This document shows, piece by piece, positions 1 through 64,000 of a DNA stretch of 64,000 nt. Numbering within the stretch: the stretch's first letter is position 1; each line of letters starts with the position of its first letter. Origin of the DNA: Luteibacter sp. UNCMF331Sha3.1. Lineage in GTDB: Bacteria > Pseudomonadota > Gammaproteobacteria > Xanthomonadales > Rhodanobacteraceae. The notes under the pieces are model-generated. The model was not told the DNA's origin. It did no database searches and saw only the letters and a program-made list of their open reading frames with translations. The DNA is taken from NCBI RefSeq assembly GCF_900109915.1, contig NZ_FOBU01000001.1, forward strand, positions 1,697,004 to 1,761,003, in the 5' to 3' direction. The translations under genes were made by a program, and so were the position numbers.

Positions 1-60
1 TGCCGTCGTGGTCGCGCAGCCTGCCGCGAGCATCGTGCAGGTCAGAATGGCGTAACGCAT
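1..60 (-). CDS. N-terminus of a small putative lipoprotein (runs off the window)
   Basis: Reading leftwards from an ATG at 60, the first 20 codons give MRYAILTCTMLAAGCATTTA. A short hydrophobic stretch ends in LAAGC, which resembles a lipobox with Cys15 as the lipidated residue, although the -3 position is Ala rather than Leu. A textbook ribosome-binding site, AAGGAGG, lies at 66-72 on the same strand, five bases before the ATG, and makes the start convincing. The rest of the gene is outside the window, so the function cannot be judged. Confidence 0.7.
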   Translation of the reverse strand, partial: MRYAILTCTMLAAGCATTTA

Positions 61-110
61 CGGATCCTCCTTCCGGTCGTAGCGTGCGCCGGCACCATGA
101 CCGCCGCGTG

Positions 111-734
111 TCATCGCGTCAGTAGTTGACGCACTCCCAGTGAAACGATGACCGCGCCACACACGCGGTCGATCCACGCCTTGCCTCGACGGTATCGGGC
201 GGCGACGCGTGGCGTGGCGAAGACGACGGCGACAAACCCGTACCAGACCGACGCCACCACGGCGACGACGGCCAGCATGCAGAGGAACGTCGGCACGGTG
301 ACGTGTTGCGGTGCGGCCGCGGAAAACACGGCCGCGAAAAAGGCCATGGCCTTCGGGTTGCCGATGTTGGTGACGACGCCGGCGCGGAAGGCGAGCGCGA
401 GGCTGCCGCGGCCACGACCGGGGACCGGCGCGTCGTCACCGCCAGCTCGCGCATTGACGATCAGGCGGCCACCGAACCAGATGAGGTAAGCCGCGCCGGC
501 AATCTTCACCGCGAGCGCGATCCACGGAAACGCGGCGAACACGATACCGACGCCGAGGATGGCGCAGCTGGCCCAGAACAGATTGACGACGACGGTGCCG
601 CCCACCATGGCGAGCGCTTCGCGCGTAGTGCTGGAAGCCGCCTTGTGCGCGATGCCCACGAAATTCGGCCCCGGGATCACCACGCCCACGACGTAGACGG
701 AAAACACCAGGGCGATGGCGTGCAGGTCGATCAC
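111..734 (-). CDS. LysE/RhtB-family amino-acid exporter
   Basis: A 207-residue integral membrane protein of the usual LysE/RhtB length, with about six hydrophobic segments. The diagnostic N-terminal motif GPNF appears within VVIPGPNF near residue 23, followed by a conserved K-A-A-S stretch. Members export amino acids such as lysine, threonine or homoserine lactones across the inner membrane using the proton gradient; the substrate cannot be read from sequence. The start is GTG at 734, preceded by GGAAG about seven bases upstream. No partner regulator is adjacent; the downstream neighbour is the partial lipoprotein at the window edge. Confidence 0.9.
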   Translation of the reverse strand: MIDLHAIALVFSVYVVGVVIPGPNFVGIAHKAASSTTREALAMVGGTVVVNLFWASCAILGVGIVFAAFPWIALAVKIAGAAYLIWFGGRLIVNARAGGDDAPVPGRGRGSLALAFRAGVVTNIGNPKAMAFFAAVFSAAAPQHVTVPTFLCMLAVVAVVASVWYGFVAVVFATPRVAARYRRGKAWIDRVCGAVIVSLGVRQLLTR

Positions 735-831
735 GAGGCAACTTCCGCAGGGGACATTCCGACTGTACCCGCATTTGCGGATGGATGGCTATACGGCCAT
801 GCCCGGGAAAGATCGGTTGGGGGAAGAACAT

Positions 832-900
832 TGTGGGAGCGGCCTTGGCCGCGATGGGGGCTTGCCGCGAGCACCCATCGCGGCCAAGGCCGCTCCCACA
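832..900. repeat. REP-like inverted pair, class A (GTGGGAGCGGCC core)
   Basis: Two 27-bp arms, 832-858 and 874-900, are perfect inverted copies separated by 15 bases. Each arm begins TGTGGGAGC, contains the inner palindrome GGCCTTGGCC and ends GCGATGGG. The pair sits between the LysE gene and the DUF4126 gene and could form a very stable hairpin. The same core recurs at 13046-13075 and 57978-58051. Confidence 0.9.
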
Positions 901-917
901 GGACTCCCGCGAGGCAT

Positions 918-1376
918 TTACGCCATCGAGACCACCAGAACCGCCAGCACGATCGCCACGATGTCTTCGACGATGGCAGCCGGGGTGTCCTTGCCGAAGG
1001 CGGCAGCCATTTTCGTGCGGAGTGCCGAGCCGCCCCACGTGCCGATGGCGGCACCGACGATACCGGCGATCAGTCCACCGACGAGCATGTCGTGCGCCGC
1101 ACCGATGCAGGCACCGCTCAGGGCCCCGGTGATGAGACGCGTGCCGAACTGGACCGGTATCTTGCGGCTGGGTGTCGTGGGGAGCTTGTCCGTGACGAGC
1201 TCTCCGACCGCGAGGATGCCGAGAATCCACGGTGTCCACGCATAGCCCATGAAGGCCAGCGGTGTGCCGCTGAGAGCGAGGCCGCCGAAGCGGGCGGCGA
1301 AGGCGACCGCGGCGGGTGCCATGAGGGCGCGAAGCCCGGCGACGACACCGATGAGCAGAGCGAGCAGGAGGACCAT
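918..1376 (-). CDS. DUF4126-type integral membrane protein
   Basis: A 152-residue, very hydrophobic protein with an early G-L-R-A-L-M-A-P segment, a central charged loop (around K-L-P-T-T-P-S-R-K), and two glycine-rich helices (GGLIAGIVGAAIGTWGG). This layout matches small DUF4126 membrane proteins, whose function is unknown. The start is ATG at 1376 with a GAGG sequence about nine bases upstream on the same strand. It is flanked on both sides by palindromic repeats and has no obvious operon partner. Confidence 0.7.
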   Translation of the reverse strand: MVLLLALLIGVVAGLRALMAPAAVAFAARFGGLALSGTPLAFMGYAWTPWILGILAVGELVTDKLPTTPSRKIPVQFGTRLITGALSGACIGAAHDMLVGGLIAGIVGAAIGTWGGSALRTKMAAAFGKDTPAAIVEDIVAIVLAVLVVSMA

Positions 1377-1463
1377 GGCGCGTGCACCTCTTCTCGGAAG
1401 GTGACGGCATTAGCGCATGGGGAGAACGTCGATGGCTAGTGCGATCGTGCCGCCACCCCGCCC

Positions 1464-1560
1464 GCAGGAGCACGCCTTGCGCGCGACAGCCTTCGGAGCA
1501 GGAAACAGCGGGACCTGGGCTGCCTCGCGAGAAGCTGTCGCGCGCAAGGCTCGCTCCTGC
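1464..1560. repeat. Long imperfect inverted repeat, class E
   Basis: Arms at 1464-1490 and 1533-1560 are near-complementary: GCAGGAGCACGCCTTGCGCG on the left mirrors CGCGCAAGGCTCGCTCCTGC on the right, and both include a GCGCGACAGC block. The loop is about 42 bases. It has the same GGAGC head as the other palindromes but a different inner sequence. It sits between the 5' end of the DUF4126 gene and the 3' end of the S53 peptidase gene. Confidence 0.8.
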
Positions 1561-1583
1561 CTGGGAAATCGCGTTCGAGAAAG

Positions 1584-1624
1584 CCCGGAGGGAGGGACTT
1601 CAGGGGGCGAGCCCTCCCTCCGGG
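1584..1624 (-). terminator. Terminator of the S53 peptidase gene
   Basis: A 13-bp perfect stem (1584-1596 with 1612-1624, core CCCGGAGGGAGGG) begins five bases beyond the stop codon of the peptidase gene. On the minus strand the stem is followed by CTTTCTCG, a weak pyrimidine tract, so it is a probable intrinsic terminator. Confidence 0.7.
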
Positions 1625-1628
1625 GGTC

Positions 1629-4600
1629 TTACAACGCGGGAGCTATACGACGGCCGCCCTGGAAGCGGTTGGCCGGGATGGTCGCGTTCTTTGCGACGAC
1701 CAGCGGTTCACCCCAGGCATCCGCTACCTGGTACGAGGCGAAGCCGGTCTTCGTGCGCTGCCACTGCACGATGTGATCGTTTGCGTCGCGCCACATGAAG
1801 TCGGCGCGACCGTCGCCGTCGTAGTCGCCGATGCCAGCGAGCGTGAGCCCGGCCGGAATGGCCTCGCTGCCGCGTCCGGAGATACGGAAGCCGTCCATCG
1901 TCCACCACGACAGCTGGCCGTTGGCCGTATTGGTCCAGATGAGGTCGGTGGTCCCATTGCCGTCGATGTCGCCGACGCCGTAGAGCGCTGCACCGGCGTC
2001 GCGATCGCCCAGCGCGCGCTTCACGTAGCCGCCGCCATGGTTGCCGATCCACAGCGCCACGCCGGTACGGTTGGTGGCGGTCCAGACGAGGTCCGTGTAG
2101 CCGTCGCCGTTGACGTCGGCGAGCGTCGGCGTCGCACCGGCGATCCCGTCCACCGGCCACGACTTGCCGACGACGATGATGTCGTTCTGCGTCACCGGGT
2201 CGAGGTCGAGGGCCCACCATGCGATGCGCGACGTCTTCGTGTCGAACCAGACGAGCTTCTGCACGCCGCTGGCGTCGTGGACGCCCACGCCGAGCAGCTT
2301 CCAGTTCGCCGGGATCGGATCGGCCACGGTGAACGTGAAGTAGCCACCGGTAGCGGCCGACACCCAGACGTGCAGGTGGCCGTCGTCGCCGACCATGAGC
2401 AGCTCGCCCGACTTCAGGGAGAGTGCGTTCAGGCCGGGAATCACGTCGCCGTAGGTGACAACGTCGAGGCCCGCGTCGATCGTCTGACCCTGATCGAGCA
2501 GGCTGACCGCACCCTTCATCGCCACCGAATGCAGCACGTGCTTCGTCGGATCGATGTACGCGAAATCGCTGTAACCGTCGCCGGTGAACAGCTGGTTGAG
2601 CGCGAGGTAATCCGCTGGCGCCGAGTACGCGCGGCTGGCCGGCGCGTTCCAGTCCACCACGGCGTCGACGAGGTTCGCCGCGTTGATGGTGCCCAGGCCC
2701 GTCGCCATGCTGTAACCCACGTTCGCCTGCCAGGCGGGCACGAGCGAGTTGGTGGTCGGGTCGCCGCCCCGCACGATGCCGACGATGTTGTTGAGCTTGC
2801 GGCCGGTATCGCAATTGAGCGAACCCGAGCCGCAGGGCTGCACGATGTCGCCTTCGGTCACGTTGTTGAACACGCACTGGTCGCCGATGGTGGCGCCGCT
2901 GCCGGAATTGCATGAGCGGAGCATGTCGGCGTTGGGCGAACCCACCGTGCCGTACTGACGCGCGGCGATGCCGTAGAGCGCAGGAAGCATGTTGCCGTTG
3001 CGGCCGCCCGATGCCTGGTTGATCAGCGCCTGCACGCCCGCCATGGCCGGCGCTGCGAACGACGTGCCACCTGCGGAATTGGCGAAGACGGCATCGGGCT
3101 TGGTGAAGTTGCACGCCGTGCCGCCATTGGCCGCGTCGGACATGCAGAACACCAGGGCGTGACCAAACAGGCCATTCGCGGCGAACAACGACACGTCGGG
3201 CAGGGTGCGCGAAGCGTGGTTGGTCGATCCGGCGATACCGATCTGCGCGACGGGCTGCCCGTAGATCTTGCTGGGCCCGCCGCCGGCGCCAGCCACCAGC
3301 ACGTAATTGAAGCCGGGCCCTGCTTCGTCGTTACACGCCGTGATGCCGTCCTTGTAGCCGAGCAGCGTGTAGAGGTGGCTGCTGGCGCACGTGTTGTTCC
3401 ACGTCATCTCCGGGATGTAGCTGATCGCGGACTGGTAGTAGGGAAGATTGGATTTCGTCCAGTACTTCGCCTGCTCGCCGCGATCGTCGAAGTCCGTGCC
3501 ACCCACGGCCACGGCGGACGGCGACGACGCCAGGCCGTTCACCGCCGCGCCGGAGGTCGACCAGAACAGGGCGCCCTGGTCGCACGCCGTGGAACCCGCG
3601 TCGCCGGAAGCGACGAACACCGACACGCCCTCGGCGGCAGCGGACGACCAGAGCACGTCGGCGAGGAAGGCGCTGGTCGGGTCCGCGGCTTCGCAGGCGC
3701 CATAGCTCAGGTTCCACACCGCCGGCGGCAGGTCGCCGTACGGGCCGGGCTCGAGCAGGCGGAAGCCGGCGGTAAACGCGCCGAACGACCCGCCCTCATC
3801 CGCGCAGCTGGCGAGGATGACGTCGGCATCGGGCGCGGCGGCACCGGCCCACTGCACGTCGAGCGCGGCTTCCGCTTCGTCGCCAGCGAGGCCGGGTGCT
3901 TTACACGCCTCGCCGCGGAACGTGGGGTGCAGGATGCTGAAGCGACCCTTCGCGTCCGCCGGCAGGAACGCCTTGCGGAAGCTCGCCACGTCCTGGGGCT
4001 GGATGTCGCTGCGCCCGAGGATCACCACGGTCTGGCCTGCACCGCGGATGGGCTGCGAGCGCTCCCAGAGGGGCTTCACGTTGTAGACCTGCGCGAAGTC
4101 CGCGGGCACGAGGTCGTACGCGATGTTCGGGTTCGCATTGCCCGGCGGCACGGTGAACCCGGGCTGCTCCGACGGCGCGGTGCTCCACTTGCCGCGCTTC
4201 GCATCCAGGCGGCTCGTGGTGGTGGCCGTATGCTGCGCCACGGGGAAGAAATCGTGCAGCGTCACGGCCTGCACCAGCGGCGCCATCGCGGCCGGCACCA
4301 TCGTCTGCGTGCTGTTGGCGAAGTGGCGAACGCCATCCACGTTGTAACGACGAAGCTCGGTGCCGAAGGCCTTCGCGACGGACGCCGACGGGCCGGAAAA
4401 CACGATGCGCATGCGATCGCCGGACACGCTGCTTACCGTCAGGCCCTGCGATTGCATCCAGCCCTGGATCGCCTTGATGTCGTCGAGCGAGGGCCCGAAA
4501 CGTTCGCCCAGTTCCTTCGCCGTGAGCCAGTGGTGGAAGTCGGGAGAGGCGGGATTCTTCTGCGCGGCGAGGAAGGTGCGGAACGCTTTCTCGCGATCGT

Positions 4601-4868
4601 CGTCGCGCTTGAGCACCATCGTGAGGTTGTCGAGCGTCTCGGCCACGGGCAGCAGGCCTGCGTCGTGCTTCGCGAGGGTGGCCTTCGGTGCCGTATCGGG
4701 AAGGCCGTAGGTCGCGCGCGCGTCGACCTTGCCGGTTATACGCACGGTGGCCTGCGGTTGCAGGGATCGCGCCGCCTGCTGCAGATCCGTCGCGTGGGTC
4801 GATAACGACAGGGCACAGCCCGTCGTCAGGCTCGCGAGCGCGAGCCAGGTATGGTGCCTGCGTGACAT
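1629..4868 (-). CDS. Secreted S53 (sedolisin/pseudomonalisin) serine-carboxyl peptidase with C-terminal FG-GAP repeats
   Basis: The product has 1079 residues when started at ATG 4868, where GGGAG sits seven bases upstream; an in-frame start at 4961 would put 31 non-signal residues first. A signal peptide covers roughly residues 1-30. A pro-kumamolisin activation domain (about 45-190) follows, then the S53 catalytic domain (about 250-640). The catalytic Glu/Asp pair lies in EAALDV, the oxyanion Asp in ASGDAGS, and the nucleophilic Ser in GGTSFAAP. The last 330 residues carry several D-x-N/D-G-D-G calcium-binding FG-GAP/VCBS repeats (DVNGDGYTD, DIDGNGTTD, DYDGDGRAD), probably for adhesion or substrate binding. 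Sedolisins are acid-active endopeptidases released by self-cleavage. The gene is divergent from the one at 5212. Confidence 0.92.
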   Translation of the reverse strand: MSRRHHTWLALASLTTGCALSLSTHATDLQQAARSLQPQATVRITGKVDARATYGLPDTAPKATLAKHDAGLLPVAETLDNLTMVLKRDDDREKAFRTFLAAQKNPASPDFHHWLTAKELGERFGPSLDDIKAIQGWMQSQGLTVSSVSGDRMRIVFSGPSASVAKAFGTELRRYNVDGVRHFANSTQTMVPAAMAPLVQAVTLHDFFPVAQHTATTTSRLDAKRGKWSTAPSEQPGFTVPPGNANPNIAYDLVPADFAQVYNVKPLWERSQPIRGAGQTVVILGRSDIQPQDVASFRKAFLPADAKGRFSILHPTFRGEACKAPGLAGDEAEAALDVQWAGAAAPDADVILASCADEGGSFGAFTAGFRLLEPGPYGDLPPAVWNLSYGACEAADPTSAFLADVLWSSAAAEGVSVFVASGDAGSTACDQGALFWSTSGAAVNGLASSPSAVAVGGTDFDDRGEQAKYWTKSNLPYYQSAISYIPEMTWNNTCASSHLYTLLGYKDGITACNDEAGPGFNYVLVAGAGGGPSKIYGQPVAQIGIAGSTNHASRTLPDVSLFAANGLFGHALVFCMSDAANGGTACNFTKPDAVFANSAGGTSFAAPAMAGVQALINQASGGRNGNMLPALYGIAARQYGTVGSPNADMLRSCNSGSGATIGDQCVFNNVTEGDIVQPCGSGSLNCDTGRKLNNIVGIVRGGDPTTNSLVPAWQANVGYSMATGLGTINAANLVDAVVDWNAPASRAYSAPADYLALNQLFTGDGYSDFAYIDPTKHVLHSVAMKGAVSLLDQGQTIDAGLDVVTYGDVIPGLNALSLKSGELLMVGDDGHLHVWVSAATGGYFTFTVADPIPANWKLLGVGVHDASGVQKLVWFDTKTSRIAWWALDLDPVTQNDIIVVGKSWPVDGIAGATPTLADVNGDGYTDLVWTATNRTGVALWIGNHGGGYVKRALGDRDAGAALYGVGDIDGNGTTDLIWTNTANGQLSWWTMDGFRISGRGSEAIPAGLTLAGIGDYDGDGRADFMWRDANDHIVQWQRTKTGFASYQVADAWGEPLVVAKNATIPANRFQGGRRIAPAL

Positions 4869-5211
4869 GCGGTAACTCCCTTGCGTGAGTGGTGTATCCC
4901 CCACCGAGCTCCCTACTTCGGCCTTCCCCCTAACGGGATCCATCGAGGATCCCAACGCCACTAACCAGGGCGATCAGTGCGGCAACGCTAACCGCCGGCT
5001 CCGCCCATGAACATGACGCGAGTCACATTTGGCCGTCCAAACGCTCGCGCATTGTCTGAATATGTGAACCATCATGCCATGCGTCTCCGTATGGTTCGGG
5101 AGCGGGCCGCCACGGAACTGCAACAATCGGGCGGGAAGATGGCGCGCCCGCCGGGGCCGGTCGACAGGGGGCCGGCCTGGGTTGCGGGCATGTCCCCCCG
5201 GATCCACCCCC
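4869..5211. other. Divergent intergenic region of the S53 peptidase and the 5212 gene
   Basis: A 343-base region holding the 5' ends of two divergent genes. It contains a local AT-richer stretch around 5020-5100 but no hexamer pair that I would defend. An in-frame ATG at 5074 exists for the rightward gene, but the 46 residues it would add are Arg/Gly/Pro-rich and look non-coding. No repeat or small ORF is convincing here. Confidence 0.5.
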
Positions 5212-5739
5212 ATGTCCCAGTCCAGCAAAACCGCGCTTCCCCGCCGCGCGGTCATCCTCATTGGCGCCGTCGTGGTCGCTCTCGCCGCCGTCGCGGCGTA
5301 TGCGACGCTACGTGTGCGTCATGCCGATCAGCCCGGTGCCGCGGATGCGACCGCGTCGAGCGCATCGTCCGATGGCGACAGCTCGGGCGTCGAGATCCTG
5401 CTCGGCCTCGCTCGCGAAGCGACCCGGGAAGGGCGGCTTGTCGCGCCGCAGGGCAACAACGCCTACGAGTATTACCTCAGCGTCATCCAGCTCGAACCCG
5501 AAAACGCCACGGCTCAGGACGCCCTGCGCGAGACGCTGCCCTTCGCCTCGCAGGAGATCGAGCGCCAGATCAACCGGCGCCAGCTGGAAGAGGCACGCCG
5601 CGAGATCGCGCTGCTGCGCGACTTCGATCCCACCAACTACACGCTGATCATCCTGGGCGCCAAGCTCGACGCCCAGCAGCAGGTGGTGACGGCGGAAGAC
5701 GAAGCGCGCGCGGACCAGATCCGTCGCCGTAACGGCTAA
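5212..5739 (+). CDS. Membrane-anchored periplasmic TPR-like protein, function unknown
   Basis: A 175-residue protein starting MSQSSKTALP, chosen because the preceding in-frame sequence is low-quality coding. One transmembrane helix (about residues 14-34, AVILIGAVVVALAAVAAYA) is followed by a periplasmic region. That region has a helix-pair pattern (EGRLVAPQGNNAYEYYLSV, then LEPENATAQDALRE) typical of a tetratricopeptide motif: material is listed as 'units' with length and number of residues before the alanine-rich linkers. A similar block precedes the C-terminal domain in some xanthomonad TonB-like energy transducers, but no TonB C-terminal domain is present here. That family resemblance is from memory and is an inference. 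It is divergent from the S53 peptidase. Confidence 0.7.
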   Translation: MSQSSKTALPRRAVILIGAVVVALAAVAAYATLRVRHADQPGAADATASSASSDGDSSGVEILLGLAREATREGRLVAPQGNNAYEYYLSVIQLEPENATAQDALRETLPFASQEIERQINRRQLEEARREIALLRDFDPTNYTLIILGAKLDAQQQVVTAEDEARADQIRRRNG

Positions 5740-5756
5740 GCCGCATCACCGCTCTG

Positions 5757-5824
5757 GTGGGAGCCAGCCTGCTGGCGATGGGTGCTCGGGGCAAGCACCC
5801 ATTGCCAGCAGGCTGGCTCCCACC
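5757..5824. repeat. REP-like inverted pair, class B (GTGGGAGCCAGC core)
   Basis: Two inverted arms of about 30 bp, each starting GGTGGGAGCCAGCCTGCTGG and ending near GATGGGTGCT, enclose a short loop; the right arm has one substitution (CATTG for CATCG). The pair lies 17 bases after the stop codon of the 5212 gene and may act as its transcript end. Confidence 0.9.
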
Positions 5825-5899
5825 CAATGCTGCGATTCATGTCGCGTAAGAGCTTCCTTGCCGATAATCCCCGGCACCATCAAGGCAAGGAGCCCCACC

Positions 5900-6196
5900 A
5901 TGATCCGCAGCGTTCGCCTCTTTCTCGCCCTCGGCCTCGGCATCGCGACACTGAGCGCCTGCCAGACCGCCCCGGCAGGCCAGCCGAAGCCCGTCGCAGG
6001 TTTCGTCACCGACATGAAGGCCTTCGACGTCTTCATCGCCACGAAGCCCACGGCCGAGCAATTCCATGCGGCCTACCCCGACGTCACCCTGGTCACGCCT
6101 GACATGATGACCACGCGGGAAATGCGCCAGAACAACAGCCGCTACTTCCCGAAGATGGACGCCGACGGCCGCATCGTGGGTGGCTCTTTCCAGTAA
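5900..6196 (+). CDS. Small putative lipoprotein, family unknown
   Basis: A 98-residue protein starting at ATG 5900 with AAGGAG at 5887-5892, seven bases upstream. The N-terminus (MIRSVRLFLALGLG...) ends in the lipobox LSAC, so Cys20 or so should be lipidated. The mature part is small and soluble (AFDVFIATKPTAEQFHAAYP, then a C-terminal YFPKMDADGRIVGG). I do not recognise the family. It converges on the 6201-6536 gene with only four bases between stop codons. Confidence 0.75.
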   Translation: MIRSVRLFLALGLGIATLSACQTAPAGQPKPVAGFVTDMKAFDVFIATKPTAEQFHAAYPDVTLVTPDMMTTREMRQNNSRYFPKMDADGRIVGGSFQ

Positions 6197-6200
6197 GCCC

Positions 6201-6536
6201 TCAGGGTGACGTGATGTGGGTCTTGTCGATGACCTTTCCGTCGGCATCGATATCGACGACCCAGCTTTCCTCGACGATGGAAACCGGGTTGCGGAACCAC
6301 AGCCGCTCGACACATGGCGGATGGCACGCCTCCCATGGCGGAGAGGCGTCGCCAGCGGTGCGCCGCTCGTGAGCAATCCCCATCTTTCCGAGGACGACCG
6401 TCTTCGTATCGCCGGTCGCGACCTTTGCGAATCCGTGGTCGCCCCGCAGGACGAACCAGCTACATGACACCGGCCAGGCAACCAGCAAGCCCACTATCGT
6501 CCAGCAGACGGCCCTCGCGGCGCGCGCTCCGTTCAT
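6201..6536 (-). CDS. Small membrane-anchored protein, possibly BamE/SmpA-like fold
   Basis: An 111-residue protein with start ATG 6536, supported by GAGGAG seven bases upstream; an upstream ATG at 6587 would overlap the promoter of the opposite gene. One N-terminal hydrophobic segment (AVCWTIVGLLVAWPVSCSW) is followed by a soluble domain. The pattern 'GDTKTVVLGKMG ... ESWVVDIDADGKV' recalls the BamE/SmpA pattern 'G.s..eV...lG.P ... W.Y...dGkV', although it carries an extra Cys-Pro-rich loop (ACHPPC). Function not known; the fold suggestion is inference. Divergent from the gamma-carbonic-anhydrase-like gene. Confidence 0.6.
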   Translation of the reverse strand: MNGARAARAVCWTIVGLLVAWPVSCSWFVLRGDHGFAKVATGDTKTVVLGKMGIAHERRTAGDASPPWEACHPPCVERLWFRNPVSIVEESWVVDIDADGKVIDKTHITSP

Positions 6537-6594
6537 CGCCTTGCTCCTCGTCGTCGCCCGGAAAAACGCGGCTCGCGGCCGCGTCATGCCTATC

Positions 6595-6600
6595 TATAAT
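6595..6600 (+). promoter_or_regulatory. -10 box predicting a leaderless mRNA for the 6607 gene
   Basis: A perfect TATAAT hexamer lies six bases before the ATG at 6607. Initiation about 7 nt downstream of the hexamer would start the RNA at or next to the A of the start codon. No clear -35 hexamer and no Shine-Dalgarno sequence are seen, which fits a leaderless transcript. Confidence 0.65.
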
Positions 6601-6606
6601 GCCGGG

Positions 6607-7137
6607 ATGGCAAATATCCGACCGTTCAAAGGCATCCTTCCGCGTCTCGGCGCGCGTGTTTACGTCGACGCCGCGGCGACGGTGATCGGCGACGTCTTGC
6701 TGGGCGACGACGCGTCGATCTGGCCGGGTGCGGTCGCGCGGGGCGATGTTCATCACATCCGCATCGGCGCCCGCAGCAACCTCCAGGACGGCGCGATCAT
6801 CCACGTGACCCACGATGGCCCCTACACGCCGGGCGGGTTCCCGACGATCATCGGCGACGACGTGACCATCGGGCATGGGGCGGTGATTCACGCGTGCACC
6901 ATCGAGGACGGTTGCCTGATCGGCATGCACGCCACCGTGCTGGACGGCGTGGTGGTGAAGAAGAACGGCTTCGTCGGCGCCGGTGCGTTGATCCCGCCCG
7001 GCAAGGTCGTGGGCGAACGGGAGCTCTGGCTGGGCAACCCTGCAAAGATGGTCCGGGTGCTCTCGGACGCCCAGGTCGAGCAGCTCTACTATTCCGCCGC
7101 GAATTACGTGCGGCTCAAGGACGATTATCTCGCCTGA
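6607..7137 (+). CDS. Gamma-carbonic-anhydrase-like hexapeptide protein (YrdA/PaaY type)
   Basis: A 176-residue left-handed beta-helix protein built of hexapeptide repeats (for example VIGDVLLGDDASI, TIIGDDVTIGHGA, CTIEDGCLIGMHA). The metal-binding histidines of the gamma class are visible in HVTH, IGHGAVIHA and MHA. Family members form cytoplasmic trimers; many bind zinc or iron, some hydrate carbon dioxide, and others act on thioesters. The start MANIRPF at 6607 is preferred over 6541, because the TATAAT box lies between the two. It precedes the oligopeptidase A gene by about 80 bases. Confidence 0.9.
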   Translation: MANIRPFKGILPRLGARVYVDAAATVIGDVLLGDDASIWPGAVARGDVHHIRIGARSNLQDGAIIHVTHDGPYTPGGFPTIIGDDVTIGHGAVIHACTIEDGCLIGMHATVLDGVVVKKNGFVGAGALIPPGKVVGERELWLGNPAKMVRVLSDAQVEQLYYSAANYVRLKDDYLA

Positions 7138-7219
7138 CCCCACGGGGCGCGCCATGACACACCGCCGCTTGATTTGGGCCGGGAAGAACACCACGCTGAT
7201 CGCCTGACAGGAGATCCCG

Positions 7220-9265
7220 ATGGACACCAGCACCAACCCCCTTCTCGACCCCGATGGCCTGCCGGCGTTCTCGGCGATCCGTCCGGAACACGTCGAGCCG
7301 GCCATCGACAGCCTCATCGCGGCGCAGCGCGATGCCATCGCGGGCATCGCCGCGGCCGGTGCCACGCGCGATTTCGAGCACGTGATGCTTGCCCAGGAAC
7401 GCCTCGACCAGACGCTGTCCCGTGCCTGGTCGCCGGTGAGCCATCTGCATTCCGTGGCGGACTCGCCGGCACTGCGCAAGGCCCATGGCGCGGCGGAAGA
7501 AAAGCTCACCGAGCACGGGCTGGAGGTGGGGCAGAACCGCGATCTCTACGCCGCGGTGCAGGCCGTGGCGGATCGCCCGGACTTCGCCGGCCTGCCGGTA
7601 GCCGCCCGTGCCGCGGTAGACCACGCGCTGACCGATTTCCGCCTGTCCGGCGTGGCGCTCGACGAGCCCGCGCGGACGCGCTTTCGCGAGATCGGCGTCG
7701 AACTGTCGAAACTGACCACCGAATTTTCCAACGCGGTGCTCGACGCCTCCGAGGCGTGGCACAAGCACATCACCGACGAGCGCGACCTCGCCGGCATCCC
7801 GGCCTCGGGTCGTGCGGTGCTGCGCGAATACGCGCGCGAGGAGAAGCTCGACGGCTACCTCGTGACGCTGAAGCAGCCCAGCGTGCAGGCCGTGCTCACC
7901 TACGCCGAGAACCGCGACCTGCGCGAGGCCGTGTACTACGCCTACCAGACGCGTGCCTCCGACCAGGGGCCGAACGCCGGCAAGTTCGACAACTCCGACC
8001 GGATCGAGAAGATCGTCGCGCTGCGCCACGAGGCCGCGCAGCTGCTCGGCTTCGCCAACGCCGCCGAGGAATCGCTGGCGACGAAGATGGCGACCTCGCC
8101 GGAGGTGGTGCTCGCGTTCCTGCGCGATCTCGCCGCGCGCGCGAAGCCGGTGGCGAAGGACGAACTCAAAGAACTGCGCCGGTTCGCCATCGAAACGCTG
8201 AAGATCGACAACCTCGAGCCATGGGACGTCGGCTTCGCCGCGGAACGCCTGCGCCAGGAGCGTTACGCGCTGGACGAAGAGCAGATCAAGCCGTACTTCC
8301 CCGCATCGGCCGCGATCGACGGCCTGTTCATGGTGGTCGAACGTCTCTACGGCGTGCGCTTCGTGCCGCGCGACGACGTCGACACCTGGAACAAGGACGT
8401 GAAGTACTACGACGTCGTCAACGCCGACGGCACCGTGTTCGCCGGCGCGTACCTCGACATGTACGCCCGTTCGGGCAAGCGTGGCGGTGCGTGGATGGAC
8501 GTGTGCGCCTCGCGATTCAAGGACGGCGAGGCGCTCCAGTTGCCGATCGCCTTCCTCACGTGCAACTTCCCGCCGCCGACCGAAGGCGCGCCCGCGCTGC
8601 TCACCCACGACGACGTGCTCACCCTCTTCCACGAGTTCGGGCACGGCCTGCACCACATGCTGACCGAGGTCGACATCCCGTCCGTCGGCGGTATCGACGG
8701 CGTGGAATGGGACGCGGTGGAGCTGCCGAGTCAGTTCATGGAGAACTTCGCCTGGGATTACAGCGCCCTGAGCCAGTTCGCGAAGCACTACCAGACGGGC
8801 GAGCCGCTGCCGCGCGACCTGTTCCAGCGCATGCTCGACGCGCGGCATTTCCACGCCGGCCTGTTCCTGGTGCGACAACTCGAATTCGGCCTGTTCGATT
8901 TTCGCCTGCACCTCGAGTACGACCCGGCGAAGGGCGCCAACGCGCTCGGCGTGCTGGAGGACGTGCGCCGCGAAGTCGCCGTGATGCACCCCCCGGCATG
9001 GCAGCGGTTTCCGCATGCGTTCACGCACATCTTCGCGGGCGGCTACTCGGCGGGCTACTACAGCTATCTGTGGGCCGAGGTGCTCTCGGCGGACGCGTTC
9101 GAAGCCTTCAAAGAAGCCGGCGTGCTCGATCGCGCGACCGGCCAGCGCTTCCGCAAGGAAGTGCTCGCGGTCGGCGCCACGCGGCCGGCGCTGGCGTCGT
9201 TCACGGCATTCCGCGGCCGTGGCCCCGAGCCGGACGCGTTGCTGAAGAGCTACGGGTTCGCCTGA
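7220..9265 (+). CDS. prlC: Oligopeptidase A, M3-family zinc metallopeptidase
   Basis: A 681-residue protein, the normal size for bacterial oligopeptidase A. The M3 zinc signature HEFGHGLHH is near residue 471, with the third ligand Glu in the following helix (the GGIDGVEWDAVELPSQF segment). The N-terminus (NPLLDPDGLPAFSAIRPEHV) is typical of this subfamily. The enzyme degrades short peptides and cleaved signal peptides in the cytoplasm. An AGGAG Shine-Dalgarno precedes the ATG. It is followed directly by an intrinsic terminator and by xthA. Confidence 0.96.
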   Translation: MDTSTNPLLDPDGLPAFSAIRPEHVEPAIDSLIAAQRDAIAGIAAAGATRDFEHVMLAQERLDQTLSRAWSPVSHLHSVADSPALRKAHGAAEEKLTEHGLEVGQNRDLYAAVQAVADRPDFAGLPVAARAAVDHALTDFRLSGVALDEPARTRFREIGVELSKLTTEFSNAVLDASEAWHKHITDERDLAGIPASGRAVLREYAREEKLDGYLVTLKQPSVQAVLTYAENRDLREAVYYAYQTRASDQGPNAGKFDNSDRIEKIVALRHEAAQLLGFANAAEESLATKMATSPEVVLAFLRDLAARAKPVAKDELKELRRFAIETLKIDNLEPWDVGFAAERLRQERYALDEEQIKPYFPASAAIDGLFMVVERLYGVRFVPRDDVDTWNKDVKYYDVVNADGTVFAGAYLDMYARSGKRGGAWMDVCASRFKDGEALQLPIAFLTCNFPPPTEGAPALLTHDDVLTLFHEFGHGLHHMLTEVDIPSVGGIDGVEWDAVELPSQFMENFAWDYSALSQFAKHYQTGEPLPRDLFQRMLDARHFHAGLFLVRQLEFGLFDFRLHLEYDPAKGANALGVLEDVRREVAVMHPPAWQRFPHAFTHIFAGGYSAGYYSYLWAEVLSADAFEAFKEAGVLDRATGQRFRKEVLAVGATRPALASFTAFRGRGPEPDALLKSYGFA

Positions 9266-9273
9266 TCGGACCG

Positions 9274-9303
9274 GCCGCGCGGCGCCGGTCGCCGCGCGGC
9301 TTT
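9274..9303 (+). terminator. Intrinsic terminator after prlC
   Basis: GCCGCGCGGC at 9274-9283 and again at 9291-9300 form a 10-bp perfect stem with a 7-base loop, followed by TTTCC. It begins nine bases after the prlC stop codon. Confidence 0.75.
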
Positions 9304-9307
9304 CCAT

Positions 9308-9313
9308 TACAAT
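9308..9313 (+). promoter_or_regulatory. -10 box predicting a leaderless xthA mRNA
   Basis: TACAAT at 9308-9313 lies six bases before the xthA ATG and directly after the prlC terminator. The spacing equals that at 6595-6607 and predicts transcription starting at the initiation codon. No Shine-Dalgarno is present. Confidence 0.6.
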
Positions 9314-9319
9314 GGCGCG

Positions 9320-10087
9320 ATGAAGATCGCGTCGTGGAACGTCAACTCCCTCAAGGTCCGCCTCCCCCATCTCCAGCAATGGCTGGCGGAGGCGCAGCCC
9401 GACATCGTCGCGTTGCAGGAGACCAAGCTCACCGACGACAAGTTTCCCGTCGACGAGATCGCGGCCATGGGTTACCAGGTCGCCTACTCGGGGCAGAAGA
9501 CCTATAACGGCGTCGCCATCCTGGCCAGGGACGAGCTGCGCGACGTGGTGACGGACATCGAAGGCCTCGACGACCCGCAGCGGCGCATCCTCGCCGCCAC
9601 GGTCGGCGACATCCGCGTCGTGAACCTCTACGTGGTGAACGGCAAGGCCCTGGGCGACGAAAAGTACACCTACAAGCTGCACTGGCTGGCCAGGGTGCGC
9701 GACTTTCTCGAAGGCGAGCGCGCGCGTCACGAGAAGCTGGTGGTGTTGGGCGACTTCAACATCTGCCGCGACGACCGCGACGTGTACGACCCGGTCGCGT
9801 GGGGCGAGGACATCTTCTGCTCGCCGCCGGAGCGCGCCGCGCTGCAGGCGCTGCTCGATGTCGGTCTTCATGACAGTTTCCGACTTTTCAGCGAAGATGC
9901 CGGCCTTTTCAGCTGGTGGGACTATCGCCAGGCCGCCTTCCGCCGCAACATGGGGCTGCGGATCGACCTCATCTTGATCAGCGATGCGCTGAAATCCGTC
10001 GCGACGTCGTCGATCATCGACAAGGCGCCGCGCAAATGGGAACAGCCGTCCGACCACGCGCCTGTCGCGCTGGAGTTGAAGCTTTGA
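9320..10087 (+). CDS. xthA: Exodeoxyribonuclease III (AP endonuclease, EEP superfamily)
   Basis: A 255-residue enzyme with all family motifs: KIASWNVNSL at the N-terminus, the metal-binding Glu in ALQETKL, the catalytic GDFNI in the middle, and the C-terminal DLILIS and SDHAPV motifs. It cuts DNA at abasic sites and removes 3' blocking groups in base-excision repair. Its stop codon overlaps the start of the next gene. The promoter appears to lie immediately before the ATG. Confidence 0.96.
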   Translation: MKIASWNVNSLKVRLPHLQQWLAEAQPDIVALQETKLTDDKFPVDEIAAMGYQVAYSGQKTYNGVAILARDELRDVVTDIEGLDDPQRRILAATVGDIRVVNLYVVNGKALGDEKYTYKLHWLARVRDFLEGERARHEKLVVLGDFNICRDDRDVYDPVAWGEDIFCSPPERAALQALLDVGLHDSFRLFSEDAGLFSWWDYRQAAFRRNMGLRIDLILISDALKSVATSSIIDKAPRKWEQPSDHAPVALELKL

Positions 10088-10755
10088 ACACACCGAAGTC
10101 CGAATGGCCGAGTTCGCTGGACGACAGCGAGCTCGAAGCACTCGATACCTTCCTCCGTACCCACGGCGGCGAGGGCAGCCTCATGCTGGACGGCGTGCAC
10201 GGCCTGCTGTCGGCGATCGCGATCGGGCCGCTCGAGGTCAAGCCCGAAGAATGGCTGCACGAAGTGCTGCACGACGCGTTCGACGACGAGGACGAAGGCA
10301 ACCGTGTGCTGGCGCTGCTCGCCAAGCTCAACGATTCGATCACGGCCGAGCTCGGCGTCGACGCCTACGAGCCGATCCTGGGCGAAGTGGACACCGAAGA
10401 AGGGCCGCTGCTGTCCGCCGCCGGCTGGTGCGAAGGCTTCAGTCGCGGCATCGACATGCGCGCGGGCCTGTGGGAGAACCGCCTCGCCGAGGATCCGTCA
10501 CTGATGCAGCTGCTCGGACCCATCATGGCCCTGGCGGTGGACGAAGGCGTCCTGCAGGCCGATGCGGAGTTCGAGAAGCTCACGGACGAGGAGTACGACG
10601 AATGCCTCGGCCAGCTTCCCGACGTGCTCAACGCCGTCGGCGCCTACTGGACCGACAATCCACCGAGCGAGGACGAGCTGAAGGCGCTGGCCCAGCCCCG
10701 CGTCGAAGGCGAAGACGGCCCCCCGCGGCACCGATCCGGCCATTGGGTGCACTGA
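10084..10755 (+). CDS. UPF0149 (YgfB/YecA-type) protein, translationally coupled to xthA
   Basis: A 223-residue acidic protein. The best start is TTG at 10084 in a TTGA overlap with the xthA stop, giving (M)NTPKSEWPSSL; the upstream in-frame ATG lies deep inside xthA. The sequence follows the UPF0149 pattern (LDTFLRTHGGEGSLMLDGVHGLLSAIAIGP, then W-CEGF-RGI, then a glutamate-rich C-terminus). It lacks the SEC-A type Cys-rich zinc motif found at the end of YecA. Function in the family is poorly defined. Confidence 0.85.
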   Translation: MNTPKSEWPSSLDDSELEALDTFLRTHGGEGSLMLDGVHGLLSAIAIGPLEVKPEEWLHEVLHDAFDDEDEGNRVLALLAKLNDSITAELGVDAYEPILGEVDTEEGPLLSAAGWCEGFSRGIDMRAGLWENRLAEDPSLMQLLGPIMALAVDEGVLQADAEFEKLTDEEYDECLGQLPDVLNAVGAYWTDNPPSEDELKALAQPRVEGEDGPPRHRSGHWVH

Positions 10756-10763
10756 TCGCCCTG

Positions 10764-10788
10764 GTGGGAGCCGCCATGGCGGCTCCTG
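10764..10788. repeat. Short palindrome, class C
   Basis: GAGCCGCCATGGCGGCTC at 10768-10785 is a perfect 18-bp palindrome preceded by GGTGG, so it has the usual GTGGGAGCC head. It starts 12 bases after the UPF0149 stop codon and may end its transcript. Confidence 0.7.
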
Positions 10789-10884
10789 CAAAGCGAGCCC
10801 TTCGCGGAACGCATCGTTCACCCGCCGCCTCTACTCCGTCGCACCCGAACGCGTCATCTTGTGGGGCAACTTCAGGAGGCAGCC

Positions 10885-11718
10885 ATGACCACCCAACGTC
10901 ACATCGTCCGCCGCGTCACCGGCATGGATACCGCCGACGGTGCCGGCGTCAAGCTGAAGCGCGTGATCGGCCAGCCGGCGCTGGACATGCTCGACCCGTT
11001 CCTGCTGCTGGACGAATTTCGTTCCGATCAGGCGGGCGATTACATCGAAGGTTTCCCCGAGCACCCGCATCGCGGCTTCGAGACCGTGACCTACATGCTC
11101 GCCGGCCGCATGCGCCACGGCGACAACCACGGCAACACCGGTGACCTCGGTCCCGGCAGCGTGCAGTGGATGACCGCGGGACGCGGCATCCTGCATTCGG
11201 AGATGCCGCAGCAGGAAGAAGGCCTGATGTGGGGCTTCCAGCTATGGGTCAACCTGCCCGCCGCGGACAAGATGATCGAACCGCGCTATCAGGACATTCC
11301 GCCGGGAGACATTCCGGTGGTGCACCCGTCCGAGGGTGTCACGGTGCGTGTCGTGGCGGGCGAGCTGGCCGGTGCGAAAGGTCCCGTCGCGGGTATCGCC
11401 ACGCAGCCGGTGTATCTGGATGTCTCGCTGGCGCCCGGTGCCCGGCTCGATCTCGCACTGCCCGAGGAGCACAGCGCGTTCGCCTACGTCTTCGAAGGCG
11501 AGTCGGCCGTCGTCGGTGGTGAAACGCTGTCGAGAAGCGAGCTCGGCGTGCTGTCGAAGGGATCGACGGTCGCGCTGTCCGCGACGGGGCACACGCGCCT
11601 CCTCGTCGTGGCGGGCCGTCCGCTGAAGGAGCCGGTGGCTCGCTACGGCCCGTTCGTGATGAATACGCCCGCGCAGATCCACGAGGCGATCGCGGATTTT
11701 CGAGCGGGCAAGTTCTGA
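10885..11718 (+). CDS. Pirin-family protein
   Basis: A 277-residue bicupin. The N-terminal cupin has the pirin metal-ligand pattern: HPHRGFETVTY, then HGDNHG and GRGILHSEMP. The C-terminal pirin domain (about 180-270) follows. Bacterial pirins bind iron or other metals; some, like E. coli YhhW, act as quercetinases, and others affect regulators or pyruvate metabolism. The start MTTQRH at 10885 is chosen for its AGGAGG Shine-Dalgarno; an in-frame GTG at 10861 is less likely. It stands alone between two palindromic repeats. Confidence 0.92.
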   Translation: MTTQRHIVRRVTGMDTADGAGVKLKRVIGQPALDMLDPFLLLDEFRSDQAGDYIEGFPEHPHRGFETVTYMLAGRMRHGDNHGNTGDLGPGSVQWMTAGRGILHSEMPQQEEGLMWGFQLWVNLPAADKMIEPRYQDIPPGDIPVVHPSEGVTVRVVAGELAGAKGPVAGIATQPVYLDVSLAPGARLDLALPEEHSAFAYVFEGESAVVGGETLSRSELGVLSKGSTVALSATGHTRLLVVAGRPLKEPVARYGPFVMNTPAQIHEAIADFRAGKF

Positions 11719-11730
11719 CGCCGTCGCAAG

Positions 11731-11759
11731 CCCCCATCGCGCGCGAGCGCGCTCCCACC
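11731..11759. repeat. Palindrome variant, class D
   Basis: CCCCATCGCGCGCGAGCGCG followed by CTCCCACC has the reversed GCGATGGG and GTGGGAGC ends of the class A/B repeats, with an inner CGCGC/GCGCG hairpin. It lies 12 bases after the pirin stop codon. Confidence 0.65.
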
Positions 11760-11807
11760 CGAAGGTCGTCGGTTTTCCGTAACGGGTGGGCGTGCGCTCG
11801 GCGACGG

Positions 11808-11837
11808 TTGTCAGCGTCGCCTCGCGACGCGTAACCT
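11808..11837 (+). promoter_or_regulatory. Sigma70-type promoter for the HAD gene, predicted leaderless
   Basis: TTGTCA (11808-11813), an 18-base spacer and TAACCT (11832-11837) fit a sigma70 promoter. The -10 box ends seven bases before the ATG at 11845, so the transcript would start at or within a base of the start codon. No Shine-Dalgarno is visible. Confidence 0.6.
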
Positions 11838-11844
11838 GACCGGC

Positions 11845-12528
11845 ATGTCCCGACAAAAACACGCGTTTCTCTTCGATCTCGACGGCACGCTCGTCGATAG
11901 CGTCTACCAGCACGTGCTCGCGTGGAAGGAGTCGCTCGACATGGAGGGCATCGACCTCTCCGTGTGGCGCATCCATCGCAAGATCGGCATGAGCGGTGGC
12001 TTGTTCACCGACATCCTGCTGCGCGAGACCAGGACCGAAATCACGCCGGAGCGCATCGACCGCCTGCGCCGCAACCACGCCGCCGCCTACGGCCGGCTGG
12101 CGCAGGCTGGCGCCGTGAAGCCGCTGCCCGGCGCCGTCGAGCTGCTCAAATGGCTGACCGACGCGAACATCCCATGGGCCATCGCGACCTCCGGCCGCAT
12201 GGAGACCGCGTCGCACAACATCGCCGCCCTTGGCGTCGACCCGAACAAGGTTCCCGTGGTCACCCGCGATCAGGTGCGGCATGCCAAGCCGGATCCGGAT
12301 CTCTTCGTCACCGCCGCGGAGAGGCTGGGTACCGATATCCGCGACGCCATGGTCATCGGCGACGCCATCTGGGACATGCTGGCCGCGCAGCGGGCCCGTG
12401 CGCTCGGCATCGGCCTGCTTTCGGGCGGCTATGGCGAGAACGAACTGGAGCGCGCCGGTGCGTACCGGGTCTTCGAGGATCCCGCCGACCTGCTGGCTCA
12501 TATCGACGAAGTCGCGGCGCGAAGCTGA
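11845..12528 (+). CDS. HAD-superfamily phosphatase (Gph/beta-phosphoglucomutase-like)
   Basis: A 227-residue subfamily I hydrolase. Motif I is FDLDGTLVDS with the nucleophilic and acid/base Asp pair, motif II the Thr/Ser in AIATSGR, motif III the Lys in HAKPDPD, and motif IV the GDAIWD metal site. A helical cap occupies residues 16-85. Such enzymes dephosphorylate small phosphometabolites; the substrate is not deducible. No operon partner is present. Confidence 0.9.
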   Translation: MSRQKHAFLFDLDGTLVDSVYQHVLAWKESLDMEGIDLSVWRIHRKIGMSGGLFTDILLRETRTEITPERIDRLRRNHAAAYGRLAQAGAVKPLPGAVELLKWLTDANIPWAIATSGRMETASHNIAALGVDPNKVPVVTRDQVRHAKPDPDLFVTAAERLGTDIRDAMVIGDAIWDMLAAQRARALGIGLLSGGYGENELERAGAYRVFEDPADLLAHIDEVAARS

Positions 12529-12622
12529 ACGGAACAGCGGAAGTTCCCTTGCGCGTTTAGGCTCGGGACGGGGTGGGCCCCGTAGGATCGCGCCATACGC
12601 ATTCGCAAGGATTTCATTGGCC

Positions 12623-12982
12623 ATGCGCCTACTGCTCACGATCGTCCCCCTCGCGACCGCCTTCATCATCGCCGCCTGCACGCACTCGGAGCCCACCGCC
12701 CCGCCCGCCGATGCGCCGGTCGCCGCCTCGACGGCCGCCTCGCCCGCTCCCGGCAAGACCGCACCCGCCAATCCGGCGCTCGGCTCGCCCGAGTGGCTGG
12801 CGTGGGTGGACAAGACCCTCGCGGTGAGCGACGACGGCCACGGCCCCCGTCCGGGCACCGCTGAGTGGAACGCGGCCGTGAACCGCAAGCTGGGCCAGGA
12901 AGCGCCTCAGTCGGCGCCAGGCTCGGCGGAATGGCAGCAGGCGGTGGACGCGCTGCTGCGGACGCGCGTCGCGACGCACTGA
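12623..12982 (+). CDS. Small proline/alanine-rich putative lipoprotein
   Basis: A 119-residue protein starting MRLLLTIVPL with a lipobox around IAAC (Cys19). A low-complexity Ala/Pro linker (about 22-55) follows, then two imperfect repeats of the form 'G-S/T-A/P-E-W' (LGSPEWLAWVDKTL, PGTAEWNAAVNRKL, PGSAEWQQAVDALL). These W-containing units of about 30 residues are the most characteristic feature. The family is not recognised. The start fits the signal sequence; an AAGGA motif lies about ten bases upstream. Confidence 0.75.
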   Translation: MRLLLTIVPLATAFIIAACTHSEPTAPPADAPVAASTAASPAPGKTAPANPALGSPEWLAWVDKTLAVSDDGHGPRPGTAEWNAAVNRKLGQEAPQSAPGSAEWQQAVDALLRTRVATH

Positions 12983-13000
12983 CGCCCCGCTCCGCAGGTA

Positions 13001-13115
13001 TCGCCAGCAGGCTGGCTCCCACCAGAGCCCGCCCCGCAGCTTATGTGTGGGAGCGGCCTCGGCCGCGATGGGTGCTCGCGGGAAGCCCGGTCGCCAGCAG
13101 GCTGGCTCCCACCAC
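13001..13115. repeat. Cluster of three REP-like elements (B, A, B)
   Basis: Three elements lie in 115 bases between the lipoprotein gene and the glycosidase stop codon: a class B copy on the minus strand (13001-13023), a class A copy on the plus strand (13046-13075, core GGCCTCGGCC) and another minus-strand class B copy (13091-13114). The mixed order suggests independent insertions rather than duplication of one unit. Confidence 0.85.
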
Positions 13116-13125
13116 CGGGTGGCTG

Positions 13126-15855
13126 CTACAGGGGCGCCTTGACCATCTTCTTTCCGACCGGCACCTTCACCTCGCCCTTCGGCAGGGATAGCACCAGGCC
13201 GCCCGGGGGGGTGACCGGCTGCGTGATCGTCAGCTCAGCCTGGCCGTTTCGCGCTTTCAGCGTGTAACCGAACCGGCCGTACGGCGTACGAAGGTCCCTT
13301 ACCGAGATGCCGTCGCCTTCCAGCCATGCGGGCTGCACGCCGGCGGCCAGCACCAATGCGCCATCGGCGGCGCGGTCGTAGGCGAACAGGTCCAGCGCGG
13401 AGCGCACGTAGTCCGATGCGATCCAGGCATGGGGCATGTCGCCGACGAAGCGGGGCTCGCGGGGATCGCGTCCGACGACTTCCGCCCACTGGTTCCACGC
13501 GGCCGGCCGGCGGTCAGCGAAGAAGAACGCGATCAACGGATCGAGGCGGTCACGCCAGCCGAGGCGGACGAAGCTGGCGATCGTGCGCAGCTCGTAAGGG
13601 GTGTAATCCTTCCACGCCGTCTTGCCGTCGCGACGCGCGATGAAGCCCTGCCAGTATTTCTCGAACGTGGCATCGACCAGCGCCTTCGGAAGGCGCGACT
13701 GCTCGTCGCCCGGAGAGAGGGCGATCGTGGTCGACGTCGCATCGAAGTCGCCGAGCTCGGCCGATCCGGGGATGAAGTCGATGCCCTTCGCTTTCACCGC
13801 AGCGTCGATGGACGCGTGCACATCGTGGCGGAACGTGTCGCGCGATACCGCGAACGCCTTCGCGTCGACGTCGTTCCCCAGCGCCGTCGCCAGATCGACC
13901 GCGTCGTCGTATCCCTTGAGCGCCCAGAAGTCGTCCCAGTACGAATGCATCGGCTTCGCCGAATAGCCCTCATGGCTGATCGACGCGGGCATCAGGCCGT
14001 AGAGCGCGCGATCGGGTCCCTCGCGCCGTGACGGCTGACTCTCGCTGGCGCGCAGCGTATCCATGTACGCGATGGCCTTGCGCACGTGCGGATACAGCGC
14101 AGTGAGCGTCGTCCGGTCGTGCGTGTATCGCCAGAGCTCGGCCACGCTGAAGATCAGCTCGCCGTGGCTGTCGTTTTCCGGTACCGGATCGGACCCTCGC
14201 GCGTCGACGCAGCACGGTACCTTGCCGTGCGAGAACTGATGCGGTGCGTACCAGCGGATGAATTCGCGTGCCACATCGTCGTGCCCCGTGCGCAGCAGGC
14301 CCTCCAGCATCATCGCGCCGTCGCGGACCCACGTTCGCGAATACGAGCGCGTACCCGGCTGCAGGGCCGGTCCGTCGCGCGACATCAGAATTTGCGCGAC
14401 GCCGCTCTTCATCGTATCGACGATGGGTTGCGCCACCGACGGCACCGTCACCGTCACGCGATCGAGCTTTCCGCGCCACAGCGCGGCGACGGCGTCGGCG
14501 CGACTCGCGAGCCAGCGCCCGGCATCCGCCGGCATCGCCACGTCGTCCTTGTCGTTCACCGGCACCACGAGGCCCAGGTCGACGTGACCGTGCGCCGGGA
14601 CGTGCAGGTCGTAGAGCAACGCGCCCTGGGCGAAGCCCGTCGTATCCCGCAGCGCGGTCGCCACTGGCCGCTCGCCGGCCTCGAGTCGCTCGCTCAGGGT
14701 CTTCGGCTCGTTCGTGCTGGCGACGAACGACGTCGTGGGCTGCAAGGGGACCACCCGGCGCGTACCGTTGACCGTGAGCACGCGCCCGTTCCACGACAGA
14801 TCGTCGATGCGGCTCGTGCCACCCGGTGCGTTGAGGAACTGCGTGGGCGGATTGACCTGGAACGGACGCGTCGCCAGCGCGAGGGTGACGTCGCGCGCGG
14901 CATCGCCATCGTTGGCGACCCGATACGACACCACCAGCTGCGACGCGCCCGCGTCGCCCTGTGCGAACGCCGTGGTCACGAGCGATAGTGCGCCGGACTG
15001 CCAGCGTACCGACGGCATCGGCAGATAGCGATCGCGCAACGACTGGGTCGACGTCACATCGGCCCAGGTCAGCAGCTTGCCCTGCGAGATCAGGAAAGGC
15101 TCGATCGAGAAACCACCGCGCGCCACTTCCACCGCGCCGTCTTCCGAGATCAGCGCGGAATCGCGGCTGCCGCCGTCGACGCCGACGATCGTCCAGTACG
15201 ATTGCTCGCCGGAGAAACCGCGCGGGTACAGGCCACGACGCACCTGCTTCGCGCGAGCTTCGAAGATCGCGTTCGGCGTGGGCGCCGGCGCGGGCACGGC
15301 TTCCGGCTTCGCCGCGTCGAGGTGCAGGTTGTCGAAACATACCTCCCCCTTGTTCGGTTGCGACGCGCCGGCCCCGGCTTCCTTGTAGATCACGAACTCG
15401 ACCTCGCGCGTGTGCCGTAGCGTGCGATCCTTCGACGGCCCCCAGGCGAACTCCACCTGCCGGCTGCTGGCGTCGATCGTCTGCCACGCCTCGGTCGGCG
15501 CGAACGACGGCTTCTGGAACCACCACACGTTGTCGCCGGTGTCGTCGATGAACTTGAGCTGCAGCGTGTTCGCCGGCATGTGGCCGCGCACGTCGAAGCG
15601 CAGCGCGAATCCCCGCGGGAAATCGATCGGCAGCGTCTTGCGTATCGACGCCGCCCCCGATACGCCGTTGAAGTCGTAAGCGAGACAGACCGCCTGGCCC
15701 TGCCTGCCGGGCACGCTCCGCAGGCTCGCGGATACGTCGTCGGTATGCGTCGCGGTCCAGCCCGTGGCGGTATCGAACGTGTCGAGATCGCCGGCCACCG
15801 CGCTGCCGCTGAAGAAAGCGAGAACCAGCACCGCCCGTACGACGTTCATTGCCAT
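13126..15855 (-). CDS. Secreted six-hairpin-type glycoside hydrolase with N-terminal carbohydrate-binding-like domain
   Basis: A 909-residue protein with signal peptide (MAMNVVRAVLVLAFFSGSAVA). Residues about 20-170 resemble a beta-sandwich binding module (FDVRGHMPANTLQLKF, VCFDNLHLD). A long second region (about 190-450) looks like the super-sandwich domain preceding many (alpha/alpha)6 enzymes. The C-terminal half (about 460-850) has the helical-barrel hallmarks: TRSYSRTWVRDGAMMLEGLL, VPCCVDARGSDPVPENDSHGE and a late NQWAEVVG, with several acidic candidates for catalysis. I cannot assign a GH number. ATG 15855 has GAAGGG six bases upstream and starts two bases after the permease stop, so the gene ends the operon. 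Substrate inferred from neighbours: a beta-glucan-type oligosaccharide. Confidence 0.75.
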   Translation of the reverse strand: MAMNVVRAVLVLAFFSGSAVAGDLDTFDTATGWTATHTDDVSASLRSVPGRQGQAVCLAYDFNGVSGAASIRKTLPIDFPRGFALRFDVRGHMPANTLQLKFIDDTGDNVWWFQKPSFAPTEAWQTIDASSRQVEFAWGPSKDRTLRHTREVEFVIYKEAGAGASQPNKGEVCFDNLHLDAAKPEAVPAPAPTPNAIFEARAKQVRRGLYPRGFSGEQSYWTIVGVDGGSRDSALISEDGAVEVARGGFSIEPFLISQGKLLTWADVTSTQSLRDRYLPMPSVRWQSGALSLVTTAFAQGDAGASQLVVSYRVANDGDAARDVTLALATRPFQVNPPTQFLNAPGGTSRIDDLSWNGRVLTVNGTRRVVPLQPTTSFVASTNEPKTLSERLEAGERPVATALRDTTGFAQGALLYDLHVPAHGHVDLGLVVPVNDKDDVAMPADAGRWLASRADAVAALWRGKLDRVTVTVPSVAQPIVDTMKSGVAQILMSRDGPALQPGTRSYSRTWVRDGAMMLEGLLRTGHDDVAREFIRWYAPHQFSHGKVPCCVDARGSDPVPENDSHGELIFSVAELWRYTHDRTTLTALYPHVRKAIAYMDTLRASESQPSRREGPDRALYGLMPASISHEGYSAKPMHSYWDDFWALKGYDDAVDLATALGNDVDAKAFAVSRDTFRHDVHASIDAAVKAKGIDFIPGSAELGDFDATSTTIALSPGDEQSRLPKALVDATFEKYWQGFIARRDGKTAWKDYTPYELRTIASFVRLGWRDRLDPLIAFFFADRRPAAWNQWAEVVGRDPREPRFVGDMPHAWIASDYVRSALDLFAYDRAADGALVLAAGVQPAWLEGDGISVRDLRTPYGRFGYTLKARNGQAELTITQPVTPPGGLVLSLPKGEVKVPVGKKMVKAPL

Positions 15856-15857
15856 GC

Positions 15858-16679
15858 TTAGCCCTTCACGCTGCCGAGCAGCAGTCCTTCGAGGTAGTAG
15901 CGCTGCAGCGCGAGGAACAATACGAGCACGGGGAGGATCGTGACCACGGAGCCCGCCATCATCAGCTCGCTGTCCTGCACGTGCTCGCGCGACAACGAGG
16001 CCAGTGCGATGGGGAGCGTGTAATGCTCCTGCCCGGTCAGCGCGATCAGCGGCCACATGAAGTCGTTCCACGCGGCGAGGAAAGTGAAGATCGCGAGCGT
16101 CACCATGATCGGCTTCAGCAACGGCATCACGATGGTGGCGAAGATGCGGAACTCGCCCGCGCCGTCGATGCGCGCCGCCTCCATCAGGTCGTCGGGGATG
16201 CCGCTGGCATACTGCCGCACCAGGAAGATGCCGAAGATGGTCGCCAGCGCCGGCACGATCACCGCGCCATACGTGTTCACCAGCCCCATGTATTTCAGCA
16301 GAAGGAACAGCGGCAGCATCGCGACCTGCGCGGGAATCACCAGCGCACCGAGCAGCACCTGGAATAACCGCTGGCGCCCCTTGAACTCGAGCTTCGCGAA
16401 CGCGTAGCCGGCCATCAGGTTGAAGGCGAGCGACACCAGCGTGATGCACGTCGAGATCAGCAGGCTGTTGAAGAGGTAGCGGCCCATGCCCGCGTTCATG
16501 AACAGCTGGCGGTAATTGTCCAGCGTGGCGTTCTTCGGAAGCACGGGTGGCGGCAATGCGCTCGCCTGCCCCTGCGGCATGAACGACACCGACACCATGT
16601 ACAGCAGCGGCGCGATCGCGATGACGGCGGCGCCGATCAGCAGGCCGTTGACGAGGGCTTTCGCAAGGCGCGGACTCAT
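15858..16679 (-). CDS. Carbohydrate ABC transporter permease, MalG/UgpE type
   Basis: A 273-residue inner-membrane protein with six predicted helices. The cytoplasmic EAA loop that docks on the ATPase is present as EAARIDGAGEFRIF-x-x-IVMPLLKP. It is the second permease of a CUT1-type importer. Its ATG at 16679 overlaps the stop of the preceding permease (ATGA), so the two are translationally coupled, and the glycosidase gene follows three bases after its stop. No ATP-binding subunit is encoded nearby. Confidence 0.93.
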   Translation of the reverse strand: MSPRLAKALVNGLLIGAAVIAIAPLLYMVSVSFMPQGQASALPPPVLPKNATLDNYRQLFMNAGMGRYLFNSLLISTCITLVSLAFNLMAGYAFAKLEFKGRQRLFQVLLGALVIPAQVAMLPLFLLLKYMGLVNTYGAVIVPALATIFGIFLVRQYASGIPDDLMEAARIDGAGEFRIFATIVMPLLKPIMVTLAIFTFLAAWNDFMWPLIALTGQEHYTLPIALASLSREHVQDSELMMAGSVVTILPVLVLFLALQRYYLEGLLLGSVKG

Positions 16680-17554
16680 GCCGGTTCTCCCCGCTTCGAC
16701 AGACGAAGCATCGCGGCGGTCACCACGAACATGATGACGAACAGGATGAAGGCCACGGCGGACGCCGAGCCGAGGTTCCACCACTTGAAGCCTTCTTCGT
16801 ACATCAGATACAGCACCGAGGTCGTGCTCTGCAACGGTCCGCCTTCCGTCATCACGTACGGCTCGGCGAACAGCTGGAAATAGCCCGACACGGTCAGGAT
16901 GCTGACCATCACCATCGTGGGCTTGAGCATCGGCAGCGTGATGTGGCGGAACTGCGCCATCGCGGATGCGCCGTCGATGCGCGCGGCCTCGTAGAGATCG
17001 CCCGGTATCGCCTGCAGGCCGGCCATGAAGATGATCATGTTGTAGCCGAAGTTCTTCCATATCGCGAACAGGATGATCGTCGGCATCGCCCAGTGTGGAT
17101 CGCCGAGCCAGTCGACCGTCGGGATGCCGACCGAATCGAACACGTAGTTGACCAGGCCGTACTTGGTATTGAATAGGTAACGCCAGATCACCGCAACCGC
17201 GACCACCGTGGTCACCACCGGAGCGAACAGCGCGGTCCGGAAGAACGGCTTGAACCGGGCAAGCGGCGAGTTCAGCAGCATCGCCGCGCCGAGCGAGGCC
17301 ATCAGCGACAACGGCACGCCCACGACGACGAAATACAGCGTGTGGCCCAGCGCCGACCAGAACAGCGGCCGCTGCAACAGCGCCCAGTAATTCTGCAGGG
17401 CCACGAACCGCAGGTTGCGGATGTCCGCGAGCGCATAGAGATCGTAGTCGGTGACGGACAGGACCAGCGCCGCTACCACCGGCAGCAGGAAGAACAGCCC
17501 GAGAACGATCAGCGCGGGCGTGATGAAGAGCCAGGCGGCGCGGGAGGTGGTCAT
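16676..17554 (-). CDS. Carbohydrate ABC transporter permease, MalF/UgpA type
   Basis: A 292-residue protein with six membrane helices and the EAA motif EAARIDGASAMAQFRHITLPML. It pairs with the 15858-16679 gene to form the membrane channel of a CUT1-family sugar importer. The ATG at 17554 overlaps the stop of the binding-protein gene by four bases (ATGA), and its own stop overlaps the next start in the same way. Confidence 0.93.
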   Translation of the reverse strand: MTTSRAAWLFITPALIVLGLFFLLPVVAALVLSVTDYDLYALADIRNLRFVALQNYWALLQRPLFWSALGHTLYFVVVGVPLSLMASLGAAMLLNSPLARFKPFFRTALFAPVVTTVVAVAVIWRYLFNTKYGLVNYVFDSVGIPTVDWLGDPHWAMPTIILFAIWKNFGYNMIIFMAGLQAIPGDLYEAARIDGASAMAQFRHITLPMLKPTMVMVSILTVSGYFQLFAEPYVMTEGGPLQSTTSVLYLMYEEGFKWWNLGSASAVAFILFVIMFVVTAAMLRLSKRGEPA

Positions 17555-18843
17555 GGCGATGCCTTGTGGCCGTGGTCGAGCATCCAGCGCCGCTTCTCGA
17601 GCAGGCGATTGGCGCGACGGTCGATTTCATCCGCGGCCTGGTCGATCGTGAGATCGCCGTGTGCCGCCTGCGCAGCCACCAGCTGCATCTCGGTGACGAT
17701 GCGTTCCCACTCGGCGACCGGTGGCGTCGGCTTCACGCGTTCGAGCTGGTCGCGGAACGCCGCGGCCTTGTCGTCGTTCTTCAGCGCGGGCACGTCCCAT
17801 GACGAGCGGCGTGGCGGCATGTCGCCGAGGATCTGGTAGAAGCGCTCCTGGATCGCGGGCCGCGACAGGAACTCGATCAGCGCCCACGCATCGTCCTTGT
17901 GCTTCGACCGCCGGAAGATCACGAGGCTCGAGCCGCCGGCGTTCGACGCACCCGGGCCATCGGGGCCGGGCAGGGGCGTCGTGGCCCAGTCGCCCTGCTG
18001 TTCCGGCGGCAACCGCTTGCGGAATTCGCCGATGTTCCAGGGTCCGGAAAGATAGAAAGCGAAGAAGCCCTGCCCGAACGCGGCCCAGGGATTGCCGATG
18101 CCGACGTTGGTCATCATCGGCGCCTGTTGGTCCTTGAACAGCGACACGTAGTACGCCAGCGCCTTCTTGAACCCGGGGCTGCGGAAGTTGCCGTAACGAC
18201 CGTCGTCGCGGAGCAGCGGATCGTCCTGCTGCAACGCGAGCGCGAGCAACTGCTCGAACTCGTTGGTAGGCAACAGCACGCCATACGTCTTTCCCGGCGG
18301 CGTGGACAGCTTCGCCATCATGTCGCGCCACTCGGCCCAGTCGCGCGGCGGGTGGTCGTAGCCGATCTTCGCGAGCAGGTCCTTGCGATAGAAAAGCAGA
18401 CGCGTGTCCACATACCAGGGCACGCCGTACAGCTTGCCGTCGATCACGTTGGTCGACCAGATCGCGGGGAAGTAATCGGCGGGATCGACGACCTTCGAGC
18501 CGGCGACGCGCGCGTCGAGTAGCTCGAGCGCATCGAGCGCGACCATTTCCGGCACCCACGTATTGCCGAGCTGGGTGATGTCGGGCGTGGAATCGCCGGC
18601 ATACGCGGTGAGCAGCTTCTGGTGCGCGGCCGTCAACGGCAACTGCTGCACCTCGACGTGCAGCCCGGGATGCTCGCGCTCGAACTCGGGCAGCAGCTTC
18701 GCCACCGCCTCGCCCTCGCGACCGATCGTCCAGAGCTGCAGCGTCCGGCTGCCCTCGTCGTGTTTCGCGCAGCCCGCTACGCCGGCACCGGCGAGAGCCA
18801 GCACCAGCCCGACGCGAAGCGTGCGAGCGAAACGCTTCACCAC
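17551..18843 (-). CDS. Extracellular sugar-binding lipoprotein of the ABC importer
   Basis: A 430-residue family 1 solute-binding protein. The signal ends in the lipobox VAGC (Cys25), which tethers it to the inner membrane's periplasmic face. The mature part shows the MalE/UgpB-like pattern: LQLWTIGREGEAVAKLLPEF, TPDITQLGNTWVPEM, and YGVPWYVDTRLLFYRKDL. The start is a GTG: 18843 has GAGG ten bases upstream, and 18840 is the alternative. Both overlap the end of the glycoamylase-like gene. It is followed by the two permeases with ATGA overlap. Confidence 0.9.
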   Translation of the reverse strand: MVKRFARTLRVGLVLALAGAGVAGCAKHDEGSRTLQLWTIGREGEAVAKLLPEFEREHPGLHVEVQQLPLTAAHQKLLTAYAGDSTPDITQLGNTWVPEMVALDALELLDARVAGSKVVDPADYFPAIWSTNVIDGKLYGVPWYVDTRLLFYRKDLLAKIGYDHPPRDWAEWRDMMAKLSTPPGKTYGVLLPTNEFEQLLALALQQDDPLLRDDGRYGNFRSPGFKKALAYYVSLFKDQQAPMMTNVGIGNPWAAFGQGFFAFYLSGPWNIGEFRKRLPPEQQGDWATTPLPGPDGPGASNAGGSSLVIFRRSKHKDDAWALIEFLSRPAIQERFYQILGDMPPRRSSWDVPALKNDDKAAAFRDQLERVKPTPPVAEWERIVTEMQLVAAQAAHGDLTIDQAADEIDRRANRLLEKRRWMLDHGHKASP

Positions 18844-20318
18844 AGGTTGGCGGCCTCGTCGGCGTCGAGCCAGCCGCCGCTGAAGCCGGCGCGCTGCAGA
18901 CCCTTGCGGATGTACGGATTCTTCTTCATCACGTTCCAGACGAACTCGCTGCGGTAGTTCTCGATCATCAGTACGATCGGGCCCTGGTCGATGCCCAGAT
19001 GCACGGTATCGGCCCAGCCGAAGCCGGGCACCAGGCGGCCCGTACGCAGTTCGGTCTTGGTGTCGAAGGTCAGGTTGAACGCATCGACGAAGCCGTACTT
19101 CGTATAGATGTATTGACCGTACTTCTTCTTCATTTCTTCCAGCGCGGGAATCACGATTTCCGGCGCGAAGGCGATGGAGCCGCCCGCCGCGGTCGGAACG
19201 ATGGTGCCGTCGTCCGAAACGTAGTCGAGACCGGCGCCACGGGCGGTGTAACCCTGGTAAGTCCGCTCTTTGTCGCCCTGCTTGATGATCAGGCCTCCGG
19301 GGCCGTTGCTGGCCGTCAGGCCCCACACGTTCTTGCCATAGCCCTTCCAGCCGCCCGGATTCGCCACGGCATAGGCCTGCTGCGAATAGGTGGCACGACG
19401 GCTGTTCTCGAAATAGTCGAGATCGTGCGACTTGCTCCACGCGTCGCGGATGCCGCGAAAATCGATGAACGTGTGGCTGTACTGGTGCCCGAACAGCGGC
19501 GCGAAGTTCAGGAACGTCTGCCCGTGGAACTCGCCCCAGGTCCTGTCGTACGTCTTCGTCCAGGCCTGCCAGGCATCGTCGCCCACCGGATGCGTCGGCG
19601 AGCCGAGCGCCAGGATGTAGACGAGCATGCCTTCGTTGTAGCCCTGCCAGTCGTGCGGGATCTGCTTGCCGCCCGGCGTCCACCCCATGTTGATGAGCGG
19701 CGCACGGGTCTGTGCCCACGTCCACTCCACGCGGCGGTAGATCTGGTCGGCGATGTCGCGGATTTCCTTTTCCTTCGCCGTGTCGCGGTCGTAGTAGCTC
19801 TGCGCGAACAGGATGCCGCCCAGCAGCAGCGTGGTGTCGACGGTGGAAACCTCCACCCAACGATCGTGCCGGGCGCCGGTTTCCATGTTGAGGAAGTGGT
19901 AGAAGAAGCCCTTGTAGCCCGTGGCGCCGTCTTCCGCGTCGCTCTGCGGCGCGTCGCGGAAGAAGCGGAGCGTGGCGAGCGTGCGGTCGATCGCCTGGTC
20001 GCGCGTGATGTAGCCGCGCTCCACGCCCACGCCATACGCCGTGAGCCCGAAGCCCACCGATGCGATCGACGCGAACGACTGCGTCGGGTAGTGGTCGGGC
20101 ACCAGGCCGTTGACCGGATTGGCGCTGTCCCAGAACCACTGGAACGTTCGCTTCTCGAGGTCGGCGATCATCGGCGGCACCGCATGCACGTCGCGCATCG
20201 CGGAGGCCGCGGCGTGCCTGGGCTTCGCCGTTTCGATCTGCGCCATGGCCATCGGCGCGGCAGTGGCGAGCATCACGCCAAGGGCGAGCGAGAGGCGTTT
20301 CAGGGTTTCGGCTTGCAT
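18837..20318 (-). CDS. Secreted glycoamylase-domain hydrolase, GH144-like (probable endo-beta-1,2-glucanase type)
   Basis: A 493-residue protein with signal peptide ending AMAQ (about residue 27). The rest is one (alpha/alpha)6 domain of the glycoamylase family (PF10091): RTFQWFWDSANPVNGL near the N-terminus, GHQYSHTFIDFRGIRD and DYFENSRRATYSQQAYA in the middle, and GIDQGPIVLMIENYRSEFVW near the end. Characterised relatives in GH144 cleave linear beta-1,2-glucan, and related domains occur in cyclic beta-1,2-glucan synthases; extending this activity here is inference. ATG 20318 has AGGAT upstream, and a palindromic operator lies 17 bases before the start. It leads a five-gene operon joined by overlapping or nearly touching genes. 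Confidence 0.85.
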   Translation of the reverse strand: MQAETLKRLSLALGVMLATAAPMAMAQIETAKPRHAAASAMRDVHAVPPMIADLEKRTFQWFWDSANPVNGLVPDHYPTQSFASIASVGFGLTAYGVGVERGYITRDQAIDRTLATLRFFRDAPQSDAEDGATGYKGFFYHFLNMETGARHDRWVEVSTVDTTLLLGGILFAQSYYDRDTAKEKEIRDIADQIYRRVEWTWAQTRAPLINMGWTPGGKQIPHDWQGYNEGMLVYILALGSPTHPVGDDAWQAWTKTYDRTWGEFHGQTFLNFAPLFGHQYSHTFIDFRGIRDAWSKSHDLDYFENSRRATYSQQAYAVANPGGWKGYGKNVWGLTASNGPGGLIIKQGDKERTYQGYTARGAGLDYVSDDGTIVPTAAGGSIAFAPEIVIPALEEMKKKYGQYIYTKYGFVDAFNLTFDTKTELRTGRLVPGFGWADTVHLGIDQGPIVLMIENYRSEFVWNVMKKNPYIRKGLQRAGFSGGWLDADEAANLW

Positions 20319-20334
20319 CGGATGGATCCTGTTG

Positions 20335-20348
20335 CGTAAACGTTTACG
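20335..20348. promoter_or_regulatory. LacI-type operator before the glycoamylase-ABC operon
   Basis: CGTAAACGTTTACG is a perfect 14-bp palindrome with the central CG pair of LacI/GalR-family operators. It lies 17 bases before the start codon at 20318, within the expected promoter-proximal region. The matching site at 24811-24824, before the LacI-family gene, makes that regulator the obvious ligand. Confidence 0.85.
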
Positions 20349-20390
20349 TGACGGTAGCAAATAAAAGCCTCGAGGGGCTCTTCTCTCCAA

Positions 20391-20424
20391 GAAAAAAGAA
20401 ACGCCCGCGGGGAGATACGCGGGC
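20391..20424 (-). terminator. Intrinsic terminator of the TonB receptor gene
   Basis: On the minus strand GCCCGCG (20418-20424) pairs with CGCGGGC (20403-20409), followed by GTTTCTTTTTTC: a strong stem plus U-tract. A second hairpin (20434-20459, GCGCATCCGG with its complement) lies between it and the stop codon at 20468. The receptor transcript therefore ends before the glycoamylase operon promoter. Confidence 0.9.
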
Positions 20425-20467
20425 GCGCAAAAGGACGCATCCGGTTGCCCGGATGCGCCAGGGTGGA

Positions 20468-23400
20468 TTAGAACTTCAGACCCACAGTGAAGCGGGCGGT
20501 GCGCGGCAGATAGGTGATGTTGCCCTTCTTGTTCACTGCCACCGGGCGGCTGTTGAGGATGCCGTCCGAACCCCAGTTCACGAGGTAATCCGAGTCCGCG
20601 TAGTTCTTCCAGTTGAAGACGTTCAGCAGGTCGAAGCGCGCGTAGATCTTCACGTCGTCGCTGATCACGAAGTCTTTGGTCAGCTGCATGTCGACGTCGC
20701 GGTAGCCCCAGATGTCGCCACCGACGAGGAACTTCGCACCGCTCGGCGTGGCGGCCATCGGCATGCAGTTCGATCCGTTCGGCTCGATCTGGCCGTAGCA
20801 GGCGGCCGCGTTCTTCGGCAGCGGCGTGGCGAGGGTGAGCTTGATCGAGCCGGAGATGCCCCACGGCAGATCGACCGCACCGGTACCGACGAAGCGATGC
20901 TTGGCCACGGCGTTCGACGTGATAAACGGGTAGTCGCCGATCGTCGGCTCATCGAACGAGTAGTGCTCGTTGATGTCGCGATTCTGCTTCGAGTGCGAGA
21001 ACGTGTACGACAGGCTCGTGCTCCAGCCGGACTCGCGGGTATAGGGCTTCTGCGCCGACAGCAGGACCTGGGTCGTGCGGGTCTGGATGCCGTTGTCGCC
21101 GAGGATCAAGCCGCCCACGTTCGGGATCGGATAATCCCAAGGCTGCGAGCCGTTCTGGAAGAACGCGCCGTTGGGGTAGCGGTTGCCGAGCGTGAATGCG
21201 AAGCCGTCCTTGCTGAGCACACGCGTCACCGTGGCGTCGGTCAGCCATTCGCCGATCGTATTCGACATGCCCAGGCTGAACTGGTCGCTGTACGGCGCCT
21301 TAAGCTTGTTGTTGAGCATGTCGACTTCCTGACCGGCATTGCCGCCGACGAGGTAGTTTTGCAGCACGTTCTGGCCGTTGAGGAACTCCGGATTCCAGGG
21401 CACGCAGGTGGCGGACGTCGTGTCGCATGGATGCGTCGGGATGTTGAAGCGGAGCGTCGTCTGCGGCAGCGCCTGCTTGGTGACTTCGGTCTGCAAGTAG
21501 TCGTACAGGTTACGGTCGTATGCACGACCCGCGCCGCCGTGGATCACGTGCGCTTCGTCCGCGAACAGGTCGTACGAGAAGCCGAGACGCGGCTGCCACT
21601 GACCCTTGAACGAATGACGGTTGTGACCGTCGCTGACGTAGTCGTTGAGATTGACGCCACCGGCGGCGAGCGCGTCGCCGTAGGTGGATCCCGGTGCCGC
21701 ACCGGCGTACGGATTCGGCGAATTGATCGCATCGAGCACGCGCTGCGACGTCACGAAGTTGTTGTACGACGGATTGACTTCGTAGTCCCAGCGAACGCCG
21801 AGGTTCAGCGTCAGGTGGTCGTTAACCGACCAGTCGTCCTGCGCGAAGATGCCGTACTGGCGCGCCGTCGTTTCGGCGACGCCGCTCGTGCCGGGAAGAG
21901 CCGACGCGTAGAACACCTGCCACGGCTGCGACGAGACGCCCGTCGGGTTCACGTCGTAGAAGAACTGCGGGCTCTGCGCGGCAGCATCGGCCGCCTTCAG
22001 TTCGATCGACTTGAACTTGTAGCCAAACTTCACGACGTGGTCGCCATGCCATTCGAGATCGTTGAAAGTGAATTGATCCGAGATGCTCGGACCTTCCTGG
22101 CTCTTGGTCTGCGTCGCGCGCGGATCGGCCGAACCCGTCGTGATGATCGTCGGGTTGTTCGTGTCCGGCTGCCAGCTGTAGGTGTAGCCATTGCCGGGCT
22201 GGAGCGGGAACGCGTTGATGTATGCGTTCTCGAACGTGAGGATCAGTTCGTTGTACCAGCTGTCGCCGCTATGCGCCCACTTGAAGGTGCCGCGCGTGTC
22301 GTGGTTCTCGTTGTTGACGCCGGCCGACGGCGCGGTGCCGGTGCCGATGCCGGAGATCTGCGTTTCGCGACGCACCTGCGTGCTGATCTCGATGCGATCG
22401 CGGTCGGTGAGTTCCCAGTCGATCTTGCCGAAGTACAGCTTCTCATCGAAGTTGAGGTTCGCGGAACCGAGTTCCGACTGCACGTTGGCGGGCAGGAGCG
22501 GCGTGACGTCGCCGGCGAAGTTGATGCTGTTCGGGACGACGGAGATCGGCGTGTCGAACTTCTTCTGCTCGAAGGCGATGAAGAAGTGCATCTTGTCCTT
22601 GATGATCGGGCCGCCCAGGGCGAAGCCGTATTCCTTGGACTCCGAGTCGACCTTGCGGCCGGTGCTCTCTTCGATCGGCGTGCGGTTGCGGAACGCGTCG
22701 TTGGTGTACGTGCCGAACACTTCGCCGTGGAATTCGTTCGTGCCCGACTTTGTCTCGGCCGTGATCGCCGCCGACGAGACCTGGTCGTACTCGGCCTTGT
22801 AGTTCGACGTGATGACCTTGTACTCGCCGATGGCGAGCTGCGGGAACGGATTGCCCTGGCTGTTGTTCTGGCCGGAGACGCCGCCTTCCTTCACGTAGCT
22901 CTTCTGGCTGACACCGTCAATGTAGACGTTCGTCGAGCTGTTGTTCTGCGCACCGCCGCGAAGCGACGTGTTTCCCTTCGCATCGACAGAGAAGACCATG
23001 CCCGGCACGGTGTCGGCGAACTCGAGGAAGTTACGCGAAGCTTGGGGAATCGTCGCGATCTGGTGGAGCGAGATCGTCTGGCCGACTTCCGGCGTCTTCA
23101 CTTCTTCGAGCGTGGTGGCCGCGACCGAGACGCCTTCCATCTGCGTCGCGTTGGCCGCATTGGCGGAAGGGCCCTGCGTGGCCGGCGCGGCGAGATTCAG
23201 CGTGCCGGTCGACGCGACCGTCAGCGTCACGTTCTGCTCGGTCCCCGGACCGGCATCGACGCGGTACGTCGCGGGCGGCAGGCCGTTGATGATATACGAG
23301 CCGTCCTGGCCGGCCGTGGCGTGACGCGTGAGACCCGTCTGCGAATTGAACACCGTGACGTTAGCGCCCGGCGTCGCCTTGCCGCGAAGCGTCGCGTTGG

Positions 23401-23500
23401 CGGACTGGGCCATGACCATGGTCGGCATGGCGACGGCGGCGACGGCCGTCGCGATGACGCTGACGAGCAATTTCTTCTTGAACTGCATCGAGGCTTTCAT
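20468..23500 (-). CDS. TonB-dependent outer-membrane receptor, Oar-like, probable oligosaccharide uptake
   Basis: A 1010-residue protein. A signal peptide (about 1-34, ending MVMA) is followed by a carboxypeptidase-regulatory-like beta-sandwich (about 35-105: ATLRGKATPGANVTVFN, DGSYIINGLPPATYRV). The plug domain comes next (about 130-260, with NVYIDGVSQK), then a 22-strand barrel ending in the aromatic RFTVGLKF. This architecture is common for xanthomonad receptors importing glycans or large substrates. ATG 23500 follows GAGGGGA. It lies between its LacI-family regulator and the hydrolase/ABC operon, which suggests it brings the released oligosaccharide into the periplasm. It has its own terminator. 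Confidence 0.92.
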   Translation of the reverse strand: MKASMQFKKKLLVSVIATAVAAVAMPTMVMAQSANATLRGKATPGANVTVFNSQTGLTRHATAGQDGSYIINGLPPATYRVDAGPGTEQNVTLTVASTGTLNLAAPATQGPSANAANATQMEGVSVAATTLEEVKTPEVGQTISLHQIATIPQASRNFLEFADTVPGMVFSVDAKGNTSLRGGAQNNSSTNVYIDGVSQKSYVKEGGVSGQNNSQGNPFPQLAIGEYKVITSNYKAEYDQVSSAAITAETKSGTNEFHGEVFGTYTNDAFRNRTPIEESTGRKVDSESKEYGFALGGPIIKDKMHFFIAFEQKKFDTPISVVPNSINFAGDVTPLLPANVQSELGSANLNFDEKLYFGKIDWELTDRDRIEISTQVRRETQISGIGTGTAPSAGVNNENHDTRGTFKWAHSGDSWYNELILTFENAYINAFPLQPGNGYTYSWQPDTNNPTIITTGSADPRATQTKSQEGPSISDQFTFNDLEWHGDHVVKFGYKFKSIELKAADAAAQSPQFFYDVNPTGVSSQPWQVFYASALPGTSGVAETTARQYGIFAQDDWSVNDHLTLNLGVRWDYEVNPSYNNFVTSQRVLDAINSPNPYAGAAPGSTYGDALAAGGVNLNDYVSDGHNRHSFKGQWQPRLGFSYDLFADEAHVIHGGAGRAYDRNLYDYLQTEVTKQALPQTTLRFNIPTHPCDTTSATCVPWNPEFLNGQNVLQNYLVGGNAGQEVDMLNNKLKAPYSDQFSLGMSNTIGEWLTDATVTRVLSKDGFAFTLGNRYPNGAFFQNGSQPWDYPIPNVGGLILGDNGIQTRTTQVLLSAQKPYTRESGWSTSLSYTFSHSKQNRDINEHYSFDEPTIGDYPFITSNAVAKHRFVGTGAVDLPWGISGSIKLTLATPLPKNAAACYGQIEPNGSNCMPMAATPSGAKFLVGGDIWGYRDVDMQLTKDFVISDDVKIYARFDLLNVFNWKNYADSDYLVNWGSDGILNSRPVAVNKKGNITYLPRTARFTVGLKF

Positions 23501-23738
23501 TGTTCCCCTCTCCCAAGTGTTCTTCTGTGTTGTGTGATCCGATCCAGCGAACGAAACGTACGGTGGTCGACCTTCTTGTCGTTCTCGCGGTGGCTCGATG
23601 CCACTCTTGTCGAAGCGTGCTGCCCCGTATGTCTCGTCCCTCCGCGTTCGCGGATGGGATATGTCGAGCGAAGTCCTTCGAAAAGCGCCGTCCTGGGATT
23701 CCAGTCCGCGGCCCGGCAAGCCGCGTGTCCGACGGGTA

Positions 23739-24761
23739 TCAGGCCCGTCGTCGTACCGTGTCGCTGCCCCCGCAGGAGGCGCGGACGACGAGTTCGGTGC
23801 CGACGACGGCGCGCGGTTCCGGCGGCGCGTCGTCGGCGGCTTCGATCATGCGCACCAGGCGTTCGAGTGCGGCTTCGCCGAGCTCGGCGATGCGCACGCG
23901 GACGGTGCTGAGCGGCGGCGTGACGTAGCGCGCCATGGGAATGTCGTCGAAGCCGACCACGGCGATGTCCGCCGGCGTACGCACCTGCGCTTCGGAAAGC
24001 GCGGAGAGGCAGCCGATGGCCATCATGTCGTTGGCGGCGAAGATCGCGTCGGGGCGCGGCACCATCGACAGCGCCTGCTTGCCCGCGTGGTAGCCGGACT
24101 CTTCGGTGAAGTCGCCGGCGATCACGGTGGCTCGATCGGCAAGGCCTGCCGCCGCCATCGCTTCGCGATACCCGCGGCAACGCTCCTGCACGTCGTGGTT
24201 CACTTCCGGGCCACCGATGAACGCGATGCGCTTGCGGCCGAGCGACAGCAGGTGCTCGGTCATCGCGTACGCGCCGCCGAAGTCGTCGACGTCGAGTGCC
24301 GCGTGGCGTTCGGAGCGCACGTGGCTGTTGATCAGCACCGTGGGCAGCACGACAGGCAGGTTTTCGTCGAGGAACGCCTCGTCGGCGTGCGGCGACATCA
24401 CGAGCAGACCGTCCACGCGGCCCTGCATGGCCCGCAGCGCGATCGCCGCTTCGGTCGCATCGCCATGCGAACTGGATACCAGCAGATAGAGGCCGCGAGC
24501 GCGCGCCGCGAGGTCGATACCGCGGATCAGTTCCGAGAAGAATGCGCCGTGCAGGTCGGGAAGCAGTGCGCCGATGGTCTGCGTGCGGCGAGTGATGAGG
24601 CTGCGTGCGGCGTTGTGCGGCACGTAGCGCAGACGGGCGGCCACCTCGCGGATGCGCTTCTGCGTCTCGGCCGTTACCCCACTGTGCCCATTCAGCGCGC
24701 GCGACACGGAGGCCACCGATACGTTGGCCATCCTCGCGACGTCTTTGATCGTCACACTCAC
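23739..24761 (-). CDS. LacI/GalR-family transcriptional regulator of the sugar locus
   Basis: A 340-residue repressor. The N-terminal helix-turn-helix and hinge helix (IKDVARMANVSVASVSRALN, then RLRYVPHNAARSL, residues 3-57) precede a periplasmic-binding-protein-like ligand domain (about 60-335: IGALLPDLHGAFFSELIRGI, FAANDMMAIGCLSAL, VVGFDDIPMARYVTPPL). It should bind the CGTAAACGTTTACG palindrome before the glycoamylase operon and the similar site before its own gene, giving autoregulation; the inducer is probably the sugar taken up. About 240 bases separate its stop from the TonB receptor start. Confidence 0.93.
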   Translation of the reverse strand: MSVTIKDVARMANVSVASVSRALNGHSGVTAETQKRIREVAARLRYVPHNAARSLITRRTQTIGALLPDLHGAFFSELIRGIDLAARARGLYLLVSSSHGDATEAAIALRAMQGRVDGLLVMSPHADEAFLDENLPVVLPTVLINSHVRSERHAALDVDDFGGAYAMTEHLLSLGRKRIAFIGGPEVNHDVQERCRGYREAMAAAGLADRATVIAGDFTEESGYHAGKQALSMVPRPDAIFAANDMMAIGCLSALSEAQVRTPADIAVVGFDDIPMARYVTPPLSTVRVRIAELGEAALERLVRMIEAADDAPPEPRAVVGTELVVRASCGGSDTVRRRA

Positions 24762-24810
24762 CAGTTCACGCCCTTGTATGCGACCCCTCCCGGGTCTCGT
24801 CGGCGCGGAA

Positions 24811-24824
24811 CGTAAACGTTTTCA
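24811..24824. promoter_or_regulatory. LacI-type operator before the regulator gene
   Basis: CGTAAACGTTTTCA matches the perfect palindrome at 20335-20348 in 12 of 14 positions. It lies about 50 bases before the regulator's start codon, where a repressor could block its own transcription. Confidence 0.75.
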
Positions 24825-25226
24825 TACGGGCTTGTAAAGCGTTCAAAAACATGGGCTTGCTGCGATGCCGCAGTATCTACCTCAGGTGTGCATACCACTT
24901 GATCCCATCGGGTGAAAATGGGTGTGGAGTCAGTGATTTGAGTGGTATGGCGCCGCGTGCTGCGGCGCAACGAACGACGTGCACATCGCCTTCACCCAGT
25001 TAAATAGCTGTCACGACTAGCACCACGTAACGGGCGTTACATGCGAGCACAAACCGCATTGCCCATAGCAGAACGGCCGCAGGAAATAATGAGAATCCTG
25101 GACGGCTTCTAAAAGTGCCGGTGGCGTCACGTCTTGCATCAGCGACGCTCGTCCTTGTCGACCTGACTGCTTATGGTCTCGCTCCCCTTCGCAGTTCGAA
25201 GGGTCACTGGATGAAGCGAGGCAGTT
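24825..25226. other. Gene-free, AT-richer region between the lacI gene and the 25227 gene
   Basis: About 400 bases with visibly lower GC content than the surroundings. It contains two clean hairpins: GCGCCGC/GCGGCGC at 24950-24968, and CCCTTCG/CGAAGGG at 25185-25203, the latter ending 23 bases before the 25227 start. I see no credible ORF; a 93-codon leftward frame (25017-25298) is Cys-rich, lacks a good start and overlaps the real gene. It must hold two divergent promoters, but no hexamer pair is convincing. Confidence 0.5.
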
Positions 25227-25895
25227 ATGCAGAAGGACGTTATGCAGGAAACCCAAAAGCCAGCGTGGCACGAGACACTCGACGCGGCATTCACTCATGC
25301 GAGGCAGGCGACATTGAGGTCGCTGTTCCTGATAGCCGCACTACAGCCAGATCTGGCATGGGCAGAGGGGCACGTGGAAGTTGTCATCCGGGAGACGACG
25401 CGGCCGCCGGAAAACGACAAGGTGCGAATCGACGTCACGTTCCTCAACATGGGCGATCAACCGGTCTTTCTCCACAAGCCGTCAACGCCGTTCGGTCGAA
25501 ACGACGATGCGCTCCCGGGCGATCAGTTCGTCGTCACCGATGCGACGGGTCGTCGCATGCCCTACGTCGGTTCGGGACCGGGCTACTGGGGCCCGACCCG
25601 ACTCTCGCACTTCGTCAAGATCATGCCGGGACAATCGGCACACAAGGAGGTCGATCTCAGCGCGTCGTACATGCTCGACAGAAAGGGCGACTATAGAGTC
25701 CGGTTCGTCGCACGCCTGAGCCAGCAGCCCGACCCCGACCCCGACGTGAGCACGCCCGAGGAACGAGAGGCGTTCGTACCCGTCGCGCAACGAGACGTCA
25801 CCAGCAACGAACTCCTGCTGCACGTGTCCGCGGAGCGGAGCGATCAGGAGACCGTCATGGATCGTCGCACGCAGTCCGCATCGGACGCGCTCTGA
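25227..25895 (+). CDS. Stand-alone N-terminal domain of an M35-type protease (no catalytic domain)
   Basis: A 222-residue protein. Residues about 50-160 match the beta-sandwich that precedes the catalytic domain of M35 (deuterolysin-like) proteases: VTFLNMGDQPVFLHKPSTPF, then a G-R-R-M-P-Y-V-G stretch, IMPGQSAHKEVDLSASYML and GDYRVRFVARL. No HExxH zinc motif or downstream catalytic region exists; the gene ends in a charged tail. The N-terminus has a hydrophobic segment (LRSLFLIAALQPDLAWA) that could be a late signal peptide. ATG 25227 (GAGG, 5 bases) and ATG 25242 (AAGGA, 4 bases) are both possible. It may be a decayed protease, an inhibitor-like domain, or an independent binding protein. Confidence 0.65.
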   Translation: MQKDVMQETQKPAWHETLDAAFTHARQATLRSLFLIAALQPDLAWAEGHVEVVIRETTRPPENDKVRIDVTFLNMGDQPVFLHKPSTPFGRNDDALPGDQFVVTDATGRRMPYVGSGPGYWGPTRLSHFVKIMPGQSAHKEVDLSASYMLDRKGDYRVRFVARLSQQPDPDPDVSTPEEREAFVPVAQRDVTSNELLLHVSAERSDQETVMDRRTQSASDAL

Positions 25896-25924
25896 CCGAG
25901 GTCAGGAGAACGGCCACCCGGCCT

Positions 25925-27526
25925 TCAGGCCTTCTGGAGTTCGCGCTGCCCAGTCGTCGCCGTAACAGGGCGTGAGGACCAGACGCTGCACGGATCGCCG
26001 TCGATGGCGCGGCGTCGCGTCGCGACGCCCAGCCACGCGAAACCGACGCCCATGGCGATGGCGACGACGTCGAGACCCAGCACCGCGTAACGGCCTTCGG
26101 CCAACGTGCGCATCAGGCGATCGGCATGGATCGTGGCATCGAGCACGCCGACCGCGACGCTGGCGACGGCGGTGGCGAAAAGGAGGTCGACCGCGGCCCT
26201 CGCCGGACGTCGCCAGACCGTCCAGAGGATCGCTGCGGCGAACGCCGTGAAGCACACCGGTTGCACCACCGCGGTCGGCTCGAGGCCGAAGAACGGTGCG
26301 AACAGATTGCCGAGGAAGGTCATCGAAATCGCGAAGCACGAGCCGATGCAGACACCGACGGTCGCCGTCGCCATCGCGCGCACCTTCATCGGCTGCTCGG
26401 CGCTGCGCCGTTTGCGTCGCGTCTCGATGTAGAGGAGGTTGCCCGAGTAGAAGAGGAACGCCCCGGCGAGGCCCAGCAGGAAATAGAGCCAGCGTAACGA
26501 CAGGCCGCCGAACGTGCCGAAGTGCAGACCGAAGATCGCGGAGTACGTCGCATGATTCGCATCGCGCGTTCCCGTCAGCTGCACGTTGAGCACGCGGCCA
26601 TCGATCGCGTCGAGCGCGACCGCACCGTATTCGCCGAGCGTCTTCGTCGACGTGCCGCGTACTTCCGCCGTCGCACCCTGCTGACCGTAGTGCACGTAAC
26701 GCATGTAGTCGGGTTCGAACGTGCTGGCGCCGGCGGCGAGCGCCGCCTGTCGCGCGCGCGCGCCGAGTTCGGCAGGCGACAGCATCTGCGCCGTGCCGCC
26801 GTTGCCGTGCGTCTCCGGCAGTGCGCTGGTCATGCGCTCGAAGGCGGTCATCAGCTTGCCGTCGAACGCCACCGTGTTGAACGCCACGAGCATCACCAGC
26901 GTCAGGCAGAGCAATGCGCCGGTGATCGCGAAGACGATGTGGAAGGGCAGGCTGAGGATGCCAATGACGTTGTGCGCGTCCTGCCACAGGCGTTTGAGGT
27001 TGTGTCCGGGGCGCAGCGCGAACAGCTCGCGCACGAGGTTCGGCAGGTGGATCAGCAGGCCGGTCAGCAAGGCCAGGCCATAGATCACGCTGACGATGCC
27101 CATCAGGTAGATGCCGACCACGGGAATGCCGAGGTCGTAGTGCAGTTCGTAGACGAAGTCCGCGAGCCCGTGCTCGTGGTCTTCCGAATCGTGCGGCGCG
27201 CTGTCGTCGAGCGCCTGGGTCTTCCAGTCGCCGTTCTTTTCCATCCAGTACGCCGCGACTTCGTGGGACGGATGGTCGGCGGGATACACCACGCCGATCT
27301 GTTCGGCCGCCGCGGGATGCTTCGCGACGATGTCGGCGAGCATGAGGTGGGCGCGGTCCATCGTGTCGGCGCGTGCGACCTCGGCCTCGGGCAAGGCCCA
27401 GGTGTCGATCTCTTCGTGGAACATCGTCAGCGCGCCCGCGTAGAACGCGATGAACAGCGCGAAGCCGGCGAGCAGCCCCGTCCAGGTATGCACGGTGGTA
27501 AACGTGCGGATCGTCGCAGCTTTCAT
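25925..27526 (-). CDS. PepSY-domain integral membrane protein (iron-uptake-associated)
   Basis: A 533-residue inner-membrane protein of the PepSY-associated TM family. The first helix (about 9-33, VHTWTGLLAGFALFIAFYAGALTMF) is preceded by T-V-H, the signature of this group. A periplasmic PepSY-like segment (about 50-130) follows, then further helices with conserved histidines (HYDLGI, WQDAHNVIGILSLPFHI) likely to bind haem or metal, and four more helices in the last 180 residues. Relatives such as FpvG/FoxB-type proteins reduce ferric siderophores. It is the third gene of an operon behind a Fur-box-like site, four bases after the previous stop. Confidence 0.85.
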   Translation of the reverse strand: MKAATIRTFTTVHTWTGLLAGFALFIAFYAGALTMFHEEIDTWALPEAEVARADTMDRAHLMLADIVAKHPAAAEQIGVVYPADHPSHEVAAYWMEKNGDWKTQALDDSAPHDSEDHEHGLADFVYELHYDLGIPVVGIYLMGIVSVIYGLALLTGLLIHLPNLVRELFALRPGHNLKRLWQDAHNVIGILSLPFHIVFAITGALLCLTLVMLVAFNTVAFDGKLMTAFERMTSALPETHGNGGTAQMLSPAELGARARQAALAAGASTFEPDYMRYVHYGQQGATAEVRGTSTKTLGEYGAVALDAIDGRVLNVQLTGTRDANHATYSAIFGLHFGTFGGLSLRWLYFLLGLAGAFLFYSGNLLYIETRRKRRSAEQPMKVRAMATATVGVCIGSCFAISMTFLGNLFAPFFGLEPTAVVQPVCFTAFAAAILWTVWRRPARAAVDLLFATAVASVAVGVLDATIHADRLMRTLAEGRYAVLGLDVVAIAMGVGFAWLGVATRRRAIDGDPCSVWSSRPVTATTGQRELQKA

Positions 27527-27529
27527 CGA

Positions 27530-27793
27530 TCAGAGTCCGGGCAGCGTGTGCTTGGCGACGAAGAGCGCGCCGAAAGCGGCGACGTTGGCCACGGCGAGCC
27601 ACGCCCACGCACGCATGCCGCTGCGAAATAGGAACGTCGCCGCCATGATGCCGATCCATAACGGGAAGAAGACCACCATCATCGGGATGACGACCGACTC
27701 GCTGGAATGCGGCCATACCCAGATCGCGACGGAGACGATCGCCATCGACAGCGGCAGACCGAGCAGGATGCCGGCGAAGGTACGGGCGAGCAT
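27530..27793 (-). CDS. DUF3649-type small membrane protein
   Basis: An 87-residue protein with three predicted helices (LARTFAGILLGLPLSMAIV, VVIPMMVVFFPLWIGIMAA, RAWAWLAVANVAAFGALFVA). It resembles DUF3649 proteins, which sit beside siderophore-receptor and PepSY genes. ATG 27793 overlaps the stop of the preceding gene (ATGA), fixing the start; the longer frame from 27832 lies within that gene. It is followed four bases later by the PepSY gene. Confidence 0.75.
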   Translation of the reverse strand: MLARTFAGILLGLPLSMAIVSVAIWVWPHSSESVVIPMMVVFFPLWIGIMAATFLFRSGMRAWAWLAVANVAAFGALFVAKHTLPGL

Positions 27794-28062
27794 CAGCGCG
27801 GCTTCCGGGCGGCGGCAGGGCGAAGCAGCCACGTGAGATACGGCAGCGCGACCGCGGCGAGCATGAGCGCGGTGAGCGCGGCGAAGATGCCGGGCAGGGA
27901 GGTTTCACCGCCGATCCAGGCGGCGAGCGCGCCGGCGCCGGTGGCCCACGCCGCGACCTTCGCCCGGCCCCCCAGCGGATGCGCACGCAGGCGCTGATTG
28001 GGCGAGCACAGGTACGCGAGGGACATGGCGACCACCGCCAGCAGGCAACCAAGAACGTTCAT
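27793..28062 (-). CDS. DUF3325-type small membrane protein
   Basis: An 89-residue protein with three helices and the C-S-P-N-Q-R-L-R loop seen after the first helix in DUF3325 proteins. It is the first gene of a three-gene operon with DUF3649 and PepSY. ATG 28062 (MNVLGCLL) is chosen; the longer in-frame GTG at 28101 would overlap the Fur-box-like site and is probably untranslated. Function unknown; the genetic link with iron uptake is established for the family. Confidence 0.7.
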   Translation of the reverse strand: MNVLGCLLAVVAMSLAYLCSPNQRLRAHPLGGRAKVAAWATGAGALAAWIGGETSLPGIFAALTALMLAAVALPYLTWLLRPAAARKPR

Positions 28063-28081
28063 CGGGATGCTCGGATCGAAT

Positions 28082-28098
28082 TGATAATCAGTATCATT
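28082..28098. promoter_or_regulatory. Fur-box-like operator of the DUF3325-DUF3649-PepSY operon
   Basis: TGATAATCAGTATCATT is an imperfect palindrome. Its inner GATAATCAGTATC differs from the corresponding 13 bases of the E. coli Fur consensus at one position. It lies 20-36 bases before the first gene of the operon, a typical repression site for ferric-uptake regulator. Confidence 0.75.
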
Positions 28099-28404
28099 CA
28101 CTCGCGCCGCACCTGCAACGTGCGGCCCGTAGCCATCGCGCTGCGTCTGAACCGATGCCCGGAGATCGTCGCGGCCAAGGGCCGCCGGCTGAGATCTGCC
28201 CCAGTGGTCCGGTCAGAAACTGACCAATCCGGTGTGGCTGCTCAAGTTTTGACCAACCCGTCCGCTAACTGAACATGGGGGTTTGGTAAAACTAGCGTTA
28301 ACCTGCGCCGTTAAATTAGAATTAACACCCCAACGATCATCGCGATGCGGCGTCTCGCTGCGCGGTGCGACAGGAAAAGCCGATAACTTATTGATGTAAC
28401 TGCC
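28099..28404. other. Intergenic region with possible insertion-sequence remnant
   Basis: About 300 bases without a credible ORF. It contains GGTCAGAAACTGACC (28211-28225, a 6-bp stem with AAA loop) and, 30 bases on, a related TTTTGACCAACC. Repeated TGACC/GGTCA motifs of this kind occur at the ends of IS21-family elements, so it could be a degenerate terminus. From 28290 the sequence becomes AT-rich (around TTAAATTAGAATTAAC) and probably carries the promoter of the 28405 gene. Confidence 0.4.
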
Positions 28405-28839
28405 ATGTTGACCTCCGCCCTCATCGTCACGACCCTCGTTGCCTTCGCTCTCGCGGCGGTGTCGGTCCGACGCATTCCCGAGGGTCAGGTCTACAGCGTG
28501 CGTCGTCTCGGCCGCTCGCCCGCCCTGCTCGGCGCCGGCACGCATGTCGTGCTTCCGATGATCGACCGCGTCGCCCACAAGATCGACCTCGGCGGCCAGG
28601 TGCTTCGTTTCGACGGCGGCACCGTGTACTGGCAGGTGCTCGAGCCCGAAGTGGCCGACGAAGTCATCGACGAGGCTCCGGACCTCATCCGCACGAACGT
28701 GGTCGCCGCCCTGCGCGACGCCAGCACGGCCCACCAGGCCGATCGCCGCGCCGTCGGTACCCAGCTCAAGCACACCGTCAACGGCTCGCTCCGCGCCCGC
28801 GGCATGCTGGTGACCCGCGTCGAGCTCGACGCCGCCTGA
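28405..28839 (+). CDS. Mini SPFH/Band 7-like membrane protein
   Basis: A 144-residue protein. One N-terminal helix (SALIVTTLVAFALAAVSV) is followed by the start of an SPFH (stomatin/prohibitin) domain: RIPEGQVYSVRRLGRSPALLGAGTHVVLPMIDRVAHKIDLGG. The protein ends shortly after a segment matching the 'vyyrV.dp..a' strand region, so the usual C-terminal half and coiled coil of SPFH proteins are missing. No frameshift is seen: the next 70 bases lead straight to rsmG. No Shine-Dalgarno precedes the ATG. The role is unknown; it may be a membrane-organising fragment or a decayed gene. Confidence 0.75.
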   Translation: MLTSALIVTTLVAFALAAVSVRRIPEGQVYSVRRLGRSPALLGAGTHVVLPMIDRVAHKIDLGGQVLRFDGGTVYWQVLEPEVADEVIDEAPDLIRTNVVAALRDASTAHQADRRAVGTQLKHTVNGSLRARGMLVTRVELDAA

Positions 28840-28907
28840 TCGCTTCCGCTGGCGCCATCGCGCCGGCGCTTCCATACTTTGCGACCCCCGCCCTCTCCAG
28901 GTGCCGC

Positions 28908-29549
28908 ATGACCGCGCGCGACGTTCTGCAAGCCCAACTCGAACGCGGCATCGCCAGCCTCGACGTCTCGCTGCCCGCGGGCGCGGTCGAGCGCCTGCTC
29001 GACTACCGCGAACTCCTGGAGCGCTGGAACTCGGCGTATAACCTCACGGCCATCCGCAACGACGAAGAGCAGGTCGCCCGGCATCTGATCGACTCGCTAG
29101 CCATCCTGCCGTTCGTCCATGGGCGCAGCGTCGCCGATCTCGGCACGGGCCCCGGCCTTCCTGGCATTCCGCTGGCGATCGCCGAGCCGGCACGCGAAGT
29201 GCTCATGGTCGATTCGAACGGCAAGAAGGTCCGCTTCCTCCGCGAGGCCATCCGCTCGCTCAAGCTGGTCAACGGACGTGCGCTGCAGAGCCGGGTCGAG
29301 GATGTCGAAGGCACGTTCGAGTGCGTGACCGCACGCGCTTTCGCGACACTGGCCGACATGCTGAACTGGGGCGGGCACCTGCTCGCTCCCAACGGCACCT
29401 GGCTGGCGATGAAGGGCAAGCACCCGGCCGACGAACTCGACGGCGTCCCCGAGGGTTTCCGGGTGGAGGCCATCCACGTGCTCAGGGTCCCGGGCGTCGA
29501 AGGCGAGCGACATCTCGTCGTCATCCGCCGCGGGTCCGGCGCGCCGTAG
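28908..29549 (+). CDS. rsmG: 16S rRNA (guanine-527-N7)-methyltransferase RsmG
   Basis: A 213-residue class I methyltransferase. The family signature W-N-x-x-Y-N-L-T-A-I-R (near 43-53), the SAM-binding VADLGTGPGLPGIPLAI (about 75-91) and VTARAF (about 143) are all present. The enzyme methylates G527 of 16S rRNA using S-adenosylmethionine; its loss gives low-level streptomycin resistance. It is followed by parA and parB, the classical order near chromosome origins. Confidence 0.96.
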   Translation: MTARDVLQAQLERGIASLDVSLPAGAVERLLDYRELLERWNSAYNLTAIRNDEEQVARHLIDSLAILPFVHGRSVADLGTGPGLPGIPLAIAEPAREVLMVDSNGKKVRFLREAIRSLKLVNGRALQSRVEDVEGTFECVTARAFATLADMLNWGGHLLAPNGTWLAMKGKHPADELDGVPEGFRVEAIHVLRVPGVEGERHLVVIRRGSGAP

Positions 29550-29613
29550 GCCGCATCCGGCTTCGGGATGCTACGCTAACGCCCTTTCCGCGCACGGCAG
29601 CTACCGGTACCCC

Positions 29614-30438
29614 ATGGCCCGCATCCTCGCAGTCGCCAACCAGAAGGGCGGCGTCGGCAAGACCACCACCTCCGTCAACCTCGCCGCGGCCCTCGCCGCC
29701 GCGAAGCGACGCGTGCTGCTCGTCGACTTCGATCCGCAGGGCAACGCCACGATGGCGTCGGGCGTGGACAAGTACAACACCAAGCCGAACGGCTGCGAGG
29801 TGCTGCTCGACGAGGCCTCGATCGCCGACGTGCTCGTGCGTACCGAGGCCGGCTACGACCTGCTGCCGGGCAACGGCGACCTGACCGCCGCCGAGCTGAA
29901 GCTCATGGACCAGATGGCCCGCGAGCAGCGCCTGAAGGAACAGCTCGCCCGCGTGTCGGATCGCTACGACACCATCCTGATCGACTGCCCGCCGTCGCTG
30001 CACCTGCTGACACTCAACGCGCTGACGGCCGCCGATGGCGTGCTGATTCCGGTGCAGTGCGAGTACTTCGCGCTCGAAGGCCTGTCGAGCCTGCTCGACA
30101 CCATCGAAGCGGTGCGCCAGCGGCTCAACCCGAAGCTGGAAGTCGAAGGCCTGCTGCGTACCATGTACGACGTGCGCAACAACCTCGGCAACGAGGTGTC
30201 GGCGCAGCTCACCCAGCATTTCGGCGAGAAGGTGCTGCGCTCGATCATTCCGCGCAACGTCCGCCTCGCGGAAGCGCCGAGTCACGGGCAGCCCATCCAT
30301 CTCTACGACCGCGGCTCGCGCGGCGCCATCGCCTATATCGGCCTCGCCGGCGAGATCATCCGCCGCGAGCGCGCGTCGACGGCGCAGGGCGCGGGCGACG
30401 CGACCGACATCGACGAAGCCGCGCCGACGGCCTCTTAA
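29614..30438 (+). CDS. parA: Chromosome-partitioning ATPase ParA (Soj)
   Basis: A 274-residue deviant Walker ATPase. The Walker A KGGVGKTTTSVNLA lies at about residues 10-23 and the Walker A' VDFDPQGNAT at about 39-48; the Walker B-like IDCPPSL is near 127. It segregates the replication origin by binding DNA non-specifically in its ATP form and releasing it on contact with ParB. It is followed nine bases later by parB. The presence of rsmG upstream supports a location near the origin of replication. Confidence 0.96.
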   Translation: MARILAVANQKGGVGKTTTSVNLAAALAAAKRRVLLVDFDPQGNATMASGVDKYNTKPNGCEVLLDEASIADVLVRTEAGYDLLPGNGDLTAAELKLMDQMAREQRLKEQLARVSDRYDTILIDCPPSLHLLTLNALTAADGVLIPVQCEYFALEGLSSLLDTIEAVRQRLNPKLEVEGLLRTMYDVRNNLGNEVSAQLTQHFGEKVLRSIIPRNVRLAEAPSHGQPIHLYDRGSRGAIAYIGLAGEIIRRERASTAQGAGDATDIDEAAPTAS

Positions 30439-30447
30439 GGAATATCC

Positions 30448-31320
30448 ATGGCAGCAGCGAAAAAACGCGGACTTGGCCGGGGCCTGGATGCCCTGCTCGG
30501 TGGCGGTGCGGGCCCGGATGCCGCGCCTTCCATCGTCGAGCAGGAAGGCGAGCTGCGCACGCTGCCGATCCATCACATCCAGGCGGGCAAGTACCAGCCG
30601 CGCCGCCACTGGAACGACGAAGCGCTCGACGAGCTGGCGGCGTCGATCAGGGCGCAGGGCCTGATCCAGCCCGTCGTCGTCCGCGCCATCGGCAAGAACA
30701 GCTACGAGCTCATCGCCGGCGAGCGCCGCTGGCGCGCTGCCCAGCGCGCCTCGATGAGCGAGATCCCGGCCCTGGTCAAGGACGTGCCCGAACAGTCCGT
30801 GCTCGCCATGGCGCTGATCGAGAACATCCAGCGCCAGGAGCTCACGCCGCTCGAAGAAGCCCAGGCGTTGCACCGCCTGATCGAGGAGTTCGACCTGACG
30901 CACCAGCAGGCCGCCGACGCGGTTGGCCGGTCGCGCGCCGCGGTATCCAACCTGCTTCGCCTGATGGACCTGCCGGCGTCGATCAAGCAGCTGCTCGACG
31001 AAAGCAAGCTGGAAATGGGCCACGCGCGCGCCCTGCTCACGCTGCCCGCCACCATCGCCGAACCGCTGGCGCTGGAAGCGGCGCGTAACGGCTGGACGGT
31101 GCGCGAACTCGAGGAAGCGGCCCGCAAGGCCCAGCTCGAACCGAAGGGCAAGGCGAAGGCGCCGGCCGCCGACCCGAACATCGTCAACCTCGAGCGCGAA
31201 CTCGCCGAGCGCTTCGCCACGCGCGTGGAAGTGGCGCACGGCCGCGGCGGCAAGGGCAAGCTCGTCATCCACTATCACAGCCTCGACGAGCTGGATGGCA
31301 TCCTTTCCAAGGTCCGCTGA
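30448..31320 (+). CDS. parB: Chromosome-partitioning protein ParB (Spo0J, CTP-dependent clamp)
   Basis: A 290-residue protein with the N-terminal ParA-activating KKRGLGRGLDALLG, the CTP-binding motifs (QPVVVR and GERRWRAAQ), a central helix-turn-helix (about 130-190: LTHQQAADAVGRSRAAVSNLL) and a C-terminal dimerisation domain. It loads at parS sites and spreads as a sliding clamp. An AAGGAA ribosome-binding site precedes the ATG. I found no parS sequence in the window. Confidence 0.96.
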   Translation: MAAAKKRGLGRGLDALLGGGAGPDAAPSIVEQEGELRTLPIHHIQAGKYQPRRHWNDEALDELAASIRAQGLIQPVVVRAIGKNSYELIAGERRWRAAQRASMSEIPALVKDVPEQSVLAMALIENIQRQELTPLEEAQALHRLIEEFDLTHQQAADAVGRSRAAVSNLLRLMDLPASIKQLLDESKLEMGHARALLTLPATIAEPLALEAARNGWTVRELEEAARKAQLEPKGKAKAPAADPNIVNLERELAERFATRVEVAHGRGGKGKLVIHYHSLDELDGILSKVR

Positions 31321-31343
31321 GCGGAACCTGTAAGGAATCGAAG

Positions 31344-31877
31344 ATGGCGCCGGTCGTTAAGGGTGTGAATCCCAAGCAGCGCCAGTACGAAGCCATGGTG
31401 CGCGCCCTGTCGGCCGACCTCTATCGGTACGCCTTCTGGTTGTCGCGCTCCGAGACCGTCGCCCAGGACCTGGTCCAGGAGACGTTCCTGCGTGCGTGGA
31501 AGAACCTCGACGCCCTCCGCGACGCCGAATCGGCCAAGCCGTGGCTGTTCACCATTCTGCGCCGCGAGAACGCCCGCCTCTACGAGCGCAAGCGATTCGA
31601 TACCGTGGAGCTCGACGACTCCGTGGTCGAGGACACCGCCTTCGCCAGCCCCGAGCGCAGCGGCGACGCCGCGCAGGTGCGCGAGGCGATCCTGAAGCTG
31701 CCCGAGAAATACCGCGACCCGCTGGCCATGCAGGTGCTGGGTGGCATGACCGGCGACGAGATCGCCGAACGCACGGGCCAGCAGCCGGGCGCGGTGACGA
31801 CCCAGCTGTTTCGCGCCCGACAACGACTGAAAGACCTTCTCGGCGGACGCGCCCTGGCCGAGGGGAGCCGGAAATGA
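31344..31877 (+). CDS. ECF-subfamily RNA polymerase sigma factor
   Basis: A 177-residue sigma70 of group 4. Region 2 (about 20-85: LYRYAFWLSRSETVAQDLVQETFLRAWKNL, followed by the -10 recognition helix) and region 4 (about 110-165: LPEKYRDPLAMQVLGGMTGDEIAERTGQQPGAVTTQLFRARQRLK) are both complete. It lies 23 bases after parB with an AAGGAA ribosome-binding site, and its stop codon overlaps the start of the DUF3379-type gene (ATGA). That gene is therefore the likely cognate regulator or anti-sigma factor. Confidence 0.9.
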   Translation: MAPVVKGVNPKQRQYEAMVRALSADLYRYAFWLSRSETVAQDLVQETFLRAWKNLDALRDAESAKPWLFTILRRENARLYERKRFDTVELDDSVVEDTAFASPERSGDAAQVREAILKLPEKYRDPLAMQVLGGMTGDEIAERTGQQPGAVTTQLFRARQRLKDLLGGRALAEGSRK

Positions 31878-32608
31878 ACTGCCTCGACTTCCGCCGCCGT
31901 ATCGGCGCCGAACCCCGCTCGCGGGACCCGGAGCTCATCGCCCATCGCGACACCTGCAAGGACGGATGCGCCGCGTTCTGGCAGCGCGCCCAGCGTTTCG
32001 AAGACGACCTCGAAGCCGCCATGGCCGTGCCCGTGCCCGACGGGCTGGCCGATCGCATCCTGCTGGCGCAGGCCACCGGCGAGCGTCGGGGCCAGGTGGT
32101 GCGGCGTCGGGTCTGGATGGCCATGGCCGCCTCCCTGCTGATCGCCTTCATGGGCGCCGGCATGTTCTGGCGCCACGCCGACCTGAATTCGTTGCCCGCC
32201 CTCGCCGTGGCGCACATGCCGGGCGAGCTCGACGCGCTGAATCTCACACGCCCGATGACGGACGCCCAGGTGGAGGCCGGCTTCCTCGGCCGCTCGGCGA
32301 CGCTGAAAGGCCCGGCACCCGGCGGCGTCACCTACGTGCACGACTGCATGGTGGGCACGCATGCCGCCGTCCACCTCGTCACGCGCATGAACGACGAGCC
32401 CGTGGTGGCGCTCTACATGCCGGGCACCATGAGCGAGGCGACGATCGATTTCCATCGCGACGGCTGGGACGGCCGGCAGATCGCGCTCAGTGGCGGCACG
32501 CTCGTGGTGCTGGCGCAGGGTGCGAGCCGACAGACGATGGACGCCGTCGCACGCGGCTGGCGCGATGCGATCGAAGGCTCCGGAGCGCCCGTCGTCGGGC
32601 GGATCTGA
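31874..32608 (+). CDS. DUF3379-type membrane protein, putative anti-sigma factor
   Basis: A 244-residue protein. The N-terminal cytoplasmic part (MNCLDFRRRIGAEPRS, HRDTCKDGCAAFW) resembles a short zinc-type anti-sigma domain with Cys and His residues. One transmembrane helix follows (about 80-97, VWMAMAASLLIAFMGAGMF), then a periplasmic domain rich in short beta strands (VTYVHDCMVGTHAAVHLV and others). Its coupling to the sigma factor gene suggests it sequesters the sigma factor at the membrane. The sensed signal is unknown. Confidence 0.75.
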   Translation: MNCLDFRRRIGAEPRSRDPELIAHRDTCKDGCAAFWQRAQRFEDDLEAAMAVPVPDGLADRILLAQATGERRGQVVRRRVWMAMAASLLIAFMGAGMFWRHADLNSLPALAVAHMPGELDALNLTRPMTDAQVEAGFLGRSATLKGPAPGGVTYVHDCMVGTHAAVHLVTRMNDEPVVALYMPGTMSEATIDFHRDGWDGRQIALSGGTLVVLAQGASRQTMDAVARGWRDAIEGSGAPVVGRI

Positions 32609-32688
32609 ACGGTCGTTGAGACCGCCGCCCCATCCGGCGGTCGATGGGCGATAATGCGGCCCCCGACCCAGCCGCACCCGGAACCGAG

Positions 32689-33405
32689 ATGACCGAACTC
32701 GCCGTGGTCGTGCCCGTCTTCAACGAGCGCGACAACATCCCGCCCCTTCTCGCCGAGATCGCCTCGGCCCTGCGCGGCCGGATCGACTTCGAGATCATCT
32801 ACGTCGACGACGACAGCACCGACGACAGCGTCGCCGTGCTCACCGCCGCCCGCGCGCAGTACCCGGAACTCCGCATCATCCGCCACGTCACGCGCAGCGG
32901 GCAGAGCACCGCGGTGTCCAACGGCGTCCGCGCGGCCCGCGCGCCGTGGATCGCCACGCTCGACGGCGACGGCCAGAACGACCCCGCCGACATCCCGAAG
33001 CTGCTGGCCGCCCGTGCCGGTGCCGCGCCCGAGCTGAAGCTCTTCGCCGGCTGGCGCGTCACGCGCCGCGACAGCTTCAACAAGCGCATCTCGTCGAAGA
33101 TCGCCAACGCGGTCCGCTCTCGCATGCTTCAGGACGACACGCCGGACACGGGCTGCGGCCTCAAGCTGTTCGAGCGCGAGACCTTCCTGCGCCTTCCCTA
33201 CTTCGACCACATGCACCGCTATCTGCCTGCCCTGGTGAAGCGCGCCGGCTTCGCGAGCCAGAGCGTGCCGGTCGGTCACCGTCCGCGCACGGCGGGCACC
33301 TCGAAGTACGGCATGCTCGACCGCCTCTGGGTCGGCCTGGCCGACCTGCGCGGCGTGGCGTGGCTCATGCGCCGGGCCAAGGTCACGCGCACCGAAGAGA
33401 TCTGA
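32689..33405 (+). CDS. GT2-family glycosyltransferase (dolichol-phosphate-mannose-synthase-like)
   Basis: A 238-residue GT-A enzyme starting MTELAVVVPVFNERDNI. The catalytic acidic motifs are DDDSTDDS (about 45), ATLDGDGQNDP (about 93) and the acceptor-region TGCGLKLF (about 158). No C-terminal membrane helices are present. Such enzymes transfer a sugar from a nucleotide or lipid donor, often onto undecaprenyl phosphate. An ATG at 32644 is in frame, but GATAAT at 32648-32653 looks like the -10 box, so translation should begin at 32689. Confidence 0.88.
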   Translation: MTELAVVVPVFNERDNIPPLLAEIASALRGRIDFEIIYVDDDSTDDSVAVLTAARAQYPELRIIRHVTRSGQSTAVSNGVRAARAPWIATLDGDGQNDPADIPKLLAARAGAAPELKLFAGWRVTRRDSFNKRISSKIANAVRSRMLQDDTPDTGCGLKLFERETFLRLPYFDHMHRYLPALVKRAGFASQSVPVGHRPRTAGTSKYGMLDRLWVGLADLRGVAWLMRRAKVTRTEEI

Positions 33406-33416
33406 CAGCGGTATGT

Positions 33417-33442
33417 GTAGGAGCCGCTATAGCGGCTCCTAC
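33417..33442. terminator. Bidirectional terminator-like palindrome between convergent genes
   Basis: A 26-bp perfect palindrome centred on GCCGCTATAGCGGC, starting GTAGGAGC and ending GCTCCTAC. It lies 12 bases after the GT2 stop and 15 bases before the stop of the patatin-like gene on the other strand. It has the GGAGCC head of the repeat family and probably ends both transcripts. Confidence 0.8.
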
Positions 33443-33456
33443 GGGAGCCGCGATGC

Positions 33457-34398
33457 TCAGCGCGACAGCACCCGCGGATGCCATGCATCCAGCATCGCCG
33501 CGGTACGCTCGCGCCCCAGCTCGATGAGCTCTCGCGCGCGGTAGAACTCGTACACCGCCGACACGTTGCGCGGAATCTCCACCAGAAGGTCCGGCGGATA
33601 CGCCGCGAGGCGCAGGCGCGACAGGTTCGCCTGCATGAGGTCCATCGACTGCGTCATGAGGTCGAACGCGCCGGGATCGCGTGTCTTGGTTTCGCCCAGC
33701 GGCAACACCTTGCCGATCAGACGGCCCAGCTTCGCGACATAGCCGGCATCGGAGACGGCCGTGACGTCCTTCTCGGGAGCTTTCGGGAATTGCGCCGCGC
33801 CGTCCACGCTCACCGCGATCACGTAGTCGGCGTCTTCGCGCATCAACGGAAGCACCGGGAGCGGATTGAGCAGTGCGCCGTCGACGAGGCGGCGTCCTTC
33901 ATGGGCGTACGGACGGAACAGCGTGGGGATCGCGATCGACGCGCGGATCGCGTCGAACAGCGGGCCCTTCGTCAGCCACACTTCGCGCTCGCGATCGATG
34001 TCGGTGGCCACCGCGGTATACGCGATGTCCAGTTCCTCGATGTTGACCTCGCCGATGAGTTCGCGCAGCGCGGCCATGATCCGGTCGCCCTTGATGAACC
34101 CGCCGCCCGAGAAACTCCAGTCGACCAGTCGCAGCACGTCGAAACGCGCGAGCGTCGATACCCAGTCGCGGTAGATGTCGAGCTTGCCCATGCCGTAGAT
34201 GCCGCCGATCAGCGCACCCATCGACGTGCCCGCGATCGCGACGATCTCGAAGCCGCGCTCCTCGAGCACTTCGATCGCGCCGATGTGCGCCAGGCCCTTC
34301 GCCGCGCCGGCACCGAGCGCCAGGGCGACGCGCGGCTTGCGCGGTTCGCCGCTCGAGGCCGGCACCGCGCCGGGATCTGCGATGTCGAGGTCGCTCAT
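33457..34398 (-). CDS. Patatin-like phospholipase, RssA type
   Basis: A 313-residue protein with the patatin lipase signature: the oxyanion-hole GAGAAKG, the nucleophile elbow GTSMG (about residue 59), and the DGA dyad aspartate (VDGALLNPLPV). No signal peptide or membrane helix is seen, so it is probably cytoplasmic or membrane-associated. RssA-like proteins hydrolyse acyl esters; their role is poorly defined. The gene begins ten bases after the WYL regulator gene, which suggests an operon. Confidence 0.88.
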   Translation of the reverse strand: MSDLDIADPGAVPASSGEPRKPRVALALGAGAAKGLAHIGAIEVLEERGFEIVAIAGTSMGALIGGIYGMGKLDIYRDWVSTLARFDVLRLVDWSFSGGGFIKGDRIMAALRELIGEVNIEELDIAYTAVATDIDREREVWLTKGPLFDAIRASIAIPTLFRPYAHEGRRLVDGALLNPLPVLPLMREDADYVIAVSVDGAAQFPKAPEKDVTAVSDAGYVAKLGRLIGKVLPLGETKTRDPGAFDLMTQSMDLMQANLSRLRLAAYPPDLLVEIPRNVSAVYEFYRARELIELGRERTAAMLDAWHPRVLSR

Positions 34399-34408
34399 GG
34401 ACGGCCTT

Positions 34409-35398
34409 TCAGTGGTGGTTGCCGTTCGCCTGATAGCCGGACAACGCCAGCTGCAGCAGGATCTTCATTTCTTCGCGGAGCGGCAACGGCGAGACGATCT
34501 CGGCGTCGGGTCCGTACTTCAGCACGTCCATCAGCAGTTCGCGCGAATTGGAGTACGGCACCTTGAGTTCGTAGCGGCCGTCGGGCAGCCACTCGCCCTT
34601 CTGCTGCGAATGCCAGTGTTCGTCGGCGACCCAGCGCGCCGCATGCGACGAGAACCGGATCGTCGCCCAGGCCTTCGGCTTGCCGGCGAAGATGCCGTAG
34701 CTCGACGCGAGCAGATCGTTGAGCTCGGCGTCCTCGACGTCCTTCGCCTTCGCGTCCAGGGCCTGCGGATCGGCGATGCGATCGACGGCGAAACTACGCA
34801 GCGCCTCGCGGTCGTGATCCCACACGTCGAGGTACCAGTTGTCGCGATAGTGCGTGAGGCGCTGCGGCGACACCGTGCGCTTGGTGTCGGAATTGGTGGT
34901 GCGCGCCTTGTACCGGAACGTGACCTGGCGGCGCTCGAGCACGGCGCCCGCGACGATACGGAACACCTGCTGGTCCATCTTGCGCGCACCCCACGAGATC
35001 ACGCGGATGCGGTCGACAGGCAGCGCCTTGCCGCTGCCGTGATCGGAGAGCAGCCGTTCGATGCGCGCCTTGAACGGTGCGAGCGCGCCGGCGAGCACGC
35101 CGGGATCGGATCGCCCGATCAGCTCGTTCAGTGCCATCAACGCGGCGAGCTCGTCGCTGGTCAGCCAGAGGCCGGGCAGCTCGAAACTGTCGCCTTCGCC
35201 GGCCTCGTAGCGGAACGACGCCTGGTCGCCGGCCACGCTCTGCACGGGCGCGCCCAGCGCGTCGCGCAGGAAAGCGACGTCGCGATAGAGCGTGGCTCGC
35301 GAGCATTCCAGCTCGTCCATCAGTCGCGAGAGGGGCACCGGGTAATGGGCCGACTTCAGCAGTCGGTGCAGTGTCAGAATGCGCTCGTAGCGGTCCAT
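34409..35398 (-). CDS. WYL-domain transcriptional regulator (YafY type)
   Basis: A 329-residue protein starting MDRYERILTLHRLL. The N-terminal helix-turn-helix (about 1-60, SRLMDELECSRATLYRDVAFLRDAL) is followed by a WYL domain (about 130-220, with NWYLDVWDHDREALRSFAVDRI) and a C-terminal extension. WYL regulators bind nucleic acids or other small ligands and act on DNA-damage, defence or metabolic genes. The start at 35398 excludes a low-quality N-terminal extension to 35587. It is probably co-transcribed with the patatin-like gene. Confidence 0.88.
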   Translation of the reverse strand: MDRYERILTLHRLLKSAHYPVPLSRLMDELECSRATLYRDVAFLRDALGAPVQSVAGDQASFRYEAGEGDSFELPGLWLTSDELAALMALNELIGRSDPGVLAGALAPFKARIERLLSDHGSGKALPVDRIRVISWGARKMDQQVFRIVAGAVLERRQVTFRYKARTTNSDTKRTVSPQRLTHYRDNWYLDVWDHDREALRSFAVDRIADPQALDAKAKDVEDAELNDLLASSYGIFAGKPKAWATIRFSSHAARWVADEHWHSQQKGEWLPDGRYELKVPYSNSRELLMDVLKYGPDAEIVSPLPLREEMKILLQLALSGYQANGNHH

Positions 35399-35602
35399 TG
35401 GGGTGTCGCCGGCAGATGGAGCTTCGGGAAGTGTGTCCGCGTGGGCGTGATGCCCATATGTACGCAACCCAAGCATGGCGTCGGCCGCAGCGGTCCGCAA
35501 GAGAGGCCGTGCTGGACGTCCTGTAGGGGCCGCCGGTTTGCGCCCGGGGCCAATAGGCGCAAAAATGCTGCTTTGCGATTCTCCCAAGGCCCTCCCCCGA
35601 CC

Positions 35603-36538
35603 ATGGCGGAACCGAACGAGGCTCGCTCCGCGGTGCTGGGCCCGATGGGTCGGCCGGACGCGGGGGAACCTGCCCGCAACCTGTTCTCTACCCCGATCGT
35701 GGTCGTGCAGACGGCCACTTCGACGGGCTACGGCCTGTGGATGGTGCTGGGGACGGCGTTGGCGCTCGGTCTGTACCCCGACGGCCGTGGCGAGGTGCTC
35801 GCGCCGCTCACCGTCGGGCTCGCGTTGACCGCTACCGGGCTTCTGGCGACCTGCCTGCGACTACCTTTCGCGGCCGACTGGCACGGCTGGAATCCCGCCC
35901 AGCGGATGATGCCGACGGTCGAGGGCATGATCGCGATGGTCAATTTCCTGCCCATGCTCGCGCTCGCGGGCCTCGCGCGCGGTGAAAACGACTTCTGGGC
36001 CACCCGTGTCGCCGGCGGCATCCTCGCCGCGAGCAGCCTGGCGACGCTGGTGTATACCGCCCGCGCCGCGTCGCGCGACCTGGCGCCCCGCGTAGCGTCG
36101 ATCGCCAACGCGCAGCCGGTCGGACGAGTGGTGTCCGCCCTGTTCGCCGGCGGTCTCTGGCTCTGGCTCTGCATCGCCCTGCAGTCCGAGACGCCGGCGG
36201 ATCCGGTCAATCCCTGGCGGATGGCCCTGCTCGGGGTCGCGCTCGCGCTGGGGCTGGTCGAAGGCATGCGCTGGCGGGCACTCGTCCAGCTGGCGGCGGC
36301 GCATGGCGACGCGCAACTCACGTCCGCGGGCCGGGGACCCTTGCGGTTGCTGGGCTGGCGGGTCTGCGTGGCGCTGCTGTCGGTGGGGTTGCCGTCGTTG
36401 CTGCTGCTCTCCCACCCCGCTGGCCGGGCGCATGCGCTGGCCGCCGGTCTGGGGGCGTTAAGCTGCGTTATCGGTCAATGTCTCGAGCAGCGGCTCTATG
36501 GCCGCGCCTACGGCAGGCTCACGGCCAGCCACGCATGA
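35603..36538 (+). CDS. Eight-helix inner-membrane protein, possibly DmsC-like
   Basis: A 311-residue protein starting MAEPNEARSAVLGPM. A soluble N-terminus of about 30 residues is followed by eight predicted helices. The layout (an F-S-T-P-I-V-V-V-Q-T-A first helix, WRMALLGVALALGLVEGMRW late, and a final helix ending GQCLEQRLYGRAYG) resembles the eight-helix DmsC anchor family of molybdoenzyme complexes. No DmsA- or DmsB-like gene is present, so this is weak inference. It lies upstream of the DUF481 gene, with 84 bases between them. Confidence 0.6.
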   Translation: MAEPNEARSAVLGPMGRPDAGEPARNLFSTPIVVVQTATSTGYGLWMVLGTALALGLYPDGRGEVLAPLTVGLALTATGLLATCLRLPFAADWHGWNPAQRMMPTVEGMIAMVNFLPMLALAGLARGENDFWATRVAGGILAASSLATLVYTARAASRDLAPRVASIANAQPVGRVVSALFAGGLWLWLCIALQSETPADPVNPWRMALLGVALALGLVEGMRWRALVQLAAAHGDAQLTSAGRGPLRLLGWRVCVALLSVGLPSLLLLSHPAGRAHALAAGLGALSCVIGQCLEQRLYGRAYGRLTASHA

Positions 36539-36622
36539 ATACCGATCGGGCGCGGGGGCGCCACCGGCCATCCCCAGGGCCGGACCCATTCCAACGAGTT
36601 TCCTTCCACATCCGGGTAGACG

Positions 36623-37474
36623 ATGAAAAAACTGCTGATCGCCACGCTCGTTCTTGCCGCCCTGCCGTTCACGGCATCGGCGCAGGACGCCAACGCCAAT
36701 TCGAACAGCGCCCAGAACGGCGGCTGGACCGGCTCGGGCGAATTCGGTTTCGCCTCGTCGCGCGGTAACTCGCGGTCCGAGAACGCCAACGCCAAGCTCG
36801 GCCTGAGCCAGGAAAACGAGCTGTGGAAGAACAACTTCTACCTCAACGGCCTGCGCTCCAAGGGTGAGGTGACCGTCGAAGACCAGGACGGCAACCCGGT
36901 CGACAAGTTCAGCACCACCGCCAACCGTTACGACACCGGCGCGTCCGTGGGCTACAAGTTCGACCCGCGCAGCTACGTCGTGACGGCCGCGCGTTACGAG
37001 CACGACGACTTCGGCGCCAACATCTGGCAGGGCATCATCTCGATCGGCTACGGCTACATCGCGCTGAAGAACGAGCGTGCCGAGCTCTCCTTCGAAATCG
37101 GTCCCGGTTTCAAGCGCTACCAGCCGGCCAACTCGACGCGCGCCGTGCTCAACGCGGATGGCACGCCGGCGACGGACGCCGAAGGCAACGCGCTCAGCGA
37201 AACCTATAAGCCGGATGCCGAGAAGGAAGTGGTCGGCCGTGGCCTGATCAACGCCAAGTACCGCCTCACCGACAACACGGCGCTGGAAGACACGCTGCTG
37301 GTCGAAGCGGGCTCGAAGAACCAGTACTACCAGAACGACATCGGCCTCTCGGTCAGCATGACGAAGAAGATGGCGCTCAAGGTGGGCTATCAGATCCGTT
37401 ACAACAGCGATACGCAGCCCGGGACGGTGAAGACCGACAAGCTGACGACGACGAATCTGGTCTACAACTTCTGA
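36623..37474 (+). CDS. DUF481-family outer-membrane beta-barrel protein (YdiY-like)
   Basis: A 283-residue protein. A signal peptide (about 1-21, ending ASAQ) is followed by alternating strands ending in the aromatic LVYNF, typical of an outer-membrane barrel. The early segment GGWTGSGEFGFASSRGNSRS is the DUF481 hallmark (G-x-x-x-S-x-G-N-S). Members are thought to be salt- or acid-induced, but their transport role is unknown. Downstream lies a REP-like pair, then hemC on the other strand. Confidence 0.88.
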   Translation: MKKLLIATLVLAALPFTASAQDANANSNSAQNGGWTGSGEFGFASSRGNSRSENANAKLGLSQENELWKNNFYLNGLRSKGEVTVEDQDGNPVDKFSTTANRYDTGASVGYKFDPRSYVVTAARYEHDDFGANIWQGIISIGYGYIALKNERAELSFEIGPGFKRYQPANSTRAVLNADGTPATDAEGNALSETYKPDAEKEVVGRGLINAKYRLTDNTALEDTLLVEAGSKNQYYQNDIGLSVSMTKKMALKVGYQIRYNSDTQPGTVKTDKLTTTNLVYNF

Positions 37475-37480
37475 CGCGAT

Positions 37481-37544
37481 GGGAGCCAGCCTGCTGGCGA
37501 AGGTTGCTTGCCGCGGCCACCCTTCGCCAGCAGGCTGGCTCCAC
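37481..37544. repeat. REP-like inverted pair, class B
   Basis: The left arm GGGAGCCAGCCTGCTGGCGA (37481-37500) is complementary to the right arm at 37522-37544, with a 20-base loop. It lies between the convergent DUF481 and hemC genes and may end both transcripts. Confidence 0.85.
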
Positions 37545-37561
37545 CGTAGAGCGTCTCGCGA

Positions 37562-38482
37562 TCAGCGCTGTGGCTTCAGGAACTCCGCCGCACCCTGCGC
37601 GATCAGCATCGCGGCCACTTCGTGGCCGAGCTCGACCGGCTTGTCCGCCGCGAAATCCGCCTGGGCGACCAGCAGGTCGCCGGTGGCGGCGTTGCCGACC
37701 ATCCCATGCAGCGTGAGGCCGTGTTCGGCCACGACGCACCACGCACCGATCGCCACCGCGCAGCTCCCGCCGAGCTGTGCATTGAGGGCGCGCTCCGCGT
37801 TGACGGCCAGCAACGTGTCGGCATCGTTGAGCACGGCGAGCAGATCGCGCACGCGTGCGTCGTCGGCGCGGGACTCCACCGCGATCGCGCCCTGGCCCGG
37901 CGCCGGCAGCCAGTCGGGGCTGGCGAGGCGCAGGGTGATGCGATGGGACAGGCCCAGGCGATCCACGCCGGCGCAGGCGAGGATGATCGCTTCGTAATGG
38001 CCGTCGTCGAGCTTCGCCAGCCGCGTGTTCACGTTGCCGCGCAGGTCCAGCAGCTGAAGGTCCGGACGCAGGGCACGCAGCTGCGCCTGGCGCCGCAACG
38101 ACGAGGTGCCCACGCGTGCGCCGTTCGGAAGGTCGGCGATGCTCTTGTAGTGGTTGCTGATGAAGGCGTCGGCGGCGTCGGCGCGGGGCAGGATCGCCGA
38201 GAGCACGAAGCCCTCGTCGAGCTCGGCCGGCACGTCCTTCAGCGAATGCACCGCGATGTCCGCGCGATCCTCGAGCATGGCGACCTCGAGTTCCTTCAGG
38301 AACAGGCCCTTGCCGCCGATGGTGGCGAGCGAGCGATCCAGGATCTCGTCGCCGCGCGTGGACAACGGCACCAGCTCCACCACCAGCCCCGGGTGCGCCT
38401 GGCGCAGCAGGGTGGCCACGTGCTCGGCTTGCCAGAGGGCCAGCGCGCTCTTGCGGGTGGCGATGCGAAGGGGTGCGGTCAT
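37562..38482 (-). CDS. hemC: Hydroxymethylbilane synthase (porphobilinogen deaminase)
   Basis: A 306-residue enzyme of haem biosynthesis. The N-terminal [17 protein letters not shown], the phosphate/substrate-contacting [16 protein letters not shown] and the cofactor-binding Cys in LGGSCAVA (about residue 240) are present. It joins four porphobilinogens on a dipyrromethane cofactor to give hydroxymethylbilane. It follows algR on the same strand, matching the algZ-algR-hemC order of Pseudomonas; a short hairpin separates them. Confidence 0.95.
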
Positions 38483-38544
38483 GGTGAATCCGGGCTGACG
38501 TTCAGTCCGCCATTGTCTCGTAATCGCCGATCCGACGCAGCGTC

Positions 38545-38572
38545 GGTGGGAGCCAGCCTGCTGGCTCCCACC
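38545..38572. repeat. Minimal REP-like hairpin between algR and hemC
   Basis: GGTGGGAGCCAGC and GCTGGCTCCCACC flank only two bases, giving the shortest class B element of the window: the inner palindrome lies at the tip of the arms. It sits in the 97-base gap between algR and hemC, where it could reduce read-through into hemC. Confidence 0.8.
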
Positions 38573-38579
38573 CGATCAA

Positions 38580-39290
38580 TCACAACGGTGCGCGCAGGAG
38601 CTGGCGCACGGCCGGCAGGTTGCGGCGACTGACCTCGGGCGTGACGTCGGTGCCGGACAGGCGCGCGAGCACCCGCCCGTCGGCAAGGGTCTTCAGGCCC
38701 AGCAGGCGTTCGCGCGGCACGAGGCAGTTCCGGTGCAGGCGGACCAACCGCTCGCCGTGCGCGGCTTCGAGCTGGCGCAGCGACTCGTCGATCAGCCACA
38801 TCCCGCCGCCATGGTGGACGGCGACGTATTTCTCGTCCGCCAGCAGGTAGATCACCTCGGCGAGCGCGACGCGCACTTCGTCGGCGCCGCTGCGTGCGCG
38901 CAGCCACGCGCCGCGTTCCGTACGCGCCGCGGGCCGTCGCGCGCTGGCGCGGTCGAGCGCTTCTTCCAGGCGCTCGATGCGCACCGGCTTGAGCAGGTAA
39001 TCGGTAGCACCGAGATCGAAGGCGCTTAGTGCGTGCTGCTCGTATGCCGTGCAGAAGACGACCTGGGGCGGCGTGGTCAGCGACGCGAGCCGCCGCGCCA
39101 CGGCGGTGCCCGTGAGCCCCGGCATTTCGATATCGAGCAGCACCACGTCGGGTTGCAGGCTCGCGCACGCGTCGAGCGCCGCGTCGCCATCGGCGACCTC
39201 GCCCACCACGACGACGTCGGCGCGCCGCGCGAGCAGGCCGCGCAAGCGGAGCCGCGCGAGCGGTTCGTCATCGACGATCAGGACGCGCAC
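38580..39290 (-). CDS. algR: LytTR-family response regulator, AlgR type
   Basis: A 236-residue two-component regulator. The receiver domain (about 1-120) has the acidic pocket VDDEP, the phosphoacceptor Asp in VVLLDIEMPG and the Lys in YLLKPV. The C-terminal LytTR DNA-binding domain (about 140-236: VALAEVIYLLADEKYVAVHH, LVRLHRNCLVPRERL) recognises tandem repeats. GTG at 39290 fits the family start VRVLIVDDE and overlaps the sensor gene by 23 bases. In Pseudomonas AlgR controls type IV pili, alginate and biofilm genes. Confidence 0.92.
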   Translation of the reverse strand: MRVLIVDDEPLARLRLRGLLARRADVVVVGEVADGDAALDACASLQPDVVLLDIEMPGLTGTAVARRLASLTTPPQVVFCTAYEQHALSAFDLGATDYLLKPVRIERLEEALDRASARRPAARTERGAWLRARSGADEVRVALAEVIYLLADEKYVAVHHGGGMWLIDESLRQLEAAHGERLVRLHRNCLVPRERLLGLKTLADGRVLARLSGTDVTPEVSRRNLPAVRQLLRAPL

Positions 39291-40329
39291 GCGCGGACTC
39301 CGGCAGGAAGACGGTGACGACGAAACGGCCATCGTGCGACGCGGCCTCCACCGAGGCGCGCTCGCCGAAATGGAAGCGCACACGCTCGCGCACATTGCGC
39401 AGACCGTGGCCCGTGCCCGGCACGGCGGGCCCTTCCGACAGCGGATTGTCCACCACGAACTCGACGCCGCCGCGCGCGACGCGCCCGGTCAGCCGGACCG
39501 TGCCGCCGCTGCGGCTCGGCTGCACACCGTGGCGGATCGCGTTCTCGATCAGAGGCTGCAACAGCAGTCGGGGCATCGGAAGGTCCGTGGGAACGTCGAC
39601 CTCGCGCTCCACCCGCAACCGTTCGCCAAGACGCAGCGTTTCGATCTCGAGGTAGCGGTCCACCAGCGCCAGCTCGTCGCCGAGCGAGCCGACGGTGTCC
39701 TGATCGCTGCCGAGCGCCGCCCGGAACAGCTCGGCGAGGTTTTCGACCGTGCGCTCGGCGGCATCGGGATCGACGCGGATCAGCGTCGCCACCGCGTTCA
39801 TGCTGTTGAAGAGAAAGTGCGGACGGATGCGTGCCTGCAGGGCCGCGACCTGCGCCTGCGCGCTGGCCGCGACACGCGTCTGCCACTGCGCGACGACGTA
39901 GAAGTAGCGCAACAGGCCGGCGCCCAGCAGCCCGGTGGCGAGCACGCTGTCGCGCACGAAGCCGAACGTGGAATCAGGGCTGAGGCCGAGCGTGAGGTTG
40001 TGATCCAACCAGCTCACCGCCGCCGCGCTGGCGCCCACCGTGAGCACCAGCAACAGCCACACCGCCGCGTACGGCCACATCCACGACAGGCGCTGCATCC
40101 ACGGACGCAGCTTGCACAGCGCGACGGTCAGCAGCATCGAGAGCCAGCTGGTGAACAGCACGGCGATGCAGTAATCGCGCAGGTCGCCATCGTTACCGGG
40201 GGCCAGCCACATCAGCGTCACCGTGAGCGCACCGACCACCACCAACGCGAAAAGCACCGGCAGGCTGCAGAAATCGGGCAGCGGAGCCGACGGCGGACGC
40301 GGACTGGCGGGGAGCTCGGTGACGGACAT
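39268..40329 (-). CDS. algZ: LytS/AlgZ-type sensor histidine kinase
   Basis: A 353-residue protein. Four to six helices occupy about residues 20-155. The His_kinase domain begins with the phosphoacceptor ARIRPHFLFNSMNAVATLIR, and an ATPase domain follows (LIENAIRHG, then GTGHGLRNVRERV). It phosphorylates the AlgR-type regulator encoded by the next gene. ATG 40329 (MSVTELP) is preferred over 40404, whose extra 25 residues overlap the esterase gene. Confidence 0.9.
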   Translation of the reverse strand: MSVTELPASPRPPSAPLPDFCSLPVLFALVVVGALTVTLMWLAPGNDGDLRDYCIAVLFTSWLSMLLTVALCKLRPWMQRLSWMWPYAAVWLLLVLTVGASAAAVSWLDHNLTLGLSPDSTFGFVRDSVLATGLLGAGLLRYFYVVAQWQTRVAASAQAQVAALQARIRPHFLFNSMNAVATLIRVDPDAAERTVENLAELFRAALGSDQDTVGSLGDELALVDRYLEIETLRLGERLRVEREVDVPTDLPMPRLLLQPLIENAIRHGVQPSRSGGTVRLTGRVARGGVEFVVDNPLSEGPAVPGTGHGLRNVRERVRFHFGERASVEAASHDGRFVVTVFLPESARARPDRR

Positions 40330-40373
40330 GCCGCGAGTATGCCGGATGCCCGACGGAGCCGCCGCGCGCGGGA

Positions 40374-41042
40374 TCACGCGTCGGCGAAGCGCTCGGACAG
40401 CCATCCACGGATGTCCTCGATCTCGGAAAGGCTGACCTGGTGCGCCATCGGGTAGCTATGCCAGTCGATCCGGTGGCCGAGGGCTTCGAGCGCCTGTCGC
40501 GACTGTTCGCCGAGTGCGATCGGCACGATGGGATCGGCGGTGCCATGTCCCCAGAACACCGGCGTCGCATGATTGGCACCGCTGCGCTCCGCCTCGATCG
40601 TGTCGTGCAGCGGCAGGTAGGCGGACAGCACCAGGATGCCCGCCAGCGCATCGCGATGACGGAGGCCGGCGGACAGCGCCATCGCACCGCCCTGCGAGAA
40701 GCCGGCAAGCACGATGTGCGAGGCCGGCACGCCACGCTCGACCTCGCGCGCGATCAGCGCCTCCACTTCGACGATGGACGCGCGGATCCCCTCGGCGTCC
40801 TGGCGGTCGGCGATGGAAAGCCCCTTGATGTCGTACCACGCGCGCATCGGCGCGTTGTTGTTTACCGTGACGGGCCGCACCGGCGCATGCGGAAAGACGA
40901 AGCGGATACCCGGCCATGCGGGATCCACGAGCTCTGGCACGATCGGCGCGAAGTCGTTGCCGTCGGCACCGAGCCCATGCAGCCAGATCACGGACCAGAC
41001 AGGCGACGGCTGGGTTTCGTGTTCGACGGTCGGCAGCGGCAT
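40374..41042 (-). CDS. Carboxylesterase / lysophospholipase-like alpha/beta hydrolase
   Basis: A 222-residue enzyme of the abhydrolase_2 family (EstB/YpfH-like). It has the HGLGADGND motif near residue 21, the nucleophile GFSQGGAM (about 114), a later Asp in GTADPIV and His in MAHQVS. No signal peptide is present, so it is cytoplasmic. It hydrolyses short acyl esters; physiological substrate unknown. It ends 44 bases before algZ on the same strand and may share its transcript. Confidence 0.92.
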   Translation of the reverse strand: MPLPTVEHETQPSPVWSVIWLHGLGADGNDFAPIVPELVDPAWPGIRFVFPHAPVRPVTVNNNAPMRAWYDIKGLSIADRQDAEGIRASIVEVEALIAREVERGVPASHIVLAGFSQGGAMALSAGLRHRDALAGILVLSAYLPLHDTIEAERSGANHATPVFWGHGTADPIVPIALGEQSRQALEALGHRIDWHSYPMAHQVSLSEIEDIRGWLSERFADA

Positions 41043-41100
41043 GGGTCGGTTTCCGTTGGAAAAGACCCGAATCGTAGCAGGCGAGGTTCAGCCAGCGCCG

Positions 41101-41205
41101 ATCGCCAGCAGGCTGGCTCCCACCCTCCAGTAGCCATCAGGTGGAAGCCAGCCCGCTGGTGATCTGGTGGGAGCCAGCCTGCTGGCGATCCCGCGGCAGC
41201 GGGCA
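41101..41205. repeat. Cluster of three class B repeats, one with a CCGCGGCAGCGGG extension
   Basis: Three elements precede the esterase gene: a minus-strand copy (41101-41124), a degenerate plus-strand copy (41140-41163, GTGGAAGCC with several changes) and a complete plus-strand copy (41166-41205). The last continues with CCCGCGGCAGCGGGCA, a second palindrome, making a 40-bp composite. The same 40-bp composite, in reverse orientation, forms the core of the tandem array at 43282-43549. Confidence 0.85.
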
Positions 41206-41213
41206 TGTTTGCC

Positions 41214-42314
41214 TCAACGAAACAGGTGCGGCACGAAACAACTGGTATTGCGCGTAATCGGATCCCCGTCTTCACGGATGCCGATGCCTGCGGGCTCGTC
41301 GCCCACGATCCATGACCCGACGAGCGCATGACGCCCCTCGAAGACCGGCAGCGGCGCCAGTGCCTGATACACGTGCAGCGGCATACCGTCGCCCGGGTCG
41401 CGCTCGCCGAGGATGGCGATACCCTGTCCCTCGCGGCCCCAGTACGGTTTGCGCACCGCGGCACCGGCGACGTCGGCGCGCACGCGGCTGGCGGGCAGCA
41501 GGTTCGGATGCCGGGGAAACCATTCCCATAGCAGGGGCAGGATCGCCTTGTTCGACAGCACCATCTTCCATGCGGGCTCGAGCCAGCGCGTGGCGGCATC
41601 GGGAATGTGCGTCGAGAAGGCTTCGCTGAGCAGCCACTCCCACGGATACAGCTTGAACAAGCGCTCGATCGGCCGATCGGCGAGATCGATGAACGTGCGG
41701 CCCGACCAGCCGATCTCCTCGATGTCGAGCGGCTCCACGTCGAGCCCGGCCTGGACGCAGGTGTCGAGCAGGTAGTCGGTGGTGACCCCGTCTTCGATGT
41801 TGTCGTAGCAGGCGGCGAAATGAATCCGGCTGCGACGGCCGAACGACGCCCAGCGGTCGATCAGTTTCTCGTGGATCGAGTTGAACTGATCCGCGCCGCC
41901 GGCGACCTCCTCCAGCCAGTACCACTGCACGACCGACGCTTCGAAAAGCGACGTCGGCGTGTCGGCGTTGTATTCCAGCAGCTTCGGCGCGCCCCGCCCG
42001 TCGAACGAGAGGTCCATTCGGCCATACAGCGACGGCTCGCGGTCGCGCCAGCTCCGTTCGATGAGCGCCGCCGCGTGCTCGTCGAGACCGAGGTCGCGAT
42101 AGCGCCCGCCGCGGATCACACGGTCGACGGCTTCGAGACAGAGCGCGTGCAGCTCGCCCGTCGCCCGTTCGAGCACGTCGATCTGCTGCTCGTCGAACAC
42201 GTAGCAGGCGTCTTCCCGCCAGTAGGCCTGGCCGTCGATGGTGTGGAAGTCGAAGCCGATGCGCTCGACGCTCGCGCGCCAGTCGGCCCTGGGCACGATC
42301 GATTCGCGGCGCAT
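41214..42314 (-). CDS. ygiC: Glutathionylspermidine-synthase-like ATP-grasp protein (YgiC/YjfC)
   Basis: A 366-residue protein of the glutathionylspermidine synthase family (C-terminal ATP-grasp domain without the amidase domain). Key motifs are LLEYNADTPTSLFEAS (about 110), the Y-D-N-I-E-D-G region, and KPYWGREGQGIAIL (about 290). Such proteins probably ligate a peptide or amine to a substrate; the E. coli homologues YgiC and YjfC have no proven product. ATG 42314 overlaps the stop of the YgiB-like gene (ATGA). It is the last gene of a three-gene operon. Confidence 0.9.
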   Translation of the reverse strand: MRRESIVPRADWRASVERIGFDFHTIDGQAYWREDACYVFDEQQIDVLERATGELHALCLEAVDRVIRGGRYRDLGLDEHAAALIERSWRDREPSLYGRMDLSFDGRGAPKLLEYNADTPTSLFEASVVQWYWLEEVAGGADQFNSIHEKLIDRWASFGRRSRIHFAACYDNIEDGVTTDYLLDTCVQAGLDVEPLDIEEIGWSGRTFIDLADRPIERLFKLYPWEWLLSEAFSTHIPDAATRWLEPAWKMVLSNKAILPLLWEWFPRHPNLLPASRVRADVAGAAVRKPYWGREGQGIAILGERDPGDGMPLHVYQALAPLPVFEGRHALVGSWIVGDEPAGIGIREDGDPITRNTSCFVPHLFR

Positions 42315-42805
42315 CAGCTGCCCCGCGCGGAAACGCGCCCGCTGGAGCCGAAGCCGCCACGTCGGCCGAAGTCGACGCTCGACGGCCCATGGCCCGGTAC
42401 GCCGCCGCCACGGAAGCTGCGCCCGGGGCCTGGGTCGCCGGCGAACGACCGGTCGCGCCAGTCGCTGCGGTACCACGGGCCGTAGTAGTGGTAGCCGCCG
42501 CCGCGATAGCCCGACGACGTCGCCTCGCGCGTGCATTGACCCGTCGCGTAATCCTGCTCGCAATCCTCCTGCGACGCATAACTGTTCCGCTGCACGTCCT
42601 TGCCGCCGAATGCAGCGATCCCCACGGCGGCGATGCCGAGCACGCCGACGACCACCGCGACGGAGCGCTTGCGCAGCAGGGGCTCCTTACGGGGATGGAA
42701 CGAGGGGTGGCGGTAGTCCTTCGACAGCGAGAAGCGCGCATCCTCCCGGGGGGCGTCCGTATCCTTCCGGATCGGGGACGGCAGGGACGGCTTGTCGTTC
42801 TTCAT
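42314..42805 (-). CDS. ygiB: YgiB/YjfM-like (DUF1190) protein
   Basis: A 163-residue protein. Residues 1-45 are charged; a hydrophobic helix (about 47-66, VAVVVGVLGIAAVGIAAFGG) anchors it. The short Y-A-S-Q-E-D-C-x-x-D-Y-x-x-G-Q-C motif (about 76-91) is the DUF1190 hallmark. The C-terminal 70 residues are glycine- and arginine-rich (GYRGGGYHYYG, RGGFGSSGR). It lies between yjfL- and ygiC-like genes as in E. coli, with ten bases before and a four-base overlap after. Confidence 0.8.
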   Translation of the reverse strand: MKNDKPSLPSPIRKDTDAPREDARFSLSKDYRHPSFHPRKEPLLRKRSVAVVVGVLGIAAVGIAAFGGKDVQRNSYASQEDCEQDYATGQCTREATSSGYRGGGYHYYGPWYRSDWRDRSFAGDPGPGRSFRGGGVPGHGPSSVDFGRRGGFGSSGRVSARGS

Positions 42806-42815
42806 GCCGGCGCCC

Positions 42816-43220
42816 TCAGTAGGTCATGGCGGCGGCGTTGATCGCGCCGACGCAGACCGCGACCACCGCGACGAAGAGCGCCACGGACCGCACGTCGTTC
42901 TCGATCTGGCCCCGGAGGTCGCGCACGACGAGCCTCAGCGCGGAATGCGTGAGCAGCTGCACTACCCACGCCACCAGTCCCCACACGGCGAGGTCCACGA
43001 GATTGACGCTGTGCGCGATGGCGCTGGCGAGCGGCTGGACGAATCCGATCGCTGCACCGCCGAGGCTGATCGCCGCGGCGAGGTTTCCATCGCGGATCAG
43101 TGCCATCTCGCGCTGCGGCGTGATCCAGATGTAGGTCACGACGAAGGCGAAGAAATACAGGATGCCCAGCGCGAGGTATGCGACGAACGCGGGCAGGGTG
43201 AACAGGTCCGATACGATCAC
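42816..43220 (-). CDS. yjfL: DUF350 membrane protein (YjfL-like)
   Basis: A 134-residue protein with four predicted helices (residues about 8-32, 46-70, 75-95 and 112-131) and a conserved GNLAAAISLGGAAIGF helix typical of DUF350. It is the first gene of the yjfL-ygiB-ygiC operon. The function is unknown. The promoter probably lies at 43256-43271. Confidence 0.8.
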   Translation of the reverse strand: MIVSDLFTLPAFVAYLALGILYFFAFVVTYIWITPQREMALIRDGNLAAAISLGGAAIGFVQPLASAIAHSVNLVDLAVWGLVAWVVQLLTHSALRLVVRDLRGQIENDVRSVALFVAVVAVCVGAINAAAMTY

Positions 43221-43255
43221 GAGGCTTCCCTGGAGCGCGGCTCCCCTTGGCCGCC

Positions 43256-43271
43256 TCGCAAATATATGCGA
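43256..43271 (-). promoter_or_regulatory. AT-rich palindrome, likely -10 or operator of the yjfL operon
   Basis: TCGCAAATATATGCGA has perfectly complementary outer 5-mers and an AT-rich centre. On the minus strand it reads TATATT, a plausible -10 box 36 bases before the yjfL start. It is an AT island within very GC-rich sequence, right beside the tandem array. Confidence 0.45.
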
Positions 43272-43281
43272 AGCGTGGCGA

Positions 43282-43549
43282 GGTTGCCCGCTGCCGCGGG
43301 ATCGCCAGCAGGCTGGCTTCCACCATGCCTGCCGAAAGCCGGAAGGTTGCCCGCTGCCGCGGGATCGCCAGCAGGCTGGCTCCCACCATGCCTGCCGAAG
43401 GCCGGAAGGTTGCCCGCTGCCGCGGGATCGCCAGCAGGCTGGCTCCCACCATGCATGCCGAAGGCCGGAAGGTTGCCCGCTGCCGCGGGATCGCCAGCGG
43501 GCGGGCTTCCACCTTGCCTACCGAAGGGTGGGAGCCAGCCTGCTGGCGA
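43282..43549. repeat. Four-copy 63-bp tandem repeat with REP cores, closed by an inverted copy
   Basis: Four units start at 43282, 43345, 43408 and 43471, so the period is exactly 63 bases. Each unit contains CCCGCTGCCGCGGG (a palindrome), then the class B core GCCAGCAGGCTGGC, then a 20-base spacer (CCATGCCTGCCGAAAGCCGG in unit 1). Units 1-3 differ at a few positions; unit 4 is more divergent (GCCAGCGGGCGGGC). An inverted class B copy closes the array at 43527-43549. It lies between the yjfL operon promoter and the S9 peptidase gene. The unit length is a multiple of three and leaves frames open, which creates spurious ORFs. Confidence 0.95.
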
Positions 43550-43563
43550 ACTCGCGACGGACG

Positions 43564-45666
43564 TTATTCGCCCAGACCCAGCTCGGTCGCGAAGAACGTC
43601 ATCGACAGCGCCGCGTTACCCACGCGCTGGCTGAAGGGGGCGCCGATACCGTGGCCCGCGTTCATGCGGGTCAGCAGCAGCACGGGCTGGCCCGAGGTGC
43701 TCGCATCCTGCAGGGCGGCGGCGAACTTGCGCGATTGCCACGGCGCCACGCGCGGATCGTTGGCGCCCGTGGTGAGCAGCACCGCCGGATACGACGTGCC
43801 CTTCTTCACGTTGTGCAGGGGCGAATACGCCAGCGTGGCCTTCGCCTGTTCCGGATCGACGACCGTGCCGTACTCGCTCACGTTGTACGGACCATTCGCG
43901 AACGCGGTCTCGTGGCGCGGCACGTCGTAGATGCCGACGGAACCGACGACGGCGCGGAACTGCTGCGGATGCTGCGTCAGCGCCGCACCCATCAGTAGGC
44001 CGCCGTTGCTGCCGCCGAGGATGCCGAGGTGTTTCGTGTCGGTCCACTTCGCATCGATCAACGCCTGCGATGCCGCGTAGAAATCGTCGAACACGTTCTG
44101 CTTGCGCAGCTTCTGGCCCTGCTCGTGCCACGCTTCGCCGAACTCGTTGCCACCGCGGATGTTCGCGTAGGCGAGCACGCCGCCGCGCTCGATCCACGCG
44201 AGATTCGGGCCGATGAAGCCCGGCGTGACGGGAATGCCGAAGCCGCCGTAGCTGTAGAGGATCGTCGGACGCTTGCCATTTGGCGTGACGCCGTCCATCG
44301 AGATCACCGTCACCGGGATCTTGCTGCCATCCTTCGAGGTGCCTTCGACACGGGTGACGCGCACCTTCGAATAATCCGCGGCGGGCTTCACTTCGAAGAT
44401 CGTCCGGATGGAGCCGTTGGCACCGTCGTATTCCGCCCAGCGTGTCGGTTGCGTCCAGCCCGCATAGGTGATCAGCGCCTTGCTCTGTCCCTTCTCGGCG
44501 GCGACGCCACCGATCGCCACGCCCGTTGCCGGCAGCGGCACGCGGCGAACGAACGCCGCCTTTCCGTCGTACTGGTCGGCCCACCAGTCGGGACCGGCGC
44601 TGCGCACGACCAGGAAACCATCGCCGAGCGCGGTCACGTGCTGGATCGCGCCCTTGCCTTCGGGGAGCACGTCGACCGGCTTGCCGTCGGCACCGATGGC
44701 GACGACCTTGCCGCGCGGCGCCCCGGCGAAGGTGACGACGAAGAGCCGGTCGCCGACCCAGCTCGCCGAGCGGGCGTCCGCTTTCTGATCGAGGACCTTG
44801 CGGAACGTGCCCTGGCCTTCGCGAACGAAGACGTCGGCGGGACCGCCGTCACCCTCGTTGGCAAGCAGGGCGGTCGACCTGCCGCCCTCGCTGTCGAGAA
44901 GGATGTATTCGGCGACGTGCGAATAGTCCTTGCCGAACACCGTCTTATCCTTCGCCGCCGGCTCGCCGATCGTGTGGTGCGCCAGATAGGCGTCGAACTC
45001 GCGCAGCGGTTTCGCCTTGCCCGGCGTCGCGAAGCGCGCGTAGGTCACGCCTTTCTCGTCGGCGTCCCACGCCAGCGCCTGTGGCGTGGTGCCGCCGCCC
45101 GCCCAGGGCAGTTCGTCGGCCAGCGGCTTGCCGGTCGTGGTGTCGAGGATGTGGATCGTCGTCAGCTCGCTGCCGCCTTCGGCCGTACCGTAGGCGAGGA
45201 AGCGACCGCTCGGTGACGGCCAGTAGGCAGTGATCGCGGTGTTGCCGTCGCCCTTGTTGAGATCGACGAGGGTGCGGGTGGCGCCATCCGGCCAGGCCTT
45301 CGCCACCAGTACAGGCTGCGGCTGCGGCGGTGTGTTCTCGAAATAGAACAGCGTGCCGCCAGCGAGCGTCGGTGACGATCGCGTGGTCGAGGTGATGGCC
45401 AGCTCGCGGATACGCGCGCTCAGTTCCTTGCCCAGCGGCATCGCGCCGATGGTTGCCTCGGTGTATGCGTTCTGCGCCTCGATCCACTTCGTGACCTCGG
45501 GCGCGGTGGGATTTTCCAGCCAGCGGTACGGATCCGTCACGGCCTGCCCGGCGAGCGTCTCCGACACCACGTGCTTCGGGGTGGCCGGCGGCGTGGTCGA
45601 GGCGGCATGGGCGCCGAAGGCGAGGAACAGGCTGACGGCGAGAAGGCGAGGAACGATGGCGCGCAT
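43564..45666 (-). CDS. Secreted prolyl oligopeptidase (S9A)
   Basis: A 700-residue protein starting MRAIVPRLLAVSLFLAFGAHAAS with a cleavable signal peptide. The beta-propeller (about 70-410) and catalytic alpha/beta domain have the family triad: Ser in GGSNGGLL (about 545), Asp in GANDPRV, His in NAGHGIG. The motif YSYGGFGIPVTP lies just before. It cleaves small peptides after proline, probably in the periplasm. A different start at 45741 would add a non-signal extension. It is divergent from another S9 peptidase gene at 45781. Confidence 0.93.
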   Translation of the reverse strand: MRAIVPRLLAVSLFLAFGAHAASTTPPATPKHVVSETLAGQAVTDPYRWLENPTAPEVTKWIEAQNAYTEATIGAMPLGKELSARIRELAITSTTRSSPTLAGGTLFYFENTPPQPQPVLVAKAWPDGATRTLVDLNKGDGNTAITAYWPSPSGRFLAYGTAEGGSELTTIHILDTTTGKPLADELPWAGGGTTPQALAWDADEKGVTYARFATPGKAKPLREFDAYLAHHTIGEPAAKDKTVFGKDYSHVAEYILLDSEGGRSTALLANEGDGGPADVFVREGQGTFRKVLDQKADARSASWVGDRLFVVTFAGAPRGKVVAIGADGKPVDVLPEGKGAIQHVTALGDGFLVVRSAGPDWWADQYDGKAAFVRRVPLPATGVAIGGVAAEKGQSKALITYAGWTQPTRWAEYDGANGSIRTIFEVKPAADYSKVRVTRVEGTSKDGSKIPVTVISMDGVTPNGKRPTILYSYGGFGIPVTPGFIGPNLAWIERGGVLAYANIRGGNEFGEAWHEQGQKLRKQNVFDDFYAASQALIDAKWTDTKHLGILGGSNGGLLMGAALTQHPQQFRAVVGSVGIYDVPRHETAFANGPYNVSEYGTVVDPEQAKATLAYSPLHNVKKGTSYPAVLLTTGANDPRVAPWQSRKFAAALQDASTSGQPVLLLTRMNAGHGIGAPFSQRVGNAALSMTFFATELGLGE

Positions 45667-45718
45667 GGGGTGGACTCCCGGGGAGGATGGCCGAGCGTAG
45701 CAAAGGGCCGCACCGGGC

Positions 45719-45737
45719 TGCAGGCTGGCTCCCACCA
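45719..45737. repeat. Partial class B repeat between the divergent S9 genes
   Basis: GCAGGCTGGCTCCCACC preserves only one half of the repeat. It lies in the short divergent interval of the two S9 peptidases, where a full hairpin would interfere with promoters. Confidence 0.7.
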
Positions 45738-45780
45738 ACAACCAGTATCCTTTCTCGATTCACCGCTGCCGGAACCCTCC

Positions 45781-48195
45781 ATGCGCGTCCTCGTCGCCGC
45801 CCTTCTCACCGTCCTCGCCGCCGCCCCGGCGCTTGCCGCGACGCCGCCGCTGGACATGGAAACGATCATGGCCGACCCGGACTGGATCGGGTCGCCGGTG
45901 GAAGACGCGTACTGGAGCGTCGACGGCGCGCAGGTCTACTACTCGCTCAAGCGCGACGGCAGCCCCGTGCGAGACCTCTGGCGCGCGGCGGCGGGTGGCG
46001 GTGCGCCCGAGCGCCTCGCTCCCGCGGCGGCCGTGCAGGCGGACGGCGCCGGAGCGGTGTTCGACCGCGATCATCGCCGCGCGGCATTCGTCCGGCACGG
46101 CGACGTGTTCCTGCGTGATCTCGCCAGCGGGGCCACGGTGCAGGTGACGCGCACCGCCGCGAAGGAAAGCGAGCCGCGCTTTTCGGCGGACGGCCGGCTG
46201 CTGACCTTCCGGGCCGACAAGGACTGGTTCGCCTATGCCGTGAACGGCGGTCCCGTCACCCAGGCCGCGGTGCTGGAAGAAAAGGACGATCCGAAGACGA
46301 AGCCCTCGGACGGCCTGAGCGACGAGCAGCAGTCGCTGTTCAAGACGCTGCGCGGTCTCCGCGCGGACGAGGACGCCATGGCTGCCGATGCCGACGCACT
46401 CGCGGCCGCCGATCCGGGCCGTATGCCGAAGCCATTCTGGCTCGGCAAGAACGTCGCGGTCGCCACGACATCGCTGTCGCCCGACGGTCGCTGGCTGCTG
46501 GTCGTCACGCAGGCGAAAGACGCCGATGCGGGCAAGATCGCGGATCTCACGCACTACGTCACCGATTCGGGTTACGCGGAGCCCGAGGCCACGCGCAGCT
46601 ACGTCGGCCGCAACGACCCCGCGCCGCAATCGCTGCGCCTGCTCGACCTGACGACGCATGCCAGCTACGACCTCGACACCGCGACCCTGCCGGGCATCGG
46701 CGACGACCCGCTGGCCGCGCTTCGTGCGAAGGCGGTCGCCGCGCTGCGCAAGGAGGGCAAGACCGATCGCGCGGATGCCCTGGCCGCTCCGAAGAAGCGG
46801 CCCGTCATCGTCAACGCGGAGTACAGCCCCGGCATCGTCTGGAGCGACGACGGCCACGAGGTCGCCGTGCAGCTGCGCGCGATCGACAACAAGGATCGCT
46901 GGATCGCCACGGTGGACTTCGACCGCCACGCGCTGGTGAGCCAGCACCGCCTCACCGACAAGGCCTGGATCAACTGGGACGGCAACGACTTCGGCTGGCT
47001 GCGCGACGGACGCACCCTGTGGTACCTGAGCGAAGAATCCGGCTACGCGCAGCTCTACGTGCGGCCTCGCGGTGGCAAGGCCACGGCGCTGACGAAGGGC
47101 GCGTTCGAAGTCGATCACCCGGTGCTCAGCCCGGACGGCACCCGCTTCTACGTGCGCACCAACAAGGTGGCGCCGTACAGTTACGACGTCTACAGCGTGC
47201 CCGTGCAGGGCGGCGAACTCACGCGCGTCACCACGTACGAAGGCCTCGACGACTTCGCCCTGTCGCCGGACGGCCGCCGTCTCGCCGTGCTGCATTCGTC
47301 GTCGTACGTCCCGTCGCAGCTCGCCACGATCGGCGTGGACGGGTCGGACGCCCGCGACCTGACCGATACGCGCAAGCCGGGATTCAAGGCGCGCGAATGG
47401 ATCGCACCGACGATCGTGCCGGTGCCGTCGCAGCACGGCGCGGGAAGGATCTGGGCGAAGTTCTACGGCCCGGCGGATGCCGCGGCCGCCGCGTCGCGAC
47501 CGGCCGTGATCTTCGTCCATGGCGCGGGCTACCTGCAGAACGTGCACCTGTCGTACCCGGCGTATTTCCGCGAGCAGATGTTCCACAACCTGCTGGTGCA
47601 GCGCGGTTACGTGGTGCTCGACATGGACTACCGCGCATCCAGGGGCTACGGCCGCGACTGGCGCACGGCGATCTACCGGCAGATGGGCCACCCCGAACTC
47701 GACGACCTGCTCGACGGCAAGGCGTGGCTGGTGAAGGAGCATGGCGTCGACCCGAAGCGCGTCGGCATCTATGGCGGCAGCTACGGCGGCTTCATGACGC
47801 TGATGGCCTTGCTGCGCACGCCCGGCGAATTCGCGGCCGGTGCCGCCCTGCGCCCGGTGACGGACTGGACCAGCTACAACCACGAGTACACGTCGAACAT
47901 CCTCAACGATCCCCAGATCGATCCGGAGGCGTACAAGGTGAGTTCGCCGATCCAGTACGCCGAGGCGCTCGCCGACCCGCTGCTGATCGAGCACGGCCTG
48001 ATCGACGACAACGTGCTCGCCAGCGATTCCATCCGCCTGTACCAGCGCTTCATCGAGCTGCACAAGAAGAACTTCTGGATGTCGCTCTATCCGCTGGAGC
48101 GCCATTCGTTCGTGCACGCGGACTCGTGGTACGACGAATACCGCCGCATCGACGAACTCTTCCGCGACAGGCTGGAACCCGCCGCCGCGAAGTAA
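45781..48195 (+). CDS. Secreted S9 peptidase, dipeptidyl-peptidase IV-like
   Basis: An 804-residue protein starting MRVLVAALLTVLAAAPALAATP with a signal peptide. The propeller (about 40-560) contains WD-like and PD40-like strands (LSPDGRWLLVVT, LSPDGTRFYVRT, LSPDGRRLAVLH). The catalytic domain has the Ser in GIYGGSYGGFM (about 665), Asp in IDDNVL and His in ERHSFVH. Together with the neighbouring prolyl oligopeptidase it could digest proline-containing peptides outside the inner membrane. It is followed by a repeat and the kdp operon. Confidence 0.93.
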   Translation: MRVLVAALLTVLAAAPALAATPPLDMETIMADPDWIGSPVEDAYWSVDGAQVYYSLKRDGSPVRDLWRAAAGGGAPERLAPAAAVQADGAGAVFDRDHRRAAFVRHGDVFLRDLASGATVQVTRTAAKESEPRFSADGRLLTFRADKDWFAYAVNGGPVTQAAVLEEKDDPKTKPSDGLSDEQQSLFKTLRGLRADEDAMAADADALAAADPGRMPKPFWLGKNVAVATTSLSPDGRWLLVVTQAKDADAGKIADLTHYVTDSGYAEPEATRSYVGRNDPAPQSLRLLDLTTHASYDLDTATLPGIGDDPLAALRAKAVAALRKEGKTDRADALAAPKKRPVIVNAEYSPGIVWSDDGHEVAVQLRAIDNKDRWIATVDFDRHALVSQHRLTDKAWINWDGNDFGWLRDGRTLWYLSEESGYAQLYVRPRGGKATALTKGAFEVDHPVLSPDGTRFYVRTNKVAPYSYDVYSVPVQGGELTRVTTYEGLDDFALSPDGRRLAVLHSSSYVPSQLATIGVDGSDARDLTDTRKPGFKAREWIAPTIVPVPSQHGAGRIWAKFYGPADAAAAASRPAVIFVHGAGYLQNVHLSYPAYFREQMFHNLLVQRGYVVLDMDYRASRGYGRDWRTAIYRQMGHPELDDLLDGKAWLVKEHGVDPKRVGIYGGSYGGFMTLMALLRTPGEFAAGAALRPVTDWTSYNHEYTSNILNDPQIDPEAYKVSSPIQYAEALADPLLIEHGLIDDNVLASDSIRLYQRFIELHKKNFWMSLYPLERHSFVHADSWYDEYRRIDELFRDRLEPAAAK

Positions 48196-48216
48196 CACCG
48201 GGTGTAGCCGCCGTGG

Positions 48217-48269
48217 ATACCGGCTTACGCCGGTATGACGAAAGCTCGTCGCCCCGGCGTACGCCGGGG
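48217..48269. repeat. Pair of CGG-type palindromes before the kdp operon
   Basis: ATACCGGCTTACGCCGGTAT (48217-48236) and CCCCGGCGTACGCCGGGG (48252-48269) are perfect or near-perfect palindromes. They belong to a different repeat family (ACCGGC-N-GCCGGT type) from the GTGGGAGC elements. They lie 20 bases after the S9 stop and probably terminate it. Confidence 0.8.
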
Positions 48270-48412
48270 CCCACGGCGAGGCGATCGGTCTTCGCGACAC
48301 GGCCTCCCACCAGAGAATTTACGCAAACGTTACGCCCCCGCCCCGCCGCGATACGCCGTAAATATCGCGTAAGGCGAACAATGCGCGCCGTTACCCCCGA
48401 CGGAACGCTCCC

Positions 48413-48502
48413 GTGGAATTCCTGTACGTCCTCCTCCTCGTCGTCCTCACGGCACTGACGATCGGCTTCCTCATGATCTGCGACCGGCTCGGTCGTCGCT
48501 GA
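48413..48502 (+). CDS. 29-residue membrane microprotein at the head of the kdp operon
   Basis: GTG-started ORF encoding MEFLYVLLLVVLTALTIG followed by F-L-M-I-C-D-R-L-G-R-R. A single helix (about residues 3-24) ends in a cationic tail, the topology of an inner-membrane microprotein. It lies nine bases before kdpF. Similar short ORFs precede kdpF in some proteobacteria (recalled, not checked). It may be a further small subunit of the Kdp complex. Confidence 0.6.
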   Translation: MEFLYVLLLVVLTALTIGFLMICDRLGRR

Positions 48503-48511
48503 GGCATCGCC

Positions 48512-48604
48512 ATGACCCTTTCCTATGTGATCGCCGCGATCGTCGCGGCCCTGCTCGCGGGTTATCTCTGCGTGGCCCTCCTCAAGCCGGAGTGGTTCGA
48601 ATGA
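48512..48604 (+). CDS. kdpF: Potassium-transporting ATPase small subunit KdpF
   Basis: A 30-residue single-helix protein (MTLSYVIAAIVAALLAGYLCV, then ALLKPEWFE). The C-terminal L-x-x-P-E-x-F motif is characteristic of KdpF, which stabilises the KdpABC complex. Its TGA overlaps the kdpA ATG (ATGA), so the two are translationally coupled. Confidence 0.9.
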   Translation: MTLSYVIAAIVAALLAGYLCVALLKPEWFE

Positions 48605-50322
48605 CCGCGAACGACTTTCTCCAGATCGGCCTGTTCCTCGCCGTGTTGCTGGCGCTGGTGAAGCCCGCCGGCCAGTACATGGCGCTCGTGTTCGCCGACG
48701 AACCCAACCGCGTCACGCGCGCGGGCGCCGGTACCGAACGCCTGCTCTATCGCCTCGCGGGCATCCGCGCGGACGAGGACATGGGCTGGAAGCGCTATGC
48801 CATCGCCATGCTCGTCTTCAACGTGGCCGGCATCGCGGCGGTATACCTCCTGCAGCGGACGCAGCAGTGGCTGCCCCTGAACCCGCAGCACTTCGGTGCC
48901 GTGTCGCCCGACTCGGCGATGAATACCGCCATCAGCTTCGCCAGCAACACGAACTGGCAGGGCTATGCGGGCGAGTCGACGATGAGCTATCTCACGCAGG
49001 CCCTCGGCCTCGCGGTGCAGAACTTCCTCTCGGCGGCGACAGGTATCGCCGTGCTCATCGCCGTCGTCCGCGGCTTCGCGCGTCGCGGCGCCTCGGCCGT
49101 CGGCAATTTCTGGGTCGACATGACCCGCGCCACGCTCTACGTGCTGCTGCCCCTGTCGTTCATCATCGCACTGCTGCTCGTGTCGCAGGGTGTGGTGCAG
49201 AATCTGGTCCCGTATCTCGACGCGACCACGCTGGAGCACGGCAAGCAGTCGCTTCCGATGGGTCCGGCCGCCTCGCAGATCGCCATCAAGATGCTCGGCA
49301 CCAACGGCGGCGGTTTCTTCAACGTCAACTCCGCGCATCCGTTCGAAAACCCGACGCCGTTCTCGAACTTCATCGAGATGCTCGCGATCTTCATCATTCC
49401 GGCGGCACTTTGCTACACGTTCGGCAGCATGGTCGGCGATCGCCGCCAGGGCTGGGCGATCCTGGCCACCATGCTGCTCCTTTTCGTTCCGCTGACGATC
49501 GGGCTCGTGGCCGCCGAACAGGCCGGCAACCCGGCGTTCCATGGGCTCGCCGTCGATGCGCAGGCAAGTGCCCTGCAGGCGGGCGGCAACATGGAAGGCA
49601 AGGAAACGCGATTCGGCATCGCCACGTCCGGCCTGTTCGCCGCGATCACCACGGCCGCCTCGTGCGGCGCGGTGAACGCGATGCACGACTCGCTGACGCC
49701 CCTGGGCGGCCTGGTACCCATGTGGCTGATGCAGCTGGGCGAAGTGGTGTTCGGCGGCGTCGGTTCGGGCTTGTACGGCATGCTCGCGTTCGCCGTGGTG
49801 GCCGTCTTCATCGCAGGCCTGATGGTCGGCCGCACGCCCGAGTACCTCGGCAAGAAGATCGAGGCGCACGAAATGAAGATGGCGAGCCTCGCGGTGCTGA
49901 TTCCCTGTGCGCTCGTGGTGGTTTGCACCGCGATCGCCGTGGTGGCGCCAGCCGGCTATGCGGGCGTAGCCAATCCCGGCGCGCACGGCTTCAGTGAAAT
50001 GCTCTACGCCGTCACGTCGGCCGCGAACAACAACGGCAGCGCCTTCGGTGGTCTTTCGGCGAACACGCCGTTCTGGAACGTCCTGCTGGGGATCTGCATG
50101 TTCCTGGCGCGTTTCCCGCTGGCGATCGCGATGCTGGCCATGGCCGGCTCGCTCGCCGCGAAGCGCGCGGTGCCCGTCACCGCGGGCACCCTGCCGACCC
50201 ACACGCCGCTCTTCGTCACGCTGCTCGCCTGCGTGGTGATCGTGGTCGGCGCGCTGACCTTCCTCCCGGCGCTGGCCCTCGGGCCGATCGTCGAACAACT
50301 GATGTCCGCCACGGGCCATTGA
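48601..50322 (+). CDS. kdpA: Potassium-transporting ATPase subunit A (channel-like)
   Basis: A 573-residue membrane protein of the superfamily of K+ transporters. It begins MTANDFLQIGLFLAVLLAL and has the four selectivity-filter loops, including SFASNTNWQGYAGES and KMLGTNGGGFFNVNSAHPFE. It binds and selects potassium, which is passed to KdpB. ATG 48601 overlaps the kdpF stop; the longer frame from 48592 (GTG) lacks a ribosome-binding site of its own. kdpB follows three bases after its stop codon. Confidence 0.97.
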   Translation: MTANDFLQIGLFLAVLLALVKPAGQYMALVFADEPNRVTRAGAGTERLLYRLAGIRADEDMGWKRYAIAMLVFNVAGIAAVYLLQRTQQWLPLNPQHFGAVSPDSAMNTAISFASNTNWQGYAGESTMSYLTQALGLAVQNFLSAATGIAVLIAVVRGFARRGASAVGNFWVDMTRATLYVLLPLSFIIALLLVSQGVVQNLVPYLDATTLEHGKQSLPMGPAASQIAIKMLGTNGGGFFNVNSAHPFENPTPFSNFIEMLAIFIIPAALCYTFGSMVGDRRQGWAILATMLLLFVPLTIGLVAAEQAGNPAFHGLAVDAQASALQAGGNMEGKETRFGIATSGLFAAITTAASCGAVNAMHDSLTPLGGLVPMWLMQLGEVVFGGVGSGLYGMLAFAVVAVFIAGLMVGRTPEYLGKKIEAHEMKMASLAVLIPCALVVVCTAIAVVAPAGYAGVANPGAHGFSEMLYAVTSAANNNGSAFGGLSANTPFWNVLLGICMFLARFPLAIAMLAMAGSLAAKRAVPVTAGTLPTHTPLFVTLLACVVIVVGALTFLPALALGPIVEQLMSATGH

Positions 50323-50325
50323 TCC

Positions 50326-52398
50326 ATGACTACCCATGCCTCCGTACCGCGCGGTTTCGACCGCGCGCTGGTGACGCGCGCCCTCAAGGACGCGTTCCTC
50401 AAGCTCTCGCCGCGCCTGCAGTTCCGCAATCCGGTGATGTTCGTCGTCTTCGTCTGCAGCGTGCTGACCACCCTCCTCTGGGTGCAGGCGCTGACCGGCC
50501 ACGGCGAAGCACCGGCGGGCTTCATCTTCTGGGTCGCCCTGTGGCTCTGGTTCACCCTGCTCTTCGCCAACTTCGCCGAAGCCCTCGCCGAAGGCCGCGG
50601 CAAGGCCCAGGCTGACGCGCTGCGCGGTTCGCGGCGTGACGTGCTGGCGAAGCGTCTGACGCAGCCGGAACGCGGCTCGCCGGTCATCTTCACGCCGTCG
50701 AGCGAACTGCGTTCGGGTCATTACGTACTCGTCGAAGCCGGCGACATCGTGCCGGGCGACGGTGATGTCGTGGTCGGCGCGGCGAGTGTCGACGAGAGCG
50801 CCATCACCGGCGAATCCGCGCCGGTGATCCGCGAATCGGGCGGCGACCGCAGTGCGGTGACCGGCGGTACCCGCGTCCTGTCCGACTGGCTCGTGGTGAA
50901 GATCGCCAGCAACCCGGGCGAGAGCTTCCTCGACCGGATGATCTCGATGGTCGAGGGCGCTTCGCGCCGGAAGACGCCGAACGAGATCGCGCTGACGATC
51001 CTGCTGGCGAAGTTCACGCTCATCTTCCTGCTCGCCTGCGCCACGTTGCTGCCGTACTCCATCTACAGCGTGCAGGCCGCCGGCGTCGGCCAGCCGATCA
51101 CGCTGACCGTGCTCGTCGCCCTGCTCGTGTGCCTCATTCCCACCACGATCGGCGCCCTGCTCTCGGCCATCGGCATCGCCGGCATGGATCGCATGATCCG
51201 CGCCAATGTGATCGCGACCTCCGGCCGCGCCGTCGAGGCCGCCGGCGACGTCGACGTGCTGCTGCTCGACAAGACCGGCACGATCACCCTTGGCAACCGC
51301 CAGGCCGTCGCCTTCCACCCGGCGCCGGGCATCGAGGAACGCGAGCTCGCCGAGGCGGCCGATCTCGCGTCGCGTGCCGACGAGACGCCCGAAGGGCGCA
51401 GCATCGTGGCGCTCGCGGCGAAGACGTTCGGCTGGGCCGAGCGCCGCGCCGACGACAGCCGTGCCGTGTTCGTACCGTTCACCGCGCAGACCCGCATGAG
51501 CGGCGTCGACGTCGGCAGCCGGCACATCCGCAAGGGTGCGATGGATGCGGTCGAACGCTACCTCGACACGCAGGACAGCCACCTGCCGCCACTGGTCCGC
51601 CGCATGACGGAAGAGATCGCCCGTCGTGGCGCGACGCCGCTCGTCGTCGTGGACGGCTCGCTCACCCTCGGCGTCGTCGAGCTGAAGGACATCGTCAAGG
51701 ACGGCATCAAGGAGCGCTTCGCGCAGCTGCGCCGCATGGGTATCCGCACCGTGATGATCACGGGCGACAACCCGCTGACCGCGGCGGCCATCGCGGCGGA
51801 AGCCGGCGTGGACGACTTCCTCGCCGAAGCGACCCCGGAGGCGAAGCTGAAGCTGATCCGCGACATGCAGTCCGAGAATCGTCTCGTAGCGATGTGCGGC
51901 GACGGCACCAACGACGCCCCCGCGCTCGCGCAGGCCGACGTCGCCGTCGCGATGAACAGCGGCACGCAGGCGGCGAAGGAAGCCGGCAACATGGTGGATC
52001 TCGATTCGAATCCCACCAAGCTGATCGAGGTCGTGGGCATCGGCAAGCAGATGCTGATCACGCGCGGCGCGCTCACCACGTTCTCCATCGCCAACGACAT
52101 CGCGAAGTACTTCGCGATCATTCCGGCCGCGTTCGCGACGACCTACCCGGCGCTGGACCGCCTCAACGTCATGCATCTCGCGACGCCGCAGAGCGCGATC
52201 CTGTCCGCGGTGATCTTCAACGCGCTGATCATCGTCTTCCTCATCCCACTCGCCCTCAAGGGCGTGGCGTATCGCGCCCTGGGCGCCGCCGCGCTGCTGC
52301 GCCGGAACCTGCTCGTCTACGGGCTGGGTGGCGCGATCGTGCCGTTCATCGGCATCAAGGCGATCGACATGTTGCTGGTCCTCATCGGACTGGCGTGA
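50326..52398 (+). CDS. kdpB: Potassium-transporting P-type ATPase subunit B
   Basis: A 690-residue P-type ATPase. The phosphorylation site [10 protein letters not shown] (about residue 316), the TGES actuator loop (ITGESAPV), the hinge [19 protein letters not shown] and the KMITG-like [19 protein letters not shown] are all intact. It hydrolyses ATP to drive potassium uptake. The next gene begins 14 bases after its stop and is not kdpC, which is unusual. Confidence 0.97.
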
Positions 52399-52412
52399 AC
52401 CGAGGTCACTCC

Positions 52413-52598
52413 ATGCATTCCGTGAAGCTCACCGTTTTCATCGACGACCGCGCCGACCTGGACATGGAGGTCCATGTCGTGGCGCCCGACGCCGCGGCGG
52501 CCGCGAAAGCGCCTGCGCCGGTACCGCTGCGCCTCGTGCCGGAGCGTGCCACCACGCTCGACGACGAATACACGCTCGGCGGCTACGCCGGCATCTGA
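52413..52598 (+). CDS. 61-residue ORF inside the kdp operon, unknown
   Basis: A short ORF starting MHSVKLTVFIDDRADLDMEV, with a hydrophilic, Ala/Pro-rich middle (VVAPDAAAAAKAPAPVPL) and a C-terminal ATTLDDEYTLGGYAGI. It has no signal peptide or membrane helix. It begins 14 bases after kdpB, with an AGGTC sequence upstream as a weak ribosome-binding site, and ends 25 bases before the TorF-type gene. It may be a small regulator or simply unannotated; no homologue comes to mind. Confidence 0.55.
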   Translation: MHSVKLTVFIDDRADLDMEVHVVAPDAAAAAKAPAPVPLRLVPERATTLDDEYTLGGYAGI

Positions 52599-52623
52599 TT
52601 TCAATCCATCTCAAGAGTCGATC

Positions 52624-53430
52624 ATGAAATTCGCTTCGCTGGCCCTTTCCCTGGCCTTTGCTTCGCTCCCGCTCGCCGCTGCCGTCCAGGCGGAGGACGC
52701 GCCGCCGGTTACCGGTAACGTGGCCGTGGTGAACGACTACGTGTTCCGTGGCCTCACCCAGACCTGGGGCCATCCCGCGATCCAGGGCGGCGCCGATTAC
52801 AGCCATCCGTCCGGCTTCGCGGCGGGCACCTGGGCTTCAAGCATCAGTGACAGGAGCTATCCCGGCGGCTCGATGGAATGGGACCTCTACGCCAGCTTCG
52901 GGCGTCCCATCGACGAGGACTGGTCGTGGCGGGTCGGTGTGTACGCGTACCTCTACCCCGGCGCCAATCTGGACGAGGCCGGTCTGCCGTCGCGCTCCTT
53001 CGACACGACGGAGGCGAACGCGGCGATCACGTGGCGACAGTTCACGCTCAAGTACAACCGCTCGCTGACGGATTACTTCGCCGCCGACACGGGGCAGGGT
53101 TACAAGGGCGACACGCGTGGCACCGGCTACGTGCAGCTCGACGCGGCATTCCCGTTGTCCGACGCGTGGTCGCTGGCAGTCCACGCTGGTCACACGCATT
53201 ACACGTCGCGCTACGCCACGCCGCTTCCGAATGGCGCGCGTGACCCGGACTACAGCGATTACTCGGCGACGATCAAGTACCAGATCGCCCAGCACTGGTC
53301 GCTCAGTGCCGGCCTGACGCGGGCCACCAACGAGGCCGTCTACGGTCGCGTCTCGAGTTTCGTCAACGGCAACGACACGCGTGACGTCGGGGGAACCCGC
53401 GGCATCGTCATGTTCCAGGGCACGTTTTGA
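52624..53430 (+). CDS. TorF-family outer-membrane porin inserted between kdpB and kdpC
   Basis: A 268-residue protein. A signal peptide (about 1-23, ending VQAE) precedes a beta-barrel of alternating strands ending in GIVMFQGTF, with the terminal Phe that marks outer-membrane proteins. The N-terminus [19 protein letters not shown] matches the TorF (TIGR02001) pattern 'n...s.YvfRGiSqt'. The start MKFASLAL is preceded by an AAGAG motif. It lies 25 bases after the small ORF and 11 before kdpC, in the same orientation, so it is surely in the kdp transcript. It could supply potassium entry across the outer membrane; that role is inference. Confidence 0.85.
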
Positions 53431-53441
53431 GGGATATCGTC

Positions 53442-54017
53442 ATGAGCAGACTCATCAGACAAGCGGTCGTGCTGTTCCTCCTGCTGACGGCGGTGACCGG
53501 CGTGCTTTATCCGCTGGCAGCCACTGGCGTCGCGCAGGTACTGTTCCCGGCCGCGGCGAACGGTAGCCTCGTCAAGAAGGACGGAGTGCTGGCGGGCTCC
53601 TCCCTGATCGGCCAGTCGTTCACCCAGCCGGGTTACTTCTGGTCGCGCCCTTCGGCGACGTCGCCCGGACCGAACAATCCCGCGGCGTCGTCCGGCTCGA
53701 ACCTCGGCCCGACCAATCCCGCGCTGACGGACGCGGCGAAGCAGCGCATCGATGCATTGCGCAAGGCCGACCCCGGTAACGACGCGCCCGTTCCCGTCGA
53801 ACTGGTGGCCGCGTCGGGCAGCGGGCTCGATCCGGAGATCTCGCCGGCCGCGGCGCGCTACCAGGTGAAGCGCGTCGCACGAGCGCGTGGCATGGACGTC
53901 GCGAAGGTCGAGGCGCTGGTGGACGCGCATACGAAGGGGCGGCAGCTGGGCGTGCTCGGCGAGCCGCGGGTGAACGTGCTGGAGCTGAACATGGCGCTGG
54001 ATGCCACGGGACGTTAG
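53442..54017 (+). CDS. kdpC: Potassium-transporting ATPase subunit C
   Basis: A 191-residue protein with one N-terminal helix ([23 protein letters not shown]) and a periplasmic part. The family motif [20 protein letters not shown] (about 70-90) and the C-terminal helix with VLELNMALD are present. KdpC stabilises the KdpAB complex and raises potassium affinity. The start ATG 53442 has GAGGGA upstream. It is followed by a class B repeat and then kdpD. Confidence 0.96.
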
Positions 54018-54026
54018 GGAGACAGG

Positions 54027-54061
54027 GTGGGAGCCCTTCGCCGGCAGGCTGGCTCCCACCA
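54027..54061. repeat. Class B repeat between kdpC and kdpD
   Basis: GGTGGGAGC and GGCTGGCTCCCACC are the complementary ends of a single degenerate element (left half CCCTTCGCC instead of CAGCCTGC). It lies ten bases after the kdpC stop and 60 before kdpD; it may partly separate the structural genes from the sensor genes. Confidence 0.75.
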
Positions 54062-54120
54062 GGCAGGCTTTTGTTCCGATCGATCCGCTACGCTTCGCTT
54101 CATAGCCTTATCGACCTCCC

Positions 54121-56781
54121 ATGACCGACTCCCGCGATGCCCGTGCCGATGCCTTGCTCCACTCGGTGAACGCCGAGGACGGCCAGCGCCTGAAGGTTTT
54201 CCTCGGTGCCGCGCCGGGGGTCGGCAAGACCTACGCGATGCTCGCCGCCGCGCGCGATCTCCGCCGGCAGGGGGTCGACGTGGTGATCGGCCTGGTGGAG
54301 ACGCACGGCCGCGCCGAAACGGCCGCGCTCGTCGACGGCGTCGAGGTGCTGCCGACGCGTGTCGTGCGCCATGCGGGTCGCGACTTTCGGGAATTCGACC
54401 TGGAGGCGGCGCTCGTCCGCCGTCCGGCGGTGATCCTCGTCGACGAGCTCGCCCACACCAACCTGCCCGGAGGCCGGCACACCCGGCGCTGGCAGGACAT
54501 CGCCGAGCTGCTCGACGCGGGCATCGAGGTCTATACCGCGCTGAACGTGCAGCACCTCGAGAGCCTCAACGACCAGGTGCGTCGCATCACCGGCGTGGCC
54601 GTGCGCGAAACCGTGCCGGACGCGTTCCTCGACCGCGCGCGCGACATCGTGCTGGTCGACCTGCCGCCCCGCGAGCTCATCGCGCGCCTGCGCCAGGGCA
54701 AGGTCTACGTGCCGGAAACGGCGGCCGTGGCGCTCGACGCGTTCTTCTCGCCGACCAATCTGGCCGCGTTGCGCGAACTCGCGGTCGAGACCGTCGCCGC
54801 CCACGTGGACAACGACCTGCGCGACCACATGCTCGCGCGCGGCGGTGCGATGCCCGTGCGGCGCCGTGTGATGGTCGCGATCGACGGATCGACGCAGAGC
54901 GATTACCTGGTGCGTGTCGCGCGCCGTATCGCGGAACGGCGCGGCGCGCCGTGGAGCGTGGTCTTCGTCGACCGCGGCCGCACGGTGGCGCAGCGACGCG
55001 AGCGGGTGGACGCCGCGATGCGCCTCGCGCGCCGGCTCGGCGGCGAGGAGGTGATCCTGCGCGGTCACGCGATCGCCGACGAGCTGCTCGCGTGGGCCGA
55101 TCGCGAAGGGGTGGGCCAGATCGTGGTCGGCCGCACGCGCGAACGCCCCGTCGCGCGGCGCCTCGGCTATTCGCTGACGCAGCGCCTGCTGCGCCGTGCC
55201 GCGCACCTCGAGCTCACGATCGTCGCCACGCCGGCCGAGCGCGCACGCGCGCGCCATCGCCTGCGTCTGGGCGACGACGGAGGTACCCGTCGCGAATACG
55301 CCCTCGCGACCGTCGCCACGGTCGTCGCGATGGCGCTCTCGTTCGTCGCGGATCGCTTCCTGTCGGTCGCCAACCTCTCGCTCATCTTCCTCACCGCCGT
55401 CCTCTTCGTGGCGGCGCGCACGCGCATGGCCGTCGCCGTCTACACGGCGCTGCTCTGCTTCTTCGGCTACAACTTCTTCTTCGCGCCGCCGCGATACACG
55501 CTGGTGATCGCCAACGCCGACGACGTGCTCGCCGTGGTGCTATTCCTCGTCGCGGCGCTCGTCTGCAGCCGCCTCGCCACCCGTCTTGCCGGCCAGGTCC
55601 AGTCGCTGCGCGCCGCGCAGGTGCGTGCGCGCACACTCGTCGCGCTCGGTCAGCAGCTCGCCACCGCCGCCGACTCGGCAGCGGTGCGCACGGTCGGCGC
55701 GCGAGCCGTGGCCCGGGCGCTCGACGCCGACGTGGCGATTCTCGCGCGCGACGCGTCGCGTGCGCTCGTGGCCGAGGTCTTCGCGCCCGCCGCGTTCGAC
55801 CTCACCCCGCAGGACGCCGCCGCCGCCGACTGGTGCGACGGCCACGGCGAACCCGCGGGACGCTACACCGACACGCTGCACGCCGCGTCCTGCTGGATGC
55901 TCCCGTTGAGCGGCGAAGCGCAGCCCGCCGGCGTCGTCGCGCTTCGTTTCCCGGCGACGCAGCGCGAACCCGACGCCGACCGTCGCGGTCTCGCGCTCGC
56001 CATGGTCCAGGACATCGGGCAGGCGCTGGAGCGCGCCAGGCTCGCCTCCGCGCTGGAAACCGCACGCGTGCAGGCGGAGACGGAAGGCCTGCGCAACGCG
56101 CTGCTCTCGTCGGTGTCCCACGACCTGCGTTCGCCGCTCGCCTCGATGATCGGGTCGGCCGGCACGCTGCTCAGCTACGACGCGCGGCTGCCGCCCGAGG
56201 AACGGGCGGCGCTCCTGCAGGCGATCCTCGGCGAGGGCCAGCGCCTCGATCGCTACATCCAGAACCTGCTCGACATGACGCGACTCGGGCACGGCACGCT
56301 GACGCTGCATCGCGACTGGATCGACGCCGGCGAAGTCGTCGCCGCCGCCGTGGCGCGCATGCGCCGCACGTTCCCCGACACGCGCATCGACGTGCAGCTC
56401 CCCCGCGAGACCGTGCTGCTGCACGTGCATCCGGCGCTGATCGAGCAGGCGCTGTTCAACATCCTGGAGAACGCCGCCCGCTTCTCGCCGCCTGACCAGG
56501 CCGTGCGCGTCGTCGTGCGCCGCGAAGCCGGGCGCCTGCTCGTGGACGTCAACGATCGCGGCCCCGGCATTCCGGAAGAAGAGCGGGCGTTGATCTTCGA
56601 CATGTTCTACTCGGTCACGCGCGGCGACCGCGGCGGGCAGGGCACGGGTCTGGGGCTCGCGATCTGCCGCGGCATGATCGGCGCGCACGGTGGCAGCGTC
56701 GAGGCCTTGCCCCAGAGCGGCGGCGGCACGACCATGCGTATCTCGCTGCCCCTGACCGATCCCCCCGACGAGACCCGATGA
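54121..56781 (+). CDS. kdpD: Osmosensitive potassium-channel histidine kinase KdpD
   Basis: An 886-residue sensor. The N-terminal KdpD domain has the Walker motif GAAPGVGKTYAML (about 28-40); a universal-stress-protein-like domain follows (about 250-370), then four helices (about 395-490, DUF4118 region), a GAF-like segment and the kinase core. The phosphoacceptor is in SVSHDLRSPLASMIG (about 660), and the ATPase motifs are NILENAARFSPP and GTGLGLAICRGMI. It senses low potassium and phosphorylates KdpE; its stop overlaps the kdpE start (ATGA). Confidence 0.96.
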   Translation: MTDSRDARADALLHSVNAEDGQRLKVFLGAAPGVGKTYAMLAAARDLRRQGVDVVIGLVETHGRAETAALVDGVEVLPTRVVRHAGRDFREFDLEAALVRRPAVILVDELAHTNLPGGRHTRRWQDIAELLDAGIEVYTALNVQHLESLNDQVRRITGVAVRETVPDAFLDRARDIVLVDLPPRELIARLRQGKVYVPETAAVALDAFFSPTNLAALRELAVETVAAHVDNDLRDHMLARGGAMPVRRRVMVAIDGSTQSDYLVRVARRIAERRGAPWSVVFVDRGRTVAQRRERVDAAMRLARRLGGEEVILRGHAIADELLAWADREGVGQIVVGRTRERPVARRLGYSLTQRLLRRAAHLELTIVATPAERARARHRLRLGDDGGTRREYALATVATVVAMALSFVADRFLSVANLSLIFLTAVLFVAARTRMAVAVYTALLCFFGYNFFFAPPRYTLVIANADDVLAVVLFLVAALVCSRLATRLAGQVQSLRAAQVRARTLVALGQQLATAADSAAVRTVGARAVARALDADVAILARDASRALVAEVFAPAAFDLTPQDAAAADWCDGHGEPAGRYTDTLHAASCWMLPLSGEAQPAGVVALRFPATQREPDADRRGLALAMVQDIGQALERARLASALETARVQAETEGLRNALLSSVSHDLRSPLASMIGSAGTLLSYDARLPPEERAALLQAILGEGQRLDRYIQNLLDMTRLGHGTLTLHRDWIDAGEVVAAAVARMRRTFPDTRIDVQLPRETVLLHVHPALIEQALFNILENAARFSPPDQAVRVVVRREAGRLLVDVNDRGPGIPEEERALIFDMFYSVTRGDRGGQGTGLGLAICRGMIGAHGGSVEALPQSGGGTTMRISLPLTDPPDETR

Positions 56782-57476
56782 ACACGACCGCCCCCCGCGT
56801 GCTGGTGATCGACGACGAAGCCCAGATCCGCCGCTTCCTCGACATCGGCCTCCGCGCCGAGGGCTATCAGGTGCTGCTCGCCGAGACGGGCGATCAGGGG
56901 CTGGCACTCGCGGCCACGCAGTCGCCCGACGTGGTGATCCTCGATATCGGCCTGCCGGATCGCGAAGGTCACGACGTCCTGCGCGAGATCCGCCAGTGGA
57001 GCGAGGTGCCCGTGCTGATGCTGTCGGTACGCGATGCCGAAAGCGAAAAGGTGAAGGCGCTCGACCTCGGCGCGAACGATTACGTGACCAAGCCGTTCGG
57101 CATCCAGGAACTGATGGCGCGTGTCCGCGCGCTGCTGCGCCAGGGCGCCAAGGGCGGGCAGGCCGAGGTCCCGGTCCGCTACGACGACGGCGCGCTGTCG
57201 GTCGACCTCGCGCGACGCGAGGTGGTCGTCGATGGCGCGATCGTCGCGCTCACCCGCAAGGAGTTCGCCGTGCTGTCGCTGCTGGTGAGGCATCCCGGTC
57301 GCGTCGTCGGCCAGCAGCAGATCCTGCGCGAGGTGTGGGGGGCCACGCATACGCAGGACACGCATTACCTCCGCATCGTGATGGGAAAGCTGAGGCAGAA
57401 ACTCGGCGACGATCCCGCGTCGCCACGCTGGCTGAAGACCGAGCCGGGTGTCGGGTACCGCTTCCCGGCACATTGA
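56778..57476 (+). CDS. kdpE: OmpR-family response regulator KdpE
   Basis: A 232-residue regulator. The receiver domain (about 8-120) has the acidic pair in IDDEA, the phosphoacceptor Asp in VVILDIGLPD and the Lys in DYVTKPFG. The C-terminal winged helix (about 135-230: LTRKEFAVLSLLVRHPGRVV, then HYLRIVMGKLRQKL) binds the kdp promoter. It is coupled to kdpD by an ATGA overlap and ends the operon. Confidence 0.96.
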   Translation: MNTTAPRVLVIDDEAQIRRFLDIGLRAEGYQVLLAETGDQGLALAATQSPDVVILDIGLPDREGHDVLREIRQWSEVPVLMLSVRDAESEKVKALDLGANDYVTKPFGIQELMARVRALLRQGAKGGQAEVPVRYDDGALSVDLARREVVVDGAIVALTRKEFAVLSLLVRHPGRVVGQQQILREVWGATHTQDTHYLRIVMGKLRQKLGDDPASPRWLKTEPGVGYRFPAH

Positions 57477-57623
57477 CGACACGCTCACGCGGTTTTCATT
57501 GCAAGCCGGCCGCACGTGATTCGTGTCACATCGCGGCGTATTGAGGCGTTTTTTCAGATTTGTCCGATAGGCGCGGCTGCGGCATGCGACGACGCTCCGC
57601 ACTCCCAGAAGAAGGAGTGTTGC

Positions 57624-57962
57624 ATGCGCAGAGCGATCGTCGTCCATCTGTTCCTCGTCGTCGGTGCGTTCGCGCCGGCTGCCCAGGCCGCCGCGGTCGA
57701 CTGCGCCGGCGAGCACTTCGTCGCGGGCGAACGAACGCTGCCCACGCACGACGAAGCGCTCGCGCAATGCCGCGCGGAAGAAGTCGCCATGACCCATCCC
57801 GAGCGCGGCAATTACGAAACCCAGCGTTCGTGCTACGACGTCAGCTCCCCGGGGACGCACGGCGACTGGCGGCACGGCCGTATCGCGGTCGATGTCGTGG
57901 AACGGCAGAGTGGCGTGGCGTACACGTTCGAGGCGCTGTGGATGTGCAAGCCGGTGAACTAG
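57624..57962 (+). CDS. Small secreted four-cysteine protein, unknown
   Basis: A 112-residue protein with signal peptide (MRRAIVVHLFLVVGAFAPAAQA, cut about residue 22). The mature domain has four cysteines (VDC, AQC, RSC, WMC), likely two disulfides. A GAAGGAG ribosome-binding site lies nine bases before ATG 57624, which is why the longer frame from 57516 is rejected. I do not recognise the family. It is probably monocistronic. Confidence 0.75.
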   Translation: MRRAIVVHLFLVVGAFAPAAQAAAVDCAGEHFVAGERTLPTHDEALAQCRAEEVAMTHPERGNYETQRSCYDVSSPGTHGDWRHGRIAVDVVERQSGVAYTFEALWMCKPVN

Positions 57963-57977
57963 GCGAGCTGTCGCAAG

Positions 57978-58051
57978 CCCGTCGCGGCCGAGGCCGCTCC
58001 CCCAGTGCACATCGGCTCGCTGTGGGAGCGGCCTCGGCCGCGATGGGTGCT
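57978..58051. repeat. REP-like inverted pair, class A
   Basis: A minus-strand element at 57978-58003 and a plus-strand element at 58021-58051 (TGTGGGAGCGGCCTCGGCC) form an inverted pair with a 17-base loop. It lies between the secreted protein gene and the convergent AraC gene. Confidence 0.88.
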
Positions 58052-58064
58052 TGCCTGGGCGCCG

Positions 58065-58853
58065 CTAGCCCAACGCCTGCCTCGCCAGATACCGTCCCGG
58101 GGAATCGCCGAAGGCCTTGCGGAACATCGCCACGAACGCGCTCGGCGTGGCGTAGCCGAGCGCGTCGGATACGTTCGACACCGGCTCGCCCTTCGCCAGC
58201 CGCTCCAGCGCGCAGGCGAGGCGCGCCTGCTGTCGCCACTGCGCCACGCTGCACTGCGTCTCCTGGCGAAACAGGCGCGTGAGCGTGCGTACCGACATGC
58301 CGGCCCAGCTGGCCCATTCGTCGATGCCGCGCGTGTCGTCGGGACGTTCGAACATCGCCATCGCGATGCGGCGAAGGCGCCGGTCGACGGGCCATGGCAG
58401 ATGCAGTTCCTCGACCGGCGCGCGGCGCATCTCGTCGAGCAGCACGGCGAACAGCCGATCGCGCGCGGGATCCGCCGGCGCGTCGAGGGGCCAGCTCGCG
58501 GCGCGCTTCACGATGGCGCGGAAAAGATCGTTCACGCCGAAGACGCACGGTTTGTCGGGCAGCCCGGCCGCGGCGCAGGGTGCGATGAACACACCCCACG
58601 CGTGACTCGGCCCCGCGATGCTCACCGTGTGCCGCTCGCCCGGTGGCATCCAGCCCGCGCGATGCGGCGGCAGCAGCCACGATCCGTGCTCGGTACGCGT
58701 GATCACCAGCCCCTGCTCGACGTAGAAGAACTGGCCGCGTACGTGGCTGTGCCAGTCCGTCTCCTCGAGCGGAATCTCGCCGCGTGCCTCGTACGCCACG
58801 AGCGGCGGCCCCTCGGCGCTTTCCAGCAGGGCATGGAGGTCGTCGTTGAGCAT
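58065..58853 (-). CDS. AraC-family transcriptional regulator with cupin sensor
   Basis: A 262-residue regulator. The N-terminal cupin (about 10-110: HSHVRGQFFYVEQGLVI, PPHRAGWMPPGERHTV) resembles the arabinose-binding fold. The C-terminal two-helix-turn-helix domain (about 165-260) includes ARLACALERLAKGEPVSNVS and the hallmark ALGYATPSAFVAMFRKAFGDSPGRY. ATG 58853 has GAGGAA eight bases upstream and is preferred over 58883. It may control itself and the divergent small gene through the palindrome at 58874-58885. Confidence 0.92.
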   Translation of the reverse strand: MLNDDLHALLESAEGPPLVAYEARGEIPLEETDWHSHVRGQFFYVEQGLVITRTEHGSWLLPPHRAGWMPPGERHTVSIAGPSHAWGVFIAPCAAAGLPDKPCVFGVNDLFRAIVKRAASWPLDAPADPARDRLFAVLLDEMRRAPVEELHLPWPVDRRLRRIAMAMFERPDDTRGIDEWASWAGMSVRTLTRLFRQETQCSVAQWRQQARLACALERLAKGEPVSNVSDALGYATPSAFVAMFRKAFGDSPGRYLARQALG

Positions 58854-58873
58854 GTTGGCCGTTCCTCGACATA

Positions 58874-58885
58874 ACTTGGCCAAGT
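58874..58885. promoter_or_regulatory. Perfect palindrome in the araC-type promoter region
   Basis: ACTTGGCCAAGT, a 12-bp perfect palindrome, lies 20-32 bases before the regulator start. It is a plausible autoregulatory operator in the 141-base region between divergent genes. Confidence 0.5.
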
Positions 58886-58994
58886 GACGATATCAGGCCT
58901 AAACCTTCCATGGCTAACATTTGCATTCCCAACTATACGTCCCGCCCCGACGCCAGCGTGGTGCGTGCGGGACCCCGAACGGAGGGAATGCCCC

Positions 58995-59252
58995 ATGATC
59001 CGTCTCGTTACCCCCGACTACAGCGACCTCGGCGAAGGCCGGGAGGCCGGCGATGCCCTGCTGACCTTCGTCGCCTGCGCGCACGCCATGCTCGACCCGT
59101 CCACCCCGGAGGAACAGGTCCGGCGCCTGGAAACCCGCCTTCTGGCCCAGCTGCCGACGCTTCGCGCGCTCGGCGTGTTTGACCTCTTCGCGGTCAGGGA
59201 CACGGCGCTTGCCGCCCTGCTCGCCGACGAGGATGAACCGATTCATACCTGA
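58995..59252 (+). CDS. Small soluble acidic protein, unknown
   Basis: An 85-residue protein starting MIRLVTPDYSDLGEGREAGD, with a GGAGGG Shine-Dalgarno eight bases upstream. It is helical (LRALGVFDLFAVRDTALAALL) and lacks a signal peptide. I do not recognise the family. It lies between the AraC-type gene and the MarR-type gene. Confidence 0.65.
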   Translation: MIRLVTPDYSDLGEGREAGDALLTFVACAHAMLDPSTPEEQVRRLETRLLAQLPTLRALGVFDLFAVRDTALAALLADEDEPIHT

Positions 59253-59260
59253 CAATAAAT

Positions 59261-59310
59261 GCAATACGCATATTTGCCTTGACAACTATCCTGTGGGCAA
59301 TAGAATATGC
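59261..59310 (+). promoter_or_regulatory. Promoter and likely MarR operators of the efflux operon
   Basis: TTGACA (59279-59284), a 16-base spacer and TAGAAT (59301-59306) form the best promoter in the window. Its -10 box ends seven bases before the marR-type ATG, predicting a leaderless mRNA. Two related imperfect palindromes, GCAATACGCATATTTGC (59261-59277) and GCAATAGAATATGC (59297-59310), flank the -35 and overlap the -10, fitting autorepression by the MarR protein. Confidence 0.75.
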
Positions 59311-59313
59311 GGC

Positions 59314-59775
59314 ATGAACAAGGTCGAATGCCTTATCTCGCCCGACGGGCGAGACAGCCTGGGTGTGCTGATCGGCTCGGTCCGTGCCGAGATCGTGCGC
59401 GCCATCGAGGCCGACCTCGCACGGCTGGGCGTCGACCTGAAGTTCACCCAGTTCCACATGCTGAAACGGCTGTCCATGCAGGGACCGATGTCGGCGACGG
59501 AGCTGGCCAGGGCGGTCGATCTGGATGGTGGCGCCATGACGCGCCAGCTCGACCAGCTCGAGTCCAAGGGCTACCTCCGCAGGCAGCCGCACGAGCAGGA
59601 TCGCCGCGCGTTGCGCATCGAACTGACGGAAGCCGGCGTGGCGCTGTTCCGCCACCTGCACGAGACCAACGCGGGCACGCTCGAACGCGCCCAGCGCGAT
59701 CTCTCCGCCGAAGAGCGCGAGCGGCTGCACGATTACCTGGGGCGCGTCCTCCGCGCGCTCCGCGACAAACCTTGA
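59314..59775 (+). CDS. MarR-family transcriptional regulator of the efflux operon
   Basis: A 153-residue winged-helix repressor starting MNKVECLISPDGRD. The recognition region is MSATELARAVDLDGGAMTRQLDQLESKGYLRRQ followed by the wing around EQDRRALRIELTEAG. It is the first gene of a four-gene transcript with an outer-membrane factor, EmrA and EmrB. It should repress this operon and be released by hydrophobic compounds, as MarR/EmrR does. Confidence 0.92.
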   Translation: MNKVECLISPDGRDSLGVLIGSVRAEIVRAIEADLARLGVDLKFTQFHMLKRLSMQGPMSATELARAVDLDGGAMTRQLDQLESKGYLRRQPHEQDRRALRIELTEAGVALFRHLHETNAGTLERAQRDLSAEERERLHDYLGRVLRALRDKP

Positions 59776-59799
59776 TCTAACCGCCGAGGCGAAAAACTC

Positions 59800-61260
59800 A
59801 TGCGTCTGCACACTCTCGTGGCGGCCGTCGGGGCCGCGTTGATCCTTTCCGGCTGCGTGACCAGCCGTGGGCTCGAGCCGCAGGGCCAGCTGACCGATCC
59901 GTCGACCCTTCACGCCGACCGCAGCCTTGCGAAGGCCCAGGTCTCCCCGGCCAACTGGCCGGCCGCCGACTGGTGGACGGGTCTCGGCGACAGCCAGCTG
60001 AACGGCCTGATCGACGAAGCGCTCAAGGGCAACCCCGATCTCGCCTCGGTCGACGCCCGCGTGCGTCAGGCGCAGGCCCAGTCGGGCGCGGCCGATGCCG
60101 CGCGCGACCCGACCTTCGGCGTCGGCGGCGGTGTCGCCGGCGCGCACCTGCCCGGCACCATCTTCCCGGCGCCCCTCGGCAACCACTTCGGCTGGACCAA
60201 GTACGGCTACGGCGACTTCAGCTGGGATCTCGATCTCTGGGGCGGCAAGCGCGACGCGTGGGAAGCCGCGGTCGGCGCGCAGCGCGCCAGCGAGATCGAC
60301 GCGCGCGCCGCGCGTATCGAGATCTCCACCAATGTCGCACGCGCCTACGTGCAGCTCGGCTACGCGTTCACGCAGCTCGACGTGGCGAAGGCCGAGCTCG
60401 ACCGCAGCAGCGCGTCGCGCGACCTGACCCGTCAGCGCGTCGCCGCCGGTGTCGACAACCAGATCCAGGTGAAGCAGGCCGACAGCGAGTTCGCGACCGC
60501 CGAACGCGAAGTGGCCGTGGCCGAGCGGGCCATCGACAGCGCGCGCAGCGCGCTGAGCGTGCTGCTCGGCAAGGGTCCGGATCGCGGCCTCGACATCGCG
60601 CGTCCCGCCACGCTCACGCCATCGGTGGTCGCGGTGCCCGCGAATCTGCCGGCCGATATCCTCGGCCGTCGTGCCGACCTCGTCGCCGCGCGCTGGCGCG
60701 TCGAAGCGGCGTCGAAGAACATCGCGGCGGCGAAGACGGAATTCCTGCCCAACGTGACCCTCGGCATCCTCGCCGCGCAGGTCGCCCCGGGCTCCGAGAA
60801 CCTGTTTTCCGCGCACGCCCGCTTCGCCCAGATCCTGCCCGCCTTCAGCCTGCCGATCTTCGATGGCGGCCGTCTGCGCGCGAATCTCGCGGGCAAGGAC
60901 GCCGACTACGATCTCGCCGTCGCGCAGTACAACAAGATCCTCGTCGGCGCGGTCAACGAGGTCGCCGACGACCTGTCGGGCCTCGATTCGCTCGGCACGC
61001 AGATCGCCGCCCAGCAGCGCGCGCAGGACGCCGCGCAGCAGGCGTACGACCTTTCGCAGCAGCGTTACAAGGCCGGCGTCGGCAGCTACCTGGAATCGCT
61101 GATCGTGCGTCAGCAACTGCTCCAGGCACAGCAGCGCATGGCCGCGCTCCGCGCGCAGCAGGTCGATACCTCCGTCCAACTGATCCAGGCGCTCGGCGGC
61201 GGCTTCCGTCCCGAGGCGGGCGACCAGCCGGTCGCCAGCGCCACGCCGGCCAACAACTAA
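59800..61260 (+). CDS. Outer-membrane efflux lipoprotein (NodT/OprM-type factor)
   Basis: A 486-residue protein. The signal ends in the lipobox LSGC (about Cys19). Two OEP (TolC-like) repeats of coiled coil (about 70-250 and 280-470) end with YKAGVGSYLESLIVRQQLLQAQQ. Trimers form the outer-membrane exit duct of tripartite pumps. It lies 24 bases after the regulator gene, and the EmrA gene follows 23 bases later. Confidence 0.94.
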   Translation: MRLHTLVAAVGAALILSGCVTSRGLEPQGQLTDPSTLHADRSLAKAQVSPANWPAADWWTGLGDSQLNGLIDEALKGNPDLASVDARVRQAQAQSGAADAARDPTFGVGGGVAGAHLPGTIFPAPLGNHFGWTKYGYGDFSWDLDLWGGKRDAWEAAVGAQRASEIDARAARIEISTNVARAYVQLGYAFTQLDVAKAELDRSSASRDLTRQRVAAGVDNQIQVKQADSEFATAEREVAVAERAIDSARSALSVLLGKGPDRGLDIARPATLTPSVVAVPANLPADILGRRADLVAARWRVEAASKNIAAAKTEFLPNVTLGILAAQVAPGSENLFSAHARFAQILPAFSLPIFDGGRLRANLAGKDADYDLAVAQYNKILVGAVNEVADDLSGLDSLGTQIAAQQRAQDAAQQAYDLSQQRYKAGVGSYLESLIVRQQLLQAQQRMAALRAQQVDTSVQLIQALGGGFRPEAGDQPVASATPANN

Positions 61261-61283
61261 GAACTCGTCCCGAGGCCATTCCG

Positions 61284-62495
61284 ATGTCCCAAGAAAACAC
61301 TGCCCCCGCCGGCGCCGTCGTGGTACCGCCACCGAAGAGCCGCCGCGGCTTCTTCCTCAAGCTGCTCGTCCTCGTGCTCGTGCTGGCCGGTATCGGCTGG
61401 ACGGTCTGGTACTTCGTCGACGGTCGCTGGTATGAAGACACCGACGACGCGTACGTCAACGGCAACGTCGTGCAGATCACGCCGCAGATCGCCGCCACCG
61501 TGCTGTCCATCACGGCCGACGACGGCGACCTCGTCCACAAGGGCGACCTGCTGGTGAAGCTCGACGACAGCGACGCGCAGATCGCGGTGCTCAGCGCACG
61601 CGCCGAACTGGCGAACACGGTGCGTCGCGTCCGCGGCCTGTACAACAACGTGACCTCCGCGCAGGCGGACGTTTCCGTCCGCCAGACCGCGGTCGACCGC
61701 GCGCGCGCCGACTACAACCGCCGTCGCGACCTCGCCAAGTCCGGCGCCATCTCGGCGGAAGAACTCTCGCACGCGCTCGACACGCTGACCTCGGCGGAGG
61801 GCAGCCTCGCCTCTGCCCGCCAGTCGTACAGCACGAGCAAGGTGCTCGTCGACGACACCGTCGTCGCGTCGCACCCCGACGTGCGCGCCGCCGCCGCGAA
61901 ACTGCGTTCCGCGTATCTCGACCTCGCCCGTTCGAAGATCGTCGCGCCGGTGGACGGATACGTCGCCAAGCGTTCGGTGCAGCTCGGCCAGCGCGTCCAG
62001 CCCGGTGCCGCCCTCATGGCCGTCGTGCCGCTGCACGAGGTATGGATCGACGCCAACTTCAAGGAAACGCAGCTCACCCACATGCGCATCGGCCAGCCGG
62101 TGGACGTGACGGCCGACGTGTACGGCAGCGACATCGTCTACAAGGCGACGATCCGCAGCCTCGGCATCGGCAGCGGCAGCGCGTTCTCCCTGCTGCCCGC
62201 GCAGAACGCCACGGGTAACTGGATCAAGATCGTGCAGCGCGTGCCGGTGCGCGTGGTCTTCACCGATCCGAAGCAGCTCGACCAGAAGCCGCTGCGCCTG
62301 GGCCTCTCGACGAAGGTGACCGTGTCGCTGCACGACCAGGGCGGCGCCCTGCTCGCGCAGAAGTCGCCGGCGAAGCCGGAGTTCTCGACCGACGTGTACG
62401 ACCACCGCCTGGACGGCGTCGACGACGAGATCGCGAAGGTGATCCACGAGAACGCGTCCGCCGGCGAAGGCGAGCAGCAGAAGGCTCCGAAGTAA
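61284..62495 (+). CDS. emrA: EmrA-type periplasmic adaptor of the MFS efflux pump
   Basis: A 403-residue protein with one N-terminal helix (FFLKLLVLVLVLAGIGWTVWYFV, about 23-45). It is followed by barrel-sandwich segments (DDAYVNGNVVQITPQIAATV and IVAPVDGYVAKRSVQLGQ) flanking a long alpha-helical hairpin (about 110-200). It links the inner-membrane transporter with the outer-membrane factor. The start MSQENTAP is chosen because the preceding in-frame sequence belongs to a shadow of the previous gene. Confidence 0.94.
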   Translation: MSQENTAPAGAVVVPPPKSRRGFFLKLLVLVLVLAGIGWTVWYFVDGRWYEDTDDAYVNGNVVQITPQIAATVLSITADDGDLVHKGDLLVKLDDSDAQIAVLSARAELANTVRRVRGLYNNVTSAQADVSVRQTAVDRARADYNRRRDLAKSGAISAEELSHALDTLTSAEGSLASARQSYSTSKVLVDDTVVASHPDVRAAAAKLRSAYLDLARSKIVAPVDGYVAKRSVQLGQRVQPGAALMAVVPLHEVWIDANFKETQLTHMRIGQPVDVTADVYGSDIVYKATIRSLGIGSGSAFSLLPAQNATGNWIKIVQRVPVRVVFTDPKQLDQKPLRLGLSTKVTVSLHDQGGALLAQKSPAKPEFSTDVYDHRLDGVDDEIAKVIHENASAGEGEQQKAPK

Positions 62496-62508
62496 GGAAC
62501 CGCCCGGA

Positions 62509-62538
62509 CGGACGCCGCCGACCATCGCGGCGTCCGTT
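62509..62538 (+). terminator. Strong hairpin between emrA and emrB
   Basis: ACGGACGCCGC (62509-62519) pairs perfectly with GCGGCGTCCGT (62528-62538) around an 8-base loop. No U-tract follows, so it may act as an attenuator or RNA stabiliser rather than a full terminator. It begins 14 bases after the emrA stop and ends 30 bases before emrB. Confidence 0.6.
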
Positions 62539-62568
62539 GCGACACTCATCTCACGACCAGGCTTTTCC

Positions 62569-64000
62569 ATGAGCACCGAATTTCGACCGCCCAATCTGGC
62601 GCTGTCCACGGTCGGCCTCTCGCTCGCGACGTTCATGCAGGTGCTCGACACCACGATCGCGAACGTCTCGCTGCCCACCATCGCGGGCAACCTGGGCGTC
62701 AGTTCCAACCAGAGCACCTGGGTCATCACCTCCTTCGCGGTGAGCAACGCCATCGCGTTGCCGCTCACGGGCTTCCTCACCCGGCGATTCGGCGAGACCA
62801 AGCTGTTCGTCTGGGCGACGCTGCTGTTCTCGCTGGCTTCGTTCCTGTGCGGCATCGCGCAGAGCATGAGCATGCTGATCCTGTTCCGCGCCATCCAGGG
62901 CGCGGTCGCCGGCCCGATGTACCCGATCACGCAGAGCCTGCTGATCTCGATCTATCCACCGGCCAAACGCGGCATGGCGCTCGCCCTGCTGGCGATGGTC
63001 ACCGTGGTCGCGCCCATCGCGGGTCCGATCCTCGGCGGCTGGATCACCGACAACTACACCTGGCCGTGGATCTTCTTCATCAACGTGCCGATCGGCATCT
63101 TCGCCAGCTTCGTCGTGGCGAACCAGATGAAGGGTCGCCCGGAAACCACGGAACGGCCGAAGGTCGACTACGTGGGCCTGATCACGCTGATCATCGGCGT
63201 CGGTGCGCTGCAGGTGGTGCTCGACAAGGGCAACGACGAGGACTGGTTCTCGTCGACGTTCATCGTCGTCACGTCGATCGTCGCGGCCGTCGGCCTCATC
63301 GTGTTCCTGATCTGGGAGCTCACCGACAAGGATCCGATCGTCAACCTGAAGCTCTTCCGGCATCGCAACTTCGCGATGGGCACATTGTGTCTCGTGCTGG
63401 CCTACGCCGCGTTCTTCGCCATCGGCCTGCTCGTGCCGCAGTGGTTGCAGCGCAACGTCGGCTACACGTCCACGTGGGCGGGCTTCGCGGCGGCGCCACT
63501 GGGCATCCTGCCCGTGATCCTCACGCCGTTCGTCGGCAAGTACGCGCACAAGTTCGATCTGCGCATCCTCGCCTCGGGCGCGTTCCTGGTAATGGGCGCG
63601 ACGTGTTTCATGCGCTCGGACTTCTACCTCGAGATCGACTTCTACAGCGTGGCGATGGTGCAGCTCATCCAGGGTCTCGGCGTGGCGCTGTTCTTCATGC
63701 CGGTGCTGACGATCCTGCTGTCCGACCTGCAGCCGCGCGAGATCGCGGCGGGCTCCGGCTTGGCGACGTTCCTGCGCACGCTGGGTGGTAGCTTCGCGGC
63801 ATCGCTCACCACGTTCATGTGGGACCACCGCGCCATCGTCCACCACGAGCGGCTGGCGGAGAACATCACGCCGTTCAACCCGCAGGCTCAGCAGACGCTG
63901 ACGCAGATCGGGCAGGGCGACCCGCAGTTCGCTGCCGCCTCGGTGAACCAGATGATCACGCAGCAGGGTTACCAGATCTCGTTCAACGAGGTGTTCTACA
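62569..64000 (+). CDS. emrB: EmrB-type DHA2-family MFS multidrug transporter (partial)
   Basis: The first 477 residues of a 14-helix drug:H+ antiporter are visible; the window ends before the stop codon. The DHA2 hallmarks are LATFMQVLDTTIANVSLPTI in helix 1, then TRRFGETKLFVWATLLFS (motif A region) and LALLAMVTVVAPIAGPILGG (motif C, helix 5). It exports hydrophobic drugs through the EmrA and outer-membrane partners encoded before it. Start ATG 62569 has no strong Shine-Dalgarno. Confidence 0.93.
   Translation, partial: MSTEFRPPNLALSTVGLSLATFMQVLDTTIANVSLPTIAGNLGVSSNQSTWVITSFAVSNAIALPLTGFLTRRFGETKLFVWATLLFSLASFLCGIAQSMSMLILFRAIQGAVAGPMYPITQSLLISIYPPAKRGMALALLAMVTVVAPIAGPILGGWITDNYTWPWIFFINVPIGIFASFVVANQMKGRPETTERPKVDYVGLITLIIGVGALQVVLDKGNDEDWFSSTFIVVTSIVAAVGLIVFLIWELTDKDPIVNLKLFRHRNFAMGTLCLVLAYAAFFAIGLLVPQWLQRNVGYTSTWAGFAAAPLGILPVILTPFVGKYAHKFDLRILASGAFLVMGATCFMRSDFYLEIDFYSVAMVQLIQGLGVALFFMPVLTILLSDLQPREIAAGSGLATFLRTLGGSFAASLTTFMWDHRAIVHHERLAENITPFNPQAQQTLTQIGQGDPQFAAASVNQMITQQGYQISFNEVFY

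Follow-up and report, generated by a model that had tools for sequence, protein, structure and literature searches.

Gene content of the locus

Beta-1,2-glucan is used by bacteria in osmotic balance and in infection, and Xanthomonas suppresses plant defence with an alpha-1,6-cyclised glucan. The stretch of Luteibacter DNA analysed here (64,000 nucleotides, referred to as the window) carries a hydrolase gene of the GH144 type amid sugar-transport genes, and we were interested whether this locus serves the utilisation of beta-1,2-glucan and what its large secreted glycosidase, here called GHx, contributes. Seven genes on the minus strand (window positions 13126-24761) encode a LacI regulator, an Oar-like receptor, the GH144 protein, a lipoprotein, two permeases and GHx:

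13126-15855, minus strand: GHx, secreted glycosidase; N-terminal beta domain, beta-supersandwich and (alpha/alpha)6 barrel (sequence and model)
15858-16679, minus strand: ABC permease, MalG/UgpE type (Pfam BPD_transp_1, NCBIfam)
16676-17554, minus strand: ABC permease, MalF/UgpA type (Pfam BPD_transp_1, NCBIfam)
17551-18843, minus strand: sugar-binding lipoprotein, related in the PDB to 3UOR (MalE of X. citri) and, after it, Lin1841 (Pfam SBP_bac_1)
18837-20318, minus strand: predicted GH144 endo-beta-1,2-glucanase, XcSGL/XCC2207 relative (PF10091, PDB sequence comparison)
20335-20348: perfect 14-bp palindrome, likely LacI operator, upstream of GH144 with 16 bases between it and the start codon
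20468-23500, minus strand: Oar-like outer-membrane receptor (start at 23500 chosen by us)
23739-24761, minus strand: LacI-family regulator (Pfam LacI and Peripla_BP_3, NCBIfam)
24811-24824: second operator-like site, 2 mismatches, upstream of lacI

All members of the gene set named in the sequence-only reading (hydrolase, lipoprotein, permeases, glycosidase, Oar, LacI) were thus in place, with the expected Pfam families. In the receptor, the Pfam scan detected an outer-membrane barrel and a CarboxypepD_reg start, and a plug domain was not found. Between GHx and GH144 the successive intergenic distances are 2, -4, -4 and -7 bases, and these five genes are therefore read as one operon; the GH144-Oar and Oar-LacI gaps are 149 and 238 bases, respectively.

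The hydrolase is related to XcSGL

The 18837-20318 product had earlier been described as GH144-like, with a check against PF10091 proposed. This glycoamylase domain was detected with 277.6 bits (cut-off 27), and the nearest PDB sequence was 8XUL (XcSGL; E 2.2e-188, 630.6 bits, residues 51-492). Seven PDB sequences matched at E up to 0.001, with XcSGL first and the CpSGL entry 5GZK included; 8XUJ (GH192) and 8XUK (GH194) were outside these seven and may be absent from the PDB set searched. Residues E234, F281 and Y362 correspond to XcSGL E239, F286 and Y367 with a constant offset of 5, the general acid E234 being aligned with the residue changed in 8XUL (E239Q), and D166, the candidate base, lies opposite the glutamate at chain position 142 of 5GZH, which we equate with CpSGL E142. 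All four residues are invariant in 15/15 aligned proteins. On these sequence grounds, the product is a GH144 family member and a close relative of XcSGL (XCC2207) from Xanthomonas campestris. XcSGL is a biochemically characterised GH144 endo-beta-1,2-glucanase with activity on beta-1,2-glucan alditol, and for the other polymers listed in the available text no activity was detected. PF10091 is not exclusive to GH144, as it also matches cyclic-glucan synthase.

Conservation of the locus and the binding protein

Loci were collected via GHx, and the best 80 of at least 582, a named set that leans to close relatives, were compared. In these best 80, the matched genes have a uniform order and orientation (80/80), the five genes from GH144 to GHx are kept in 77 and all seven in 66; gene by gene, GH144 was found in 77, the binding protein and both permeases in 79, Oar in 71, LacI in 68 and a GH94 gene in 8. 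The loci belong to Luteibacter, Dyella, Rhodanobacter, Xanthomonas, Stenotrophomonas, Lysobacter and Duganella, which turns a single inferred operon into a recurring system of named genes.

The closest PDB relative of the binding protein is 3UOR from Xanthomonas citri, and the nearest relative with a known ligand is Lin1841, a beta-1,2-glucooligosaccharide binder (E 1.7e-67; next 2.1e-37). In the Xanthomonas form of the locus, the binding protein is nearly identical to 3UOR; the latter was named MalE and described as a putative maltose/trehalose binder, and later papers give its ligand as unknown or the structure as apo. With this name, and with the GH15-like fold and profile of GHx described below, the locus could be one for an alpha-glucan (maltose, trehalose or dextran), with MalE as binding protein and GHx as a glucoamylase or glucodextranase. 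The frequency of GH144 among the best 80 of at least 582 loci, the substrate range reported in the available text on XcSGL and Lin1841 as the nearest known-ligand protein for both binding proteins compared (Luteibacter and Xanthomonas form) all speak against this, and we regard it as highly improbable. The locus rather points to a candidate ligand of 3UOR, the X. citri protein with a solved structure.

Therefore, from the GH144 protein near XcSGL, the binding protein near Lin1841, and the conservation of the locus with its fitting neighbours, the locus is very probably a LacI-controlled beta-1,2-glucan utilisation system. The same use had been proposed from the sequence before and is strengthened here, although the substrate is one that we, too, infer.

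Predicted LacI operators

Two closely matching palindromes had been noted before the operon and the LacI gene, and both were recovered: CGTAAACGTTTACG is exact at 20335-20348 and occurs with 2 mismatches at 24811-24824. At up to 3 mismatches the window holds 5 matches versus 1.00 expected, a number reached by 1 of 100 shuffles. In 32 of the 80 named loci (best 80 of at least 582) the palindrome precedes LacI, Oar or GH144. A count at up to 1 mismatch over 1,745,082 bases gave 45 sites, of which 39 precede one of these three genes; with six scrambled versions of the palindrome as control, the counts were 0, 1, 0, 0, 1 and 4. At the same threshold no site was found in 46 of the best 80 of at least 582 loci, including the Xanthomonas and Duganella loci. 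As the palindrome is found again at corresponding positions of other genomes, it is more than chance; the site before GH144 is likely a LacI operator, and the one before lacI is operator-like.

GHx as a probable glycosidase related to GH15

GHx, rather than GH144, is the unexplained part of the locus. No Pfam model exceeded its cut-off and no NCBIfam model matched; the sole Pfam match at E up to 0.001 was PF06202 (amylo-alpha-1,6-glucosidase, GH133) with 19.7 bits, below the cut-off of 21. PF17389 (rhamnosidase barrel, GH78) reached 13.7 bits (cut-off 24.5); in two relatives, G089 (28.0 bits) and G002 (27.2 bits), the stretch occupied by GHx passed this cut-off, and in others it did not. PF00723 (GH15) was absent from Luteibacter GHx and gave one match (E 0.099) among 39 aligned members. 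In the PDB, phmmer found a best E of 0.005 in the N-terminal domain only, leaving the catalytic part without a sequence relative, and a 39-member GHx profile at E up to 10 matched only ahead of the catalytic part.

The GHx model (pLDDT 90.8) consists of a supersandwich followed by a six-hairpin barrel. Foldseek gave its best E-value for dextran dextrinase, with 9JU0 and 1UG9 among the top matches and a TM-score of 0.48 for the first match. VIA-align placed the alpha-L-fucosidase 8ZBV first (Z 27.7, 558 aligned, rmsd 4.3), with 9JU0 at Z 24.5 among GH65, GH78, GH94 and GH116 rows. The fold is common to GH65, GH78, GH94, GH95 and GH116 as well as GH15; naming GHx by its nearest fold was rejected, as VIA-align ranks a fucosidase first and the TM-score of the first Foldseek match is only 0.48.

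Profile comparison gave 95.1% for GH15 and 78.7% for GH94, with weaker values for PF06202 (12.5%), GH95 (10.0%), GH78 (3.9%) and GH65 (0.1%), and GH144 and six unrelated profiles as controls stayed at or below 0.5%. A first run in another mode had led to 96.6% (GH15), 76.6% (GH94) and 0.03% (PF06202). The profiles were built from 9/20 loci for GH15, 5/20 for PF06202, 20/20 for GH78, 17/20 for GH65, 20/20 for GH95 and 8 sequences for GH94, and are shallow (Neff 2.0-3.3), so that the family ranking is rough. GH65, GH78, GH95 and the amylo-alpha-1,6-glucosidases were placed behind GH15, their profile matches being weaker.

Candidate functional residues are R511-D512, E629 and E792; both glutamates are invariant in 47/47 rows. 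E792 aligns with the glutamate of the GH15 LAE stretch, and the alignment with GH94 has a gap opposite it; the GH15 acid position aligns unclearly. With 1UG9 (glucodextranase) and 9JU0 (dextran dextrinase), which we take to be GH15, GHx shares the fold, the R-D motif and a glutamate near the barrel end, but it falls short of the Pfam GH15 model. Most likely, GHx is a GH15-related glycosidase that recognises glucose and acts by inversion; E792 and E629 are the candidates for base and acid, respectively. As a glycosidase type without an assigned family or activity, it is the new point of this analysis.

One may ask whether GHx instead belongs to the GH94-like side of the superfamily and acts as an exo-enzyme on beta-1,2 bonds, releasing glucose or sophorose. 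GH94 and GH116 structures are among the fold matches, and the GH1 found at other loci had no match in the Luteibacter genome in a search run without positive control, which could mean that a further enzyme is required. The higher GH15 profile score and the alignment of E792 argue against such an enzyme, as do the Duganella loci, where GHx lies beside both GH1 and GH94 and so is no simple substitute, in a set selected by GHx; we consider this reading possible but doubtful. For the GH15-related glycosidase, we tentatively suggest, as a guess that may well be wrong, that it founds a family cutting the single alpha-1,6 bond of alpha-1,6-cyclised beta-1,2-glucans, which are described in the available sources with DP16 for Xanthomonas and DP13 for Ralstonia. 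The enzyme forming this glucan was reported in 2024; one for the alpha-1,6 bond is not named in the available parts of the literature examined on these glucans. As GH144, GH1 and GH94 handle beta-1,2 bonds, the conserved pairing of GH144 with GHx would, if the alpha-1,6 reading is true, make the breakdown pathway of this glucan complete, and GHx would then offer both a pathway and a tool for dealing with a virulence glucan.

Host glucan synthesis

The idea of a glucan locus had been linked to the osmoregulated beta-1,2-glucans that xanthomonads make; the premise of a host with OpgG/OpgD-type glucans failed, as PF04349 (OpgG/OpgD) had 0 matches in the Luteibacter genome with a positive E. coli control. 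Among 149 genomes, PF04349 was found in 13, GHx or its paralogue in 47 and both in 9 (Fisher p 0.004, uncorrected for shared ancestry). As 38 of the 47 are without PF04349, the making of an alpha-cyclised glucan by the host itself does not account for GHx in general. Recycling of the cell's own cyclic beta-1,2-glucan instead of scavenging a foreign one is unlikely: the synthase lies on another contig, and the outer-membrane receptor and LacI control would better suit an external substrate.

Proposed pathway and comparison with known systems

We infer all activities, the direction of transport and the inducer of the utilisation system as follows. The Oar-like receptor would carry the glucan across the outer membrane, and GH144 would cut it into short oligosaccharides, either outside or within the periplasm. 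GHx is proposed as the inverting glycosidase finishing off the glucan by removing what GH144 leaves over. The lipoprotein and both permeases, together with an ABC ATPase whose gene lies elsewhere, would import the oligosaccharides; the glucose that these may yield would pass to glucokinase and the enzymes of the Entner-Doudoroff pathway. One of the oligosaccharides, or a sugar derived from it, would free the palindromes of LacI.

A description of this operon was not found in the available parts of the literature searched on locus, regulon and glucan. Luteibacter GH144 shares family and conserved residues with XcSGL, and Xanthomonas loci among the 80 share the gene order, whereas the available description of XcSGL covers the enzyme and not an operon or GHx. 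The Ignavibacterium album SGL cluster (IALB_1177-1187), as far as its available text goes, likewise combines GH144 with an oligosaccharide-binding ABC protein, and has a GH94-like protein resembling the synthase C-terminus and a TonB-dependent uptake suggested by its authors; in contrast, it has a GH35 transglycosylase, and LacI, Oar and GHx are not among the parts described there. Listeria innocua lin1839-1841 and Streptomyces griseus SGR_2422-2427 share a Lin1841-type binding protein, ABC import and a beta-glucosidase, but GH94 or GH193 replaces GH144, and the available text names no outer-membrane receptor or GHx.

GHx also occurs outside this arrangement. A paralogue is encoded in the Luteibacter genome (L034, 6180-9653); the 16-kb stretch around it contains no operator at up to 3 mismatches, and the five neighbours scanned gave no sugar-hydrolase domain. 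At another locus (L106), GHx lies beside GlnE without any other gene of the locus.

Gene content and conservation of the locus

The sequence-only reading had proposed a set of LacI, Oar-like, GH144-like, ABC and glycosidase genes in this Luteibacter genome (4.1 Mb, 10 contigs), and all seven genes were confirmed on the minus strand.

Genes of the locus in the window
23739-24761, minus strand: lacI
20468-23500, minus strand: Oar-like receptor
18837-20318, minus strand: GH144
17551-18843, minus strand: binding protein with a lipobox-like GVAGC start, as read from the sequence
16676-17554, minus strand: permease
15858-16679, minus strand: permease
13126-15855, minus strand: GHx, the large glycosidase

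The five genes from GH144 to GHx are spaced by 2 bases or overlap, the proteins GH144 and GHx appear from their residues to have signal-peptide-like starts, and the seven-gene locus has no ATPase gene. GHx or a paralogue was present in 47 of 149 relatives, all 22 others of the same genus being among these 47. When a GHx alignment was searched against named genomes, at least 582 places were confirmed, of which the best 80 were kept as loci; Luteibacter species were the nearest named relatives, with GHx identities of up to 82% among the matches listed. In these best 80, tblastn (matches near a locus edge may be partial) gave 80 loci with GHx, 79 with the permeases and the binding protein, 77 with GH144, 71 with Oar and 68 with LacI; order and strand were consistent in 80/80, and 66 had all seven genes. 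Two of the three loci lacking GH144 (L059, L094) meet a contig end at or within the binding-protein gene; only the third, from a Caulobacteraceae MAG (L106), where GHx adjoins GlnE and a heavy-metal-resistance protein, is a true exception. On a Croceibacterium plasmid, GHx (49% identity across 712 aligned positions) and GH144 (sharing 55% identity with that of the window) lie together with an Oar-type receptor, without ABC genes and with a GH3 nearby; the locus may therefore have GH144 and GHx as its core.

Clustering of ORFs from the best 80 of at least 582 loci, with identities taken from Pfam on one representative apiece, gave 24 loci with GH1, 21 with a MalK-type ATPase, 13 with Edd and 8 with GH94. 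The annotated neighbours in Xanthomonas sacchari R1 were LacI, a TonB receptor, a glucoamylase-family protein, ABC genes, edd, pgl, glk, zwf and ugpC; in that genome GHx matched in 4 pieces and carried no annotation. By the same clusters, 12 of the 80 loci hold a tryptophan-halogenase-like flavoprotein gene between Oar and GH144 (by Pfam, L038 11603-13147 and L035 11746-13266), a gene absent from this position in the window.

Putative operators

The two similar 14-bp palindromes noticed earlier were recovered, one exact at 20335-20348 with the GH144 start codon 16 bases downstream, the other with 2 mismatches at 24811-24824. Allowing at most 1 mismatch, the 12-bp core was found at 45 sites in 34 of the best 80 of at least 582 loci, compared with 0, 1, 0, 0, 1 and 4 sites for six scrambled palindromes. 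Within 350-450 bases upstream of a LacI, Oar or GH144 match, counted from the tblastn match and not from the start codon, lay 39 of the 45 sites (LacI 21 loci, Oar 3, GH144 14; 32 loci in total), upstream sequence being present in 58 loci for LacI and 77 for GH144. One more core site lies at the junction of divergent GH1 and ATPase frames in locus L068. The remaining 46 of these 80 loci, including Xanthomonas, Duganella and most Stenotrophomonas, had no core site at this threshold, and therefore the operator is changed or different there.

GH144 and transport proteins

The closest PDB match of the window GH144 protein was 8XUL (XCC2207; E 2.2e-188), followed by six sequences at E 8.7e-62 to 1e-45, 5GZK included. 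According to the sections consulted of PMC12102758, 5GZK is CpSGL, and XCC2207, called XcSGL, is assigned to GH144 and shows 3.85 U/mg on beta-1,2-glucan alditol, with activity not detected for the other polymers in the table rows consulted; this placement bears out the GH144-like assignment first made for 18837-20318. The same sections name E239, F286 and Y367 of XcSGL as clan residues and the position of CpSGL E142 as that of the candidate base. Their counterparts in the window protein, E234, F281, Y362 and D166 (numbering includes five residues ahead of the start Met), were invariant in 15/15 aligned proteins, 14 of which were picked from 77 GH144-carrying loci.

For the binding protein, 3UOR (X. 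citri MalE) was the first PDB match (E 1.2e-158) and Lin1841 of Listeria innocua, whose ligands are beta-1,2-glucooligosaccharides according to the portions consulted of PMC12369401 and PMC8861115, the second (E 1.7e-67; third at 2.1e-37). Since the binding protein of the Xanthomonas euvesicatoria locus (L079, 6905-8176) is nearly identical to 3UOR across 409 residues, again with Lin1841 as the following match, 3UOR is very likely the binding protein of this locus as it occurs in X. citri, and the name MalE may be wrong for it. The window Oar-like receptor is without a canonical plug, like XCC2208, which appears among such Xanthomonas receptors in the part of PMC1790865 consulted and, judging by its tag number, would adjoin XCC2207. 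An ATPase from a neighbour locus gave 42 matches in the Luteibacter genome itself, the best of which (C2:53630-54703) adjoins a frame that may be read as a glucokinase.

GHx as a probable relative of GH15 enzymes

Pfam at E <=0.001 gave PF06202 alone for the window GHx, under its cut-off. Among the 39 members of a GHx set (the window protein and 38 sequences picked for spread out of 80 loci), weak barrel matches at E <=0.1 were to PF17389, the rhamnosidase six-hairpin domain, in 33, PF06202 in 15 and GH95 in 10; in a genome search PF17389 was over the cut-off where GHx lies in G089 and in G002, and under it at other GHx places. The AlphaFold2 model was confident (pLDDT 90.8, pTM 0.90). Foldseek placed dextran dextrinase (9JU0) first (E 2.8e-19, TM-score 0.48), with GH94 enzymes and glucodextranase (1UG9) next, 9JU0 and 1UG9 presumably being GH15 members, and VIA-align placed an alpha-L-fucosidase at the top (Z 27.7), the top 50 rows listed spanning Z 22.0 to 27.7 and many six-hairpin families. 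Profile comparison of the catalytic part gave GH15 at 95.1% and GH94 at 78.7%, with the remaining six-hairpin families at <=12.5%; GH144 reached 0.2%, and the values for six unrelated families were 0.1-0.5%. In the alignment with GH15, YSRTWVRDGAM of GHx stands opposite YRFCWLRDASF, and WAEVVGRDPREPRFVGDMPHAW of GHx opposite LAEEYDPQSRRALGNFPQAL, with E792 facing the E of LAE; we take these GH15 stretches to be the R-D motif, which binds glucose, and the region of the general base. R511, D512, E629, D641, E755, E792 and D806 were invariant in 47/47 rows, and GHx fits an inverting, glucose-recognising glycosidase.

Xanthomonas, Ralstonia and Cereibacter have alpha-1,6-cyclised glucans with a single alpha-1,6 bond, as stated in the sections consulted of PMC11228985 and PMC11842490. 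GH144, GH1 and GH94 act on beta-1,2 bonds, and a GH15-like GHx beside GH144 would deal with this alpha-1,6 bond. Against this, fold and motif leave the linkage unfixed, and GH94 is the next profile; moreover, OpgG/OpgD, the PF04349 proteins of glucan synthesis, were missing from 38 of the 47 genomes with GHx or a paralogue, this genome among them. GHx may instead cut beta bonds, or may serve the scavenging of glucans from other bacteria. GH144 clusters with ABC import are already known from literature consulted in part. No description of GHx or the LacI-Oar-GH144-ABC-GHx locus was found in the literature searched, which was main texts mostly from outside subscription journals; the operon may already be depicted elsewhere, and a CAZy family number may already exist for GHx.

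GHx paralogues

A Methylosinus plasmid (L250 3154-11127) holds a GHx-like gene (31% identity) near a gene annotated as GH15; the annotation of that stretch names no GH144. In 30 of the 39 members of the GHx set, an F5/8-type-C (CBM32-like) domain lies between the N-terminal and catalytic domains (e.g. L042 9031-12123); it is missing in the window GHx. A paralogue about 35% identical to GHx and carrying this domain is encoded on the same contig (L034 6180-9653; G000:C10, ~1466-1469 kb). In the relatives G076 and G136, a GHx paralogue is divergent to the locus, separated from it by two operator-like sites (<=3 mismatches to the 14-mer).
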